56,156 bases of DNA from Cyanobacteriota bacterium. Lineage in GTDB: Bacteria > Cyanobacteriota > Cyanobacteriia > CACIAM-69d. A program made the translations under genes and the position numbers. Positions within the stretch are counted from its first letter, which is position 1. Every line of letters starts with the position of its first letter. Positions 1 to 56,156 of the stretch are shown here, one piece after another. The notes beneath the pieces are model-generated. The model was not told the origin of the DNA, did no database searches, and was given only the letters and a program-made list of their open reading frames with translations. The DNA lies in NCBI GenBank assembly GCA_022402445.1, contig JAKRSF010000002.1, forward strand, positions 1-56,156, given 5' to 3'.

Positions 1-164
1 GGTCAGGGCCGCTTTCGCGTCCCGCTCCCCTCAGCGCTTTATTAAGGTAGCAAGACGAAGCTGAACTGTCAAGCGGTTTTGGGAAAGTTTTTTTTGAACG
101 GCGTAAAGAGGGGGCTCTGACCTCGGTACAGTAAGCGTTACAGGTTTTACTGCGGGGTACGGGA

Positions 165-1067
165 ATGATGGAGGGTGTGGGTTTGTTGTTGGCTGGGGGG
201 GGGCTGGAGGGTGAGTTGCGGCGATGGCTGCGGGAGGATGTGGGGCGGGGGGATTGGTCGACGATCGCGGTGGCGACGGAGCGATCGCGGCGGGGATTAG
301 GGCAAACGGTTCGGGCGGTGTGGCGTGCGAAGGAGGAGGGCACGATCGCGGGGCTACCGTTGGCGGGTCGTGTATTTGAATTGTTGGCGCAGGAATCTGG
401 GGCGGGGGAGGCGTTGGCTTGGCGTCCGCTGATTGAGGATGGAGATGCCTGTGGCGCTGGGGAGGTGGTGGCGGAGCTGGAGGGACCGGCGGCGGTGCTG
501 CTGACGGGGGAACGGACGGCGCTGAATCTGGTGATGCGGCTCAGCGGGATTGCGACGCTGACGCGGCAGTATGTGGACTGCATTGGGGATTTGCCAGCGC
601 GGCTGGTGGATACGCGCAAGACGACGCCGGGGCTGCGGCTCCTGGAGAAGTACGCGGTGCGGGTGGGGGGTGGGGGCAACCACCGGCTGGGGCTTGATGA
701 TGCGGTGATGCTGAAGGATAACCATTTGGCGGCGGCGGGGGGGATTGCTCCGGCGATCGCGGCGGCCCGGTCGGTGATGCCCTATCCGCTGACGATCGAG
801 GTGGAAACGGAGTCGATCGCGCAGGTGCAGGAGGCTACGGTGGCGGGGGCGGACATTGTGATGCTGGACAATATGCCCCTGGAGATGATGCGGGAGGCGG
901 TGACGATCGCGCGATCACTCAATCCGCGCATTGTTCTGGAGGCATCGGGCAATGTGACCCTGGAAACGATCCGCGCGATCGCCGAAACGGGGGTCGATTA
1001 CATTTCCACAAGCGCCATGGTGACGCGATCGCGCTGGCTGGACCTGAGTATGCGGATTATTCCCTAG
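165..1067 (+). CDS. nadC: Nicotinate-nucleotide pyrophosphorylase (carboxylating)
   Basis: This enzyme (quinolinate phosphoribosyltransferase) turns quinolinate and PRPP into nicotinate mononucleotide, CO2 and PPi in cytosolic de novo NAD synthesis. The 300-residue length is normal for the family. The signature DTRKTTPGLR lies at residues 149-158, the glycine-rich GGGGNHR at 168-174 and MLKDNH at 182-187, followed by the EVE, MLDN and EASGN segments of the barrel. Two ATG codons are adjacent at 165 and 168; either could be the start, with GGGA just upstream. The gene is convergent with the DUF1997 gene, 28 bp away. Identification is secure from motif order and length. Confidence 0.96.
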   Translation: MMEGVGLLLAGGGLEGELRRWLREDVGRGDWSTIAVATERSRRGLGQTVRAVWRAKEEGTIAGLPLAGRVFELLAQESGAGEALAWRPLIEDGDACGAGEVVAELEGPAAVLLTGERTALNLVMRLSGIATLTRQYVDCIGDLPARLVDTRKTTPGLRLLEKYAVRVGGGGNHRLGLDDAVMLKDNHLAAAGGIAPAIAAARSVMPYPLTIEVETESIAQVQEATVAGADIVMLDNMPLEMMREAVTIARSLNPRIVLEASGNVTLETIRAIAETGVDYISTSAMVTRSRWLDLSMRIIP

Positions 1068-1095
1068 CTGACAACTTCTAACTGACCGCCCCGAC

Positions 1096-1767
1096 CTACA
1101 GCCACTTGGAGCGCTTGGGGAGGGGCAGGCCCTGGGATTCGTGGAAATCTAGAATGACTTTGCGGTTGAGCCGTTTGGACACCTGACGCACGATTTGCCC
1201 GAGCAGGCGATCGCCCGTGCTCTGGAGAACCGAATCGGGAATCACGCGGATGAATTTGGGAAAGCGCACAAAGACCGTCAAATCCAAGGTCCAGGTGATG
1301 CGGGTGGCGAGGGCTGAGGCATCTTCGGTCCCCTGGGCCGCCGCACCCTCGTCGGGCGACACCAGCATCGTGGCCTGGAAATCCACGTCGTAGCCCTGGG
1401 GCTCATAGCCGGGGACGGGCACGGTCTCGATGCGATAGACGCTGTGATCCTCGGGCAGCAACCGAAACCCCACCTTGGGTTCCACCTGGTAGCCGGAGGC
1501 CCCGAACCGACCGATGGTGATGGCGTAGCTGTTGTCCCCCATGGGTTCGGCCACCATGGGACGGGCGCAGCGCTCAAACCATTCGTCGTGGGCGTCGAGG
1601 TAGCGGCGATATACGTCCGGATCGGCATTGACCACCATGGCGTCTTCGTAGCGGTTGAAGAAGCGCAGGGGGGCGGTCAAGTCGCGATCGCCGGTTTCGG
1701 AAATGGCAACCATAGGGGATTCGCTCACCAAGGGATCGCAGTCTGGGGGGCAATAACCGTCCGTCAT
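1096..1767 (-). CDS. DUF1997 family protein
   Basis: This is a soluble protein of about 223 residues that I recognise as DUF1997, a family found in cyanobacteria and plastids with no established biochemical role. The core opens with a RFFNRYEDAM stretch and continues through a beta-rich region containing GRFGASGYQVEPK and a C-terminal amphipathic segment ending near ILDFHES. The reading frame stays open back to 1917, but the first 50 residues of that version are proline-rich and unlike the family, so I place the start at the ATG at 1767. The ATG at 1713 is another candidate. No clear ribosome-binding site distinguishes them. There is no signal peptide or membrane segment. Confidence 0.72.
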   Translation of the reverse strand: MTDGYCPPDCDPLVSESPMVAISETGDRDLTAPLRFFNRYEDAMVVNADPDVYRRYLDAHDEWFERCARPMVAEPMGDNSYAITIGRFGASGYQVEPKVGFRLLPEDHSVYRIETVPVPGYEPQGYDVDFQATMLVSPDEGAAAQGTEDASALATRITWTLDLTVFVRFPKFIRVIPDSVLQSTGDRLLGQIVRQVSKRLNRKVILDFHESQGLPLPKRSKWL

Positions 1768-2064
1768 ATTGGTGGTTATGGGGTCGGAATCACGGGGCAT
1801 CGCTCTGGGCCTAGACGTGGGGCCAAGGGATTTGGGGGCAGTTGGGGGCTCGAACCGGTTGGGGGACGACCGCCATTTTAGGGGCTGCCCTTGGGTGATA
1901 GCAGGTTTGGGGGGCAATGGCCTGTTACCGATCCTACCGAAATCGCTGACGTGGAGGGTTGCGCTTGGTTACGATTTCCAACGATCGCGTTAAGGGCGAT
2001 CGCGGTTTTTCATTGGTTTTGAGGCATCCTTTGGGGTGTGAGGGTTTAGCCGGGAGGGCGTGGA
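1768..2064. other. Divergent intergenic region
   Basis: This spacer of about 300 bp separates the leftward DUF1997 gene from the rightward oxidoreductase gene, so it should hold both promoters. It contains one HIP1-like element near 1982-1998 and a weak run of T. I see no RNA gene, repeat or convincing promoter pair. Part of it may be 5' coding sequence of the DUF1997 gene if that gene starts further upstream. Confidence 0.4.
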
Positions 2065-2736
2065 ATGGCCGTTGAAGTGGGTCCGGTGGCGGTGTTTGGG
2101 GCGACGGGGGAGACGGGTCGCCGGGTGGTGCGGACGTTGCAGGAGCGGGGGCTGGCGGTGCGGGCGGTGGTGCGCGATCGCGATCGTGCGGGCCAGGTGA
2201 CGCCGGGGGTTGAGGTGGCGATCGCGGATGTGGGCGATCGCGCGGCGGTGGATCGGGCGATCGCGGGCTGCCGCGCGGTGATCTGCGCCACGGGGGCACG
2301 GCCTAGCTTTGACGTGACGGGGCCGCTGCGGGTGGACTATCTCGGGACGCGAAATTTAGTCGATGCCATGAAGGGGGCGGGGATTAATCGCCTGATTCTG
2401 GTGTCGTCCATGTGTGTGTCCAATTTCTTCCACCCCCTGAACCTGTTTTGGCTGGTGCTGTTTTGGAAGCAGCAGGCGGAGGCGTACATCCGCGAGAGTG
2501 GTTTGACGTACACGATCGTGCGTCCGGGGGGCCTCAAAAATGAGGATGCGCCGACGCCGGTGGTGATGGCTTCGGCGGATACGTTGTTTGAGGGCAGTAT
2601 TCCGCGATCGCAGGTGGCGGCGGTCTGTGTGGAGGCCCTGGAGTGTGAGGCGTCCTACGGCAAAACCGTGGAGGTGGTGGCCCGACCGGATGCCCCCGCC
2701 CGCGCGATCGCGGAGTTGTTCGCCCAAACGGCCTAG
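2065..2736 (+). CDS. NAD(P)-binding atypical short-chain oxidoreductase
   Basis: This 223-residue protein has a single Rossmann fold. Its N-terminal dinucleotide motif VFGATGETGRR is at about residues 9-19, of the TGxxGxxG type seen in atypical SDR proteins (NmrA/YbjT/Ycf39/Tic62-like). An acidic segment, ADVGDRAAV, follows the second strand, and VDAMKGAGINRLILVSS is the typical fourth-strand region. The canonical SDR YxxxK catalytic pair is not obvious, as is common for this subgroup. Several cyanobacterial members assist photosystem assembly or act as quinone/flavin reductases, but nothing here selects a substrate. It stands alone, convergent with the metal-sensor gene. Confidence 0.82.
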   Translation: MAVEVGPVAVFGATGETGRRVVRTLQERGLAVRAVVRDRDRAGQVTPGVEVAIADVGDRAAVDRAIAGCRAVICATGARPSFDVTGPLRVDYLGTRNLVDAMKGAGINRLILVSSMCVSNFFHPLNLFWLVLFWKQQAEAYIRESGLTYTIVRPGGLKNEDAPTPVVMASADTLFEGSIPRSQVAAVCVEALECEASYGKTVEVVARPDAPARAIAELFAQTA

Positions 2737-2758
2737 GGAAACGACCTAGAACAATGGC

Positions 2759-3142
2759 CTAGAGGAAGCGATCGAGGGCGGCCTTGAGTTCATCAAGTTC
2801 CGCCTCGATGTTGCCGTCCTTGGCGGCCCGGACCACGCAGGCGGACAGGTGCTCATCTAAGATGGCGCGGGCCACGCGATCAAGGGCTCCTCGAATGGCG
2901 GCGATTTGGATCAGCACATCGGGGCAGGGGCGATCTTCCTGGACCATGGTTTTGATGCCGCGCACGTGGCCTTCAATGCGCGACAGGCGGTTGATAATGC
3001 GGCGCTGGGATTCGATGCTGTGGCTGTGGCCATGGCCGTGGCTGTGGTGGCGGCCCCCGTGGTCGTGGTGGGGGTCGGGGGCGGAGTGGTGGCCCGTTGG
3101 GAGGGTTTCAGGGGGGTGACTGGAGGAGATTTGGTCGTGCAT
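2759..3142 (-). CDS. CsoR/RcnR-family metal-sensing repressor, InrS-like
   Basis: This is a 127-residue all-helical DNA-binding repressor of the CsoR/RcnR family. The fold starts near residue 44 (QRRIINRLSRIEGHVRGI). Metal ligands can be read as Cys73, His98 and Cys102; the 25 and 29 residue spacing matches Cys53-His78-Cys82 of the nickel sensor InrS and the equivalent copper ligands of CsoR. The first 42 residues hold 13 histidines, including an alternating HSHGHGHSH run. A His-rich tail fits nickel or cobalt better than copper, but metal specificity is inferred. No metal exporter lies next to it, so its target operon is elsewhere or the gene controls only itself. Confidence 0.85.
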   Translation of the reverse strand: MHDQISSSHPPETLPTGHHSAPDPHHDHGGRHHSHGHGHSHSIESQRRIINRLSRIEGHVRGIKTMVQEDRPCPDVLIQIAAIRGALDRVARAILDEHLSACVVRAAKDGNIEAELDELKAALDRFL

Positions 3143-3198
3143 GGATCCGTAGCGGCGATGGGTGGAGGGGCGATGATTTAAGGGTGGCGCATTTTGCC

Positions 3199-4140
3199 CT
3201 AGAGGGTGCCCATGGCGATCGCGACTTCCGCCGACAGCCAGGGCAGCAGGGTGCGATCGCGATCGCCATGGGGTGAATCAATGGCGACGGACAGGAGATA
3301 GGGCCGCGTGTCCGGCAGTTCAATATAGGCACAGTCCAGCCGCACCCGGCTCATCCAACCGGCCTTGGACCAGAGTTTGGCTTCCGGCGGGAGTCCCTGG
3401 CCCAAAAAACCGGTGATTTGGTCGTAGGACGGATCGAGGGCGGCCACGGCGGCGGGATCGAGCGATCGCGCCAGCCAATTCATCAGCCGCTGCGATCGCT
3501 CCGCCGACACGGCCACCCCTCCGGCAATGGCATGGAACAGCCGCGCGATCGCGTCCGTGGTGAGGTAATTGCGGTTGCTGTAGTCGTCGCCATAGAAGCG
3601 GCGATCGCGGCCAAAGGGGCCATCCCCCCAGGTTTTCTGGCAGATATTCACCGTCGCCAGTTCCGGCCAGCCCAGGTTCTGGAAATAGCGATTGACGATC
3701 TGGCGCTGCTGGGCCCAAGTGTCCGCCGGACCGGGGGGCAGTTCCGGGCCGCTGGTGGTGCCCGTCAGGCAGTCCACCAGATAGCTCGTGGCGTCATTGC
3801 TCGAATCGACCAGGGCATCGCGCAAGGCCCGATCCAGCTCCTCCGAGGGGGTCAACATGCCCCGCTCTAGCCATTCCTGCACCGCCACGGCATAGAACAA
3901 TTTCACTAGGCTGGCGGGATAGACGCGCTCCACGCCGCGATAGCTGTAGCCCCGCACGGGATAGGTCCAAAAGTCGGTGGGGGCGATCGCGCCGCCGGTG
4001 TTGACCACGCAGGGGGGATCGTAAACGACCCAGGTCAGGGCGATTTGGTTCGCCGCCAGGGCGCTGTAGCGATCAAGGCAGGTTTCAATGAGGCGATCGC
4101 CCAGGGCGGTCAGCTCATCATTTTTTTGGAAGAAGGGCAT
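3199..4140 (-). CDS. Class A beta-lactamase-related serine hydrolase
   Basis: This 313-residue protein has the penicillin-recognising serine hydrolase motifs in order: SLVK at residues 77-80 (nucleophile Ser77 and Lys80), SSN at 113-115 (the SxN element), and KAG at 259-261 in place of KTG. No signal peptide or lipobox is visible, so it may be cytoplasmic or exported in a non-standard way. That makes drug resistance unlikely as the natural role; muropeptide or ester hydrolysis is equally possible. It is divergent from the NlpC/P60 wall hydrolase gene across 82 bp, which hints at a shared link to peptidoglycan. The fold is well supported and the substrate unknown. Confidence 0.82.
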   Translation of the reverse strand: MPFFQKNDELTALGDRLIETCLDRYSALAANQIALTWVVYDPPCVVNTGGAIAPTDFWTYPVRGYSYRGVERVYPASLVKLFYAVAVQEWLERGMLTPSEELDRALRDALVDSSNDATSYLVDCLTGTTSGPELPPGPADTWAQQRQIVNRYFQNLGWPELATVNICQKTWGDGPFGRDRRFYGDDYSNRNYLTTDAIARLFHAIAGGVAVSAERSQRLMNWLARSLDPAAVAALDPSYDQITGFLGQGLPPEAKLWSKAGWMSRVRLDCAYIELPDTRPYLLSVAIDSPHGDRDRTLLPWLSAEVAIAMGTL

Positions 4141-4222
4141 CGTTCGGGTTGCGGCGGCCGGGGATGGGCTCTAATGGTGGCTTGAAATGAATTGATTGAT
4201 TTAGCTTAGCTAGGATCTGGGC

Positions 4223-4960
4223 ATGGTTTCGCGAGAGGACCTTGGGCGGGCGCTGGACCGGGCGGTGGTGGAGCGGCCCCAGTGGCGCTGTGGGAGGACG
4301 TTGGATCTTTACAGCCGGCCCGATGGGCAATCCTTGACGACGCAAATCGCGGCGGGGCGACAGGTGCGGGCGATCGCGGTGGATGGGGCAACCGATATGG
4401 TGCAGCTCCAGGGCTGTGAGGATGACTATCCGGGCTGGGTGGCGATCGCCCAGTTGGCGCATTTGACCGTGGCGGATGCGCCCTATCAGGCCCTGACGGT
4501 GACGCGATCGCAGATTGAGGCAAAAATTCCCGACGCAATCGCCTTTGGCATGGCGGCGTTGGCGGTGCCCAATCGCTACCGGTGGGGGGGATCGACAGCC
4601 CCGGACTATGACTGTTCGGGGTTGGTGCAGGCGGCCTTTGTCTCGGTTGGGATTTGGCTGCCGCGCGACTCTTACCTTCAGCAGGATTTCACCGCCGCGA
4701 TCGCGCGGGACGAGGAGTTGATGGCCGGGGATTTGCTCTTTTTCGGCAGTCCTGAACGCACGGACCATGTGGCGATTTACCTGGGGCAAGGTCGCTATCT
4801 CCACAGTTCCGGCTACGACCACGGGCGCGGCGGCATGGCCATTGATTCCCTGATCGAGGGGGGCGAGGGGGATGACGTGATCGCCCAATACTACCGCCAG
4901 CGAAGACGGGGGGCGGGGCGGCTCCTGGGCAGCTATCAACCCACCGGCCAGTTGCCCTAG
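4223..4960 (+). CDS. NlpC/P60 cell-wall endopeptidase with N-terminal SH3b domain
   Basis: This 245-residue cysteine peptidase should cut the gamma-D-glutamyl to diamino-acid bond of peptidoglycan peptides. An SH3b-like domain fills about residues 20-95, with the GWVAI strand near 71. The NlpC/P60 domain follows: YRWGGSTAPDYDCSGLVQ carries catalytic Cys131, DHVAIYLG gives His182 and RYLHSS gives His194. Structurally characterised cyanobacterial enzymes have this SH3b-NlpC arrangement and recycle muropeptides. No signal peptide is seen. The ATG at 4223 is the first start and gives a complete SH3b domain. Confidence 0.9.
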   Translation: MVSREDLGRALDRAVVERPQWRCGRTLDLYSRPDGQSLTTQIAAGRQVRAIAVDGATDMVQLQGCEDDYPGWVAIAQLAHLTVADAPYQALTVTRSQIEAKIPDAIAFGMAALAVPNRYRWGGSTAPDYDCSGLVQAAFVSVGIWLPRDSYLQQDFTAAIARDEELMAGDLLFFGSPERTDHVAIYLGQGRYLHSSGYDHGRGGMAIDSLIEGGEGDDVIAQYYRQRRRGAGRLLGSYQPTGQLP

Positions 4961-5134
4961 GGGCCGCGATCGCGCGATCGTTCGGTTTCCCGCTCCTGGC
5001 CGGACGGGTGACGGCGGTCGATCCCGGCGCTATACAATGGTTCAACGATTGGATTTAACGGGTTCACCGCGCAGTTTGCCCCGCCCGGTCCCGATGGCTG
5101 CCCCTACGCTGGCGCGATCGCCCAGCCGTTGCCC

Positions 5135-6127
5135 ATGAACGACAGCCAGTACTACTACCAAATCCTGGAGCTTGCGCCCGGTGCGTCCCAGGAGGCGGTA
5201 CACCAAGCCTACAAAGATTTGGCCTTTGTTTGGCACCCGGACCGTATGCCCGATGACAATCCGCGCCTGAAGGAAAAGGCGGAGGATAAGCTCAAGGGGC
5301 TGAATGAGGCGCGGCAGTTTTTTCGGGACTATTTCCGGCAAGCGGCGACCCAGGGGGCATCCCAGACGGCGCAAGCCCAGCAAGCTCAAACGGCCCAGAG
5401 TTCGGGCTTTCGGTCCAATCCGTTCTATCGGGCGGCGCGATCGCGCCATCGGCCCCCGGCGGAATCGCCCCAGGACACGAACGCCAGCCCCGGCAGCGGC
5501 AACGGTTTTCAGCGGCCCCCGGCGGACCCCGCCACCGCCAGTGCGCCCCCCAAACGGCCCACGGCGGCAGCGCCCCAGCGGCCTAAGGATTTTGAATGGC
5601 ACCAGACGCCACCGCGATCGGGGCAAAGCCCCCACACCTCGGGGCAAAGCCCCCACACCTCGGGGCAAAGCCCCCACACCTCGCAGCCGGAACCGCCCCC
5701 GCGCTCACGCCCGCCGATTGTGCCGCCGGACTGGGCCATGGGCAGCCGTCCCCCCCGTCGCACCGGCCCCGATTTGAGTGGCCGCAACCTCAGCGGGGCC
5801 AACCTGCGGGAGCGGGACTTTTCGGGCCGTAACCTCAGCGGCGCGGACCTCAGCGGGGCTGATCTGAGCGATGCCTTTTTGCATCAGGTCAACCTCCAGG
5901 GGGCTAAGCTCACGGGGGCAAAACTGTTTCGGGCGAATCTGCTCCAGGCGGATCTGCGGGGGGCGGATCTGAGCGGCGCTAACCTCATCAGCGCGGACCT
6001 CAGCGGCGCAAATCTCACGGGGGCGGACCTGACGGGAGCGCGCATCACCGTGTCCGGGCGGCTGATGGTGAAGCTGACGGGGGCGATCCTCGATGGGGCG
6101 ATCGTTCCCCAGGGGCTCGCGGGCTGA
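5135..6127 (+). CDS. J-domain protein with Pro-rich linker and pentapeptide repeats
   Basis: This 330-residue protein fuses three parts. Residues 1-70 are a J domain with the HPD tripeptide at 34-36, which normally stimulates the ATPase of an Hsp70 (DnaK). Residues 70-210 are a low-complexity Pro/Ser/Gln linker containing three exact GQSPHTS copies. From about 213 to the end are pentapeptide repeats of the A(D/N)LxG type, expected to form a right-handed beta helix. The G/F and zinc-finger regions of true DnaJ are missing, so this is a DnaJ-like co-chaperone that may bring DnaK to a target bound by the beta helix. I start at the ATG at 5135; an earlier in-frame start at 5129 adds two residues. 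A TATACAAT box lies at 5031-5038 without a good -35. Confidence 0.85.
   Translation: MNDSQYYYQILELAPGASQEAVHQAYKDLAFVWHPDRMPDDNPRLKEKAEDKLKGLNEARQFFRDYFRQAATQGASQTAQAQQAQTAQSSGFRSNPFYRAARSRHRPPAESPQDTNASPGSGNGFQRPPADPATASAPPKRPTAAAPQRPKDFEWHQTPPRSGQSPHTSGQSPHTSGQSPHTSQPEPPPRSRPPIVPPDWAMGSRPPRRTGPDLSGRNLSGANLRERDFSGRNLSGADLSGADLSDAFLHQVNLQGAKLTGAKLFRANLLQADLRGADLSGANLISADLSGANLTGADLTGARITVSGRLMVKLTGAILDGAIVPQGLAG
5618..5680 (+). repeat. Three tandem copies of a 21-bp unit
   Basis: A 21-bp unit beginning TCGGGGCAAAGCC is repeated three times without mismatch (5618-5638, 5639-5659, 5660-5680). It is in frame and encodes three copies of a seven-residue GQSPHTS unit in the linker of the J-domain protein. 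Perfect identity suggests recent slippage expansion. Confidence 0.95.
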
Positions 6128-6222
6128 CGCGATCAAAAAATCCCCCGTTCCCCCGCGATCGCGCGTGCCGCCCACTCCAAATCGCCCTACACTGAAACGC
6201 TGCCCTTTTTCCCCCTTTGCCC

Positions 6223-7062
6223 ATGGCACCGCGCGCCCGTAAACGGTTTGGTCAACATTGGCTCCAGAGCGACAAGGCCCTCGATCGCATCGTCGCCGCC
6301 TCAAACCTGGCACCGGGCGATCGCGTCCTGGAAATTGGTCCGGGGCGCGGGGCCTTGACGGAGCGGCTGCTGCCCTTGGCCGGGGCGCTGTTGGCGGTGG
6401 AGTTGGATCGGGATCTGTGCCCCAAATTGGTGCGGCGCTTTGGCGATCGCGACAACTTCCTCCTGCTCCAGGGGGATGTGCTCGATCTGGACTGGGATGC
6501 GGAAACCGCCGCCTTCCCGAAATTCCAGCACCCGAACAAGGTCGTCGCCAATATTCCCTACAACATTACCGGCCCGATCCTGGAGCTACTGCTGGGCACC
6601 ATCTCTAGCCCGCGATCGCGCCCCTTCGAGGCGATCGTCCTGCTGGTGCAGCGGGAGGTGGCCCTACGGCTCGCGGCCCCACCGGGCAGTCGACACTACG
6701 CCGCCCTGTCCGTACGGGTGGGCTTTTTGGCCGACTGCGACTTCATTTGCGATGTGCCCGCCAAAGCCTTTGTGCCGCCGCCGAAGGTGGATTCCGCCGT
6801 GGTCCGCCTCACGCCGCGCCCCTACGCCACGCCGCCCAAGGATCCCAAGCGCATGGAGGCCCTCCTCAAAATGGGGTTTATTAGTCGCCGCAAGATGCTC
6901 AAAAATAATCTCAAGGGCATTTTAAGTGAGGAGCAATTGCTGCCCATTTTGACGGATCTGGCGATCGCGCCCACCGCCAGGGCCGAGGATTTATCGATCG
7001 CCCAATGGGTGGCCCTGAGCGATCGCCTGCCCGCCAGTCCCATCACCCCCCCTAGTCCGTGA
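6223..7062 (+). CDS. rsmA: 16S rRNA (adenine(1518)-N(6)/adenine(1519)-N(6))-dimethyltransferase
   Basis: KsgA/RsmA dimethylates two adjacent adenines in the loop of helix 45 of 16S rRNA late in 30S maturation, using S-adenosylmethionine. The N-terminal ARKRFGQHWL signature, the SAM-binding VLEIGPGRGALTE at about residues 35-47 and the catalytic NIPYNITGPI motif are all present. The C-terminal helical domain contains SRRKMLKNNL. About 279 residues is normal. I start at the ATG at 6223; a TTG at 6217 would add two residues. In many cyanobacteria ispE follows this gene; here a restriction-modification pair follows after 24 bp. Confidence 0.96.
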   Translation: MAPRARKRFGQHWLQSDKALDRIVAASNLAPGDRVLEIGPGRGALTERLLPLAGALLAVELDRDLCPKLVRRFGDRDNFLLLQGDVLDLDWDAETAAFPKFQHPNKVVANIPYNITGPILELLLGTISSPRSRPFEAIVLLVQREVALRLAAPPGSRHYAALSVRVGFLADCDFICDVPAKAFVPPPKVDSAVVRLTPRPYATPPKDPKRMEALLKMGFISRRKMLKNNLKGILSEEQLLPILTDLAIAPTARAEDLSIAQWVALSDRLPASPITPPSP

Positions 7063-7086
7063 CCATAGCCTGGGTCTAATCCGCCA

Positions 7087-8142
7087 ATGAACATCATCGA
7101 TCTCTTCTCCGGTGCCGGTGGTCTTTCCCTCGGGTTACGCCGTGCCGGATTCAACGTGATCGCCAACGTGGAGCTGAACCGAGATGCCATGGATACCTAT
7201 GCAGCACACGATCCCAGCGCCCAACATTTCAACGAAGATATTCGCAGCCTTTCCTTCAAGCACTTTCGCAGCACCGTAGATGTGGTTGTCGGCGGCCCCC
7301 CATGTCAACCCTTTTCCATTGGTGGCCTGAGAAGGGGAAACACTGACGAACGGGACATGATTCCGGAATTTATACGTTGCCTCCAGGAGATTCAGCCCGC
7401 CGCATTTTTAATGGAAAACGTTCCCGGTTTAATTCAAAAAAAGGCACGCCCCTATTTCGAGGCCATTTTAGTCCGGTTGGCCACCTGTGGCTATTATCTA
7501 AGCTGGGCAATTGTGAATGCAGCCGACTACGGTATTCCTCAAAAACGGAAACGACTAATTGTGATGGGCTATCGTGATGAGCAGCTCCAATTTCCGGCTC
7601 CTTCCCACGGTCCCAGTACAGATCAGCCCCATGTAAAAGCCCTAGATATTCTGGGTGAGCAACCCATCGGAGCCCCTCCTAACTGTCCCGTGAAATTCGC
7701 TAAACGCCCGGATTTGCGATCCAGTCCCTACGCAGGTCATCTCTATAATGGCGGTGGTCGGCCTCTCGACCCCCAGGGACCCAGCCATACAATTTTGGCA
7801 TCGTCAGGCGGACATAAAACCCACTGGATTGACACAGAAAAAATTGCACCAATCTATCATTCACATCTCCAGTCGGGAGGACTTCCCTGGGTTGGGGAAG
7901 TACCGGGGGCGCGACGACTGAGCGTGGAGGAATGCGCCATTATACAAACTTTTCCAAAGAAGCTGTGGTTTGCAGGCAAACGATCATCTCAATATCAACA
8001 AATTGGCAATGCGGTTCCGCCTGATCTTGCCTCAATAATTGGCAAAGCTCTCTATTGCCAATTGAACAAGAAAGCCAGCAAAATCACCTATCTTGAAAAT
8101 GCAATAAGCACAAAAGCAATTCAACTAAAGCTCTCTATATAG
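7087..8142 (+). CDS. DNA (cytosine-5-)-methyltransferase of a type II R-M system
   Basis: This 351-residue enzyme transfers a methyl group from SAM to carbon 5 of cytosine in DNA. Conserved C5-MTase motifs are clear: motif I IDLFSGAGGLSLGL (residues 4-17), motif IV VGGPPCQPFS with catalytic Cys73, motif VI MENVPG at 109-114, motif VIII QKRKRLIV, and motif X QIGNAVPP near the C terminus. The target-recognition region, roughly residues 190-290, does not let me read a sequence specificity. Base composition is clearly more A+T-rich than the neighbours and there is no HIP1 site, consistent with transfer. A probable cognate nuclease gene begins 13 bp downstream, which argues for an R-M pair rather than an orphan enzyme. 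Confidence 0.93.
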   Translation: MNIIDLFSGAGGLSLGLRRAGFNVIANVELNRDAMDTYAAHDPSAQHFNEDIRSLSFKHFRSTVDVVVGGPPCQPFSIGGLRRGNTDERDMIPEFIRCLQEIQPAAFLMENVPGLIQKKARPYFEAILVRLATCGYYLSWAIVNAADYGIPQKRKRLIVMGYRDEQLQFPAPSHGPSTDQPHVKALDILGEQPIGAPPNCPVKFAKRPDLRSSPYAGHLYNGGGRPLDPQGPSHTILASSGGHKTHWIDTEKIAPIYHSHLQSGGLPWVGEVPGARRLSVEECAIIQTFPKKLWFAGKRSSQYQQIGNAVPPDLASIIGKALYCQLNKKASKITYLENAISTKAIQLKLSI

Positions 8143-8155
8143 GAAAATCAAATTT

Positions 8156-9214
8156 ATGAGGAATGAGAAAATCGAAAAATCAGTTCAATTGGTCGTTGAC
8201 CTCATCGACAGACTCAACAAGGGAGAGTCATTAGGAGAGCCTGCATCTCTTGAGATCAAGAACATCTTCGACACCCACGTTGAAAAACAGGGTGGAAGTG
8301 TCAGACTGGCTTGTGTCTTCTTGGCTGCATATTCACTAATTGACCGTGACTGAGATTTTATTTCAGTTCCGACAGGGATTCGAGGCAAGTATGGGGACAA
8401 GCGGCTGGCCAGTGAGCTGACCTTTAGAAACGTTACTTTCCACAAAAACATAACTGCTTTTGGTGAAAATCTTGGATGGAAAGGCGCTGTCCGTCAGTTT
8501 GATTTATCCAAAGATTCTAGATTTTCTAAATTCCTATTAGACCTCAAGAGTCTCTCAGAGGAAAAACGTAAGTTGCTGGTCAATCATATTGCCTGGAGAC
8601 TGGAATCTTCTCGAACTATTCCGCAAGCACTACCACCACTACCCTTTAACTATTTATCATATGCTCGAAGTCTATATCTTTGCGAACAGCTTGTTTCTGT
8701 GCCATCCGAAGGACATATTCAACAATTTCTCGTCTCAGCATTTCTTGAAGTTCACAGAAAGCGCTTTGGCAACCGGATCGTAACGCACCACCCTCATTCT
8801 TCAGATAAATTTAGCGGAACCAAGGGAGACATTGAGGAGTTCAGGGAAGATGAGTTATTAGCAGCCTATGAGGTAACCGTTAGGAGTGATTGGAAAAACA
8901 GACTGGCAGACTTCAGAGACAAGAGCTTAGAAGGTGGCATCTCAAAATATGTCATCTTTGCTTCAAATGTTCGCAGTGATCCAGAATTATTCCCTGCCAA
9001 ACGATTAACAGACTTTGTAGGGCATTTACCATTCGACTTGGCCGTCGTTGACATTCTAGATTTTTTCTCAGTTTTCTGTGCCGAGCTGCGCCGGGATGAA
9101 ATCAACAGGGCATTTAATAGAGCGTATGAATTACTCTCTGATCCTAGGCTAAGCGGTCGCGATGACCTCACGAGAAAGTTTCGCACTGTGACGGATGAGT
9201 GGATTGAAAGTTAG
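8156..9214 (+). pseudogene. Probable type II restriction endonuclease gene interrupted by an in-frame TGA
   Basis: From the ATG at 8156 to the TAG at 9212-9214 one frame is open except for a single TGA at 8351-8353, after residue 65. The stretch from 8354 to 8572 has no stop, and no ATG, GTG or TTG until TTG at 8573, so the halves read as one protein of about 352 codons. I do not recognise the family firmly; it may belong to uncharacterised proteins that travel with C5 methyltransferases. A possible nuclease core is GTKGDIEEF followed by YEVTVRSDWKN, resembling PD-(D/E)xK with a changed last residue. Position directly after the methyltransferase and the shared A+T-rich composition support the assignment. 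It is either a dead gene, a readthrough gene or a sequencing error. Confidence 0.68.
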
Positions 9215-9326
9215 TTAGATGCTTCGCTGGATATGGCAAGCCTGCTTAAATCTCTGACATCCTAGTGATCACGACAGAGACCTAGAACCCGTAACCACCA
9301 CACCCATCACAGGGCCAGAACAGCAG

Positions 9327-10049
9327 ATGGAGACAGAGAAGCGACAGGATAGTCAACTGACCACATCGCGGGCGGCGCTGTTTCGCCTCTGGGGCCTGTG
9401 GACCTTGGCCTATGGGTTGGGGGCGGCGCTGTTGGGGGAGGCGCTGATCGGGGCGCTGTTGATCAATGGGGATGGGGGCGATCGCGGGGTTGGTGCAATG
9501 CTCCTGTGGCGCGGGATTGGGGTAGTCATGGTTGCCCTGGGGGCCGCGATCGATGGCGGTTTACAGGGATTGGCCCTGCGGCGTTGGGTGCCCAGTGGCC
9601 GCCAGTGGGCGATCGCAACGGCCCTGCCCCTAGGAATTGGATTAAGTCTGCCCCTGCTGGTCCCCAAGGGCATATTGGTAGATTTGCCGCTGGTTTGGTG
9701 GCTGCTGGCCCTGGTGCCCAGTTGCCTGATCGCCAGCCAATACATGCTGTGGCGGCGCTGGGTGCGGCGACCGTGGCTGTGGGCGGTTCTGGGGCTACCG
9801 GCCTGGGGCCTGACGGCGGTGGCGGTGGTGGTGGTGGGGGCCTATTCCGTGATGTCCCTGGGGATGGGGGATGGGATCAATGGGGGCCACCCTTGGGGTT
9901 TGGGTTTATTTAACGGGGCGATTGATGGGCTGGTGGCGGGAGCTCTCAAGGGGGGCATTGTGGTGTGGTTGGTGCGATCGCGGGCAATCAACCCGCCGGA
10001 ACCGCGACGACGGCCCATCCTCGATCCCAACAGTTTCAAGAATTCGTAG
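9327..10049 (+). CDS. Conserved cyanobacterial multi-pass membrane protein
   Basis: This 240-residue protein has about six hydrophobic segments and a basic C-terminal tail. Two internal segments resemble each other: a GLQGLALRRWVPSGRQW stretch near residue 80 and a SQYMLWRRWVRRPWLW stretch near 137. Each is followed by a Gly/Leu-rich helix, suggesting an internal duplication. A glycine-rich GAIDGLVAGALKGGIVVWL helix closes the membrane region. The pattern recalls a widespread cyanobacterial family of unknown function. HIP1 reappears inside it (9478), so it belongs to the host genome rather than to the preceding R-M island. No enzymatic motif is visible. Confidence 0.7.
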   Translation: METEKRQDSQLTTSRAALFRLWGLWTLAYGLGAALLGEALIGALLINGDGGDRGVGAMLLWRGIGVVMVALGAAIDGGLQGLALRRWVPSGRQWAIATALPLGIGLSLPLLVPKGILVDLPLVWWLLALVPSCLIASQYMLWRRWVRRPWLWAVLGLPAWGLTAVAVVVVGAYSVMSLGMGDGINGGHPWGLGLFNGAIDGLVAGALKGGIVVWLVRSRAINPPEPRRRPILDPNSFKNS

Positions 10050-10086
10050 GGGCTGGGTCTCCCAACCCTGCCCCAACCGATCACCC

Positions 10087-11520
10087 CTACGGCTGATCGG
10101 TCGAGTTGCAGTGGGCCTGGGCCAGTTCCCGGAAGCGATCACCGCGCGCCTCAAAGCTCGTGAACTGGTCAAAGCTGGCGCAGGCGGGGGACAGCAGCAC
10201 CCCCTTGGCCCCCAACTGTTCCGCCAGTTCGAGCGATCGCGGCACCGCCCGTTCTAGGGTTTCGACGATTTCAACGCGCTCGATGGATTCTTCTTGCAAC
10301 CGCTGGGCAAAGGCCGGGGCCGCTTCACCGATGAGGAGGACCGCCACCGCGCGATCGCGAATCGCCGCCATCCACGGCCCATCATTGCCCGCCTTCGCCT
10401 GACCGCCCGCAATCAACACCACCGGAGCCGCCACCGCCGATAGGCCCACCTCCGCCGCGTCATAATTCGTGGCCTTGCTGTCATTAATCAACTCAATGCC
10501 GCGCCAAGACCCCACCCGTTCGAGGCGATGGGCCACCCCCGGAAAGTCCCGCACCGCCTGGGCGATCGCGGCGACGGGTACCCCCGCATGGTAGGCAGCA
10601 GCGGCGGCCATCAGCAGGTTTTGGAGATTGTGATCCCCCACCATCCCCAGGGCATCGGCGGCCACGATCGCGGTGCCATCCACCACCACCTGGCCCCCTT
10701 CGATCCACGCCCCCACCCGACATCCCGCCGGTAGGGCATCGGCCCCGTGGACACTGGTCCAGAGGGCATCGGGCCAGCGATCGCGGGCGTGCTCCCGCAG
10801 ATATGGATCATCGCCATTGAGGATTTGCAGAGCCGCGCGATCAAGCAGGGACGCCTTAATTTCGTAATAGTTTTCGAGGGTGTAGTGGCGGTTCAGGTGG
10901 TCCGGCGTAAAGGTGGTCCACAGGGCAATGCGCGGGGCCAGGGCGATCGACGACTCGATCTGAAAACTGCTGATCTCCGCCACGATCCAGTCCGGTGCCT
11001 CGGGCGATCGCGCCGTCCGGGCAATCTCGCAGGCCGCGTAGCCAATATTTCCGCAGGCCGGTCCCTTCAACTCCGACGCCGCAAACATGGCCGCCACCAG
11101 GGCCGTCGTGGTGGTTTTGCCATTGGTGCCCGTCACCGCCAGCCAGGGCACCGTCGCCAGGGCGCGCCACGCCAGTTCCATTTCGCCGATGGTGTCGATG
11201 CCCAACTCCCGCGATCGCGCGATCGCAGGGGCATCCCAGGGCACCCCCGGACTCACCACCAGCAGATCCGGCCAATCCGTCGCCGGAACCGCATCCGGGT
11301 CAAACGTACTCCCCAGGGTCACCGCCACCCCATCGGTCGCCAGGTCCGCCGCCAACGCCTGGGCCGCCGCCGTTTCCGCGCGATCGCCCACCGTCACCCG
11401 CCACCCCTGGGCTTTTAGTAAACGCGCCGCCGCCATGCCCGATCGCCCCAGGCCAACAATATGGGCACACTGGGCCGATCCCGGCTCCGGGGACAGGGGA
11501 AGGGGCTGTGGCTGCGGCAT
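10087..11520 (-). CDS. murD: UDP-N-acetylmuramoylalanine--D-glutamate ligase
   Basis: MurD adds D-glutamate to UDP-MurNAc-L-Ala using ATP, the second amino-acid step of cytosolic peptidoglycan precursor synthesis. The 477-residue length is normal. The N-terminal uracil-binding Rossmann region shows HIVGLGRSGMAAARLL, the central ATP loop is VTGTNGKTTTTALV, and INDSKATN marks the start of the C-terminal ligase domain. The last third contains the expected SPACASFDQF motif. The gene is convergent with the preceding membrane-protein gene and is separated by 127 bp from the exopolysaccharide locus. Confidence 0.96.
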   Translation of the reverse strand: MPQPQPLPLSPEPGSAQCAHIVGLGRSGMAAARLLKAQGWRVTVGDRAETAAAQALAADLATDGVAVTLGSTFDPDAVPATDWPDLLVVSPGVPWDAPAIARSRELGIDTIGEMELAWRALATVPWLAVTGTNGKTTTTALVAAMFAASELKGPACGNIGYAACEIARTARSPEAPDWIVAEISSFQIESSIALAPRIALWTTFTPDHLNRHYTLENYYEIKASLLDRAALQILNGDDPYLREHARDRWPDALWTSVHGADALPAGCRVGAWIEGGQVVVDGTAIVAADALGMVGDHNLQNLLMAAAAAYHAGVPVAAIAQAVRDFPGVAHRLERVGSWRGIELINDSKATNYDAAEVGLSAVAAPVVLIAGGQAKAGNDGPWMAAIRDRAVAVLLIGEAAPAFAQRLQEESIERVEIVETLERAVPRSLELAEQLGAKGVLLSPACASFDQFTSFEARGDRFRELAQAHCNSTDQP

Positions 11521-11647
11521 CGCTCTGAAAACTCCCAGGGGGCATTATTTGAGGATTAAGGGCGGGTTTTCACCATTTTTCCCCTAATAGTATGCCCCGG
11601 TCCGGCCCCGCGATCGCCAACGTCACCGGAATCATCCGCCCTTCCCC

Positions 11648-13021
11648 CTAGGGCACCGCCGCCGTGAACAGGGCATCAATGGGCAGCCCCAGCCCCAGGC
11701 CATAGCGCGCCGCGATCGCGAGGGACAGCACCACGCAAAATAGCAAAGTTGCCTTGAGATCCTGGCTGATTAACCCCAGCCCCTCATGGCGCAACCCAAA
11801 GGTGAGAATACAGTAGGACGGTAAATCCGCGATCGCGATCGCCCCGATGGCCCCCAAAATGCCATAGAAATAGAACCCCACCGGCAGCAACGCCGCCACC
11901 GTGATCAGCCGCGCCAGGTTACTCTGGGCCGCATAGACCGGTTTACCTAAACCCAGCAGGGCCGGACCAGTGGTTTGGTACAGCAGGGAAAACCAGATGC
12001 CCGCGCAAAGGATCGGCATCATCCAGGTGGCCGCCTCGTAGCGATTGTCGTAGAGGAAATAGATAATCCAGTCCCCCGCCACCGTCAGAAAAGTGAGAAG
12101 GACGATACCCCCCAACAGCAGTTTGCGCCGCTGGAGCAGCAGTTTGAGCCGCAGTTCGCTCCGGGGCAGGTCCGATCGCTGGGCCACCACCGGAAACAGC
12201 ACGCGATCGCCCAGCATCCGAAAAATGGCCCGAGGAAAGTCCGACATGGTGTACGCGATCGTATAAACCCCCAACTCCCCGAAGGTCAGCAGCTTACCGA
12301 GGATCAGGCGATCGGCCTGCCCCGCCGCAAACATCAGCGCCGTCGCCACAAACATCCACTGGCCAAATTTGAGGATTTCGCGCATCACCACCGGATTCCA
12401 GGCCAGCCGATGGCGATGATCCCGCATCAGAAAAAAGGTACCCACGGTCTGGAAGGTGGACCCGAACAGGCCCCCCGCCGCCAGGGCAAATACGCTCGGG
12501 CTGAAGTAGCACCACACCACCAGCACCACCAAAAACACCACCTGGGCAAATAGCTCGAACATGGTCAGCTTGCCCAACTGCATCCGCCGCTTGAGGACGG
12601 GCACGGCGGTGGAGCGGAAGCCGTCTATCAAGGAGGTGAGACTCACCAGGGGGATCAGCCACAGGAGAATGGTGAAGTATTCCGGGCGATCGTCGCCATA
12701 GAATTTCGCCAGGGGCCAGGTGGCGATCAGGGAAATGCCCCACAGGGCCATGCCCCGCAGGATCTGCACGGTCCAGGCGGTGTTGCGGAAGTCGGGATCT
12801 TCGCCGTTTTTGTTCTGAATAATGCTCTGGCCGATGCCCAGGTCGGAAAACAGCTCAAGGCCGATGCGGATGGTGTTGGCGATCGCCATGATGCCGAAAT
12901 ATTCCGGCACCAGGAGGCGGGTGAGGATGAGGTTACTGGCGAGGCGCAGCACCTGGTTCAGAAAATAGCCGCCGAGGGTCCAGACGGCTCCCCGTAGGGC
13001 GTGTTTGCGGATGGATTCCAT
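11648..13021 (-). CDS. Wzx-type oligosaccharide flippase
   Basis: This 457-residue integral membrane protein belongs to the polysaccharide transport part of the MOP superfamily. It has roughly 12 hydrophobic helices, and the N-terminal HALRGAVWTLGGYFLNQVLR is typical of lipid-linked oligosaccharide flippases. It should move undecaprenyl-linked repeat units from the cytosolic to the periplasmic face of the plasma membrane. It follows the GT4 gene in the same direction with a 56-bp gap and is the last gene of the leftward block. The specific repeat unit cannot be read from sequence. Confidence 0.86.
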   Translation of the reverse strand: MESIRKHALRGAVWTLGGYFLNQVLRLASNLILTRLLVPEYFGIMAIANTIRIGLELFSDLGIGQSIIQNKNGEDPDFRNTAWTVQILRGMALWGISLIATWPLAKFYGDDRPEYFTILLWLIPLVSLTSLIDGFRSTAVPVLKRRMQLGKLTMFELFAQVVFLVVLVVWCYFSPSVFALAAGGLFGSTFQTVGTFFLMRDHRHRLAWNPVVMREILKFGQWMFVATALMFAAGQADRLILGKLLTFGELGVYTIAYTMSDFPRAIFRMLGDRVLFPVVAQRSDLPRSELRLKLLLQRRKLLLGGIVLLTFLTVAGDWIIYFLYDNRYEAATWMMPILCAGIWFSLLYQTTGPALLGLGKPVYAAQSNLARLITVAALLPVGFYFYGILGAIGAIAIADLPSYCILTFGLRHEGLGLISQDLKATLLFCVVLSLAIAARYGLGLGLPIDALFTAAVP

Positions 13022-13077
13022 AGGGAGAGAGAAAAAAAGGGGCTAAGGGCTAGGAGCGAAGCGCTAGGAACTAAAAA

Positions 13078-14310
13078 CTAGGGGCGAATGGGGGAGGGTT
13101 TTCCGTCGAGGGCGTTTGCAAAAATTTGGTGGAGGCGATCGCCCTCCTGGCGGATGTCAAATTCGGCGGCGACCTTGGCCCGTCCGGCGGCCCCGAACCG
13201 GCGGCGCAGATCCCCATCTAACAGCAGGGTTTTGAGGCGATCGCCCAGTTGCTCCACGTTGCTGGGGGGCACGAGGTAGCCGCTGACGCCGTCTTCCACC
13301 AGTTCGGCGACGCCAGCGATGTGGGTGGTGACCACGGGGACGCCTGCGGCCATGGCTTCCATCAGGGAGACGGGCACCCCTTCGGCGAAGCTGGGCAGGA
13401 CGAAAATGTCCGTTTGCTGGAGGGCGGCGCGCACTTCGTCCTGCGATCGGTAGCCGAGGAAGTGGACGCGATCGCCCAGGCCCAAATCCTGCACCATGCG
13501 TTCGAGGAGGGGGCGATCGGGACCGTCGCCGATGAGGTTGAGGCGCACGTCGGGCAGGGCATCGCGCAGTTGGGCGAGGCTTTCGAGCAGGATCGGTAAC
13601 CCCTTGACGGCGGCGAGGCGACCGCAGTAGAGCAAATTCCGGCCCGGTCCCTGGTGATCGACGGGCTCAAATAAATCCGGGTTGACGCCGCAGTGGATGA
13701 TGTGGAGCCGGTCCCAGCGATCGGGGGGGGTGTAGATGGCCACCTGGCTGCGGCAAAAGTAGCTGATGCAGGCGACGAAGAGGGCTTTGCGGACCTTGAG
13801 ATCGAGCCGCCAGCGATCGGGCTCGAAGAAGATGTAGGGGCCGTGGAGGCTCATGCTGAAGCCGTAGCCCCCCAGTTCGGCGGCCAGCAGGGCGACGGTG
13901 CCGCTGGAGCTGCCGAAGTGGTTATGGACGTGGCTGAGCCGCGATCGCGCCATTTCCCGCGCCACGATGCCCGCCTCTAGGAAGTAGAAAAATTGATAGA
14001 GGCCGCCTTTCAAACCCGGCTGGCTACTGCGGAAGGCCAGGGCGATCGCGCGGAGGTAGCGGGCGGGATTTTGCAGCAGCAGGGTGAGGTGATCGCCGAT
14101 GAGGCGCAGGGGATTCTTGGCGGCGGGCAGGATACAAAAGGTCCGCTGGCGTTCGGCGGCAATCTCGGGGCTCACGTCATGTTCGGCCCCGGTGCGCCGG
14201 ATCGAAAAGGGTCGCACCTCCAGGCCGCGATCGCGCAGGATGGCAATTTCGCGCTGGATGAAGGTGTCGGTGGCGCGGGGATATTCGCCGGTGAGGTAGG
14301 CAATGCGCAC
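13078..14310 (-). CDS. Glycosyltransferase family 4
   Basis: This 410-residue retaining GT-B glycosyltransferase probably adds a sugar to a lipid-linked repeat unit on the cytosolic face of the membrane. The N-terminal half has HVHNHFGSSSGTVALLAAE and the C-terminal half begins near LLYCGRLAAVKGL. The donor-binding ExxxxxxxE element is FAEGVPVSLMEAMAAG, followed by GVPVVTTHIAGVAELV. The arrangement resembles WcaL/colanic-acid-type transferases, but donor and acceptor are unknown. The gene starts 19 bp after the end of the epimerase gene, so the two are probably co-transcribed. Confidence 0.88.
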   Translation of the reverse strand: MRIAYLTGEYPRATDTFIQREIAILRDRGLEVRPFSIRRTGAEHDVSPEIAAERQRTFCILPAAKNPLRLIGDHLTLLLQNPARYLRAIALAFRSSQPGLKGGLYQFFYFLEAGIVAREMARSRLSHVHNHFGSSSGTVALLAAELGGYGFSMSLHGPYIFFEPDRWRLDLKVRKALFVACISYFCRSQVAIYTPPDRWDRLHIIHCGVNPDLFEPVDHQGPGRNLLYCGRLAAVKGLPILLESLAQLRDALPDVRLNLIGDGPDRPLLERMVQDLGLGDRVHFLGYRSQDEVRAALQQTDIFVLPSFAEGVPVSLMEAMAAGVPVVTTHIAGVAELVEDGVSGYLVPPSNVEQLGDRLKTLLLDGDLRRRFGAAGRAKVAAEFDIRQEGDRLHQIFANALDGKPSPIRP

Positions 14311-14329
14311 GGGCTTGTCTCGACGGGGG

Positions 14330-15358
14330 CTAGGGGGATTGGGGGGCGGGCGGCTTGATCGCTTGCGGTTCGCGGGGGTTGAGGCTGCGATCTAGGGCGG
14401 TGGCGAAGTCGTAGGTGGGGCTCCAGTGCAGCAGTTGTTTGGCGCGATCGTTCGAGTAGCGCAGGGGTTTGAAGCGGGCATCGAGCCGCGCGGGCACCAG
14501 CAGGCCGGGGAGGCGATCGCGTTGGCCGAGGAGTTTGGCGATCGCGGCGATCGCCCCCGCCTTGAGCCGCAACGGTCCCCAGGGAATCGTCAGGCCCCCG
14601 CGCCAGGTGGGATCCTGCTGGGCGATCGCGTGGCGGTAGGTTCGCTGGGTGGGCAGATCGTCATCGACTAGATTCACCGCCTGCCCCGCCGCCTCGGGAT
14701 GGGCGATGGCACAGGCGATCGCGTCGGCGCAATGTTCCACATAGATCAACGGCAGGGTTGCGCCGGAATCCACCCAAATCCGCCGCCCCTTGATTTCCGC
14801 CCCCAGGCTGGCATTCCAGAGGGCACCGGGGCCGTAGATGATCCCAGGCCGCAGGATCGTCACCTCGGCCCCGTGGATGTCTCGGTAATGGTTGAAGACG
14901 TTTTCCTGGGCCAGTTTGGCGCGGCCGTAGGCGTCGCGATCGCGCGGGTGCTGTTCCAGGGGCGTCGTTTCATCGAGGAGCGCGCCCGATCGCAGCGGCC
15001 CGTAGCCATAGACCGAAAAGGAACTGATGGCAATCCAGCGCCGCACCCCTACAGCAAGGGCCGCCGCACAGAGGTTATCGGTGCCCCAGACGGTCACCGT
15101 CCGCTGGTGGCCCCAGGGGCCGGTTTTGGCCGCCGCCAGATGCACCAGCACCTCCACCCCCGCGATCGCCTCCGTCAGGCCCGCCGTCTCCGTCAGGTCC
15201 GCCCGCACCACCGCCACCGCCGGATGATCCCGCCACGCGATCGCCCCCAGGTCCGTATCGGGCCGCACGATCGCCCGCACCTTGTCCCCCCGCCCCAGGA
15301 CCGCCGCCACCGCGTACTGCCCCAAAAATCCCGCCGCCCCGGTTATGGCCACTTCCAT
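14330..15358 (-). CDS. NAD-dependent epimerase/dehydratase (extended SDR)
   Basis: This 342-residue extended SDR enzyme carries the cofactor motif ITGAAGFLGQYA at residues 5-16 and the catalytic YGRAKLAQE (YxxxK) near 145-150. An SSFSVYG serine segment precedes it. Such enzymes epimerise or reduce nucleotide sugars, or act on related hydroxy-ketones. In this locus it is most likely a sugar-nucleotide modifying step feeding the neighbouring glycosyltransferases. Substrate cannot be assigned. It is flanked in the same direction by the Gfo/Idh oxidoreductase and a GT4 gene. Confidence 0.86.
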   Translation of the reverse strand: MEVAITGAAGFLGQYAVAAVLGRGDKVRAIVRPDTDLGAIAWRDHPAVAVVRADLTETAGLTEAIAGVEVLVHLAAAKTGPWGHQRTVTVWGTDNLCAAALAVGVRRWIAISSFSVYGYGPLRSGALLDETTPLEQHPRDRDAYGRAKLAQENVFNHYRDIHGAEVTILRPGIIYGPGALWNASLGAEIKGRRIWVDSGATLPLIYVEHCADAIACAIAHPEAAGQAVNLVDDDLPTQRTYRHAIAQQDPTWRGGLTIPWGPLRLKAGAIAAIAKLLGQRDRLPGLLVPARLDARFKPLRYSNDRAKQLLHWSPTYDFATALDRSLNPREPQAIKPPAPQSP

Positions 15359-15427
15359 GCTGTCACCCGCTCCCTTGATCTATTGCTCTCCCGACGGCTG
15401 CCCCGGCGGACCGATGTGCCCCCCCGC

Positions 15428-16555
15428 TCATTCGGCCCAGGGCATCGGCGCGATCGGATCAAACGTCGATTTCAGATGGTAAGGGGCGCTGGAGTCCAGG
15501 GCATTTTGGATCGCCAGCACCATTTCGTTCACATGCAAACAGTACCGGGCCGACAGCCGGGGCGATCGCCCCGCCGCGATCGCATCCGCCATTTCCGCAA
15601 TGCCGCGACAAAAATCCATCGCTTGCGCCCCGCGATCGGTCAGCTTTCCATAGGGGCTCTGGGGCAGGGGATACTTTTTCGCCAGGGGATTGAGCAGCAT
15701 CTTGCGCCGAATTTTGAGGAACCGCTTGAGGTGGATCGGCGATCGGTAATCCCAACAATCGTCCATATACATCACCCCCTCCTCCCCAAAAATCCGCAGT
15801 TCATGGTCGTGGGGGGCCACAATGCCGCAGGTCAACCGCGCCACCATGCCCGACTCGAACTGAATGCAGGCCACGGAAAAGTCCGGCGCGTTTTGCTCCA
15901 GGGGCACCGCCGTTTTTTTGTCTTTTACTAAACAGGCGGAAAAGGCCGTGACCGATCGCGCGGGGCCAAAGAACGCGGGCAGCCAGGTGAGGTAATAGCC
16001 CGCGTGTTCTAGGGTGCAGCCCACCTCGAATTCATCCTTGTAGGGCCAGGGGGTGCCGGATTCGCTCTTCCAATGTTCATAGGGCATCCGGTGAACCAGG
16101 CCGTCGTCCATTTCCGCGTAGGTCAAATACACCTGGCCGATGGCATTTTCCCGCAGGGCTTTCCAAAGACCCTGGGCCGTTTCCCCCAACAGGCTGCACG
16201 GGGCCGACGAGAGGCACAGGCCCGACGCCTCCGCCTGCTCCACCAGGGCCAGGGCGTCGTCATAGGCCATGGCGAGGGGTTTTTCGGAATAGACGTGTTT
16301 GCCCGCCGCGAGGGCCGCCTGGGACACTTCAAAGTGGCTGCGGGGATTGGTGAGGTTCACCACCAGATCCACGCGATCATCCTTGAGGAGGCTGTCGAGA
16401 TCGCCATAGGTCGGGACGCCGTAGAACGCGGAAAATTTGTCGGCCCGGGCGCGATCGCGGTCCATCACCCCCAGCAGTTCCAGGTGGGGATAATTTTCGA
16501 GGGTGCGAACGTAGTAGTCCGCCACAAACCCGCATCCGACGAAGGCAAGTTTCAT
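15428..16555 (-). CDS. Gfo/Idh/MocA family oxidoreductase
   Basis: This 375-residue two-domain protein has an N-terminal Rossmann domain with AFVGCGFVADYYV at residues 4-16 and the hallmark SEKPLAM near residue 93, the lysine being typical of catalysis in this family. The C-terminal alpha/beta domain supplies the substrate pocket. Members oxidise or reduce sugars and nucleotide sugars with NAD(P). Its place between a GT2 gene and an epimerase gene, all in one direction, suggests it makes a modified sugar for the exopolysaccharide. The exact reaction is unknown. Confidence 0.86.
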   Translation of the reverse strand: MKLAFVGCGFVADYYVRTLENYPHLELLGVMDRDRARADKFSAFYGVPTYGDLDSLLKDDRVDLVVNLTNPRSHFEVSQAALAAGKHVYSEKPLAMAYDDALALVEQAEASGLCLSSAPCSLLGETAQGLWKALRENAIGQVYLTYAEMDDGLVHRMPYEHWKSESGTPWPYKDEFEVGCTLEHAGYYLTWLPAFFGPARSVTAFSACLVKDKKTAVPLEQNAPDFSVACIQFESGMVARLTCGIVAPHDHELRIFGEEGVMYMDDCWDYRSPIHLKRFLKIRRKMLLNPLAKKYPLPQSPYGKLTDRGAQAMDFCRGIAEMADAIAAGRSPRLSARYCLHVNEMVLAIQNALDSSAPYHLKSTFDPIAPMPWAE

Positions 16556-16731
16556 GGATATTGCTGCAAGAACGGTGCCCAGGGGCCGCGATCGCCCGGA
16601 AGATGCCCGCTGTGTCCCCTGGCGTTAATTTCCCGATGCACCCTGCCTGGTCCGGATGGCGGCTCCGGTGGTGGACTGCCCCCGTGCGATCGCCCGTGTT
16701 ACGGAGGCCGGTCGGGGTTGATTGATTGCGC

Positions 16732-17736
16732 TTACTTGTACTCAATGAGCGTCGCGGTGCGCCCCCGCCAGCGGGTCAGCCAGTACTTAATTTGCCCGAT
16801 AAGCTGGGGAAATTTCGAGATTGTGCAATAAATCGCATACAAGCGGGCATCGGCGGCCCCGTCCCCAAAGCGGCGGCGGTATTGATAAATGCGCCAGCCC
16901 AAATAGCCATAGCCCAACAGCAATACAAAACTCAGGCCCCGGCTCGGCCATGCCAGGGCGATCGCCACCAGCGGCACGATCGCCCCCCAGATCCAGCCGC
17001 TCTTGTGTTCCTGGACCATGTAGCGCTCATCACTGGCTCCGTAGCGATCGAACCCTTCCGCCACGGCCCAGCCCCCCCGCACCGATCGCGTCCACCACTG
17101 GCCAAAGCGCAGCATCGCCGCATCGTGGAGGGTCATATCAGCATCGATCCGACGGATGCGCCACCCCCGCGATCGCAGGCGGATGCACATTTCCGGCTCC
17201 TCCCCGCAGATCATCGTCGGGTCATAGGCCCCCACCTCCCGGAGGGCCGCCACCCGCGCCAGGATATCGCCGCCGCAGTATTTCGCCTCCCCCACCGGCG
17301 TATTCCACTCCATCTCCGCCAGCCGGTTATAGACCGACGCCTCCGGAAACTTCTCCCGCCGCCGCCCGCAGACGATCGCGATCCGCCCCTCCTGCTGAAT
17401 GGCCTCAAAGGCGCGATCGATCCATCCCGGCAACAGTTCGCAGTCCCCATCAATGAACTGCACGTACTCCACCTGGGGAAACTGTTCCGTTAAATATTCA
17501 AACCCCGCATTGCGACCCCTGGGCATCGTGAACGGCACCGACAGATCCAGATCAATCACCCGGACCCCCAAATCCCGCGCCGCCGCCGCACTGCCGTCCG
17601 TCGAGCCGGAATCCACATACACCAACGGCGAACCGGCGGGAATCTGCGCGATCGCGGACTTGAGGCAGCGGATCAGACGCTCCCCCTCATTGCGACCAAT
17701 AATCACCACCCCAATCGGAGCTAGCGGCTGATCCAT
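16732..17736 (-). CDS. Glycosyltransferase family 2
   Basis: This 334-residue GT-A inverting glycosyltransferase has the usual opening VVIIGRNEGERLIRCL and VDSGSTDGS, a metal-binding acidic motif QFIDGDCEL near residue 97, and GEEPEMCIRLR further on. Two hydrophobic segments near 250-285 could anchor it to the plasma membrane. It likely extends the lipid-linked repeat unit of the exopolysaccharide. The downstream gene in the same direction is the Gfo/Idh oxidoreductase, after a 176-bp gap. Confidence 0.88.
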   Translation of the reverse strand: MDQPLAPIGVVIIGRNEGERLIRCLKSAIAQIPAGSPLVYVDSGSTDGSAAAARDLGVRVIDLDLSVPFTMPRGRNAGFEYLTEQFPQVEYVQFIDGDCELLPGWIDRAFEAIQQEGRIAIVCGRRREKFPEASVYNRLAEMEWNTPVGEAKYCGGDILARVAALREVGAYDPTMICGEEPEMCIRLRSRGWRIRRIDADMTLHDAAMLRFGQWWTRSVRGGWAVAEGFDRYGASDERYMVQEHKSGWIWGAIVPLVAIALAWPSRGLSFVLLLGYGYLGWRIYQYRRRFGDGAADARLYAIYCTISKFPQLIGQIKYWLTRWRGRTATLIEYK

Positions 17737-17855
17737 GGCAATTGATTCACTACGGCTAATGGAACGACGGAAACAGCGAGAGAAGCAACAACGGCACCCT
17801 TAACCACCCTGGCATACACCCCCACCCAGACCCCATCCGGGCCTCCCAAGCCCAT

Positions 17856-20609
17856 CTACGGCGGCCCCCCCGGCTCCGGGCCATCCGCCGCCGGTGGAAT
17901 GGCGCGCTCGAATCCGTCCGGCGGTTCTGGCCCCTTGGGCACCATGGCCGCCCGCCCCGCCAGATAGCCCCAGGTATAGGCACTGGGGGCGATGGTTTCG
18001 TGGAGCGTGTATTCATTGATGGCCGGAATGAAATACACGTCAAAAAACGCCTCCGCCACGGGCCAGGTTTTCGGCGGCGGGAAGGTGGCCTGGGCGAGCA
18101 GGTCCGTGGCCCAATCCTGGGGCATTTTTTGGGTATCGAGGGGGCCGTAGACCGTGATACCGGGGGGGACGCCGCGCCCGAGGATGCGCCAGTCGATCGC
18201 CAGGGGGTTGCGGGGCGATCGCCAGCCCAGGCCGGTGGTGTAGGTGGTGTTGTTGGGGTTTGCGCCGAGGGAAAATTGCGCCGCCGCGATCGCCCCCGTC
18301 AAATAGTTCACGTCCCCCGTCAAGGCATGGGCCCGCAGCAGCGCCTCCGCCCGGGGAGCCCCCAACCCCATGCCCCAGCCGACGGGATCGTAGGGATGGC
18401 GCTTGGTCCAACCGAAGGCCGTGCGCTGTCCCTGGGCCAGGGCCGTGTCCGCCTCCCGCAGCAGGGCCGCCCGCGCCTGTTTTTGTAGGGTTTCATCGGC
18501 GCGATCGCGGGGCAGTTGGGCATAGAGGAACGCCGCCAGCCGCTGATCGTGGCTTTGCCATTCATAGGTCGGCGCATCCTTATTGGCGAAAACCGTCGTT
18601 TCCTTAAAGATGTCGTGCCAGGATTCTTCCCCCGTCAGTTGATAGGCCAGCAGCGCCGCTAAATTCCGGCGATCGCGCACCCCGTGGTGGTCAAACTGGC
18701 CCTTCGCCCGCTGCCATTCCCCCTCCGCCCAGGCGATCGCCCCCAGGGCACTGGTGCGATAGGTGGCCGCCAACTCGCGATCGTAGGGTTCCAGAAGCCG
18801 CGCCACCCGCGCCGCCGCCGCCCCATAGCCATAGCTCGACCACGGATCCGGCCCATAGGCCAACACCATCTGGGACTCCTGCCAGCTCGCTTCCCCATGG
18901 CGCGGATGCTCCGCCGACTCGATGCCGCCCCCCACGCCCCCATCCGGCTTTTGCAGCCGCCGGAACAGATCCACCCCCCACAGCACCTCATCCACCAGGT
19001 CCGGCAGGGGGCTCCCCTGGGCCTCGGGGATCGCCAGGACGGTTTGGCTAGCCCAGTCCGGGAACAGTTCCACCAACTCCATCAGCAGGTGGGCCGCGTC
19101 CAGGTGCTGAATGCGCCGATCCCAGTCCCCCGCATCGAAATAGCCCCCCCAGGCGTCCGGCAGCACCTCATCGGTTTTGCCCGCCACCAGGGCCTCAAAG
19201 GCGGAGGTTTTCCCCAGGCCCATGTCCACATCCATCAGGCGGGCGGTGGACTGGTAAACCTGCACGCCATCCTCGGGGTGAAAGGGGCGCGGCCGTCGCC
19301 AGGGGGTTTGGGGCGGGCCGAGGGCGATGCCGCTGCGCTGGTGCAAGAAGCCCTGCATGGCGGTCCCAAAGGCGGTTTCCCAGACGCGATCGCCAATTTC
19401 AAATTCAAAGGAGCAGCCCACGGTTTCCACGCACAGGCGGTAGCGACCGGGGCGATCGAGGCCGCTGAAGTCCATGCGATAGACCGGGGTGCCCGTGTAG
19501 TTGCGGTAGGGATCTTCGGCTTGGTCGGCCCCCTTAGCTAGTTGGATTTTGCCGTTCCAATGGCGCACATGGTCGCGATCCTTGACCCAAAAGCTGAGGT
19601 CCGTCGGGAAGCTGAGGCCGCCGCCACTGCCCGCCCATTCGGACAGGTAGCCCACCTTGAGGGGATCGTCGGGCCGAAAGCCAAGCTGACTCACCCGCAC
19701 GGCTTCGGAGCGATCGCGGCGGGGATCATAGCGAAAGGTAATTTCCGCCTGGGTTTCCTCCCCTTCGGTGGCCGTGGGATAGCGCAGGCGATAGGTTTGG
19801 CCCGGTTGCAGGGGCTCCCCGAGTTTTAGATAAATCCGATGCTCGACGGGCCACGCGAAGGACCAGGGGCCAATGCGGGCGCTGTCCGTGGGCATGGATT
19901 TGCGATAGACCGCCCGGATAGCCAAGGGGGGGCCGGGGGGCGCGGGGGCAGAGCCCGAATCCGAGTCCGAATCTGGATCTGGACCTGAATTTGAATTTGG
20001 ATTTGAATTTGACTTCCCCTCGGCGGACGCTTCCCCGCTCCGGCCCAACGATTCAGGGGGTTCAGCGGCAGCGCCAGCAGGATCCTCCGGGCGATCGCCC
20101 CCCTCCGGCCACAGGGTCAGCGGCCCCGGCCCTTCCGCCGTTGGCACCAGACGATAGGCCGTCAACTCATCCAAAAAATCCGCCGTCGCCGCCGGACCGT
20201 CATAGCGATCCAGTTCATAGAGCAGGGCGCGATCGCGGCCCACCAGCGCCCCCACCGTTTGGCCCCAGCGGCTCAACCACACGGGATCCCCCGGCTTTTG
20301 CGGTTCCGCCACGCGATCGCCCAGCCCCGGCCGATAGACCACCTGCTGGCCCCGCACCGCCGGAGGCGACACCAGCCGCAGCACCAGCACATCCGGCAAC
20401 ACCCCATAGGTCGAAGCAGTCCAGCCACCGATCGCCCGGGCCGTCATCGCCTGGAGCGCCCAGCTACCCCCCGCCACCGCAGGCCCCACCAGCACCACGG
20501 CCCACAGCCACCGCGATCGCCCCACCCGGCCCACCCGCCCCAGCAGTCCCATCCAGCGGCCCATCATCTCCCCCCGCCACCGTTCACAGCCAACACCATC
20601 GGATCCCAT
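17856..20609 (-). CDS. Membrane-anchored or secreted glycoside hydrolase family 9
   Basis: This 917-residue protein has a hydrophobic signal or anchor at about residues 33-50 and a low-complexity Asn/Asp/Ser-rich linker near 198-220. An N-terminal Ig-like cellulase domain follows at roughly 290-400, and a GH9 catalytic domain from about 430 to 890. The catalytic aspartate motif YFDAGDWDRR is near residue 490, and the proton-donor glutamate is probably in INEYTLHET near 865. GH9 enzymes cut beta-1,4-glucans and related polymers. Here it could trim or release the exopolysaccharide, as hydrolases in cellulose operons do. Starts at internal Met15 or Met16 are also plausible. The real substrate is unknown. 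Confidence 0.87.
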   Translation of the reverse strand: MGSDGVGCERWRGEMMGRWMGLLGRVGRVGRSRWLWAVVLVGPAVAGGSWALQAMTARAIGGWTASTYGVLPDVLVLRLVSPPAVRGQQVVYRPGLGDRVAEPQKPGDPVWLSRWGQTVGALVGRDRALLYELDRYDGPAATADFLDELTAYRLVPTAEGPGPLTLWPEGGDRPEDPAGAAAEPPESLGRSGEASAEGKSNSNPNSNSGPDPDSDSDSGSAPAPPGPPLAIRAVYRKSMPTDSARIGPWSFAWPVEHRIYLKLGEPLQPGQTYRLRYPTATEGEETQAEITFRYDPRRDRSEAVRVSQLGFRPDDPLKVGYLSEWAGSGGGLSFPTDLSFWVKDRDHVRHWNGKIQLAKGADQAEDPYRNYTGTPVYRMDFSGLDRPGRYRLCVETVGCSFEFEIGDRVWETAFGTAMQGFLHQRSGIALGPPQTPWRRPRPFHPEDGVQVYQSTARLMDVDMGLGKTSAFEALVAGKTDEVLPDAWGGYFDAGDWDRRIQHLDAAHLLMELVELFPDWASQTVLAIPEAQGSPLPDLVDEVLWGVDLFRRLQKPDGGVGGGIESAEHPRHGEASWQESQMVLAYGPDPWSSYGYGAAAARVARLLEPYDRELAATYRTSALGAIAWAEGEWQRAKGQFDHHGVRDRRNLAALLAYQLTGEESWHDIFKETTVFANKDAPTYEWQSHDQRLAAFLYAQLPRDRADETLQKQARAALLREADTALAQGQRTAFGWTKRHPYDPVGWGMGLGAPRAEALLRAHALTGDVNYLTGAIAAAQFSLGANPNNTTYTTGLGWRSPRNPLAIDWRILGRGVPPGITVYGPLDTQKMPQDWATDLLAQATFPPPKTWPVAEAFFDVYFIPAINEYTLHETIAPSAYTWGYLAGRAAMVPKGPEPPDGFERAIPPAADGPEPGGPP
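19951..20014 (-). repeat. Degenerate hexanucleotide repeat in the GH9 linker
   Basis: Near-repeats of GAATTTG/GAATCCG/GGATCTG units encode an alternating N/D-S-N-P/D-S-D linker in the GH9 protein. The pattern is a degenerate tandem 6-bp repeat with drift, giving a flexible, hydrophilic spacer between the membrane-proximal region and the catalytic part. Confidence 0.7.
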
Positions 20610-20691
20610 CCCCCCTCGCTAGAGTAGGTATCAGTCTAGGGTCTCATTCCCGCGATCGCCCCAGCACATCGCCCCCGGCCATCCCAGAACC

Positions 20692-22137
20692 ATGACCATC
20701 GCCCCCGGAAGCCCCCCCAACACCACCGACCTGCCCCCCACCGAGCACCCCCAACGCCTGAGCGATCGCATCGGCAAAGGCATCCCCGAAATCCCCGTCC
20801 ACTGGATCGAAGGGGCCTTCATCATCATGGCCCTAATCTTCTTCAACAGTGGCACCAACGGCCTTGAGCAATGCATCCCCCGGTTCGTCGTCACCCTCAT
20901 GCGCTACCTCACCCTGGCCTACTCCCTGGGCTACTGCTGCCTCAACCCCGGCCGCATCCTCTTCACCCTGCGGCAAAACCCCTGGATCGTCCTGGTCAAC
21001 CTCATGGCCCTCTTCTCCGTCGCCTGGTCCTTCCAGCCCGAAGAAACGGCCCAGCGGGGGCGAGACCTCTTCATCATGCTGAGCTTCTCCTTCTATTTCG
21101 CCACCCGCTTCTCCCTCCGCCAGCAGGCAGTCCTCGCCTTCTACGCGATGATGGTCACCATAGCCATGTCGGTCTTTTTTGTCTTCACGAAACCCAGTGT
21201 CGGCAAACACACCAGCGGTCCCTTTGACGGGGCTTGGCGCGGCATTTTTTCCCATAAAAATACCACCGGAGCCTACATGGTCCTTGCGGCCCTCATTTCC
21301 GCCGCCATGTTCGCCACCGGTCCCCGGGATAAACGCCATTTCTATGCCATTGGCATCTTCGCATCCTTGGCAATGGTGCAACTGTCCACCTCCAAAAGTT
21401 CCCTCATTTTTGGCATCCTTAGTCTCGCCATCACCTGGTTTTTTATTCAATATAAATGGCAGGGGGAATGGACCATCATTGGCATGGCCGTCGGCTCGAC
21501 AATTCTAGTGATGGTGGGGGTTACGGTTCTGGGGGACTGGGTGGCGATCGTGGAGGGACTGGGGAAAGATCCAACCCTGACCGGTCGCACCCTGATCTGG
21601 GAGGTGGCCATGCGCAGGCTCCAGGAGCGGCCAATCCTGGGCTTTGGGCGAGGGGCATTCTATGCGCCGGATAGCCCCTATAAGATTGAGGCGGCCTATA
21701 AGTTTGCGACGAATTTATCCTATGTGCCGCCCTACTCCCACAATGGCTACATCGATATCATGCTGGATGTGGGCTTTGGGGGCTTTGGGCTATTTTTGAT
21801 GGCCTATCTACAGGGGATGAAGGCGGCGGTTCTGCGGGCCTATGATGCGAAGACGCCGGGGGATGTGTTTGCCCTGGCGGTGATGATTTTGATGCTGCTC
21901 AATAACAATACGGAAAGCTTTTTTATGACGAGCAGTAATCTATTTTGGGTGCTGCTGACGACGGTGTGCCTGTCGATTAAGCGGGAGGAGACGATGAATC
22001 GGGCGATTCGGGAGGGGGAGGTGCGCGAGGAGATGGCCCAGGATTATGAGCGGCGATCGCTGGAACGCTTGGCCGCTTTGGATCGGGAGCGGGGTCTCAG
22101 CCCAGATGATGCTTCAGTAGCTCGGACCGGTCCCTAA
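20692..22137 (+). CDS. O-antigen ligase/polymerase family protein (Wzy-like)
   Basis: This 481-residue membrane protein has about ten hydrophobic helices. A large loop carries the family pattern: LTGRTLIWEVAMRR, a following PILGFGRGAFY, then SHNGYIDIMLDVGFGG. These mark the WaaL/Wzy/ExoQ group, which joins or transfers undecaprenyl-linked glycans at the periplasmic face. In a locus with Wzx, Wzc and Wza homologues, the polymerase role is most likely. The charged C-terminal tail is predicted cytosolic. Its 3' end overlaps the convergent GT4 gene by 41 bp. Confidence 0.88.
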   Translation: MTIAPGSPPNTTDLPPTEHPQRLSDRIGKGIPEIPVHWIEGAFIIMALIFFNSGTNGLEQCIPRFVVTLMRYLTLAYSLGYCCLNPGRILFTLRQNPWIVLVNLMALFSVAWSFQPEETAQRGRDLFIMLSFSFYFATRFSLRQQAVLAFYAMMVTIAMSVFFVFTKPSVGKHTSGPFDGAWRGIFSHKNTTGAYMVLAALISAAMFATGPRDKRHFYAIGIFASLAMVQLSTSKSSLIFGILSLAITWFFIQYKWQGEWTIIGMAVGSTILVMVGVTVLGDWVAIVEGLGKDPTLTGRTLIWEVAMRRLQERPILGFGRGAFYAPDSPYKIEAAYKFATNLSYVPPYSHNGYIDIMLDVGFGGFGLFLMAYLQGMKAAVLRAYDAKTPGDVFALAVMILMLLNNNTESFFMTSSNLFWVLLTTVCLSIKREETMNRAIREGEVREEMAQDYERRSLERLAALDRERGLSPDDASVARTGP

Positions 22138-23326
22138 AGAGGGTGTCTTCATCGAATTGGCGGCCCGCTTGGGCGGCGGCTCGGACGAGGTGGGCGATCG
22201 CGGGGCGATCGCGGTCCAGTTGCAGCAGCAATTCCCCGAGGGCTTGCCAATCCCCCAACTTCACGAAGCGCCCCCCGCCGATGCCCTGCACCAGCCCTTC
22301 GGGGTAGGGGCTGCCGTAGCCCAGGAGGGCGGTGCCGGACACCAGGGATTCCACCAGGCAGCGGGGGGACTCGGGCACCAGATGGCAAAAGACGATCGCA
22401 TGGCTCCGGCGCAGGGTTTCGAGGACGTGGGTGCGATCCCCCACAAAGCCGGGTAGTTGCACGCGATCGCCCAGCCCCAGTTCATCCACCAGGGCCGCCA
22501 TGGCCGACAGCAGGGGACCGTCCCCGAGCCAAGTGGCCTGGAGATTGGCCCCCCGCCCAATGGCCCAATGGAGGGCGCGCACCCAGTCCAGCGGCCCCTT
22601 TTCATCAACGACCCGCCCCGCATAGCACACCTGAATGGGCTTGAGGGCTAGGGCATCGGTGATTTTTTGCCCCAGGGCCGCCTCGGGAATGAAGTCTTCC
22701 TTTTGGGTATGGGTGTTGTAGATACAGACCGTCGCGCGGCCATGGGGACGATAGGCTTGGTAGGTTTCCTGGCCCTTGCAGAGGGTGACGGCGCTATGGC
22801 GCAACAGGTGGCGGTGGTAGCGCTCGGTCAGGGGCACTTTGATCGCAGCCTCAATTCGGGCCTTGAGGGAACCGTTGCGGGCGGCGAGGCGCATCACCTC
22901 ATGCTCGACGCGATCGCACTGGGTCCCATAGGGCAACCGTCGCCGCTGGGCCTCGAGTCCTGCCACGGCGGCCCAGTCCCCCACCAGGGAGCCGAGGGTG
23001 AACAGGCGATAGCGATGGTCTTCGAGCAGATGGCCTAGGCGGCGGCGGATTTTGCCATAGGTCCGCAGAAAGGTGCCTAATCCATAGGCGTAGGGCAGGG
23101 GAAGGACGGTGACGCGATCGGCGCAGGGCAGCTCATCGATCGCGAGCCAGCGGGTGCTGCTGATGCTCTGCTCCTGGTCCATGGGCCACTGGGGACCGGC
23201 CATGGTGACCGCCGGGAAGTGGTGGGCATATTGCAGCAGATCGCGCCAGGTTTGGTCATCGATTTCGATCCGGCCGCGATCGGTGCGAATGTACACATGG
23301 TTCACTAACAGCAGGGCGTCTCGCAT
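22097..23326 (-). CDS. Glycosyltransferase family 4-like protein
   Basis: This 409-residue GT-B protein has a GT4-like C-terminal half: VCYAGRVVDEKGPLDWVRAL, a GDGPLLSAMAALVDELGLG segment, and PESPRCLVESLVSGTALLGYGSP where the donor-binding motif lies. The PESPRCLVE version departs from the standard ExxxxxxxE, but I recall it from a cyanobacterial subgroup. It probably adds a sugar during exopolysaccharide repeat-unit assembly. It is convergent with the Wzy-like gene, overlapping by 41 bp, and follows the Wzc-like gene in the same direction after a 231-bp spacer. Confidence 0.84.
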   Translation of the reverse strand: MRDALLLVNHVYIRTDRGRIEIDDQTWRDLLQYAHHFPAVTMAGPQWPMDQEQSISSTRWLAIDELPCADRVTVLPLPYAYGLGTFLRTYGKIRRRLGHLLEDHRYRLFTLGSLVGDWAAVAGLEAQRRRLPYGTQCDRVEHEVMRLAARNGSLKARIEAAIKVPLTERYHRHLLRHSAVTLCKGQETYQAYRPHGRATVCIYNTHTQKEDFIPEAALGQKITDALALKPIQVCYAGRVVDEKGPLDWVRALHWAIGRGANLQATWLGDGPLLSAMAALVDELGLGDRVQLPGFVGDRTHVLETLRRSHAIVFCHLVPESPRCLVESLVSGTALLGYGSPYPEGLVQGIGGGRFVKLGDWQALGELLLQLDRDRPAIAHLVRAAAQAGRQFDEDTLFRDRSELLKHHLG

Positions 23327-23557
23327 GGGTCAAGGGAGCCCCCAGGGGCTTTTGGGATGGATCGCAGGGCGGTCTAACGAAGCGGCGAAATCAATAACAA
23401 TTTTCCAGAACATTCCAGGGACGCGGTGGGCAAACGGTCTACCCTGGGGCATCCCTTCAATTTCACGCTAGATCCCCAACGCAGATAGTCTGTCCGCGAT
23501 CGCAACAACGTTCTATTAATTACTGTAGTTTTTGCAGGAACTCGGGGAACTCGGGAC

Positions 23558-25924
23558 TTAGGGGGTGCGATCGCCCGGTCGCGGCACCGACACCTGGTCC
23601 GGCAGCACTTCCGCCACCCGCGACTCGGGCAACGCCTCCGATTGCGGAAATTCCCCATGGCTCGCACCGAGCCGATGCACCACCCCCTTGAGCCGTTGGC
23701 CCCACCCCAGGGGCACCAGGTCCGGCTGCGGCTCTGGCGATCGCGGGGGCACCGTTGCCGCTCGCGGGGTCAGGGGCAAGGGCGATCGCCGCCGCTCCTG
23801 ATACACCTGACTCCCCGGCTCCCGGCGGCTCCGGACCCCATTGGCAATCATGCCCAACAGCCTCGGGTTAGACCGTTCCAGCACCACCTGCGCCGCCGCC
23901 CAGGCTCGCCGATTCAGCCGCTTCGGCCAAAACACCAGCACCAGCCCATCCACCAGCCGCCCCAGCACCGCCGCATCCGGGAACATCCCTAGGCCAGGGG
24001 TATCAATGAGCACCATGTCATAGCGACGGATCACCTCATCCAGCAGCGATCGCATGGCATCCGAATCAATCAGCGCCATCGGATTCACCGCCAACTCCCC
24101 CGCCGTCAGCACATCGAGATCCGTCGCAGGCGACTGGAGCGCCGCCTCCAGGGGCACCCCATCGCTGAGCACATCGATCGCCCCGATCTGGTTATCCAAC
24201 TGCCAGAACCAATGCTGGGACGGCTGCCGGAAATTGGCATCAATCACCAGCACCCGCCGCCCCGACTGGGCCATCAGGGCCGCCAAAATCGCCGTCACCT
24301 CCGACTTCCCCTCCTGGCCCGCCGCGCTGGAAATGGCGATCGCCCGCAGGGGACGATCCGTACTCGCAAAGCGCAAATTCGCCTGGAGCAATTGATAGGC
24401 CGTCAGCAAATCCTCACTCGCCTGCCCCGCCAGCACCGCCTGGGGCAAGGTCACCCCCTGCGATGAGTTGCGATTCACATCCCGTCGCCGGTGGCGCGGA
24501 ATCATCGCCAGCAGCGGATCCGGCAGCAACCGGCGCGCCTCCAGCACCGTCCGCACCCGCCCATCGAGCATGTCCACCGCAAAGGCGGCCGCCACCCCCA
24601 GCGAGGCCCCGGCAAACACCGCGATCGCGAAATACATCTTCTTCTTCGTTGCCAGGGCAAACTCCGGCTCCCGCGCCGGCTCAATCACCCGGGCATTGCC
24701 CACATTTTGATTCTCCGCAACGGTACTTTCTTGAAAACGCCGTTGCAGGGTTTCATAGGTCTCCTTAGCCACATTCAAATCCCGCTCCAGCTCCAGTTGG
24801 CGCTTCTCGAGCTGGGGCAACACATCGCCGCGCCGCTCATAGCTCTCGCGCAACTGCTGGAATGCCATCTCCCGGCGGGCCAGCCCCACATCCTGGGCTT
24901 CTAGCTCCACCAGCTTCTGCACCGTCTGTAGGCCAAATTCCGCCAGACGCATCTCCCGCAGGCTCACATTGTCCGCATTCCCCAACGAGGCGGGCAGTTT
25001 CTCCGCCAGGACCGCCGTCAGGGCCGCCTCATCCCGCCGCAGCCGCACCATCTGGGGGTGGCGATCGCCATAGCGCGTCCCCAAGGTCGCCAACTGCCCC
25101 TGCACCCGTTCAAGATCATTAAGAATTGTTTGGATCCCCTGATCCTGGCTCAACTCCCCCAGGATCACCGCCCGATCCACCGGGATCCCCACCTGCCGCC
25201 GCAGTTCCTGCAACTGGGCCGCCACCTCCATCCGCTGGGCCCGCGCCTGCCCCAATTGCAGATCCACCACGCCCATGTTTTCCACCACCGCGCGGCTCTC
25301 GACCCCCAGATCAAACACCCGGTTACGGTCCTTAAACTGCCGCAGCAATTCCGCCGCCCGATCCAGTTCCGTCTTGGCCTTGGGCACCTGCTGGGCAATA
25401 AACTTCCGCGCCGCCGTCACCTCCGCCCGGTTACTGGCGATGTTGTTGACGATATAGGCTTCCATGATCGCGTTCGCGATTTCCTTGGCCCGCTTCGGAT
25501 CCGGATCCCGATAGGACACCCGCAGCACGTCCGTCGCCATGATTTCTTCGATCGCGAGGCCGCCGCGTACACTCACCGGATCCGCCGGATTGCCGTCATC
25601 GTCCCGCAGATCCAGCTTTTCAATGGCCGTCTGCACAATGGGCCACGACTGCAAAATTTCCGCCTGGGTGGAGCGGGGGTTATTGTCCATCGTCAGCGAT
25701 CGCACCTCGCTGACACTTTGGCCCACCCCCGTCAAGCTCGCGAGGCGACCCGACTGCACCAGGATTTTGCCACTCGCTTCATAGAGCGGCACCTGCTTAT
25801 TCAGTTGTCGATTGGCTAATCCTGCAATGCCCAAAAATACAATGGCGACCACATACCAACGTCGCCGCAAAATGAGGGCATACTTCTCAAGATCAACCAC
25901 GCCCGCCGCGTTTTTGGGCTCCAT
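23558..25924 (-). CDS. Wzc-like polysaccharide co-polymerase with BY-kinase-type ATPase domain
   Basis: This 788-residue protein should control exopolysaccharide chain length and export at the plasma membrane. It has a first membrane helix at about 25-45, a Wzz domain with long coiled coils (about 100-420), a second helix near 430-450, and a cytosolic ATPase domain from about 515. The P-loop reads ISSAAGQEGKSE, the Walker A' box VLVIDANFRQP and the Walker B box MVLIDTPG. The C-terminal tail after about 715 is Pro/Arg-rich with one tyrosine and lacks the tyrosine cluster that BY-kinases autophosphorylate. It is divergent from the Wza-like gene, as expected for a partner pair. Confidence 0.9.
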   Translation of the reverse strand: MEPKNAAGVVDLEKYALILRRRWYVVAIVFLGIAGLANRQLNKQVPLYEASGKILVQSGRLASLTGVGQSVSEVRSLTMDNNPRSTQAEILQSWPIVQTAIEKLDLRDDDGNPADPVSVRGGLAIEEIMATDVLRVSYRDPDPKRAKEIANAIMEAYIVNNIASNRAEVTAARKFIAQQVPKAKTELDRAAELLRQFKDRNRVFDLGVESRAVVENMGVVDLQLGQARAQRMEVAAQLQELRRQVGIPVDRAVILGELSQDQGIQTILNDLERVQGQLATLGTRYGDRHPQMVRLRRDEAALTAVLAEKLPASLGNADNVSLREMRLAEFGLQTVQKLVELEAQDVGLARREMAFQQLRESYERRGDVLPQLEKRQLELERDLNVAKETYETLQRRFQESTVAENQNVGNARVIEPAREPEFALATKKKMYFAIAVFAGASLGVAAAFAVDMLDGRVRTVLEARRLLPDPLLAMIPRHRRRDVNRNSSQGVTLPQAVLAGQASEDLLTAYQLLQANLRFASTDRPLRAIAISSAAGQEGKSEVTAILAALMAQSGRRVLVIDANFRQPSQHWFWQLDNQIGAIDVLSDGVPLEAALQSPATDLDVLTAGELAVNPMALIDSDAMRSLLDEVIRRYDMVLIDTPGLGMFPDAAVLGRLVDGLVLVFWPKRLNRRAWAAAQVVLERSNPRLLGMIANGVRSRREPGSQVYQERRRSPLPLTPRAATVPPRSPEPQPDLVPLGWGQRLKGVVHRLGASHGEFPQSEALPESRVAEVLPDQVSVPRPGDRTP

Positions 25925-26305
25925 TCTTTACCCGATCTGTCGCCAGTCTAAGGTGTCTAAATCCTAACACGAGCCCCTTGGCCCCATGGTTGGCGATGGA
26001 CCGGTCAGTTGTGGGGGAAATTTAAGCCCCCTCCCCGGTCAATTTCCATCCCCTTGTCCCCCCGGATCAGGATCGATCCGGTGGCCCATGGCCCGTCCAA
26101 GCGTCCCATTGTCAACCTGTCTGTCCCCCTAGCCCCTGGAGGGCATCGCCGAGGTGGACCCTTGTCCCGGAGGCTCAATCCACACTCGACTCCCCTGCAC
26201 CTTGGGGGTTGGGCTCGCACCCTGTCCCTGCTATCTAGGGTAGCCAATGGATCGCGGGCCATTGCTAAATCCCGTGATATTCCTGAGGGTTCCCCGCCCT
26301 TGGGG
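25925..26305. promoter_or_regulatory. Divergent spacer between wzc-like and wza-like genes
   Basis: This region of about 380 bp separates the divergent co-polymerase and export genes and should hold promoters for both directions. It remains open in the frame of the export gene from 26009, but that extension is rich in Pro and Arg and does not look like an N terminus. I see no tRNA, terminator or clear -35/-10 pair. Two GATCCGGTGG-like blocks near 26066-26085 are not obviously operators. Confidence 0.4.
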
Positions 26306-27565
26306 ATGTTACAAACACCCTGGCGGCGGCAGATGGATCGGGCCGTCTGTCGGATGGCCTGTCAGACGGTGTCTTGGGCCTTTGGGCTATGTTGGGCGGT
26401 GATTGGTTCTTTACGTTGGGCTGCGTGGCCTTTGTGTTCCATGGTTGGTTCCCCTGTCGCTGTTGTACGCGATCGCGTTGGCCCTTGGCGAGGGGCGATC
26501 GCGGGGGCCTTAGCCAGTTGGGGGGCGATCGCCTTTGCCCTCGCCCTGGCCCCCCGAGCCCTGGCCCTGCCCCTGTCCCCCGGCGATCGCATCCGCGTCA
26601 CCATCCCCGAGGAAGGGTTTTTAGAAGGCGAAGCCACCGTCAGCGGCCTCTATGAGCTGGACTTCGACGGACGCATCATTGTGCCCTACGTGGGCGGCGT
26701 CTCGGCGGGGGGCCTAGAGGTGGAGGAGCTCGCCGATCTCCTGCGGCAGGAACTGCTCAATTCACGCCTATTCCAAGCAGATTTTTTGCAACTGGTGGTC
26801 GCGCCGGTCAGTTGGGGGCCGGTTCGGGTCAATGTGCAGGGGGCCGTATTCCGTCCAGGGCAGATCGTCGCCAACCCCGTAGATCCGATCGCCAACAACC
26901 CCAGCGTTCGGGGGGAAATGCCGCGATCGGGCAATGCGCCGCCCCTGCGGGAGGTGGCCGCCGCCCTGGCCCTGGCGGGGGGAGTGCGTCCCGAGGCGGA
27001 CCTGAGCCAGGTGCGTTTGGTTCGCAATGGCCGCGAGATTCCCCTGGATTTGACGGGGTTCATTACGGGGACCGGGGCCGATCGCACCCCCCTGATTGAT
27101 GGGGATACGATCGTGGTGCCCGCCCTCGCCAGCGGTATCGATCCTCGGCTGCTGCGTCCGTCGGCGATCACGCCGGAAAAGGTGACGGTGTTTTTCTCGA
27201 ACCTGGCCCAACCGGCGGCGGGGGGCGGCCTGAGTTTCTATGAAATGGAATATGGGATGCGGTTTTCTAACGCGATCGTCGCCGCCCGGTGCGTCGGGGG
27301 TAGCCGCACGGCCAATGCGAAGCGGCGGGTGGCCCACATCCACACGAACCGGGAAACGGGGGAAACCCAGGTGATGACGGTGCCCATTGAGGATTTTCTG
27401 GCGGCGGGGCCGGAGGGGGACGACTATGCCAATCCGGTGCTGATGCCTGGGGATGGGGTGGTTTGCTATGACAGCCCCACGGCGGAAACGCGGGACCTTA
27501 TTACGATCATTGGCGAGGTGCTCAATCCGCTTGATTTGATTCGCCGCGTTTTTCTGGAGAACTAG
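26306..27565 (+). CDS. Wza-like polysaccharide export protein (poly-export/SLBB)
   Basis: This protein of about 419 residues (from ATG 26306) is an outer-membrane polysaccharide export homologue. A hydrophobic stretch ending in FALALAPRALA precedes the mature start LPLSPGDRIRV, which resembles a signal peptide with an AxA cleavage site. The poly-export domain continues with GLYELDFDGRIIVPYVGGV, and an SLBB-type region (VNVQGAVFRPGQ, VAAALALAGGVRPEAD) follows. A C-terminal second SLBB-like part ends at IGEVLNPLDL. No lipobox Cys is visible. ATG codons at 26333 and 26441 are good alternatives; the last gives the most compact signal peptide. Confidence 0.88.
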   Translation: MLQTPWRRQMDRAVCRMACQTVSWAFGLCWAVIGSLRWAAWPLCSMVGSPVAVVRDRVGPWRGAIAGALASWGAIAFALALAPRALALPLSPGDRIRVTIPEEGFLEGEATVSGLYELDFDGRIIVPYVGGVSAGGLEVEELADLLRQELLNSRLFQADFLQLVVAPVSWGPVRVNVQGAVFRPGQIVANPVDPIANNPSVRGEMPRSGNAPPLREVAAALALAGGVRPEADLSQVRLVRNGREIPLDLTGFITGTGADRTPLIDGDTIVVPALASGIDPRLLRPSAITPEKVTVFFSNLAQPAAGGGLSFYEMEYGMRFSNAIVAARCVGGSRTANAKRRVAHIHTNRETGETQVMTVPIEDFLAAGPEGDDYANPVLMPGDGVVCYDSPTAETRDLITIIGEVLNPLDLIRRVFLEN

Positions 27566-27607
27566 CGTCTGGGGGCGATCGCGGCGGTACCCCCTGGATG
27601 GTTGCGC

Positions 27608-28846
27608 CTAGGGGCCGTCGGGGGGGGGTGCATCGCGCTCGGTGCGGACCCATTGGGTTTCGGGCTTTTTGAAGAAGCCGAGATACAGGGGGATTTTGCC
27701 CAGCAGATAAAGGGGAATCGCCAGGATTTGCTGGGGCGGCAGGAAGGGGCGACCAAATTTCCACCAGGCGCTGGCGACGGCGAGGGTGAGGGCTAGGCCG
27801 GAGGTGGCGCTGATGGCGGCGGGCCAGAGGGGGCCACCGATTCCCCCCAGGATGCCCGCGAGGAGGGCGATCGCGAGCCACAGCCCCACCAGCAGGGACA
27901 GGGGTGGCACGCTGATTTCGAGGGCCAGGGCCAGCAGGTCAAACCGCCCCGAGGCGATCGCGCGGCCCAGCAGGGGGGGCACCACCTGGCGAATGGTTTG
28001 CAAGTGGCCGTGTTCCCAGCGGGTGCGCTGGCCGGTGGCGGCGGCGTCGCCGGACGGGAGGCGGCTGGTGACCCGCGCCTGGGGACAAAACAGCGGTGGA
28101 GCCCCCGCGATCGTCAGATCAATGCCCATCTGCATATCCTCGACGAGGTTGCCGCTGGCGAGATCAAGGGCCGCGATCGCTGCCCAGGGGAAGGCCATGC
28201 CCGTGCCCGTCAGCAAACAGGGCAGCCCCAACCGCCGCAGTCCCCTCGGGCGCGCCCAGTTTTTGACCGCAAAGGCCAGGGCCGAGACGCGGCGGGCGGG
28301 GCTGGGGTTGGGGGGCACTTCCATGAGATATAGGGCCTGGACCGGGCGCTGGCGGGCCGCCGCAAGCTGGGCGATGCGCGCGATCGCGCCGGGGGTCACC
28401 TCACAGTCCGCATCAATCACCACCACCACCGCTGGCGGATCCTGGGCCAAATGGCGTCGGCCAAAGTCCAGGGCATAGCCTTTGCCCCGCCGGATCGGAT
28501 CCGTGCGCTCCAGGGCGATCGCCCCCGCCGCGATCGCGATATCCGCCGTCGCATCCTCGCAGTTATCCGCCACCACCACCAGGCGATCATCCGGCCCCAG
28601 TTCCGGCCTCAGCGCCGCCAGCGTTGGCCCCAGGGTCAGGGCCTCATTGTGGGCCGGCACCAAGATCGCCAGTCGGGGCGATCGCGCCGGTTCCCCATCA
28701 TCCGCCGCCGGACTGCGCTCCAGATCCGGCCCCAGGGGCCACAGGGCCGCCCCGCACTCCACCGCAAACACCGCGATCGGCAGGGCCACCGCGATCGCCC
28801 CGGCCCCCACCACCACCCCCAAAAGCTCCAACGGACCCAGCATCAT
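27608..28846 (-). CDS. Membrane glycosyltransferase family 2 with QxxRW motif
   Basis: This protein of about 412 residues starts at ATG 28846, placed by the upstream GGAGGAG. A first membrane helix at the N terminus leads into the GT-A domain with LAILVPAHNEALTLGPT, LVVVADNCED, DADCEVTPGAI and a TGQRTRWEHGH segment. The QRTRW is the QxxRW motif shared by cellulose-synthase-like processive enzymes. Two or three C-terminal hydrophobic helices follow. It may polymerise or start a beta-linked glycan. Its co-occurrence with a GH9 enzyme is suggestive of a beta-glucan-like product, but that is inference. Confidence 0.86.
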   Translation of the reverse strand: MMLGPLELLGVVVGAGAIAVALPIAVFAVECGAALWPLGPDLERSPAADDGEPARSPRLAILVPAHNEALTLGPTLAALRPELGPDDRLVVVADNCEDATADIAIAAGAIALERTDPIRRGKGYALDFGRRHLAQDPPAVVVVIDADCEVTPGAIARIAQLAAARQRPVQALYLMEVPPNPSPARRVSALAFAVKNWARPRGLRRLGLPCLLTGTGMAFPWAAIAALDLASGNLVEDMQMGIDLTIAGAPPLFCPQARVTSRLPSGDAAATGQRTRWEHGHLQTIRQVVPPLLGRAIASGRFDLLALALEISVPPLSLLVGLWLAIALLAGILGGIGGPLWPAAISATSGLALTLAVASAWWKFGRPFLPPQQILAIPLYLLGKIPLYLGFFKKPETQWVRTERDAPPPDGP

Positions 28847-29490
28847 GGCATCTCCTCCAGTCCACACCACACCATTGCCCCCAACCGTCCCCCCGGCCCC
28901 GGATCAAGGGCATCAATGGCCCCCCCTTCCCTCCGTCGCCAACCGAAGAAATCCTCCCCGGAACCGGGCCAAACTCCCCAGATCTCTTTCCCTTCAAATC
29001 AGTCCCAATCATCCGCACAATCACTCAAGCTCCTAACCCTTTTGTCCCCAACTTTTCAGTGCCCTATTCCCAACCCCTTTCAACCCTGCCTTAAGCCGGG
29101 TCCAATCCCGGTTTAACCCTAATCTAACCCTGGTGTCCCAACCGATTTCAACCCGGATCTAACCTTAGTCTAGGGCTGATCTGGGTTGGATTTAGCCCTG
29201 ATCCCCTAGCACCCCGGCCCCCCCCAAGGCATGGGTTCCCCCCTTCCAAAAATTAAGCAACCCTAAACACCCGCGATCGCTTCACCAAAGCTTTTAAAAA
29301 TCTATGCAAGATCTCCACACAAAATTCACCGGAAAATACCACGGCCCATGCTAGGTTCAGTTCATCAGGGGCACTGCTCAATTTAGCCGATCTCCAAAGC
29401 CCCCCATGCGGCCATCCTCCCCGTGGGATCCTTAGCCATCCCAGGCGCGATCGCGCCCCGCCCATCGACAGCCATCGTGTGGGGTAACCC
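28847..29490. other. Long intergenic region with a hairpin and CTAACCC-like motifs
   Basis: This divergent spacer of about 640 bp lies between the GT2 and WecG-type genes. It is pyrimidine-rich on the + strand and has fewer HIP1 sites than the surroundings. It contains a 26-bp hairpin (29091-29116) and several variants of TAACCCTAATCTAACCC and GGATCTAACCTTAG between 29080 and 29200. No protein-coding pattern or known RNA family is recognisable. It should hold promoters for both flanking genes. Confidence 0.45.
29091..29116. other. Ten-base-pair stem-loop
   Basis: TTAAGCCGGG and CCCGGTTTAA pair over ten positions with one G-T wobble, around the six-base loop TCCAAT. There is no following T run, so it is not a standard intrinsic terminator in either direction. 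It may be a regulatory RNA element or protein site upstream of the WecG-type gene. Confidence 0.5.
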
Positions 29491-30966
29491 ATGAAAAAAG
29501 TCCGAGTCCTCAACGTTGAAATTGATAATATTGCCCTCAAGCCCCTGCTAGAGACCCTCGGCGATCGCGGCGGCGTGGTCTACACCCCCAATGTCGATCA
29601 CCTGGTCAAACTTCGCTACGATCGCGACCTGTTCCGGGCCTATCAGGCGGCGGATTATTTGACCTGCGATAGCCAAATTTTGATGTTTGCGGCGCGCCTG
29701 CTCGGAGCGCCCATCTGCGAAAAAATCTCCGGCTCGGATCTGCTGCCCGCCCTCTATCGCTACTACGCCGCCGATGACCACATCACCCTGTTCCTGCTGG
29801 GGGCGGCGGAGGGGGTGGCGGCCCGGGCGCGCGATCACATCAATGGCCAGGTGGGGCGCGAGATGGTGGTGGATGTCTATTCGCCCCCCTACGGCTTCGA
29901 GAAGGATGAGGCGGAATGTGAGGCGATCGTTGAGCGGGTGAATCGCTCCGGCGCAACGGTCCTGGCGGTGGGCCTCGGAGCCCCCAAACAGGAAAAGTGG
30001 ATCTATCACTACCGCGATCGCCTGCCCCAGGTCAAAACCTTCCTCGCGATCGGCGCATCCATCGACTTCGAGGCTGGCCAGGTGGCCCGAGCCCCCCGCT
30101 GGATGAGCAACTGCGGCCTGGAATGGGCCTTTCGGCTCTGCTCCGAACCCCGGCGGCTGTGGCGGCGCTACCTGGTCGAAAGTCTGCCCTTTTTCGGCGA
30201 AATTCTGCGGCAAAAGCTGGGCTGCTACGACTACCGCATCCCCAACGGCGAACTCTTCGTGCGCCTCGGCCTGATGACCGTCAACCAACTCCAGATGGTC
30301 CTCGATCTACAGGAGCAGCAGCCCCAGCCCTACCTACGCTTTGGGGAAATTGTGGTGGTGAGGGGGTGGCTGCCCCATCAAACGGTGGAATTTTTCTCCG
30401 AGCAGTTGGTGGATTTGCCCCAGCGGGCCGGGGCGACCCTATTGGGGGTGCTGCTGGAGGCGGGGCTGCTGTCGGCGGAACAGGGGGCGGAGGCCCAGCG
30501 GGCGGCGGAGGCGGAGGGGATCAGTGCGGAGGCCGCCGCGATCGCGCGGGGCTGGGTCAGTGCCGTCACGGTCTCGTTCCTGAAGCGCGCCCTGGTGGAG
30601 GGCTACCCCGCCATACCCCTGGGCTTCACCCTCCAGCAGGCGGGCCTTCTGACCACACGGCAGGTGGCCACGGTGCGCGACTGGCAGCAGCATCCCCGAC
30701 GGTTGCGCTTTGGGGACTGGATTGTGCTCAAGGGCTGGGCCAACCGGGCCATGGTGGAATATATGCTCACGGAGGTGCCCCGGCTGATTGGCCGCCTGCC
30801 GCCGACCGCTTCGGTGGATGACTACCTGGCCACGGCGATTCAGCCCCATCTGGAGCGGCTGTTCCAGCAAGGCCCCCCGGCGGCCCTGGCGGCTCGGCAG
30901 CATTTTGAACGGCGCGGGGGCGATCGCGATCGCGGGCGATCGCGGGCCAGCTCCAGTCAGCGGTAG
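29491..30966 (+). CDS. WecG/TagA/CpsF glycosyltransferase with C-terminal repeat extension
   Basis: Residues 1 to about 235 are a complete GT26 enzyme: YTPNVDHLVKL near 31-41, LTCDSQILM with probable catalytic Asp60, KISGSDLLPAL, FLLGAAEGVA, VGLGAPKQEKWIY and CGLEWAFRLCSEPRRLWRRY. Such enzymes transfer a sugar such as N-acetylmannosamine to a polyprenyl-linked primer. The remaining 255 residues are unusual. They hold three or four degenerate modules of about 55 residues with (L)LxAGLLTxxQ and LRFGEIVVVRGW-like signatures, recalling the N-terminal domain of GspE/MshE ATPases and related cyanobacterial repeats. The extension may be a regulatory or docking part. Confidence 0.88.
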   Translation: MKKVRVLNVEIDNIALKPLLETLGDRGGVVYTPNVDHLVKLRYDRDLFRAYQAADYLTCDSQILMFAARLLGAPICEKISGSDLLPALYRYYAADDHITLFLLGAAEGVAARARDHINGQVGREMVVDVYSPPYGFEKDEAECEAIVERVNRSGATVLAVGLGAPKQEKWIYHYRDRLPQVKTFLAIGASIDFEAGQVARAPRWMSNCGLEWAFRLCSEPRRLWRRYLVESLPFFGEILRQKLGCYDYRIPNGELFVRLGLMTVNQLQMVLDLQEQQPQPYLRFGEIVVVRGWLPHQTVEFFSEQLVDLPQRAGATLLGVLLEAGLLSAEQGAEAQRAAEAEGISAEAAAIARGWVSAVTVSFLKRALVEGYPAIPLGFTLQQAGLLTTRQVATVRDWQQHPRRLRFGDWIVLKGWANRAMVEYMLTEVPRLIGRLPPTASVDDYLATAIQPHLERLFQQGPPAALAARQHFERRGGDRDRGRSRASSSQR

Positions 30967-31094
30967 GGCCACGGCAAGGATCCCAAGGCCAGGGCGCGTA
31001 AAGGTTTATTGTGGGGACTCCCTGGGGGTTTAGCCGATGGGGCCTCGGGCGCTAAGCTCGAAGCAGATCAATTGTCATATGGGCGTTTGAGGCT

Positions 31095-32189
31095 ATGCCG
31101 CTGTCACCAACTCAAGATTCGCAGCAGACCCCCACGGCCACCGGGGCAACGGGGCTGTACTGGTTTCCGACGGAGGGGGCGGGCGGTGCCCTGGGGCTAA
31201 CGGTGGAACCCCTGACGGTGGTGTGGCCCCAGGGCCAGCGGGTGAGCTGGAATTTTTCGGGCTGCGATTTGTGCTGGCAGGCGGCGACGATGGTGGCCCT
31301 ACCGGCGCTTGCCCTGCCGCCGGAGGGGACGGTGGCCCGCAGTGAGGGGGGGGGCGGTGCCCTCGGGGAGCCCCAGCGGCTGCATTGGCGGCTGGAGTCG
31401 CGCGATCGCCAGGTGCCGCTGCCCTCGGAGGGGTGGCCGTTGGCGTCCTGGCGCGATTGCCCGCCCCCGCTGACGGTGACCGGGGCGATCGCCCTGGAGC
31501 ACTGGCATTTTCAGTCCGCCAGCGGCCTATGGTCCCCCGCCACGGGGCCGATCCTGCATGGGGTGATCGAGCGGTGGCTGGCCCAGCAGGTGTGGCGGGC
31601 GGCGGGGGGGGCGCAGCAGTTTGCCCTGACCCTCGGCCCCTCGGCATCCCTGGCCCCGGCCCTGCTGCTGTCGCCGGAGTCCCTCGCTGCCCTTGCCTCG
31701 ATCCTGGGGGAGGGGGGGCCGCTGCCGGAGTTGTTGGCGAAGGGGGGGCGATCGCTGGGGGACCTGGCCGCGATCGCGGGGCTCAATTGCCAAACGGATT
31801 TTGCGGGCGGTTCCCTGATGGGGGCATCCCTGGCCGGTCTCGACTGGAGCGGCGCAAATTTGGCGGGCATCAACCTGCGGGGGGCCACCCTCAATGATGC
31901 GGACCTGAGCCACTGCAATCTGACGGGGGCGCGCCTTGCCGGGGCAGACCTCAGCGGGGCCTATGTGGCGGAGGCGAACTTTCGCGGGGCGGACCTGCGG
32001 CGCTCTAGCCTCGCCCTGGCGAATCTCAATGGTGCGGATTTGACCAGCGCCGATCTGCGGGGGGCGAACCTCAGCCAGGTGAATCTGCGGGGGGCGATCG
32101 TCACGGGCACCCGCTTTGGCGAGAATGAAGGGTTATCCAGCGCGGCCCTGGGGGAATTGCGCGATCGCGGAGCCCTCATCACCCCCTAG
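31095..32189 (+). CDS. Pentapeptide-repeat protein with unrecognised N-terminal domain
   Basis: This 364-residue protein has a C-terminal pentapeptide-repeat region from about residue 235 to 345 (for example GANLAGINLRGATLNDADLS), predicted to form a right-handed beta helix. The first 230 residues are not repetitive; they are rich in Trp, Gly and Leu and include a LSPESLAALASILGEGG helix. I do not recognise a family there. No signal peptide or membrane helix is clear. Its stop codon shares the CTAG at 32186-32189 with the convergent cupB gene. Function is unknown; proximity to cupB may be coincidental. Confidence 0.8.
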   Translation: MPLSPTQDSQQTPTATGATGLYWFPTEGAGGALGLTVEPLTVVWPQGQRVSWNFSGCDLCWQAATMVALPALALPPEGTVARSEGGGGALGEPQRLHWRLESRDRQVPLPSEGWPLASWRDCPPPLTVTGAIALEHWHFQSASGLWSPATGPILHGVIERWLAQQVWRAAGGAQQFALTLGPSASLAPALLLSPESLAALASILGEGGPLPELLAKGGRSLGDLAAIAGLNCQTDFAGGSLMGASLAGLDWSGANLAGINLRGATLNDADLSHCNLTGARLAGADLSGAYVAEANFRGADLRRSSLALANLNGADLTSADLRGANLSQVNLRGAIVTGTRFGENEGLSSAALGELRDRGALITP

Positions 32190-33337
32190 GGCTGTTGCCC
32201 ATTGGCGGCGCGGATCTGGGAATGGGAGAGGCGCTCCATCCAACCCGTGAGGTAGGCCACATTGGCCGATCGCTCCTCCGGCACCGTCGAGGTCAGCGGG
32301 TGGGGCGCGAGGCCCGAAATGGCGGCGGTGGTCACGCAGAACATGGATTTTTGGAAACTGACGCAGATCTTCACCAGCAGGTCATCCTCATGGCGCAGGC
32401 CCGCCTCGTAGATCTCGTGGAGATAGGGGGGGATGAAGTGGCGCATGTCCTGCATCAGCAGGGTCGGCGGAATGCCCGCCCCGCCAATGGGTAACGGATC
32501 GGCGTAGAGCGCCCCATAGCTGAACCGCTCCTGGGCGACGGGCACCTGGCCCGCCTGGGCGTTGTAGGAAATGGTGCCGGGGAAGGGGGTCCCCCGGAAA
32601 AACACCGCCTCCACATAGGGCACCGCCGTATCCATCAAAAAGGTCAGGTTGGCCGAGGCGGGCAAAATGTCGTAGCGCTGGCCGCCAATCTCGACGCCGT
32701 AGGTCACGGGGGTTGCCGCCGCCGCCACGAGGCCGTCCTGGATCAGCGTCACCACGTCGGGGATTTGGGTGATTTGGCCGTGATCGTAGGCCGCCGACAG
32801 GTCCATAAAAATGTCGCTCATGATCCGCCAAAACTGGCCCAGGGCGCTGTAGTAGGCCAGTTGGCGCACCTGCTCTAGCAAAAATTCTGGAAAGGCCCGA
32901 TCAATGCCCTGAATGAGCGGATTGCTTTTGATTTTGGCCGCGATCGCGGTGCGGGCCAGCCGCCGAAATTCGGGCGAGTCCACAAAGTGATCCAGGGCAC
33001 CGCCCCCGTGCCAGAACATGCTTTTCATGCAGTATTCGGCATATTCATAGTTGATGCGATCGTGCCACAGGTGCTTCAGCCATTTCCCGAGGGAAATTTG
33101 GCCATTGAAATATTTGAAGAAGGGGAAAAGCTGCAAAAACGTATTGTCGGCAATGTAAATCAAATTGCGCGAATAGGCATCGAGCACAATGCCATAGCTA
33201 TGCAAAACCCCCACCACTTCCACCACGGCTTGGGGGCCATCGAGCAACAGGGCTTCCCCCCGCAGCAGCCGATCAATGATGTCACCGAGGGGCAACTGGG
33301 CGAGGGGTTGGGGAGGGTTCGAGGGGGCAAGGGTCAC
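32186..33337 (-). CDS. cupB: CO2 hydration protein CupB/ChpX
   Basis: This 383-residue protein matches the cyanobacterial CO2 hydration family (ChpX/ChpY, also CupB/CupA). Features I recognise are the N-terminal LHSYGIVLDAYSRNLIYIAD, FFKYFNG, the His-rich HLWHDRINYEYAEYCMKSMF and FWHGGG stretch, and a C-terminal LLMQDMRHFIPPYLHEIYE. The protein sits on a specialised thylakoid NDH-1 complex and couples plastoquinone reduction to conversion of CO2 to bicarbonate. The companion genes ndhD and ndhF are upstream in the same direction. The CupB (constitutive, NDH-1MS') rather than CupA assignment rests on the divergent ccm operon, which is the arrangement I know for ndhF4-ndhD4-cupB in other beta-cyanobacteria; no cupS is present. 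Confidence 0.88.
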   Translation of the reverse strand: MTLAPSNPPQPLAQLPLGDIIDRLLRGEALLLDGPQAVVEVVGVLHSYGIVLDAYSRNLIYIADNTFLQLFPFFKYFNGQISLGKWLKHLWHDRINYEYAEYCMKSMFWHGGGALDHFVDSPEFRRLARTAIAAKIKSNPLIQGIDRAFPEFLLEQVRQLAYYSALGQFWRIMSDIFMDLSAAYDHGQITQIPDVVTLIQDGLVAAAATPVTYGVEIGGQRYDILPASANLTFLMDTAVPYVEAVFFRGTPFPGTISYNAQAGQVPVAQERFSYGALYADPLPIGGAGIPPTLLMQDMRHFIPPYLHEIYEAGLRHEDDLLVKICVSFQKSMFCVTTAAISGLAPHPLTSTVPEERSANVAYLTGWMERLSHSQIRAANGQQP

Positions 33338-33451
33338 GGCAGGATCAGGGTATGGAAAGGGGGGTTAAAAAATAAAATTCTAGCGACGGCTTCCGGGCAT
33401 CTTCAATTATTTCCTTCGTCGATGCAGGATCGAATCGAATCCAATCCTTAG

Positions 33452-34978
33452 CTAGCCAGCAATGCCCAACCGCGCGATCGCGGCGAGGGAGTTGGTGGCC
33501 GCTTCACTCCAGACCGACAGCAAACTGGGCAGCAATCCCAAAACCGCGATCGGCACCGCCAGGGCGATCGCCGGGGCTCGATCCCACCAACTCACCGACG
33601 GCAGATTCACCGCGCGATCGCTCAGGCGACCAAAAAAGGCGCGATTCAGCAAAATCAAGAAATAAACCGCCGTCAACCCCGTTCCCACCATGGACATGAG
33701 GGTATGGACCGGAAAATCCTTGAAACTGCCGCTAAAGATCAAAAATTCCGAAATGAAGCCCGCCATGCCGGGAATGCCGCCACTGGCCATCACCCCCAGC
33801 ACCATCAGCGCCCCCACTAAAGGCAAGCCCCGCTCGGGATTGAACAGACCGCTGAGGGCATCGAGCTTCCGGGTGCCCGCCTTCTTATAGACAATGCCCA
33901 CCAGCAGGAACAGCAGGGCCGAAATCAAACCGTGGGCGATCATCTGAAATTCCGCCCCCATCAGGCTCACGGGGGTCGCCGCCGCCGCCGCCAGCAAAAT
34001 AAACCCCATATGGCCGACGGAACTGTAGGCCACCATTTTTTTCATGTCGCCATTGGTGATGCCCTGGGCGATCGCGGCGAAGGCCCCATACAAAACGCTC
34101 ACGGTCGCCCAGATCGCCAGATAGGGGGCCGCCGCATGCCACGCACCGGGCAGCAGCCCCAGGCCAAACCGCAACAGCCCATAGGTGCCCAGCTTCAGGA
34201 GCACCCCCGCCAGCAGCACCGAAATGGGCGTCGATGCCTCCACGTGGGCATCCGGCAGCCAGGTATGGAACGGCACCAGGGGAATTTTGATGCCAAAGCC
34301 AATCAGGATCGGCAGCAGCAGCAGCACCTGGGTGCCCAATGGCAGGCCCGCCCCCCCCAAAGGAGAGTCCATCCCGGTGACGAAGGCCAGCAGCGGCCCG
34401 TACTCAAAAGTCTGGAAACCGGCCAAACCGGCCAGGGCCAGGAAGGCGGCGAGGATGATAATGCCGGACAGGGCCGTATAGATCAAAAATTTCGTAGCGG
34501 CATAGCCCCGGCGATCGCCCCCCCAGATGCCAATGAGCAGGTAGAGGGGAATCAATTCCAATTCATAGAACAGGAAAAACAGCAGCAAATCCCGCGCCGC
34601 AAAGGCCCCATTGACACTGGCGCTCAGGAGCAGCAGCAGGGCGTAGTAGAACCGGGGGCGGCGGATCTTGTCCCCCGTGGCAAAAATGGCGATGCCCGTC
34701 AGCAATACGTTCAGCGCCAGCAGCGGCAGGGAGAGGCCATCGATCCCCAGGCGATAGCCCAGGCCAAGGCGATCGATCCAGGGCACCGTCTCCAGCAATT
34801 GCATCTGGCTGTCGGCGGGGTTGAACTGGGCGATCGCGGCGACGGTCAATCCCACGGTCACCAACCAAACCGCCAAGGCCCCCAACCGGGCCGGTTTAGC
34901 CTCCTGCTCCGGCAATGGCAGCAGACCCAGGGCGATCGCCCCAACCAAGGGCACTCCGATCAAGCAACTCAGCAGCAT
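33452..34978 (-). CDS. ndhD4: NAD(P)H-quinone oxidoreductase subunit 4 (NdhD4 type)
   Basis: This 508-residue antiporter-like membrane subunit of the NDH-1 complex has about 14 hydrophobic helices. Family landmarks are FYALLLLLSASVNGAFAA, FFYELELIPLYLLIGIWG with the conserved glutamate, PLVPFHTWLPDAHVEA and the AYSSVGHMGFI segment. It forms part of the proton-pumping membrane arm of the CO2-uptake NDH-1 variant, together with NdhF4 and CupB. It starts 79 bp after ndhF4 and ends 114 bp before cupB, so the three likely form one transcript. The D4 label comes from gene context. Confidence 0.9.
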   Translation of the reverse strand: MLLSCLIGVPLVGAIALGLLPLPEQEAKPARLGALAVWLVTVGLTVAAIAQFNPADSQMQLLETVPWIDRLGLGYRLGIDGLSLPLLALNVLLTGIAIFATGDKIRRPRFYYALLLLLSASVNGAFAARDLLLFFLFYELELIPLYLLIGIWGGDRRGYAATKFLIYTALSGIIILAAFLALAGLAGFQTFEYGPLLAFVTGMDSPLGGAGLPLGTQVLLLLPILIGFGIKIPLVPFHTWLPDAHVEASTPISVLLAGVLLKLGTYGLLRFGLGLLPGAWHAAAPYLAIWATVSVLYGAFAAIAQGITNGDMKKMVAYSSVGHMGFILLAAAAATPVSLMGAEFQMIAHGLISALLFLLVGIVYKKAGTRKLDALSGLFNPERGLPLVGALMVLGVMASGGIPGMAGFISEFLIFSGSFKDFPVHTLMSMVGTGLTAVYFLILLNRAFFGRLSDRAVNLPSVSWWDRAPAIALAVPIAVLGLLPSLLSVWSEAATNSLAAIARLGIAG

Positions 34979-35057
34979 GGCACAGGGAATCAGGGCTAGG
35001 GACAGGGACAGGGACAGGGCGACAAAACGTCAAACACTCTTGAGTAAGGGTTGGGGG

Positions 35058-36926
35058 CTAGAAGGGCATCACCCCCCGCGAGAGGGTCGCGATCGCCACG
35101 AACCCACTCACCCCCAGCAGGAACACCAGCACATAGGCTTGTAACTGGCCCGTGGTGCTGTATTTGAGCCCCTCACCGCCAAAGATGGCCGCCACCCCGA
35201 CGGCATTGACCAGCCCATCGACCACATAGCGATCGATCCAGGCGGTGATCTGCGCGATCGCCCCCACCCCCGCCGCCACCGTCAGGCGATAGATGCGATC
35301 GATATAAAAGTCATAGGACAACAAATCCTGCACCGCCGCGATCGGCAACCGCACCGGCCGCACCGCCCCCCGCCGCAGATAGCACCACGCCCCCAGGGCC
35401 ACCCCCGCCGCCCCCGACATCACCAGCGCCACCATCAGCGGCACATCCAGCATCAGCACCCCCTCCGTCACCGTCGTCACCCGGCTCAGCAGCAATTGCC
35501 ACCGCTCCAGCATCAGGGGCACCAGCAGCGTCACCACCGTCATCGACACCATCGGCACCGCCATCGGCCAGGGCACCTCCGGCGCGCGGCGCGTCTTCGG
35601 CTGGGGCACCCCCCCAAACACCAGGGCAAACACCCGCGTAAAATTCAGCGCCGTCAAGAAATTCACCGCCAGCAGCAGCAGCAACGTCCAGCGCGGCACC
35701 GTCGGCTCCACCATCCAGCGGTACATCGCCCAAAACATCCCCAGCGGCAGCAGCCCCACCGTCCCCGCCGCCCCCACCAAAAAGGCCGTCGTCGTCGCAG
35801 GCATCCGGGACCACAGGCCCCCCAACTCCCGCACATCTTGACAGGTGGTCGTGGCAATCACCCCCCCCACCCCCAAAAACATCGTCGACTTCGACAGCGC
35901 ATGGGTCAGCAGCAGCAGCAGCGCCACATCCGACTGGTGCAGCCCCACCGCCACAAACACCAGCCCCAAATAGGCACTGGTGGTATGGGACAGGGCGCGC
36001 TTGAGATCCACCTGGGCGATCGCCACCAACGACGCCCCGATCGCCGTCATCGTCCCCAGCGCGATCGCCACCCCCTGCACCACCGGCGACATCGACAGCA
36101 CCGGCTCCAGCTTCACCAGCACATAGGCCCCGCAGGCCACCACCACAGAATTCCGCATAATCGACGCCGGATTTGGCCCCTCCATCGCCTCATCCAGCCA
36201 CAGGTGCAGCGGGAACTGGGCACACTTCCCCACCGGCCCCGCCAGCAGCGCCAGCCCCAGCAGCGTCGCCTGCCACATCGGCAAATGGGCCGTCGGAGCC
36301 CAGCGGGCCAAATCCGTAAAATCCAAACTCCCCGCCAAATTCGACAGGGCCACCATCCCCATCAGCAGCAGAATATCCCCCACCCGCTTCGTCAGAAACG
36401 CATCCCGTGCCGCCGTCACCGCCAGGGGCTGGGCATACCAAAAGCCCACGAGCAGATAGGTCGAAAGGGTCAACAGCTCCAGCAGGCCATAGCTCAGCAG
36501 CAGCGAATCGCTCAGGGCCAGACCGCCGATCGCCGCCTCGAACACCCCCATGAACCCAAAGAACCGCGCCAGCGCCCAATCCTTCTCCATGTAACCGAGG
36601 GCAAACACCTGGGCAATGATGCTCAACCCCGACACCAGCTCCAGCGCCCCCAAACTCACCGGGGACAACTCCAGGATCAGGGACAGGTGCAACTCCCCCA
36701 CATTCAACCAGGGCACCGTCAGGGACTGGGCCGGCTGCCCCCACAAACTGCGAAAGGCAAAGGCCCCGTGCAAAAACCCCAGACAAGTCATCATCAAATT
36801 CAGATAGGCCGCTGGCCTCGGCCCCGTCCGGGTGATGGCGCGCGTGGACCACGGCAGCGTCGCCAGCCCCCCAAACAGTCCGTAGCAGGGCACCAGCCAA
36901 CTGGTTTTCAGGAGCAGGTCGATCAT
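35058..36926 (-). CDS. ndhF4: NAD(P)H-quinone oxidoreductase subunit 5 (NdhF4 type)
   Basis: This 622-residue distal membrane-arm subunit has about 16 hydrophobic helices, including the C-terminal part after the long amphipathic region. Motifs include FGFMGVFEAAIGGLALSDS, LLELLTLSTYLLVGFWY, PLHLWLDEAMEGPNPASIM and ALSHTTSAYLGLVFVAVG. NdhF proteins of CO2-uptake complexes replace the respiratory NdhF1 and place the CupA/CupB protein at the tip of the arm. It is the first gene of the leftward operon and is divergent from ccmK. Assignment as F4 rather than F3 relies on this divergent ccm context. Confidence 0.9.
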   Translation of the reverse strand: MIDLLLKTSWLVPCYGLFGGLATLPWSTRAITRTGPRPAAYLNLMMTCLGFLHGAFAFRSLWGQPAQSLTVPWLNVGELHLSLILELSPVSLGALELVSGLSIIAQVFALGYMEKDWALARFFGFMGVFEAAIGGLALSDSLLLSYGLLELLTLSTYLLVGFWYAQPLAVTAARDAFLTKRVGDILLLMGMVALSNLAGSLDFTDLARWAPTAHLPMWQATLLGLALLAGPVGKCAQFPLHLWLDEAMEGPNPASIMRNSVVVACGAYVLVKLEPVLSMSPVVQGVAIALGTMTAIGASLVAIAQVDLKRALSHTTSAYLGLVFVAVGLHQSDVALLLLLTHALSKSTMFLGVGGVIATTTCQDVRELGGLWSRMPATTTAFLVGAAGTVGLLPLGMFWAMYRWMVEPTVPRWTLLLLLAVNFLTALNFTRVFALVFGGVPQPKTRRAPEVPWPMAVPMVSMTVVTLLVPLMLERWQLLLSRVTTVTEGVLMLDVPLMVALVMSGAAGVALGAWCYLRRGAVRPVRLPIAAVQDLLSYDFYIDRIYRLTVAAGVGAIAQITAWIDRYVVDGLVNAVGVAAIFGGEGLKYSTTGQLQAYVLVFLLGVSGFVAIATLSRGVMPF

Positions 36927-37653
36927 CGGGATGAAGGCTCAACTCACGGGGTTGATCAAACGGCTTTGGAATAGCCAAAAATGCCCCCTCGACCGACGGC
37001 CGGGGAACTTGGAAAATGGTTGCAACTTTCTAGGGTGGCGCAGGGAGGGCTCCAACGGTCCTTGGCGATATCGCGGTCTTCCCCAACGGAAACCACCGCC
37101 ACCTCACCCGCCCAGAGCCATGCCATAGCCCTTACTTTGCCCCTTTTGGGGGTGCCCTTTACGATATCAGACGGCGGGGCAGCCCCCCGAGCGATCGCCC
37201 CACCGCACGCCCCATCGCCCCCCAGCCCCCTAGGACTCCAGCCCTAGGTATCAATTTCTTAACCCGCCGTAGGGAAACGTAACGAAATCAAGGCCAATTA
37301 ATCCCACGTTATCGAAGCGATTGGAATTGGCAAAGTAGTAGGGGACCGCTTTTCATTACACTGGGGCAGGACTGAGACTTGTGTCAGTTAACCGCGTTCG
37401 GGCGACATCAGTGGTACCTTGGAAGGTATGCCCTCTCGGGGGTTAAACCGTCAACAGGAATCGTGAAAATCGCGTCTTGCTTGGGAATCTCTCGGGATTT
37501 TCCATGGCTTTTTGCGCGATCGCTACCCTAGAGCAAGCCGCCCAGAGGAACCGTCGGTTCACCGCAGTCCCCCCAGGCAGCAACCCCCAGGCGTAGCGTA
37601 GAGCGTTCGTTTGCCCCAGTTTCTTCAGTTTGGATATCTAGAGGAGTTCGGCA
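36927..37653. promoter_or_regulatory. Shared divergent control region of ndhF4-ndhD4-cupB and ccmKLMNO
   Basis: This 727-bp spacer must carry the promoters of both CO2-concentrating operons. HIP1 copies lie near 37190 and 37512. A dyad TACCTT-GG-AAGGTA is at 37415-37428. The leader directly before ccmK (37594-37653) has GTAGCG, AGCGTTCG, TTGCCC and TTTCTTCAG blocks, followed by a good ribosome site AGAGGAG. No coding sequence is convincing. I cannot assign CcmR/NdhR or RbcR sites with confidence. Confidence 0.6.
37415..37428. promoter_or_regulatory. Dyad TACCTT-GG-AAGGTA upstream of ccmK
   Basis: Six-base arms pair perfectly around a two-base spacer, about 225 bp upstream of ccmK. The shape fits a site for a dimeric regulator, but no regulator is identified and no promoter can be aligned to it with certainty. 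Confidence 0.35.
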
Positions 37654-37962
37654 ATGCCAATTGCAGTGGGAATGATCGAAACCCGTGGCTTCCCCGCCGT
37701 TGTTGAGGCAGCTGACGCCATGGTGAAAGCGGCCCGCGTAACGCTAGTGGGTTACGAAAAAATCGGGAGCGCCCGCGTGACGGTCATCGTCCGTGGCGAC
37801 GTTTCGGAAGTGCAAGCTTCGGTGGCAGCCGGCGTCGAGTCGGTGCGTCGCGTGAACGGTGGTGAAGTGGTCTCGACCCACATCATTGCCCGTCCCCACG
37901 AAAACCTGGAGTATGTGCTGCCGATTCGCTACACCGAAGCGGTTCAGCAGTTCTCCGAGTAG
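37654..37962 (+). CDS. ccmK: Carboxysome shell hexamer protein CcmK
   Basis: This 102-residue single BMC-domain protein forms the hexameric facets of the beta-carboxysome shell, whose central pore is thought to pass bicarbonate and RuBP. The sequence runs from [20 protein letters not shown] through [20 protein letters not shown] to [14 protein letters not shown], very close to CcmK2/CcmK1-type proteins. The pore region reads KIGSAR. A strong AGAGGAG site precedes the ATG. Most beta-cyanobacteria have two ccmK genes at this spot; here there is only one before ccmL. Confidence 0.97.
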
Positions 37963-38264
37963 GGAACAGTCCCATCGGTCGGCTGCCGGGGCGGGGGAGG
38001 TCATCATCGCCTACCGCCCGCGCCATCAGCAATGATGCCCAGGGCGATCGCCCTTCCGTGGCATCCGACTGACCACTTAACTGACCCCAGGGTTGTAGCG
38101 TTCGCCGTTGAAAGATTGCCCATTTCTTCAGGTTTTCTGAATGGGATGGGGGTCAGTTCAAGGGCCTAATCCGGTTCCTAGACAGGAGCTTCGGATGCCC
38201 TTGAGTATGCGAGCCCATGGCCCAAGGGCGCACCACCAGGATTTTTGCTGTTGGGAAGGTCACC
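37963..38264. other. Long ccmK-ccmL spacer with leader-like motifs and a hairpin
   Basis: This spacer of about 300 bp is long for an operon interior. It contains a HIP1 copy in GCCCAGGGCGATCGCCC (near 38038), and AGCGTTCG (38097-38104), TTGCCC and TTTCTTCAG (38123-38131) blocks that echo the leader of ccmK. A bulged stem formed by CCCATT..CAG and CTGAATGGG lies around 38119-38145. No reading frame resembles a BMC protein, so no ccmK remnant is visible. Confidence 0.55.
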
Positions 38265-38591
38265 ATGCAGATTGCTCGGGTACGCGGAACCGTCGTCAGT
38301 ACCCAAAAAGAACCCAACTTGCAGGGGACCAAGTTCCTGCTGGTTCAGCTTGTGGATGATACGGGTCAACCGACCACTCGATACGAAGTGGCGGCGGATG
38401 GGGTGGGGGCCGGCATCGATGAGTGGGTGCTTGTCAGTCGCGGCAGCGCGGCGCGGCAGGTGGTCCGGGGGGCTGATCGCCCGATTGATGCGGCGGTGGT
38501 TGCCATCATCGATACCGTCAGCGTCGAGAATATGCGCCTGTACAGCAAGCGGGATGATGACCGTTTGCTGTTGCCTGATCGCGATGGCTAG
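38265..38591 (+). CDS. ccmL: Carboxysome shell vertex protein CcmL
   Basis: This protein of about 108 residues belongs to the EutN/CcmL pentamer family that caps the vertices of the carboxysome icosahedron. The N terminus MQIARVRGTVVSTQKEP is the classic CcmL start, so I choose the ATG at 38265 (preceded by GGAAGG) over the upstream in-frame codon at 38217. Other recognisable parts are LQGTKFLLVQLVD, GAGIDEWVLVSRGSAAR and the C-terminal VVAIIDTVSVEN. It lies between ccmK and ccmM in the operon. Confidence 0.96.
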   Translation: MQIARVRGTVVSTQKEPNLQGTKFLLVQLVDDTGQPTTRYEVAADGVGAGIDEWVLVSRGSAARQVVRGADRPIDAAVVAIIDTVSVENMRLYSKRDDDRLLLPDRDG

Positions 38592-38692
38592 GGCGAGTGA
38601 TTCTAGGGCGCGGGGGCGGTTTGCTGCGTCTTGGGCGACGATCCTTTGACCCAGCGATCCCTTGAGAGACGAAGTGTTTGGAGGAAGTCGCG

Positions 38693-40723
38693 ATGGTCTC
38701 GCGCAGAGCCCAGTCGAGTGCCACGGGAGTGCAGGATGCCCCTTCGGGGGGTGAGCCGGTGATTCATCCGGTGGCGTTGGTGCATCCGTTCTCTAACTTG
38801 ATCGGTCCCGTGACGGTGGGGGCGGGGGCTCGGATTGGTCCGGGGACGTCGATCCGTGCGGATCGCGGGACGCCGTTCCACATTGGGGGGGGCTCTCAAA
38901 TCCAGGAGGGGGCTGTCATCCATGGGTTGGCGAGCGGTCTGGTGTTGGGGGATGACCGGCGGGATTATGCCGTTTGGATTGGCGATCGGGCGACGATCGC
39001 CCATTTGGCGCTGGTCCATGGGCCGGCCTATGTGGGTAGCGATTGTTTTGTCGGGTTCCGTTCGACGGTGTTTAATGCCCGACTGGGGGATGGCTGCATT
39101 GTCATGATGCATGCCCTCATTCAAGATGTGGAGGTGCCGCCGGGGCGTTTTGTGCCGTCGGGGGCGACGATTCTCACCCAGGAGGCCGCTGATGGGTTGC
39201 CGTCGGTGGGGCCGCGCGATCGCGAGTTCGTGCGGAAGCTGTTGGGTAGCGAAAGTTTTGACGTGGCCGCCCCCGCTGGCGGTGCGACGCTTGGGCGATC
39301 GACTGGCAATGGGCGATCGCCCCATGATCAAAAATCAATTGAACGTGACTTTGAAGTTTCCGGGGGTTCCGCAGTGACTACATCTCTCAGCCCAGCCTTA
39401 GTGCAACAGGTGCGCCAACTGCTCGCGCAGGGATACGGCGTTGGGGTCGAATATGCGGATGCGCGCCGGTTCCGGCTGGGGTCTTGGCAAAGCTGTGGGC
39501 TCACGGGATCGGCCTATGAGGCGGATGTGCTGGGCAGCATTGAGGCGTGCCTGCGGGACCACGGGGGCGATTATGTCCGCCTGCTGGGCATTGATGTCCA
39601 GGCAAAGCGTCGGGTCTATGAGGCGATTATTCAACGGCCCGGTGAGGCTCCGGGGCTCAGTGGCGCGTCCCAAAATGGGGCGGTGAATGGGGGGCGGCCT
39701 GCGGCGGGGCGCGATCGCGCGGCCAGTACCCCCAGTGCCGGTGGAACGGGTCGGTTGGCGGGCCATGTGGCCGATCGCATCCGGCAACTGCTGGGCCAGG
39801 GCTACAGCATCGGCACGGAACATGCGGACGCCCGTCGCTTCCGGGTGAGCTCCTGGTACACCTGCGAGCCGATCCCCAGCAACCAAGTTGATCGCGTCAT
39901 CGCCGCCGTTGAGGGCTGCATGGCGGAGCACGGGGGTGAATATGTGCGGGTGATCGGCATTGATACCCAGAACAAGCGCCGGGTCTATGAGGAAATTGTC
40001 CAGCGGCCCGATGGGGCGGTGGTCAGCAACGGCAACGGCCGCAATGGCAGCCGCAACGGTTCGGCTCCCAGCAGCAATGGCAGCGCCGCGCCGACGGTGG
40101 GGGGCTCCCTCGCCGACAGCATCCGTCAGTTGACCCGCCAGGGCTACGCCGTCAGTGCAGAATATGCGGACCCGCGCCGGTTCAAGGTGGGGGCCTGGGA
40201 AACCTGCGGCAATGTCTACAGCACCAATGAGCAGGAGGCCCTGACGGCGGTTCAGGCTTGCTTGGCGGGCCATGGGGGCGACTATGTGCGCGTGATTGGC
40301 ATCGACACCAAGAGCAAGCGTCGGGTGTATCAGGAAATCGTCCAGCGGCCCGGTCAAGCCCGTCCGACGGCGGTGGCGAGCGGCAACGGTGGCTACGGCG
40401 CGGCGGCGAGCTATAACGGCGCTTCGGCGGCCTCCAGCAATGGGTCCGGGCGCTTGGATCCGGCGGTGGTGCAGCAGGTGAAGCAACTGTTGGCCCAGGG
40501 CCTGTCGGTGGGGACGGAGCACGCGGATGCGCGCCGGTTCCGCATTGGGGCCTGGAATAGCTGCCGTCCCATTGAATCCCAGCAGCCGTCCCAGGTGTTG
40601 GCGGAGTTGGAAGCTTGCCTGCGGGATCACGATGGGGAGTATGTGCGCCTGCTGGGGATCGATGTGAACCAGAAGCGCCGTGCCTTCGAGGCGATCGTCC
40701 AGCGGCCTGCGGCCCGTCGTTAA
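38693..40723 (+). CDS. ccmM: Carboxysome scaffold protein CcmM
   Basis: This 676-residue scaffold condenses Rubisco and links it to the shell. Residues 1-190 are a gamma-carbonic-anhydrase-like trimer domain with His77, His104 and His109 at the zinc-ligand positions. Four Rubisco-small-subunit-like modules follow at 231-317, 355-440, 473-554 and 588-672, joined by Gly/Asn/Ser-rich linkers. Each module has two cysteines at matching places (after SW/AW and in EAC/GC). The start is the ATG at 38693, placed by GGAGGAAG at 38680-38687; a TTG at 38678 is in frame but lacks a site. An internal GTG at 39374 may yield a short form containing only the modules. The C-terminal Cys pair needed for anhydrase activity in some CcmM proteins is absent. 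Confidence 0.97.
39362..39376 (+). promoter_or_regulatory. Probable internal translation start for short CcmM
   Basis: A GTG at 39374-39376 is in frame (codon 228) and preceded by GGGGG at 39362-39366, seven bases upstream. It falls between the anhydrase-like domain and the first Rubisco-like module, just where the internal start of the short M35 form is known in Synechococcus elongatus CcmM. The product would have 449 residues with four modules. Sequence supports it; expression is inferred. Confidence 0.65.
39383..40708 (+). repeat. Four tandem Rubisco-small-subunit-like coding repeats in ccmM
   Basis: Four diverged repeats of about 246-261 bp (39383-39643, 39755-40012, 40109-40354, 40454-40708) encode the four modules. 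They share AD(A/P)RRF, the Trp-x-x-Cys segment and (V/L)LGID or VIGID ... KRR signatures. Linkers between them are variable and rich in Asn, Gly and Ser. Confidence 0.9.
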
Positions 40724-40785
40724 AAGGCGGCACAAACCCGCACTGACGGCACCGATGCCCCTATCCGCCCAAGGAGAATCCGCCT

Positions 40786-41799
40786 GTGGAGTTGCAGTCC
40801 CTACATCCCGTTGATGAACGCCAGTCTTGGATCTGCGGGGATGTGGTGGTGGACCCGAGTGCGGTGATTGGCCCTGGGGTGTTGCTCCAGGCGGATGGGG
40901 GCTGTCGCATTGCGATCGCGGCGGGGGTGATTATTGGCATGGGCTCGGTGCTCCATGCGCGATCGGGTGCGATCGCGGTGGGTCGGGGGGCAACCCTCGG
41001 GGCGGGGGTGCTGTTGGTGGGAGCCGTGACCGTGGGCAGCGGTGCCCGGTTGGGGATGGGGGTGACGGTGATCGATGCCCAGGTGCCCGATGGCCAGCTT
41101 GTGCCGTCGGGGGCGCTATTGGGGGCTGTTGAGGTCCAGCAGTCAGCGCCTACGGTGGTTTCTTCCCCTGACAACAACGGTTTTAGGGCTACGGATACCG
41201 CGCCGCCGTCGATCACTCAGCCCAGCCCGGAGGCGGCGATCGCGGAAGACAACCCCAGCCCTGATCCCAAAGCCAGTCCCGAGCCCGATCAATATCTTCC
41301 AAATCCTTGGGGCCATGCGCCCGATCCCGAAGAAACGCCCCCCAAGCGGGTGATTTTTTCGTCCCAATTTTCGGCGGCGGCCACGGCCTTCAGCGTTGGG
41401 TTTACGGATCCGTCCGTGGCATCGAGTTCGCCGCGCCCCCACCCGGAACCGGCGGCCCCAAAAATTCCCGATTTGCCCTCACCGCAGCCCTTCCAAGCGT
41501 CCCAGGCAGCCGGGGCGGAGGGATTAAATTCCTCGGATTCCTCGACTTTCTCAAATGGCTTCCAGCCGCCGATCGCGCCCGACGCTGCCCCCAAGGCCGA
41601 TCCTGAGGCGGCTACCCTGTCGGTCCATCGCCCCAGCGGCACGCCCCTCTACGGCAAGAGCCATTTGGATCGGTTGATGACCATGATGTTCCCCCACCGC
41701 AACGGCCTGGGCGATCGCGGCGAACCTCAACATCCCGATTCCCCAGGGCAGTTCGGGGCCGGAGCCGCCGCCGAGGATCCTTGGAATGATGAGGTTTAG
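40786..41799 (+). CDS. ccmN: Carboxysome assembly adaptor CcmN
   Basis: CcmN bridges CcmM to the shell. This 337-residue version starts at GTG 40786, preceded by AAGGAG. Residues 15-115 are a left-handed beta-helix of hexapeptide repeats, as in acyltransferase-like CcmN domains. A long Pro/Ala/Ser-rich linker covers about 118-285. The encapsulation peptide is at 287-305 and contains LYGKSHLDRLMTMMFPHR, expected to form the shell-binding amphipathic helix. A 32-residue acidic and Gly-rich tail follows the peptide, which is usually terminal. The linker is considerably longer than in the compact CcmN proteins I know. Confidence 0.93.
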   Translation: MELQSLHPVDERQSWICGDVVVDPSAVIGPGVLLQADGGCRIAIAAGVIIGMGSVLHARSGAIAVGRGATLGAGVLLVGAVTVGSGARLGMGVTVIDAQVPDGQLVPSGALLGAVEVQQSAPTVVSSPDNNGFRATDTAPPSITQPSPEAAIAEDNPSPDPKASPEPDQYLPNPWGHAPDPEETPPKRVIFSSQFSAAATAFSVGFTDPSVASSSPRPHPEPAAPKIPDLPSPQPFQASQAAGAEGLNSSDSSTFSNGFQPPIAPDAAPKADPEAATLSVHRPSGTPLYGKSHLDRLMTMMFPHRNGLGDRGEPQHPDSPGQFGAGAAAEDPWNDEV

Positions 41800-41985
41800 G
41801 GGCAATTAGCCCGGACCTTAGGGCGATCGCGACCGGCCCCCTCCCCATCAGCCCCCAGAAATCAACCGTATGATGGGCTCAGGGGAACCCAGGGCCACCG
41901 AGCCCCATGGGCCAAAATAAGCACAGAAAGTAGAACAGCACCGATTTTGATCAGCCCCCGCCACAAGGTGCCAGAGCAAAGGAAT

Positions 41986-42771
41986 ATGAGCCAATTTTCG
42001 CCATCCGGTGAAGGGGCGCTGGGCATGGTCTCCGCCCGCAGTTTCCCCGCCATTGTCGGCACCGCTGACATGATGCTGAAGTCGTCGGGGGTGGTGCTGG
42101 TGGGCTTTGAAAAAATTGGCGGCGGCTACTGCACCGCGATCGTGCGCGGCGGCATTGCGGATGTGCGGATTGCCGTGGAGGCGGGCGCAGAAACGGCCCA
42201 GCAGTTCGGCCAGTTTGTCAGCAAGAGTGTGATCCCGCGCCCCCTGCCCAATCTGGAGGCGGTCCTACCCATCAGCGCGCGGTTTGCGGAACTGGCGATC
42301 GCACCGGGGGAAAGTCCCTTTGCCAATCGGGCCGTGGGGCTGCTGGAAACCCGAGGATTTCCGGCCATGGTGGGGGCCGCCGATGCCATGCTCAAGGCGG
42401 CCAATGTGGAACTGGCGGCCTATGAAACCACCGGCGATGGCCTTTGTACGGCCATTATTCGCGGCTCCGTCGCCAGTGTGGCCGTGGCGGTGGAGGCGGG
42501 CATGTACGAGGCGGAGCGCATCGGGGAGTTGCACGCCATCATGGTGATCCCCCGCGCCCTGGAAGATCTGGAGCGGGCGATGCCCCTGGCGGACCATTGG
42601 GTGGCTCAGCAGGCCAAGAAGCGCGCTAGCCGGGTGGCCCTGCCGATTTCCGTCAAATCCCAGGAGAAGGAGCCGATCGCCCTGCCGCGCCTCGATGAAA
42701 TTCCCATTGAAAAGCCCCTGGAGTTGCCCGTGGAGCGATCGCGATCGCGGGAAGGCTCAGAACTGCTGTAG
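41986..42771 (+). CDS. ccmO: Tandem-BMC carboxysome shell protein CcmO
   Basis: This 261-residue protein has two fused BMC domains, residues about 12-100 (ARSFPAIVGTADMMLKS to KSVIPRPLPNLEAVLP) and about 115-200 (LLETRGFPAMVGAADAMLK to VIPRALEDLERAMP). A Lys/Glu/Pro-rich tail of about 50 residues follows. Tandem-BMC proteins form pseudohexameric trimers with larger pores and are needed for shell closure. The ATG at 41986 is preceded by AAAGGA and gives the usual N terminus; an in-frame upstream codon at 41947 is less likely. It closes the ccm operon, 186 bp after ccmN, and faces the GAF-protein gene. Confidence 0.95.
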   Translation: MSQFSPSGEGALGMVSARSFPAIVGTADMMLKSSGVVLVGFEKIGGGYCTAIVRGGIADVRIAVEAGAETAQQFGQFVSKSVIPRPLPNLEAVLPISARFAELAIAPGESPFANRAVGLLETRGFPAMVGAADAMLKAANVELAAYETTGDGLCTAIIRGSVASVAVAVEAGMYEAERIGELHAIMVIPRALEDLERAMPLADHWVAQQAKKRASRVALPISVKSQEKEPIALPRLDEIPIEKPLELPVERSRSREGSELL

Positions 42772-42853
42772 GGCCAAGGCATTGGTCGATGCGGGGAGAT
42801 CCCTGGGGATTGCCAGGAATCCCAGGAACCCGACGCCCAAACACTTCAAACCC

Positions 42854-45800
42854 TTAAGGACTGCGGCGGGGGGGCGATCCGGGCAGGGTCAGATCCAGAA
42901 TCATGCTGCCATCGGACAGGCGATCCTGACGCAGGCTGCCCCCCAGCAGATCCACCAGTTGCACCGACAGGATCCAGTAGGGGGACGCAATGGGCTGCGT
43001 GTCCGGCGGGGTGTCGCGGGGCTGGGGATCGCCCTGGGCCGCTGGGGAATCGCTCGCGGGGGCCGTTGGTCCCTGGGGCGGGCCGCTCGGCTCCGGGGAC
43101 GCTTCCACCCAACCGGACGCGATCGCCGTGGAGCAGGAGGGCACCATGATGCGCAACGTGGCATAGGCCCCCTTGAAGCGGCTGTAGAGCCATAGATCCC
43201 CCCGGACGCCGCCGTGATCCTCCTGGAGGGCCGCCGCGATCGCCCCGAGAATCGCCTGCCGAATGAAGGGGGCATAGCCCTCCACCTGGCCACCGGTGCC
43301 CCCTAGGATCTCCGGATCCATGCTGGGTTCAAAATGCACCGTCCAGCCCCGCAGTTCCCCCCCCAACTGCCGCAGGGCCAGACGGATCGTGGCATCCCAG
43401 GGCAGGCGATCGCGCCCCCGCCAATCCAGTTGGGCCGCCAAATCCTTGAGGGACAGTTGCCGGTTCAGGGTCGCCAGCAGGTGGGTGCCGCTCTCGTAGA
43501 TGATGCGCACATACTCCTCCTGCTTGGGGTTAAGGGGGCCAAAAATCTGCTGCTGAAGGGCCGACGACATGCCGATCACCGACGTTAGTGCCCCCCGCAG
43601 GTTACTGCTGGCTTGGCCCAGGCAGGCCCCCTTGAGGGCGCTGGCTTCGCAGGCCACCCGCAGGGCTTCGCGCAGGTAGGTCACGTTGTCATTCAGGGGC
43701 AGCCCCCCGTCGCCGCCGAGGTCGCCACCGCCATCGGCCATCGGCCCCAGGGTGCGATACAGGCACAGGAGCGATCGCGCCCCGTCCGCCTGACTAAAGG
43801 GCAACCGCTCCACCTCCAGTTCCAGGGGATGCCCCTGGCCCAAATCCCAAAATTCCCAATCCCGCCGGGGACTGGCCTCCGCGAGGGCTTGGCGATTGTT
43901 GGCCATGGTTTGGGCCGCCGCCGCCGCCGGGAGCAGATCCGCCAGCGATCGCGGAGCCCCCTCCGTTTCCAGGGCCAAGGGCCGCACCCCCGGTCGCACC
44001 AGCCGCCGCAAGGCCCCATTGGTGGCGATCGCCGTTTCCCCGTCCGCCGCCACGATCACCATGGGAATGGGCAGGCGATCAAAGGGATGGCTCCCCATGG
44101 CCGTGCCCTGGGCGCGCTGCTGATAGAGGGTGGCCTGGTGGATGGCGATCGCCAACTGATCGGCAACGGTGCAGAGGAACGACACTTCCGAATCATGCCA
44201 GTGGCGGGCGTACCCCTCCTGGTTGAAGGCCAAGGCCCCCCAGGGACAGTCGCCATAGTGGATGGGCACCAGCAGCCACGCGCCGGGGTAGCGATCGCGC
44301 AGCGATCGCCGCAGGGAGGATTGGGGACCGCTGCCGTCGTGGGCGTCCGCCAATTGCACCACCTGGCGATGCTTGAGGGCGGTGGCGTAGGGATTGGCGC
44401 GATCGGGCACCGACAGGCCCAGCGTAGACGGCCGCTCCAGGTTCGTGCGGTGCTCCGAGACCACCTGCCAACATTCCTGGGGTTCCAGGTAGCAGGCGAT
44501 CGCGCAGCGGTCCACCAGCAGCAGTTGCGCCAAGGCCGCCGTCGCCGTTTCAAAAATTTGCGACAGGTCCAGGGAACTGCGGATCTGGGCCGCCAACTGC
44601 CCCAGCAAACTCGTGCGCTGGAACCGTTCCTCCGCCTGCTGATACAGCACGGCCTGATAGAGGGACTGCTCCACCTGCTGCACCGCCATCTGCAACAGGT
44701 ACATTTCCGCCGGTTGCCACGATCGCGATCGCGCCCACTCCTCCAGGGCGATCGCCCCGGCCACCCAGGTATCCGGCTGGGGCACCTCCGGGCGGATCCA
44801 ACTGGTCAAGGTCGCCTCGGGGGGAACCGCGCCGGGGGCCAGATCCAGGGGGCTATCGGTCACCCCCATGGGCAAATCCGCCGCCGCCCGCATGGCCCGC
44901 TCAATCGCCCCCCAGGGCAACGGCGTCCAGGGGCGATCGCCCCCCAGCAGGGCCGGATCCCGCGCGGCGGTGGACCAGCGGGGCCGGTAGGTTTTGGGGC
45001 AATAGAACACAATCTGGCAGCAGCCCACGGCAAAAAATTCCCGAATGGCCTCCGCCGCCCGCCGCAGACAGCCCTGGGGACCAAAGGTGGGGTTACTGGC
45101 ATCGAGCAACCGCTGGAGCAGTTGCCCCTGCTGCATCCAGGGCCGATCTTCGGAGGAAATGGGGGCCGCGATCGCGCTGGAATAACGCTGGCGGATCCGC
45201 TGGGCAATCTTTTGGGTCACGGTCCGGGCCGCGTGGCGATCGCCCAGGGAATGCTGGGTTTGGGACCAGTCCAGGGCCGCCAGCAAATGCAGGGTGTAAT
45301 CACTTTGCAACTCCGGCCAATTCGCCTGGGCGGGCCAGCGACCCAGGGACGCCTCAATCTGACGGGCCAGGGCGGGGCGCTGCTGTAGCTGCCGCTGGAG
45401 GTGCGTGCAGGTTTGCACCAGGGCCATGGGCTGAAACGTCAGGGCCAGTTGATAGCTCTGGGCCGCCTGATCGGTGCGCTTCGGCAAGGTGGAAGCCCGC
45501 AGCAGCACACTAAAGCGATCGCTAATGCCCAGCACCACCGCCTGTCCGCGATCGCCCCGTGGCCCCTGGCCCTCTGCCCCCCAGGGCCAATCCCATTGCA
45601 GCGTGGTCGGCAGGGGGTGCCAGCCCGGAACGGCCCCCTCCGGCAGGGACGACTCCCCCAGGGGAATGGTCAGGGTCACCGCCTCCCCCCCCAGGCAGTA
45701 GTAGGCCCGCAGGGGTTCACCGCCCCCCACGGCTCCCCCCGCCCGCGCGATCGCCGCATTCCCCTCTAGGCACGCCCCCGCCCCGGCGGACTCCTCCCCC

Positions 45801-45991
45801 TCCGGCACCACCAACTCCCCACTCCCCAGGCAAAATTGCTCCAGGGGTAAGCTCTCCAGACTCGATCCCACCACCAACAGCCGCAAATCATCCAGGGCCG
45901 TCAGAAAACGCACCGAGCAGCCAACGGCCCGCAGCAGAGCCCCCTGACTAAGGACGCTCATGAGCGGATTGAAAGAGGCGGGGGCGGTCAT
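42854..45991 (-). CDS. Large GAF-domain protein resembling a degenerate histidine kinase
   Basis: This protein of about 1045 residues starts at ATG 45991 (the frame is open to 46051). An unrecognised N-terminal domain, a possible GAF-like segment near 330-450, a clear GAF domain near 480-630 (ending LCTVADQLAIAIHQATLY) and a PAS-like segment (IPMVIVAADGETAIATNGAL) are read in order. Near residue 795 lies a copy of a histidine-kinase dimerisation helix, including FGPLNPKQEEYVRIIYESG. Its phosphorylation site reads ASSNLRGALT instead of SHELRTPLT, so the histidine is Ser. The C-terminal ATPase region lacks recognisable N and G boxes. It is probably a sensory pseudokinase of unknown partner. Confidence 0.78.
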   Translation of the reverse strand: MTAPASFNPLMSVLSQGALLRAVGCSVRFLTALDDLRLLVVGSSLESLPLEQFCLGSGELVVPEGEESAGAGACLEGNAAIARAGGAVGGGEPLRAYYCLGGEAVTLTIPLGESSLPEGAVPGWHPLPTTLQWDWPWGAEGQGPRGDRGQAVVLGISDRFSVLLRASTLPKRTDQAAQSYQLALTFQPMALVQTCTHLQRQLQQRPALARQIEASLGRWPAQANWPELQSDYTLHLLAALDWSQTQHSLGDRHAARTVTQKIAQRIRQRYSSAIAAPISSEDRPWMQQGQLLQRLLDASNPTFGPQGCLRRAAEAIREFFAVGCCQIVFYCPKTYRPRWSTAARDPALLGGDRPWTPLPWGAIERAMRAAADLPMGVTDSPLDLAPGAVPPEATLTSWIRPEVPQPDTWVAGAIALEEWARSRSWQPAEMYLLQMAVQQVEQSLYQAVLYQQAEERFQRTSLLGQLAAQIRSSLDLSQIFETATAALAQLLLVDRCAIACYLEPQECWQVVSEHRTNLERPSTLGLSVPDRANPYATALKHRQVVQLADAHDGSGPQSSLRRSLRDRYPGAWLLVPIHYGDCPWGALAFNQEGYARHWHDSEVSFLCTVADQLAIAIHQATLYQQRAQGTAMGSHPFDRLPIPMVIVAADGETAIATNGALRRLVRPGVRPLALETEGAPRSLADLLPAAAAAQTMANNRQALAEASPRRDWEFWDLGQGHPLELEVERLPFSQADGARSLLCLYRTLGPMADGGGDLGGDGGLPLNDNVTYLREALRVACEASALKGACLGQASSNLRGALTSVIGMSSALQQQIFGPLNPKQEEYVRIIYESGTHLLATLNRQLSLKDLAAQLDWRGRDRLPWDATIRLALRQLGGELRGWTVHFEPSMDPEILGGTGGQVEGYAPFIRQAILGAIAAALQEDHGGVRGDLWLYSRFKGAYATLRIMVPSCSTAIASGWVEASPEPSGPPQGPTAPASDSPAAQGDPQPRDTPPDTQPIASPYWILSVQLVDLLGGSLRQDRLSDGSMILDLTLPGSPPRRSP

Positions 45992-46146
45992 AGCACAGGG
46001 GTCAAAACGGTTCCGGCCAAAGGGGAGCTGCGGGGTGAGGCCGTGGATCACAGCCCCGATCCTGGTCTTGATCTTGACCTAAATCGGTTTGGGTTGGTTT
46101 AAATCCTGGCCATCTTTCAACACAAAGGTGACCAGCGACGGCCCCA

Positions 46147-47430
46147 TCACACGCGGGCGGCCATCCGGGAACTGGGGGCGCTGGGTTGGGCCGCTACGCG
46201 ATCGCGCAGGGCCGCCGCCGCCGCATCGTACTGGGGATCTTGGCCCGCCTCCAGGGTGTCCGATCGGCGAGTTTCGGTCACCGTCGGTGGCACCCCTTCC
46301 ACCTTGATATCCGGTGCAATGCCCGATTGGTTGATATCACGCCGGTTGGGGGTCTCATATTTCGCGATCGTCACCGCCACCCCCGACCCATCCGACAGGT
46401 CAAAGAGGGATTGAATTAGCCCCTTCCCGAAGGTGCGCTCCCCCACCAGCACCGCCCGACCATTGTCCTGGAGCGCCCCGGCCAAAATTTCGCTCGCGCT
46501 GGCGGTGCCGCGATTCACCAGCACCACCAGCGGCAGGGCCGTCAGGGCATCCCCCGTCGCCTCGAAGGAATCTAAAACCCCCTGGCGGTTGACCGTATAA
46601 ACGATCGTTCCCTCATCAATCCACTGCCGCGCGATCGCGATGCCCGCCTGCAACAGCCCCCCCGGATTATTCCGCAGATCCAACACGTAGCCCGCCACCC
46701 CCTCGCGCTCCAGGGCCGCGATCGCGTGGGCCACCTCCTCCGGCGCATTGCCATTGAACTGACTCAAGCGTAAATAGCCCACCTTCAGGCCATCCGCCGT
46801 CGATCGCACCTGCCAAATCACCGGATTGATCTCAATATGCGCCCGCACCAGCGACACCCGCCTCGGAGCCTTCCCCGGCGTCGCCACCAGCAGCACCACC
46901 GCCGTTCCCTGGGGGCCGCGCATCCGTTCCGCCGCCTCATCCAGCGTCAGATCCGCCGTCGGCACCCCATCAATCTCCAAAACCTCATCACCGGGCAAAA
47001 TCTCCGCCCGCTCCGCCGGAGACCCCACCAACGGAGCCACCACCGTCAGGCGGCCACCGTCCCCATTGAGGGCAATCTGCAACCCCACCCCCGTCAGCGC
47101 CCCCGACGTATTCGTCTGCAAACTGCGGTACTGCTCCGGATTGAGGAACCGCGTAAACGGATCCCCCAACGACGCCAGCATCTCCCGGATCACCCCATAG
47201 GTCTCCTCGCGATCGCCCAGGCCCCGCCGCAGCAGCCGTTCCCGCACCCACCACCAATTCTGATGATTAAACGAATCATCCAAATAGGCCCGGTTCACCG
47301 TCCGCCAAGCCTCATTGAGCAACTTTTGCTCCTGGGTCAGGGCCAGGGCCGGATCCACCCAGCCGCCACACCACCACCCAAACGCCAGAAGCAGCGCCAG
47401 GAAACCCGACCAAACTCGTTGCCTTTGCAT
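46147..47430 (-). CDS. ctpA: Carboxyl-terminal processing protease CtpA
   Basis: CtpA removes the C-terminal extension of the photosystem II D1 precursor in the thylakoid lumen, allowing the manganese cluster to form. The 427-residue protein has an N-terminal signal (hydrophobic 8-24, AxA-like PALA before residue 31), a PDZ domain near 110-195 (GVGLQIAL, ILPGDEVLEIDG) and an S41 catalytic domain. The Ser/Lys pair is Ser311 in NRGTASASEIL and Lys336 in TFGKGLIQ. The terminal residues are more degenerate. It is divergent from petB across about 150 bp, a pairing I know from other cyanobacteria. Which of several Ctp paralogues this is rests on that context. Confidence 0.92.
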   Translation of the reverse strand: MQRQRVWSGFLALLLAFGWWCGGWVDPALALTQEQKLLNEAWRTVNRAYLDDSFNHQNWWWVRERLLRRGLGDREETYGVIREMLASLGDPFTRFLNPEQYRSLQTNTSGALTGVGLQIALNGDGGRLTVVAPLVGSPAERAEILPGDEVLEIDGVPTADLTLDEAAERMRGPQGTAVVLLVATPGKAPRRVSLVRAHIEINPVIWQVRSTADGLKVGYLRLSQFNGNAPEEVAHAIAALEREGVAGYVLDLRNNPGGLLQAGIAIARQWIDEGTIVYTVNRQGVLDSFEATGDALTALPLVVLVNRGTASASEILAGALQDNGRAVLVGERTFGKGLIQSLFDLSDGSGVAVTIAKYETPNRRDINQSGIAPDIKVEGVPPTVTETRRSDTLEAGQDPQYDAAAAALRDRVAAQPSAPSSRMAARV

Positions 47431-47579
47431 GTCGTTAATCTTACCGCCCGAATCGGACCCACCATAGACCCAGGGGAGGCTGCGATCGCGGCGGGGCCGC
47501 GAATCCTGGATTTAGGTATGTTACATTTTTTAAGAACAGCAATAATAAATGCCCTCCAGTTTTAGGGACTCCGCGAGCT
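47431..47579. promoter_or_regulatory. Divergent ctpA/petB promoter region
   Basis: This 149-bp spacer is A+T-rich near petB (TATGTTACATTTTTTAAGAAC at about 47517-47537, then AATAATAAATG). It is the probable promoter region for petBD and, on the other strand, for ctpA. A HIP1 copy lies near 47482. Exact -35 and -10 boxes cannot be fixed from sequence alone. Confidence 0.45.
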
Positions 47580-48227
47580 ATGTCCAAGGTGTACGAGTGG
47601 TTCGACGAGCGCCTCGAAATCCAGGCGCTGGCCGATGACATCTCCACAAAATACGTGCCGCCCCACGTCAATATCTTTTACTGCCTGGGCGGCATCACGC
47701 TGACCTGCTTCCTGATCCAGTTCGCCACTGGCTTCGCCATGACGTTCTACTACAAACCGACGGTGGCGGAAGCGTTCACCTCGGTGCAGTACATCATGAA
47801 CGAAGTGAACTTCGGCTGGCTGATCCGCTCCATCCACCGCTGGTCCGCCAGCATGATGGTGCTGATGATGATCCTGCACGTCTTCCGGGTGTACCTGACC
47901 GGCGGCTTCAAAAAACCCCGGGAACTGACCTGGGTGACCGGCGTAATCATGGCCACCATCACCGTCTCCTTCGGCGTGACGGGCTACTCCCTCCCCTGGG
48001 ACCAGGTGGGCTACTGGGCCGTGAAAATCGTGTCCGGCGTTCCTGAAGCAATCCCCGTCGTCGGTTCGACCATCGTTGAACTGCTGCGCGGCGGCGAAAG
48101 CGTCGGCCAAGGCACCCTGACCCGCTACTACAGCCTGCACACCTTCGTGCTGCCCTGGTTCATGGCGGTGTTCATGCTGGCCCACTTCCTGATGATCCGC
48201 AAGCAGGGCATCTCCGGTCCCCTGTAA
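47580..48227 (+). CDS. petB: Cytochrome b6 (PetB)
   Basis: PetB is the four-helix core subunit of the cytochrome b6f complex in thylakoids, carrying two b hemes and heme c(n). The 215-residue length is exact for the family. Cys35 in [10 protein letters not shown] is the heme c(n) attachment site. Heme-b histidines sit in the [24 protein letters not shown] and [27 protein letters not shown] helices. Codon use is strongly biased to C/G third positions and no HIP1 site occurs within petB-petD. It is followed by petD. Confidence 0.98.
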
Positions 48228-48451
48228 AAACGAAATCAGGACCTCGGCTGAGGGGGTTTATCCCCTTCCCTGAACTGGGTTTGCAAGCAGGGCAAAGGAC
48301 AACCGGTTCGTGCCGTTCCGAGGGCGGTTGGGGTTCCTTGAAAACTCCAGCGGCCCTTGCCTAGAATGGATCAATCGGTTTACTGCATTCCCGCTGCCCC
48401 GAGGGAGTTTCCTAAGGGTGAGAGAAAAGTTTTTAAGGAGCGCGCTGCCTG

Positions 48452-48937
48452 ATGTCTGCCGTAATGAAGAAGCCGGATCTGAGTGATCCGCAATTGCGCC
48501 TGAAGCTGGCGAAGGGGATTGGCCACAATTCCTACGGTGAGCCGGCTTGGCCGAATGATCTGCTGTATATGTTCCCGGTGACGATTCTGGGGACGTTTGC
48601 CATGTGCTTTGGGCTGGCGGTGCTGGACCCGGCAATCATTGGTGAACCGGCGAACCCGTTTGCGACGCCGCTGGAAATTTTGCCGGAGTGGTACCTGTAC
48701 CCGGTGTTCCAGGTGCTGCGGATTGTGCCGAATAAGCTGCTGGGGATTGCGTTCATGACGTCGATTCCGCTGGGGCTGATGTCGGTGCCGTTCATTGAGA
48801 GCGTCAACAAGTTCCAAAACCCGTTCCGTCGTCCGCTGGCGATGGCGGTGTTCCTGTTTGGGACGGCGTTTACCCTGTGGTTGGGGATCGGTGCGGTGAT
48901 GCCGATTGATAAGTCCCTGACGTTGGGTCTGTTCTAG
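48452..48937 (+). CDS. petD: Cytochrome b6f complex subunit IV (PetD)
   Basis: Subunit IV forms the quinone-oxidising (Qo) side of cytochrome b6f with PetB. The 161-residue protein starts [16 protein letters not shown], preceded by AAGGAG, and has three membrane helices. The PEWY motif [15 protein letters not shown], essential at the Qo site, is at about residues 76-90. The 224-bp gap after petB contains small G/C-rich hairpins near 48242-48266 and a pyrimidine/purine-rich leader, so petD may have its own regulatory input though co-transcription with petB is usual. Confidence 0.98.
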
Positions 48938-48968
48938 GATTCTTAGGATTTTCTGGGGCTCTCAGGGG

Positions 48969-48999
48969 TTCTCGGAATTTCTGGAATTTCTCTGAATTC
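48969..48999 (+). repeat. Imperfect 9-bp tandem repeat after petD
   Basis: Three consecutive imperfect units (TTCTCGGAA, TTTCTGGAA, TTTCTCTGAA) followed by TTC lie just downstream of petD. They lie in the spacer before the convergent protease gene and have no clear hairpin or T-run, so they do not look like a terminator. Confidence 0.5.
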
Positions 49000-49125
49000 A
49001 AATTCATTAACCATAAATCGAAGGTTCTTCGGAGGCTCCCGATGGGGGTTGGCGAATGAAGCTTTGGCGGGGCGGCTCCTGGATGGGGGCCGCTTTTTGC
49101 GTGGTTTGTTTTTGATGGTCTTGGT

Positions 49126-50094
49126 TTAGGGGGGCGGTGCTGGGCGGTTGGGTGGATCGGGGGAGGGGTTGGGTTGGAGGGGCCAGCCGAGGTGGGTGGG
49201 CTGTTGGTAGAGGAGGGCGAGGGTGTTGAGGTCGCGATCGCGGATGGGGTTGGGGGGATTGCTGGGGCGGAAGTACATGAGGTCGGTGGGGCGATCGCTG
49301 TGGCCCCAGAGGCCAAGGGCGTGGCCGAGTTCGTGGCGGGCGGTGTCGAGCAGTTGGGGATCGGGGCGTCCGGGGGTGAGGAAAATTTCGCAGCGGTGGC
49401 CGAGGCGGGGGATGGGCTGGCGGGGATCCGGGTCGGGGATGGGCACGAGGCGATAGGTGGCGCGGCCGGCGGCGGCGATGGGGCGAATGCCGCTGGGGTT
49501 GGCGCGGTCAAGGCGCAGGGGCGGGGCTTGGTAGCGGAAGGTGATGTCCGGGGTGGAGGCTTCTGGATCGGTGGGGGACTCGATGAGGGTGAGGGGAAGG
49601 TAGGGGCTCCAGTCGGCGATCGCGTGGCGGATGGCTTGGGTCCAGCGATCGCGGCGGGCCTGTTCGCTGGGGGGCGGACTATTGATATCCTCACCAAAAT
49701 CGAGGGCCACACGGATCGGGAACCGGGTCCACAAAAGCGGCCCCGCGATCGACGGTTCAATCAAATCGAGGTAGTGATCCGCCGGGGCGATCGCGCGATC
49801 GCGCCACGCAGCCAGGGATGGGGGCAACGGATGCACCGCCGCGATCGGCAGTCGGTAGGCCCCTGGGGAGAGGGATTCTGGAGATGGAGCTTCTGGAGCC
49901 ACCGCGATCGCCCCCCGCACCGCCCCGAGGCCAAGCAATAGCAGGATCAAAATCTCAATAGCTAACAGCCACGGACGTCGCCGCCGCGATCGCCACAACC
50001 CTCGCCACTCCCTTGACCTGGCAACGAAAAATCGCCCCCTCGTCGGTCTTCCCCCCCAAAACTTCATCGACACTTTATCGACAATTATTTTCAT
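49126..50094 (-). CDS. Membrane-anchored matrixin-like zinc metalloprotease
   Basis: This 322-residue protein has an Arg-rich cytosolic N terminus, one membrane helix at about 42-59 and an extracytoplasmic protease domain. The zinc motif is HELGHALGLWGHS: His254, Glu255, His258 and His265, with a LMYF Met-turn at 272-275. The third histidine is one residue later than in matrixins such as MMPs (HExxHxxGxxH), a variation I recall from cyanobacterial homologues. The substrate is unknown. It faces petD and is divergent from the histidine kinase gene across about 90 bp, so a sensor-protease relation is possible but unproven. Confidence 0.84.
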   Translation of the reverse strand: MKIIVDKVSMKFWGGRPTRGRFFVARSREWRGLWRSRRRRPWLLAIEILILLLLGLGAVRGAIAVAPEAPSPESLSPGAYRLPIAAVHPLPPSLAAWRDRAIAPADHYLDLIEPSIAGPLLWTRFPIRVALDFGEDINSPPPSEQARRDRWTQAIRHAIADWSPYLPLTLIESPTDPEASTPDITFRYQAPPLRLDRANPSGIRPIAAAGRATYRLVPIPDPDPRQPIPRLGHRCEIFLTPGRPDPQLLDTARHELGHALGLWGHSDRPTDLMYFRPSNPPNPIRDRDLNTLALLYQQPTHLGWPLQPNPSPDPPNRPAPPP

Positions 50095-50180
50095 TTGATC
50101 CTCACCCTATGGCAAGATGAACCCAGGTGCAAGTCCCAACCCTGCCGTCGGTCGAGTGGACCGTTTTCAACCCGTTCCCC

Positions 50181-52115
50181 ATGTTTAGTCTCATCAACGT
50201 TGCTCGGCCCCTGTCTCGCCATCTCAAACCCTTGCCCCAACCCGGCGCTGCCCTCCTTGTGCTCCTCTGCGGCGGCAGTCTCGCCGTCGTCAACGCCCTC
50301 AACCACTGGCGAGATCAGCAACTGGCCCTTCGTCAAGAGATCACCCAAGTCACCCTGCGCAGCGCCCACGCCCTCCGGCAATCCCTCGAACAGTATGGGC
50401 AACTGTCGCGATCACTCGGCGTCCTCTACAGCTCCCTCGACAGTTCCCCCCCCGAGCAGTTCCAGGCGATCGCCCAGCGAGCCGCCGCCGGTCTTCCCGG
50501 TATCCAATGCCTCGCCTGGTTCCCCATCGACCCCCAGGCCCCCGCCGCCGCCCAATATCCCCCCACCTGCACCCCCCAAGGACCGCCCGCCACCGGCACC
50601 CTAAGCCGCATGTTGCGCCCCATCACCCACCAGGAGGGGTCCCAAGTGCGAGTTTACCGCCCCATCCTCGCCCCCAGCGCTGGCGAAGGGGACGGCTGGT
50701 CTATGCTCAGCTTTGACCTGGGTCAGGTGTTGCAGCAGGCTCCCCAGGGCACCGATCGCCAGGAAATGCGCCTCTATCTGCTGGCCCAGCCGGTGGACTA
50801 TATCCACTCCGCCCTCCATAAGCAGGCCGCCGTCACCCCCCACCTGCGCTTTGCCTTTGATCCGGCCCAACAACGGGTGCAGGGCGATGCGGAACTGGGC
50901 CGGGTGGGTTCCCCTGAGCTTCTGCGCAGTCTCGCCGTCGGGGAGCGCGCCTGTCCCGGCGGGGGCGACTGGAGCAACTGCCTCGCCGCCCTCAGCCTGG
51001 GGGGGGAGGAATGGACCCTGATGGTGCAGGCCCGCTGGCGGCCTTCCCCGTGGGGAGGAACTTTGGCGGTGCTGGCCATGGGGCTGGTGCCAACCCTGCT
51101 GCTGGCGGCGTACCTCTGGATCGAGGAGCGGCGCAGTCGGGAGCGGGATCTGCTGGTGACCGAACTGGCGGCCACCAATGGGGCCTTGGAGCAGTCTCGC
51201 CAAACCCTGAGCGATCGCACCCAAAGTCTGGAGACCACCCTCGCGGAACTGCGCAATACCCAAGCGCAGCTGATCCAAACCGAAAAGCTCTCCAGCATTG
51301 GGCAACTGGTGGCGGGGGTGGCCCACGAGATCAATAATCCCGTCAGCTTTGTCTACGGCAATTTGGTCTACGCCCAGGAATATACCGACAGTCTCCTGGG
51401 GGCGATCGCGGCCTATCGCCAAGCCTACCCGGACCCAACGGCCCCGGTGGCCGAAGTCCTTGAGGAGTTAGATGTGGACTATATCGCCCAGGACATGCCG
51501 CCGCTCCTGCGATCGATGCGGGTGGGGGCGGAGCGGATCAAGGAAATCGTGCTGTCCCTGCGGAATTTCTCGCGATCGGCGGGCAGTTTTGATCCGATTG
51601 ATCTCCACCGGGCGATCGAGGATGTGCTGTGTATTTTGGGGTTTCGGCTCCAGGCCACGGGCGATCGCGGAGCCATTGAAATTGTGCGGGACTACGGCGA
51701 GCTGCCACCGGTGGAATGCGCCCTCGGTCAGATTGAGCAGACCATTTTGAACCTGGTGAGCAACAGCATTGATGCCCTCGAGGAGTTGACCCGCACCGCT
51801 GCGGACCACACCCCCCGAATCTGGATCAAAACCCGCGCCCTAGACAACGGCTGCGTGCGCCTCAGCGTGCGGGATAACGGTCCGGGCCTCGATCCCCACA
51901 TCCAAAACAAGATTTTTGATCCCTTTTTCACCACCAAGCCCCCCGGCAAGGGAACGGGACTGGGGATGGCGATCGCGTGGCAAATCGTGGTGGAGCAGCA
52001 CGGGGGCCACCTGCGCTGTGCCGCACCGGGGGCGGGGGCGGGCACGGAAATCCAACTGGAGCTACCCGTTCGGCAGGGGGAGGCGATCGCCTCAGCAGCC
52101 ACCTCCCGCGCCTAG
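50181..52115 (+). CDS. Sensor histidine kinase with CHASE-type extracytoplasmic domain
   Basis: This protein of about 644 residues (start at ATG 50181; the frame runs open from 50127) has an N-terminal membrane helix near 22-40 and a CHASE-like extracytoplasmic region up to about 285. A second helix lies near 290-310, followed by a coiled-coil linker. The HisKA region LVAGVAHEINNP places the phosphoacceptor at His382. N-box LNLVSNSIDAL, D-box RDNGPGLD and G-box GTGLGMAI give a complete ATPase domain. It should autophosphorylate in response to an external signal. No response regulator is adjacent; the partner is unknown. Confidence 0.88.
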   Translation: MFSLINVARPLSRHLKPLPQPGAALLVLLCGGSLAVVNALNHWRDQQLALRQEITQVTLRSAHALRQSLEQYGQLSRSLGVLYSSLDSSPPEQFQAIAQRAAAGLPGIQCLAWFPIDPQAPAAAQYPPTCTPQGPPATGTLSRMLRPITHQEGSQVRVYRPILAPSAGEGDGWSMLSFDLGQVLQQAPQGTDRQEMRLYLLAQPVDYIHSALHKQAAVTPHLRFAFDPAQQRVQGDAELGRVGSPELLRSLAVGERACPGGGDWSNCLAALSLGGEEWTLMVQARWRPSPWGGTLAVLAMGLVPTLLLAAYLWIEERRSRERDLLVTELAATNGALEQSRQTLSDRTQSLETTLAELRNTQAQLIQTEKLSSIGQLVAGVAHEINNPVSFVYGNLVYAQEYTDSLLGAIAAYRQAYPDPTAPVAEVLEELDVDYIAQDMPPLLRSMRVGAERIKEIVLSLRNFSRSAGSFDPIDLHRAIEDVLCILGFRLQATGDRGAIEIVRDYGELPPVECALGQIEQTILNLVSNSIDALEELTRTAADHTPRIWIKTRALDNGCVRLSVRDNGPGLDPHIQNKIFDPFFTTKPPGKGTGLGMAIAWQIVVEQHGGHLRCAAPGAGAGTEIQLELPVRQGEAIASAATSRA

Positions 52116-52147
52116 AACAACCCGACCTGGGGGGCTCGATTCTAGTT

Positions 52148-52378
52148 TTAGTTTTGGAGCCAACCGGCGCTGAGGACCACCGTCAGGACCATAAACGACA
52201 CACACAGCGCCCAGGTGATGCGATTGAGGGCCGTTTCAGCGCTCTTGGTGCTCGTAAACAGTTGCGCCTGACCGCCCAAACCCCCGAGGCCGTCCCCCTT
52301 GGGGCTGTGGAGCAACACCAGGGCAATCAACCCCGCGCCCGATCCCATCCAAATGAATTCCAAAACCTTGACGAGCAT
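52148..52378 (-). CDS. secG: Preprotein translocase subunit SecG
   Basis: SecG is the small, two-helix partner of SecYE that helps SecA-driven protein translocation across the plasma and thylakoid membranes. The 76-residue protein has a helix at about 5-23, a Gly-rich loop with GDGLGGLGGQAQLF and a second helix near 55-73. It starts with MLVKVLEFIWMGSGAGLIAL. It follows gpmI in the same direction with a 96-bp gap, an order I know from other cyanobacteria. Confidence 0.95.
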   Translation of the reverse strand: MLVKVLEFIWMGSGAGLIALVLLHSPKGDGLGGLGGQAQLFTSTKSAETALNRITWALCVSFMVLTVVLSAGWLQN

Positions 52379-52474
52379 CGTAACCAGGTCTCCCTAACCA
52401 ATGACTTGAAAATGACTTGAACTGGAGTGGCAACCCATCGCCTTACCGCGAGCTTGCCGAGAACAGGCCGACGC

Positions 52475-54091
52475 CTAAAGGGCCACACTCACGGGGGTGC
52501 GGTTGCGCTTAGCCTCGTAGGCCGGCGCTGCGATCATCGATCGCCCGGTCATCTCCTTCGGCTGGGGCAAGCCCAGAATTTCTAGGATCGTCGGGGCCAC
52601 ATCCGCCAAACAGCCGTCCTCCCGCAGGGCCACCTCCGCCCCATGGCCGACGATTTTGCGCCGCTCCCCTTCCACCACAATAAACGGCACCCGGTTGGTG
52701 GTGTGGGCGGTCCAGGGGTTGCCCTGCTCATCGTACATACATTCGGCGTTGCCGTGGTCGGCGGTGATCAGCAGGGTGCCGCCCGCCTTGCCCACGGACT
52801 CGATGACCTGGCCGAGGCACCGATCCACGGTTTCGATCGCGGCGATCGCGGCGTCCATCTTGCCCGTGTGGCCCACCATGTCCGGATTGGCATAGTTCAC
52901 CACAATCAGGGAATAGACCCGCTGGTTCACCGCCTCCGTCACCGCCTCCGTCACCGCCTGGGCAGACATGGCCGGGGCGCGATCGTAGGTGGCCACCATG
53001 GGGCTCGGGATCAGCACCCGCTCTTCCCCCTCGAAGGGATCCTCAAGGCCGCCATTGAAGAAGTAGGTGACGTGGGCGTACTTTTCCGTTTCGGCGGTCC
53101 GCAACTGGCGCAGGCCATGGTCGGCGATCACCTGACCCAGGATATGCTCCAGATTCTGTGGCTCGAAGGCCACCCGCACCGGCAGTTCGGGATCGTATTG
53201 CGTAAAGGTCACGAAACTCAGATCCGCGATCGCCGATCGCTCAAACCCCTTAAAGTTCGGATCCACAAACGCCTGGGTCAGTTGGCGGGCGCGATCGGGG
53301 CGGAAATTGAAGAAAATCACCCCATCCCCCGGCGCGATCGCCCCCGGAGCCAGCCGCGTCGGCTTCACAAACTCATCCGTGATCTCCGCAGCATAGGCCG
53401 CCTCCAACGCCGCGATCGCCGACTCCCCGGAACCGGGGCCATCATCCACCATCACGTCATAGGCCAACTGCACCCGATCCCAGCGGTGATCCCGGTCCAT
53501 GGCGTAATAGCGCCCCGAAACCGTCACAATGCGCCCGATCCCCGCCGTATCCAACAGCTCCTGGAGCCGCGCCAGATATTCCCGGCCGCTGCTGGGCTTC
53601 GTGTCACGGCCATCGGTGATCGCATGGATGCATACATCCTCGATCCCCGCCGTCCGGGCCAAATCCAAAATGCCCGCCAAATGGTCAATGTGGGAATGGA
53701 CCCCCCCATCGGAACACAGGCCAATGGCGTGGAGTTTGCCGCCCCGGCGCTTCACCTCCCGACAGCAGCCATTGAGGGCCTCATTTTCGAGGATTGACCC
53801 ATCCTCCACCGCATCGCTAATGCGCACCAACTCCTGGGGCACCACCCGGCCCGCCCCCAGGTTCAGGTGGCCCACCTCCGAATTACCCATTTGCCCATCC
53901 GGCAGCCCCACGGCCTTCCCCGACGTGCGAATGAGGGTGTGGGGGTAGGCCGCCCAAAGGCTATCCATGACCGGGGTCTTGGCCAGCGCAATGGCGTTAC
54001 CGTCGTCGGATTCGCGGTAACCCCATCCGTCGAGGACAACCAGGACCACCGGGGAGACAGGTAACTCCGCCATACTCTGCGTATTCTTCAT
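52475..54091 (-). CDS. gpmI: 2,3-bisphosphoglycerate-independent phosphoglycerate mutase
   Basis: GpmI interconverts 3- and 2-phosphoglycerate with two manganese ions and an enzyme phosphoserine, linking Calvin-cycle output to lower glycolysis. The 538-residue length is normal. LVVLDGWGYRE near residues 18-28 supplies a metal Asp; GQMGNSEVGHLNLGAG carries the catalytic Ser. HSHIDHL, GRYYAMDRDHRWDR and ITADHGNAE complete the alkaline-phosphatase-like and transferase domains. The enzyme is cytosolic. It lies upstream of secG in the same direction. Confidence 0.97.
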   Translation of the reverse strand: MKNTQSMAELPVSPVVLVVLDGWGYRESDDGNAIALAKTPVMDSLWAAYPHTLIRTSGKAVGLPDGQMGNSEVGHLNLGAGRVVPQELVRISDAVEDGSILENEALNGCCREVKRRGGKLHAIGLCSDGGVHSHIDHLAGILDLARTAGIEDVCIHAITDGRDTKPSSGREYLARLQELLDTAGIGRIVTVSGRYYAMDRDHRWDRVQLAYDVMVDDGPGSGESAIAALEAAYAAEITDEFVKPTRLAPGAIAPGDGVIFFNFRPDRARQLTQAFVDPNFKGFERSAIADLSFVTFTQYDPELPVRVAFEPQNLEHILGQVIADHGLRQLRTAETEKYAHVTYFFNGGLEDPFEGEERVLIPSPMVATYDRAPAMSAQAVTEAVTEAVNQRVYSLIVVNYANPDMVGHTGKMDAAIAAIETVDRCLGQVIESVGKAGGTLLITADHGNAECMYDEQGNPWTAHTTNRVPFIVVEGERRKIVGHGAEVALREDGCLADVAPTILEILGLPQPKEMTGRSMIAAPAYEAKRNRTPVSVAL

Positions 54092-54147
54092 GATTGTTTA
54101 AATTCCCCGCCATGATATCACCGAGGTTGCGCGTCCCGGAACGGTTC

Positions 54148-55866
54148 CTAGCGCGAGCGGGCTGCCTTAGTTTGCTTTTGCTTTTCCCGCTGTTTTTCGC
54201 GCTTTTCTGAGGCTTTGGCTGCTTTTTCGGCGGCCTTGGCCGCTTGCTCGGCCTTCTCCCGTTCGGCGGCTAGCTTCTCGAGGTAGTAGTGATAGTCGCC
54301 GTTGTAGACCTGCAATTCCCCGTCGCGGACTTCCACGATTTTGTTGGCCACCCGCGAGATGAAGTAGCGATCGTGGGAGACGAGCAACACGGTGCCGTCA
54401 TACTCCTGTAGGGCCGATTCCAGCATTTCCTTCGCTGGAATGTCTAGGTGGTTGGTCGGCTCGTCGAGGATGAGGAGATTGGCTGGGGCGAGGAGCATTT
54501 TGGCGAGGGCAAGGCGGGCTTTTTCGCCACCGCTGAGGGCCCCCACTTGTTTGAATGCGGTCTCGCCGCTGAATAAAAACCGCCCGAGGAGCGATCGCAC
54601 CTCTTCGTTGGTCCAGTCTGGGACTTCATCGTGGATCGTGTCAATGACGGTTTTACTGAGGTCGAGGGCTTCCGCTTGGTTTTGCTCGAAGTAGCTGGGC
54701 AGGACGTTGTGTTCCCCGAGGGCGACGCGGCCTTCTTGGTGGGGTTCGCTGCCGGTGATCATGCGCAGCAGGGTGGATTTGCCGCAGCCGTTGGGACCGA
54801 GGAAGGCGATGCGATCGCCCCGCTCCACCAATAGATTCGCTCCCAGGAAGAGGATGCGATCACCGAAGGTGTGGGTGAGGTCTTCGATGTGGACGACTTC
54901 GCGGCCACTGCGGGGGGCGGGGGGGAATTTGAACTGGAGGGTGCGGACGTTGGGGGGCGGGGCGTCCACGCGCTCAATTTTGTCCAGTTGCTTTTCGCGG
55001 CTCTTGGCCTGGGTGCTGCGGGTGGCGCTGGCCCGGAAGCGATCGACGAAGGCCTGTTGTTTTTCGATTTCCTTCTGCTGCCGCTCGAAGGTGGCCATCT
55101 GGGCGGCTTGGTTTTCGGCCTTTTGGGCCAGGTAGGCGCTGTAGTTGCCCAGGTAGGTGGTGGAGGTGCCCCGCTCGGTTTCGACGATTTGGGTGCAGAG
55201 GCGATCTAAAAATTCCCGGTCATGGGAAATGATCACCATGGGGTTCGAGAGGCCCTTGAGGTAGCCTTCGAGCCATTCGATGGTTTCGAGGTCCAGGTGG
55301 TTGGTGGGCTCGTCGAGTAGCCACAGGTCCGGCTCTTGCAGGACGATTTTGCCCAGGCACATGCGCATCTGCCAGCCGCCGCTGAAGGCGCTGACGAGGC
55401 GATCGCCATCATCGGCGGAGAACCCCAGATCTTTGAGCAGTTTTTCCACGCGCGCTTCGAGGCCGTAGCCATCAAGGGCGTCAAATTTCCGCTGGGCGCG
55501 ATCGAGTTCGGCGATGAGGCGATCGAGGGTGTCGGGATCGGCGGTTTCCATGGCCTGGTGGATCCGCGCGAAGTCCGCATGGACGGCGTTGGCTTCCTCA
55601 AAAACGGTCCACAGTTCCTCGCGCACCGTGCGGCAGGGATCGATGTCAAATTCCTGGTTCAGGTAGGCGATTTTGAGGCCGTTGGGGCGGATGACTTGGC
55701 CGGCGGTCGGCTCGATTTCCCCCGCTGCGATTTTCAGTTGGGTGGATTTGCCCGCCCCGTTGACCCCCACTAAACCGATGCGATCGCCGGGTTTCACTTC
55801 CCAGGTCACGTCCCGGAGCACTTCGCCGGTGGGATAGATCTTTTTGATGTGTTCGAGGCGCAGCAT
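54148..55866 (-). CDS. ABC-F family ATPase (Uup/EttA-like)
   Basis: This protein of about 572 residues has two ABC ATPase domains and no membrane segment, the ABC-F architecture that acts at the ribosome. Domain 1 has GLVGVNGAGKSTQLK and the signature SGGWQMR; domain 2 has FLGPNGCGKSTLLRM and SGGEKARLALAKM. The linker between them carries ERQQKEIEKQQAFVDRFR. The tail after about 530 is a Lys/Glu/Ala-rich coiled coil typical of Uup-type members. I start at the ATG at 55866 (MLRLEHIKKIYPTGE); the frame is open to 55899. The exact subfamily is uncertain. Confidence 0.92.
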   Translation of the reverse strand: MLRLEHIKKIYPTGEVLRDVTWEVKPGDRIGLVGVNGAGKSTQLKIAAGEIEPTAGQVIRPNGLKIAYLNQEFDIDPCRTVREELWTVFEEANAVHADFARIHQAMETADPDTLDRLIAELDRAQRKFDALDGYGLEARVEKLLKDLGFSADDGDRLVSAFSGGWQMRMCLGKIVLQEPDLWLLDEPTNHLDLETIEWLEGYLKGLSNPMVIISHDREFLDRLCTQIVETERGTSTTYLGNYSAYLAQKAENQAAQMATFERQQKEIEKQQAFVDRFRASATRSTQAKSREKQLDKIERVDAPPPNVRTLQFKFPPAPRSGREVVHIEDLTHTFGDRILFLGANLLVERGDRIAFLGPNGCGKSTLLRMITGSEPHQEGRVALGEHNVLPSYFEQNQAEALDLSKTVIDTIHDEVPDWTNEEVRSLLGRFLFSGETAFKQVGALSGGEKARLALAKMLLAPANLLILDEPTNHLDIPAKEMLESALQEYDGTVLLVSHDRYFISRVANKIVEVRDGELQVYNGDYHYYLEKLAAEREKAEQAAKAAEKAAKASEKREKQREKQKQTKAARSR

Positions 55867-56156
55867 GGGCGGTCCTAGGGCGGGGAACAGGGTGGGCAAT
55901 CCTCGCCCTGGCAGGACGGGGGTTCATTGCAATTCTGTCACATCAAGCAACAAAACTTGAGGGATGGGCTAGGGGGTGTGGTGCGATCGCGCCCTAGCCC
56001 TCGCAATTAGGCATCAGCAGAGGCGATCGCGGGAGGCGGGGCGGGGGCTGGGGATCATCGGCGGATCAGGGGATCATCGGGGGCTGGGAGTTGTCGGTGG
56101 AGGCTGGGCGGGGAAACCCACGGGCTTCAACTTAAGGAGAAGGAGCCCAAATCTCC
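55867..56156. other. Terminal intergenic region
   Basis: This 290-bp stretch upstream of the ABC-F gene contains HIP1 copies near 55984 and 56022 and short repeats of GGGATCATCGG (56051-56094). No gene is visible. It should include the ABC-F promoter. The final AAGGAGAAGGAG (56134-56145) could be a ribosome-binding site of a rightward gene just beyond the window. Confidence 0.4.

What the first reader, a model, noticed from the sequence alone, without database searches (positions are those of the whole stretch)
8156..9214. Restriction-type nuclease gene split by one in-frame TGA
The frame from 8156 to 9214 is open apart from TGA at 8351-8353, and there is no start codon between the stop and TTG 8573. 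That is the pattern of one gene with a nonsense change (for example TGG to TGA) rather than two genes. If the nuclease is dead while the adjacent methyltransferase is intact, this is an R-M system becoming an orphan methyltransferase. Readthrough would be a more unusual alternative.
Basis: partly seen in the sequence, partly recalled or inferred. Interest (0 to 1): 0.6.

Follow-up and report, generated by a model that had tools for sequence, protein, structure and literature searches.

The report
Restriction enzyme gene broken by stop
A cyanobacterium carries a foreign-looking restriction-modification gene pair whose DNA-cutting half is interrupted by one stop codon where every intact relative found has tryptophan, while the methylating half looks intact, so this is most likely an ordinary, very recently disabled restriction system that now only methylates DNA.

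Summary
The frame 8156-9214 has one internal stop, TGA at 8351-8353, and no ATG, GTG or TTG between it and TTG 8573. Both halves match consecutive parts of one PADLOC type II restriction enzyme profile (positions 3-64 and 70-352). Four full-length relatives (44-74% identical) are each one uninterrupted gene next to the same kind of C5 methyltransferase, and all four have TGG (Trp) at the stop column. So this is one restriction enzyme gene with a nonsense codon, not two genes. The methyltransferase at 7087-8142 is intact. Apart from the stop, the nuclease gene shows no decay: its nonsynonymous divergence equals the methyltransferase's. The change is therefore very recent, or possibly a sequence error. 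The pair is an AT-rich island (42-50% GC against about 65%), and the nuclease was found in none of the other cyanobacterial genomes sampled. TGA is a normal stop here: release factor 2 is present, no SelB, tRNA-Sec or UCA tRNA was found above cut-offs, and no other gene in the window is split. Efficient readthrough is unsupported; weak leakage as Trp is not excluded. The fold is distantly EcoT38I-like. This is a new example of a known process.

The parts
7087..8142 (+). Intact C5-cytosine DNA methyltransferase (M), 351 aa
   Evidence: Pfam PF00145 E 3.4e-70 over 1-322/324; PADLOC MTase_II PDLC03307 E 2e-96; PCQP, ENV, QKRKR and GNAVPP motifs present in the sequence; 71-73% identical to M of L002-L004
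8156..9214 (+). Type II restriction endonuclease gene (R), 352 codons, interrupted by one nonsense codon
   Evidence: PDLC03410 REase_II E 2.4e-95 with the stop read through; 74/72/72/44% identical to uninterrupted relatives
8351..8353 (+). In-frame TGA at residue 66; the four intact relatives have TGG (Trp) in this column
   Evidence: codon alignment, protein alignment
8156..8353 (+). N-terminal 65-residue fragment that the gene is expected to make; it lacks the predicted nuclease domain
   Evidence: translation; the predicted alpha/beta nuclease core lies at residues 187-300 of a low-confidence model
8573..9214 (+). Longest possible restart product (TTG start, 213 aa); not a separate gene in any relative
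   Evidence: ORF list; in-frame start scan; relatives are single ORFs
8828..8884 (+). Conserved GDIEE-x8-AYEVTVR segment (residues 225-243), the likely PD-(D/E)XK-type active site, retained in the DNA behind the stop
   Evidence: invariant D225, E239, V240, T241 in all five sequences; assignment as active site is inference

Best explanation
A horizontally acquired type II restriction-modification pair (C5-methyltransferase, then restriction endonuclease) lost its nuclease very recently through a nonsense change at a conserved tryptophan codon, residue 66 of 352. Translation should stop after 65 residues, before the predicted catalytic domain, so no nuclease is made. The intact methyltransferase can go on methylating the host genome. 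This state is viable and works as a solitary methyltransferase. Shown: the stop, single-gene homology, Trp in relatives, intact M sequence, absence of other decay. Inferred: that M is expressed and active, that R is null, that the change is real in the organism.
For: Halves match contiguous profile positions 3-64 and 70-352 of PDLC03410. Four uninterrupted relatives have TGG at the stop column, and all score on the same profile. M has full-length Pfam and PADLOC matches. Against L002-L004, dN of window R is 0.17-0.21 and of window M 0.18-0.21; 9 of 138 conserved R columns changed against 14 of 163 for M, so no decay beyond the stop. AT-rich island; R found in none of 95 other relatives and none of the other genomes in a 386-genome phylum sample. 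TGA is an ordinary stop: RF2 present, 6 of 40 genes end in TGA, 325 TGG codons and no other split gene seen. No second copy of R in the genome.
Against: One assembly with no reads, so the base could be wrong. R shows no relaxed selection, which fits a recent loss but also an error or a still-used gene. UGA is the leakiest stop in bacteria (PMC4989110), so a small amount of full-length protein is possible. Expression and activity of M are untested.
Confidence: 0.84

Rival explanations
1. Sequencing or assembly error, or a mutation fixed only in the sequenced culture: the natural strain has an intact R-M system.
For: R is otherwise as conserved as M; a single base difference accounts for everything; no read data.
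Against: No other split gene was seen among about 40 genes of the window; the assembly is good (13 contigs, 99.93% complete, 0 contamination); the site is not in a homopolymer or repeat that commonly causes errors (sequence).
Confidence: 0.09
2. Leaky decoding: near-cognate tRNA-Trp(CCA) reads this UGA as Trp at low frequency, giving a little full-length, correct nuclease and so a throttled restriction activity.
For: UGA replaces exactly a Trp codon; UGA readthrough of 1e-2 to 1e-3 is documented in enterobacteria (PMC4989110); the genome's only tRNA-Trp has A at position 24 (my numbering), the nucleotide created by the E. coli Hirsh G24A mutation that promotes UGA readthrough (PMC13092985); R coding sequence is undecayed.
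Against: A24 is normal in cyanobacteria (18 of 20 genomes), so nothing is special to this genome; no stop-proximal RNA structure (z = +1.4); RF2 present; the relatives have TGG, so the stop is not a conserved regulatory device.
Confidence: 0.05
3. Translation restarts at TTG 8573 and the 213-residue C-terminal piece, which holds the predicted catalytic region, acts as a separate nuclease or together with the N-terminal fragment.
For: AGAGG lies about 12 bases upstream of TTG 8573; the predicted alpha/beta core (residues 187-300) lies inside the piece.
Against: No relative is organised this way; conserved residues 66-139, including the conserved FGENLGWKG block, would be lost.
Confidence: 0.015
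4. UGA encodes selenocysteine, or is reassigned to Trp in this genome.
For: In-frame UGA in an otherwise open gene.
Against: No SelB above cut-off (best 192 bits, where 242 is needed); no tRNA-Sec above cut-off; no UCA-anticodon tRNA among the 40 tRNAs; RF2 present; 325 TGG and no other in-gene TGA seen in the window; relatives have Trp, not Cys.
Confidence: 0.005

Closest known systems
PADLOC REase_II family PDLC03410 (type II restriction enzyme; Sphingomonas parapaucimobilis plasmid member WP_347093833.1)
   Same: Full-length profile match; same gene order, C5 methyltransferase then nuclease
   Different: Window copy has a stop at residue 66; 44% identity to the Sphingomonas member
EcoT38I restriction endonuclease (PDB 7edb, 7e8r)
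   Same: Best fold match along the whole length (Foldseek E 8.6e-6, probability 1.00; VIA-align Z 11.0, 263 residues aligned)
   Different: 11-14% identity, rmsd near 18 A, low-confidence model (pLDDT 63.5); no sequence match. Shared specificity is not shown.
Solitary (orphan) DNA methyltransferases formed by loss of the restriction gene
   Same: Intact methyltransferase without a working cognate nuclease
   Different: The nuclease gene is still present in nearly perfect form; Oliveira et al. 2014 (PMC4176335) conclude that solitary genes rarely arise this way

Membership tests
PDLC03410 type II restriction endonuclease | Significant match over most of the profile | tested here: met
   E 2.4e-95, positions 3-352 of 355, with the stop read as a residue
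PDLC03410 type II restriction endonuclease | One uninterrupted reading frame | tested here: not met
   TGA at 8351-8353; relatives L002-L005 are uninterrupted. It is a disabled member, not a working one.
PDLC03410 type II restriction endonuclease | Cognate methyltransferase next to it | tested here: met
   C5 methyltransferase 7087-8142; same neighbour in L002-L005
PDLC03410 type II restriction endonuclease | Sequence-specific DNA cleavage | not testable with these tools
   needs purified protein
EcoT38I-like endonuclease | Same fold | tested here: inconclusive
   Foldseek E 8.6e-6 and Z 11.0, but rmsd near 18 A on a pLDDT 63.5 model
EcoT38I-like endonuclease | Detectable sequence similarity | tested here: not met
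   No PDB sequence matched by phmmer or profile up to E 10
C5-cytosine DNA methyltransferase (PF00145) | Full-length domain with catalytic motifs | tested here: met
   1-322 of 324, E 3.4e-70; PCQP, ENV, QKRKR, GNAVPP in the sequence
Solitary (orphan) methyltransferase | No working cognate nuclease nearby or elsewhere in the genome | tested here: inconclusive
   Only copy of R in the genome is the interrupted one; absence of activity untested
Selenoprotein / recoded UGA | SelB and tRNA-Sec, or a UGA-decoding tRNA | tested here: not met

The most novel reading that the evidence does not exclude
The UGA is a leaky brake: cyanobacterial tRNA-Trp(CCA), which naturally carries A24, decodes it as Trp at low frequency, so restriction continues at a throttled and safer level while methylation is full.
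Probability: 0.04. Interest if true: 0.6.

Novelty: new member of a known kind. Interest (0 to 1): 0.25.

Why it matters
It looks like a restriction-modification system caught right after losing its nuclease, a step long assumed to create orphan methyltransferases but reported to be rare in pan-genome surveys (PMC4176335). Practically, such a strain should no longer restrict incoming DNA at this site while still methylating its own. It also gives a clean native reporter for UGA-to-Trp leakage in cyanobacteria. If the base is an error, it matters only as an annotation correction.

Tried and rejected
Two separate genes: rejected, because all relatives are single ORFs and none starts near residue 140. 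Selenocysteine or codon reassignment: rejected. Stop-proximal readthrough structure: none. Repeats that could mediate phase variation at the stop: none found. Empty-site comparison: not possible, because the right-hand neighbour (9327-10049) is absent from the five same-family genomes and no other gene tested from this side of the window lies next to rsmA there. dN/dS proper: synonymous sites are saturated for nearly all pairs, so only dN and conserved-column counts were used. More relatives: none in viral contigs or phages, one in plasmids. Recognition sequence: not determined; EcoT38I's site cannot be transferred on a fold match. Restriction families in Pfam and NCBIfam: no match for R.

Full report
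Observation. The frame 8156-9214 is open except for TGA at 8351-8353 and ends at TAG 9212-9214. No ATG, GTG or TTG lies between the stop and TTG 8573.

Identity. Nothing in Pfam or NCBIfam matches the nuclease frame. In PADLOC-DB the part before the stop matches positions 3-64 of the type II restriction enzyme profile PDLC03410 (weak on its own, E 0.0018), the part after matches 70-352 (E 9.4e-85), and the whole frame with the stop read through matches 3-352 of 355 (E 2.4e-95). The upstream gene 7087-8142 is a full-length C5-cytosine methyltransferase (PF00145 E 3.4e-70, 1-322 of 324) with the PCQP, ENV, QKRKR and GNAVPP motifs visible in the translation.

Relatives. Three genome contigs encode close full-length relatives: L002 (Chromatiaceae MAG, 74%), L003 (gammaproteobacterial MAG, 72%) and L004 (Synechococcaceae MAG, 72%). 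A Sphingomonas plasmid encodes a fourth (L005, 44%). Each is one uninterrupted gene directly after a C5 methyltransferase, and all score on PDLC03410. All four have TGG at the column where the window has TGA, and this Trp is among the invariant columns.

Age of the change. Synonymous sites are saturated for nearly all pairs, so dN was compared. Against L002-L004, dN of window R is 0.17-0.21 and of window M 0.18-0.21. Of columns conserved in the other four sequences, the window differs at 9 of 138 in R and 14 of 163 in M. No frameshift or second internal stop exists. The nuclease gene therefore shows no sign of decay besides the stop. The simplest reading is a very recent nonsense change; a base-call error looks the same and cannot be tested here without reads.

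Context. The pair lies in an AT-rich island, 42-50% GC against about 65% around it. R was found in none of 95 other genomes of the same family and class and in none of the other genomes of a 386-genome phylum sample. This fits horizontal acquisition. The genome holds one R of this family, the broken one, and five C5 methyltransferases.

Is TGA a stop here? Release factor 2 is present. SelB and tRNA-Sec have no match above cut-off. None of 40 tRNAs has a UCA anticodon and the single tRNA-Trp is CCA. In a hand-chosen set of 40 likely genes of the window (R left out), 6 end in TGA; they contain 325 TGG codons, and no other split gene was seen. TGA therefore terminates. The one tRNA-Trp has A at position 24 by my numbering. 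The E. coli G24A (Hirsh) mutation promotes UGA reading (PMC13092985), but the same D-arm sequence occurs in 18 of 20 cyanobacterial genomes, so it is normal there. Background UGA leakage of 1e-2 to 1e-3 is known in enterobacteria (PMC4989110). Low leakage restoring exactly Trp cannot be excluded, but nothing here supports it specifically.

Mechanism. Translation should end after 65 residues. A structure model built from four sequences is of low confidence (pLDDT 63.5, pTM 0.48). It places an alpha/beta core at about residues 187-300, containing the invariant GDIEE-x8-AYEVTVR segment, which I take, by inference, as the PD-(D/E)XK-type active site. All of it is behind the stop. The best fold match along the whole length is the restriction enzyme EcoT38I (Foldseek E 8.6e-6, Z 11.0), but at 11-14% identity and rmsd near 18 A, and no sequence match was found. 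I treat EcoT38I as a lead on fold, not on recognition site.

Place among known things. Loss of the restriction gene with retention of the methyltransferase is a well-known idea. Oliveira et al. [quoted passage not shown] It is not a new kind of system.

Verdict. Observation confirmed, interpretation supported. The main uncertainty is whether the base is real in the natural strain.

Noticed in passing
window 1-56156: Although the flanking DNA is about 65% GC, TAG is by far the commonest stop (27 of 40 hand-chosen likely genes), with TGA (6) and TAA (7) rare; most GC-rich bacteria favour TGA (background knowledge).
   Followed up: partly
L052:1501-1574 (own genome C9): The single tRNA-Trp(CCA) has A at position 24 (D-arm GAAC), the nucleotide of the E. 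coli Hirsh UGA suppressor; the same D-arm sequence is in 18 of 20 cyanobacterial genomes sampled.
   Followed up: partly
L008, L010, L011, L012 (own genome): Four further C5-cytosine methyltransferases exist in this genome; whether they have partner nucleases was not checked.
   Followed up: no
window 8142-8156: M and R are separated by 13 bases here, whereas in L002 and L003 the R start overlaps the M stop by 4 bases (GTGA), which suggests translational coupling there.
   Followed up: no
window 37654-38649: Two small same-frame ORFs (102 and 134 aa) 282 bases apart in an otherwise sparse stretch (36927-38677); possibly a remnant or small genes.
   Followed up: no
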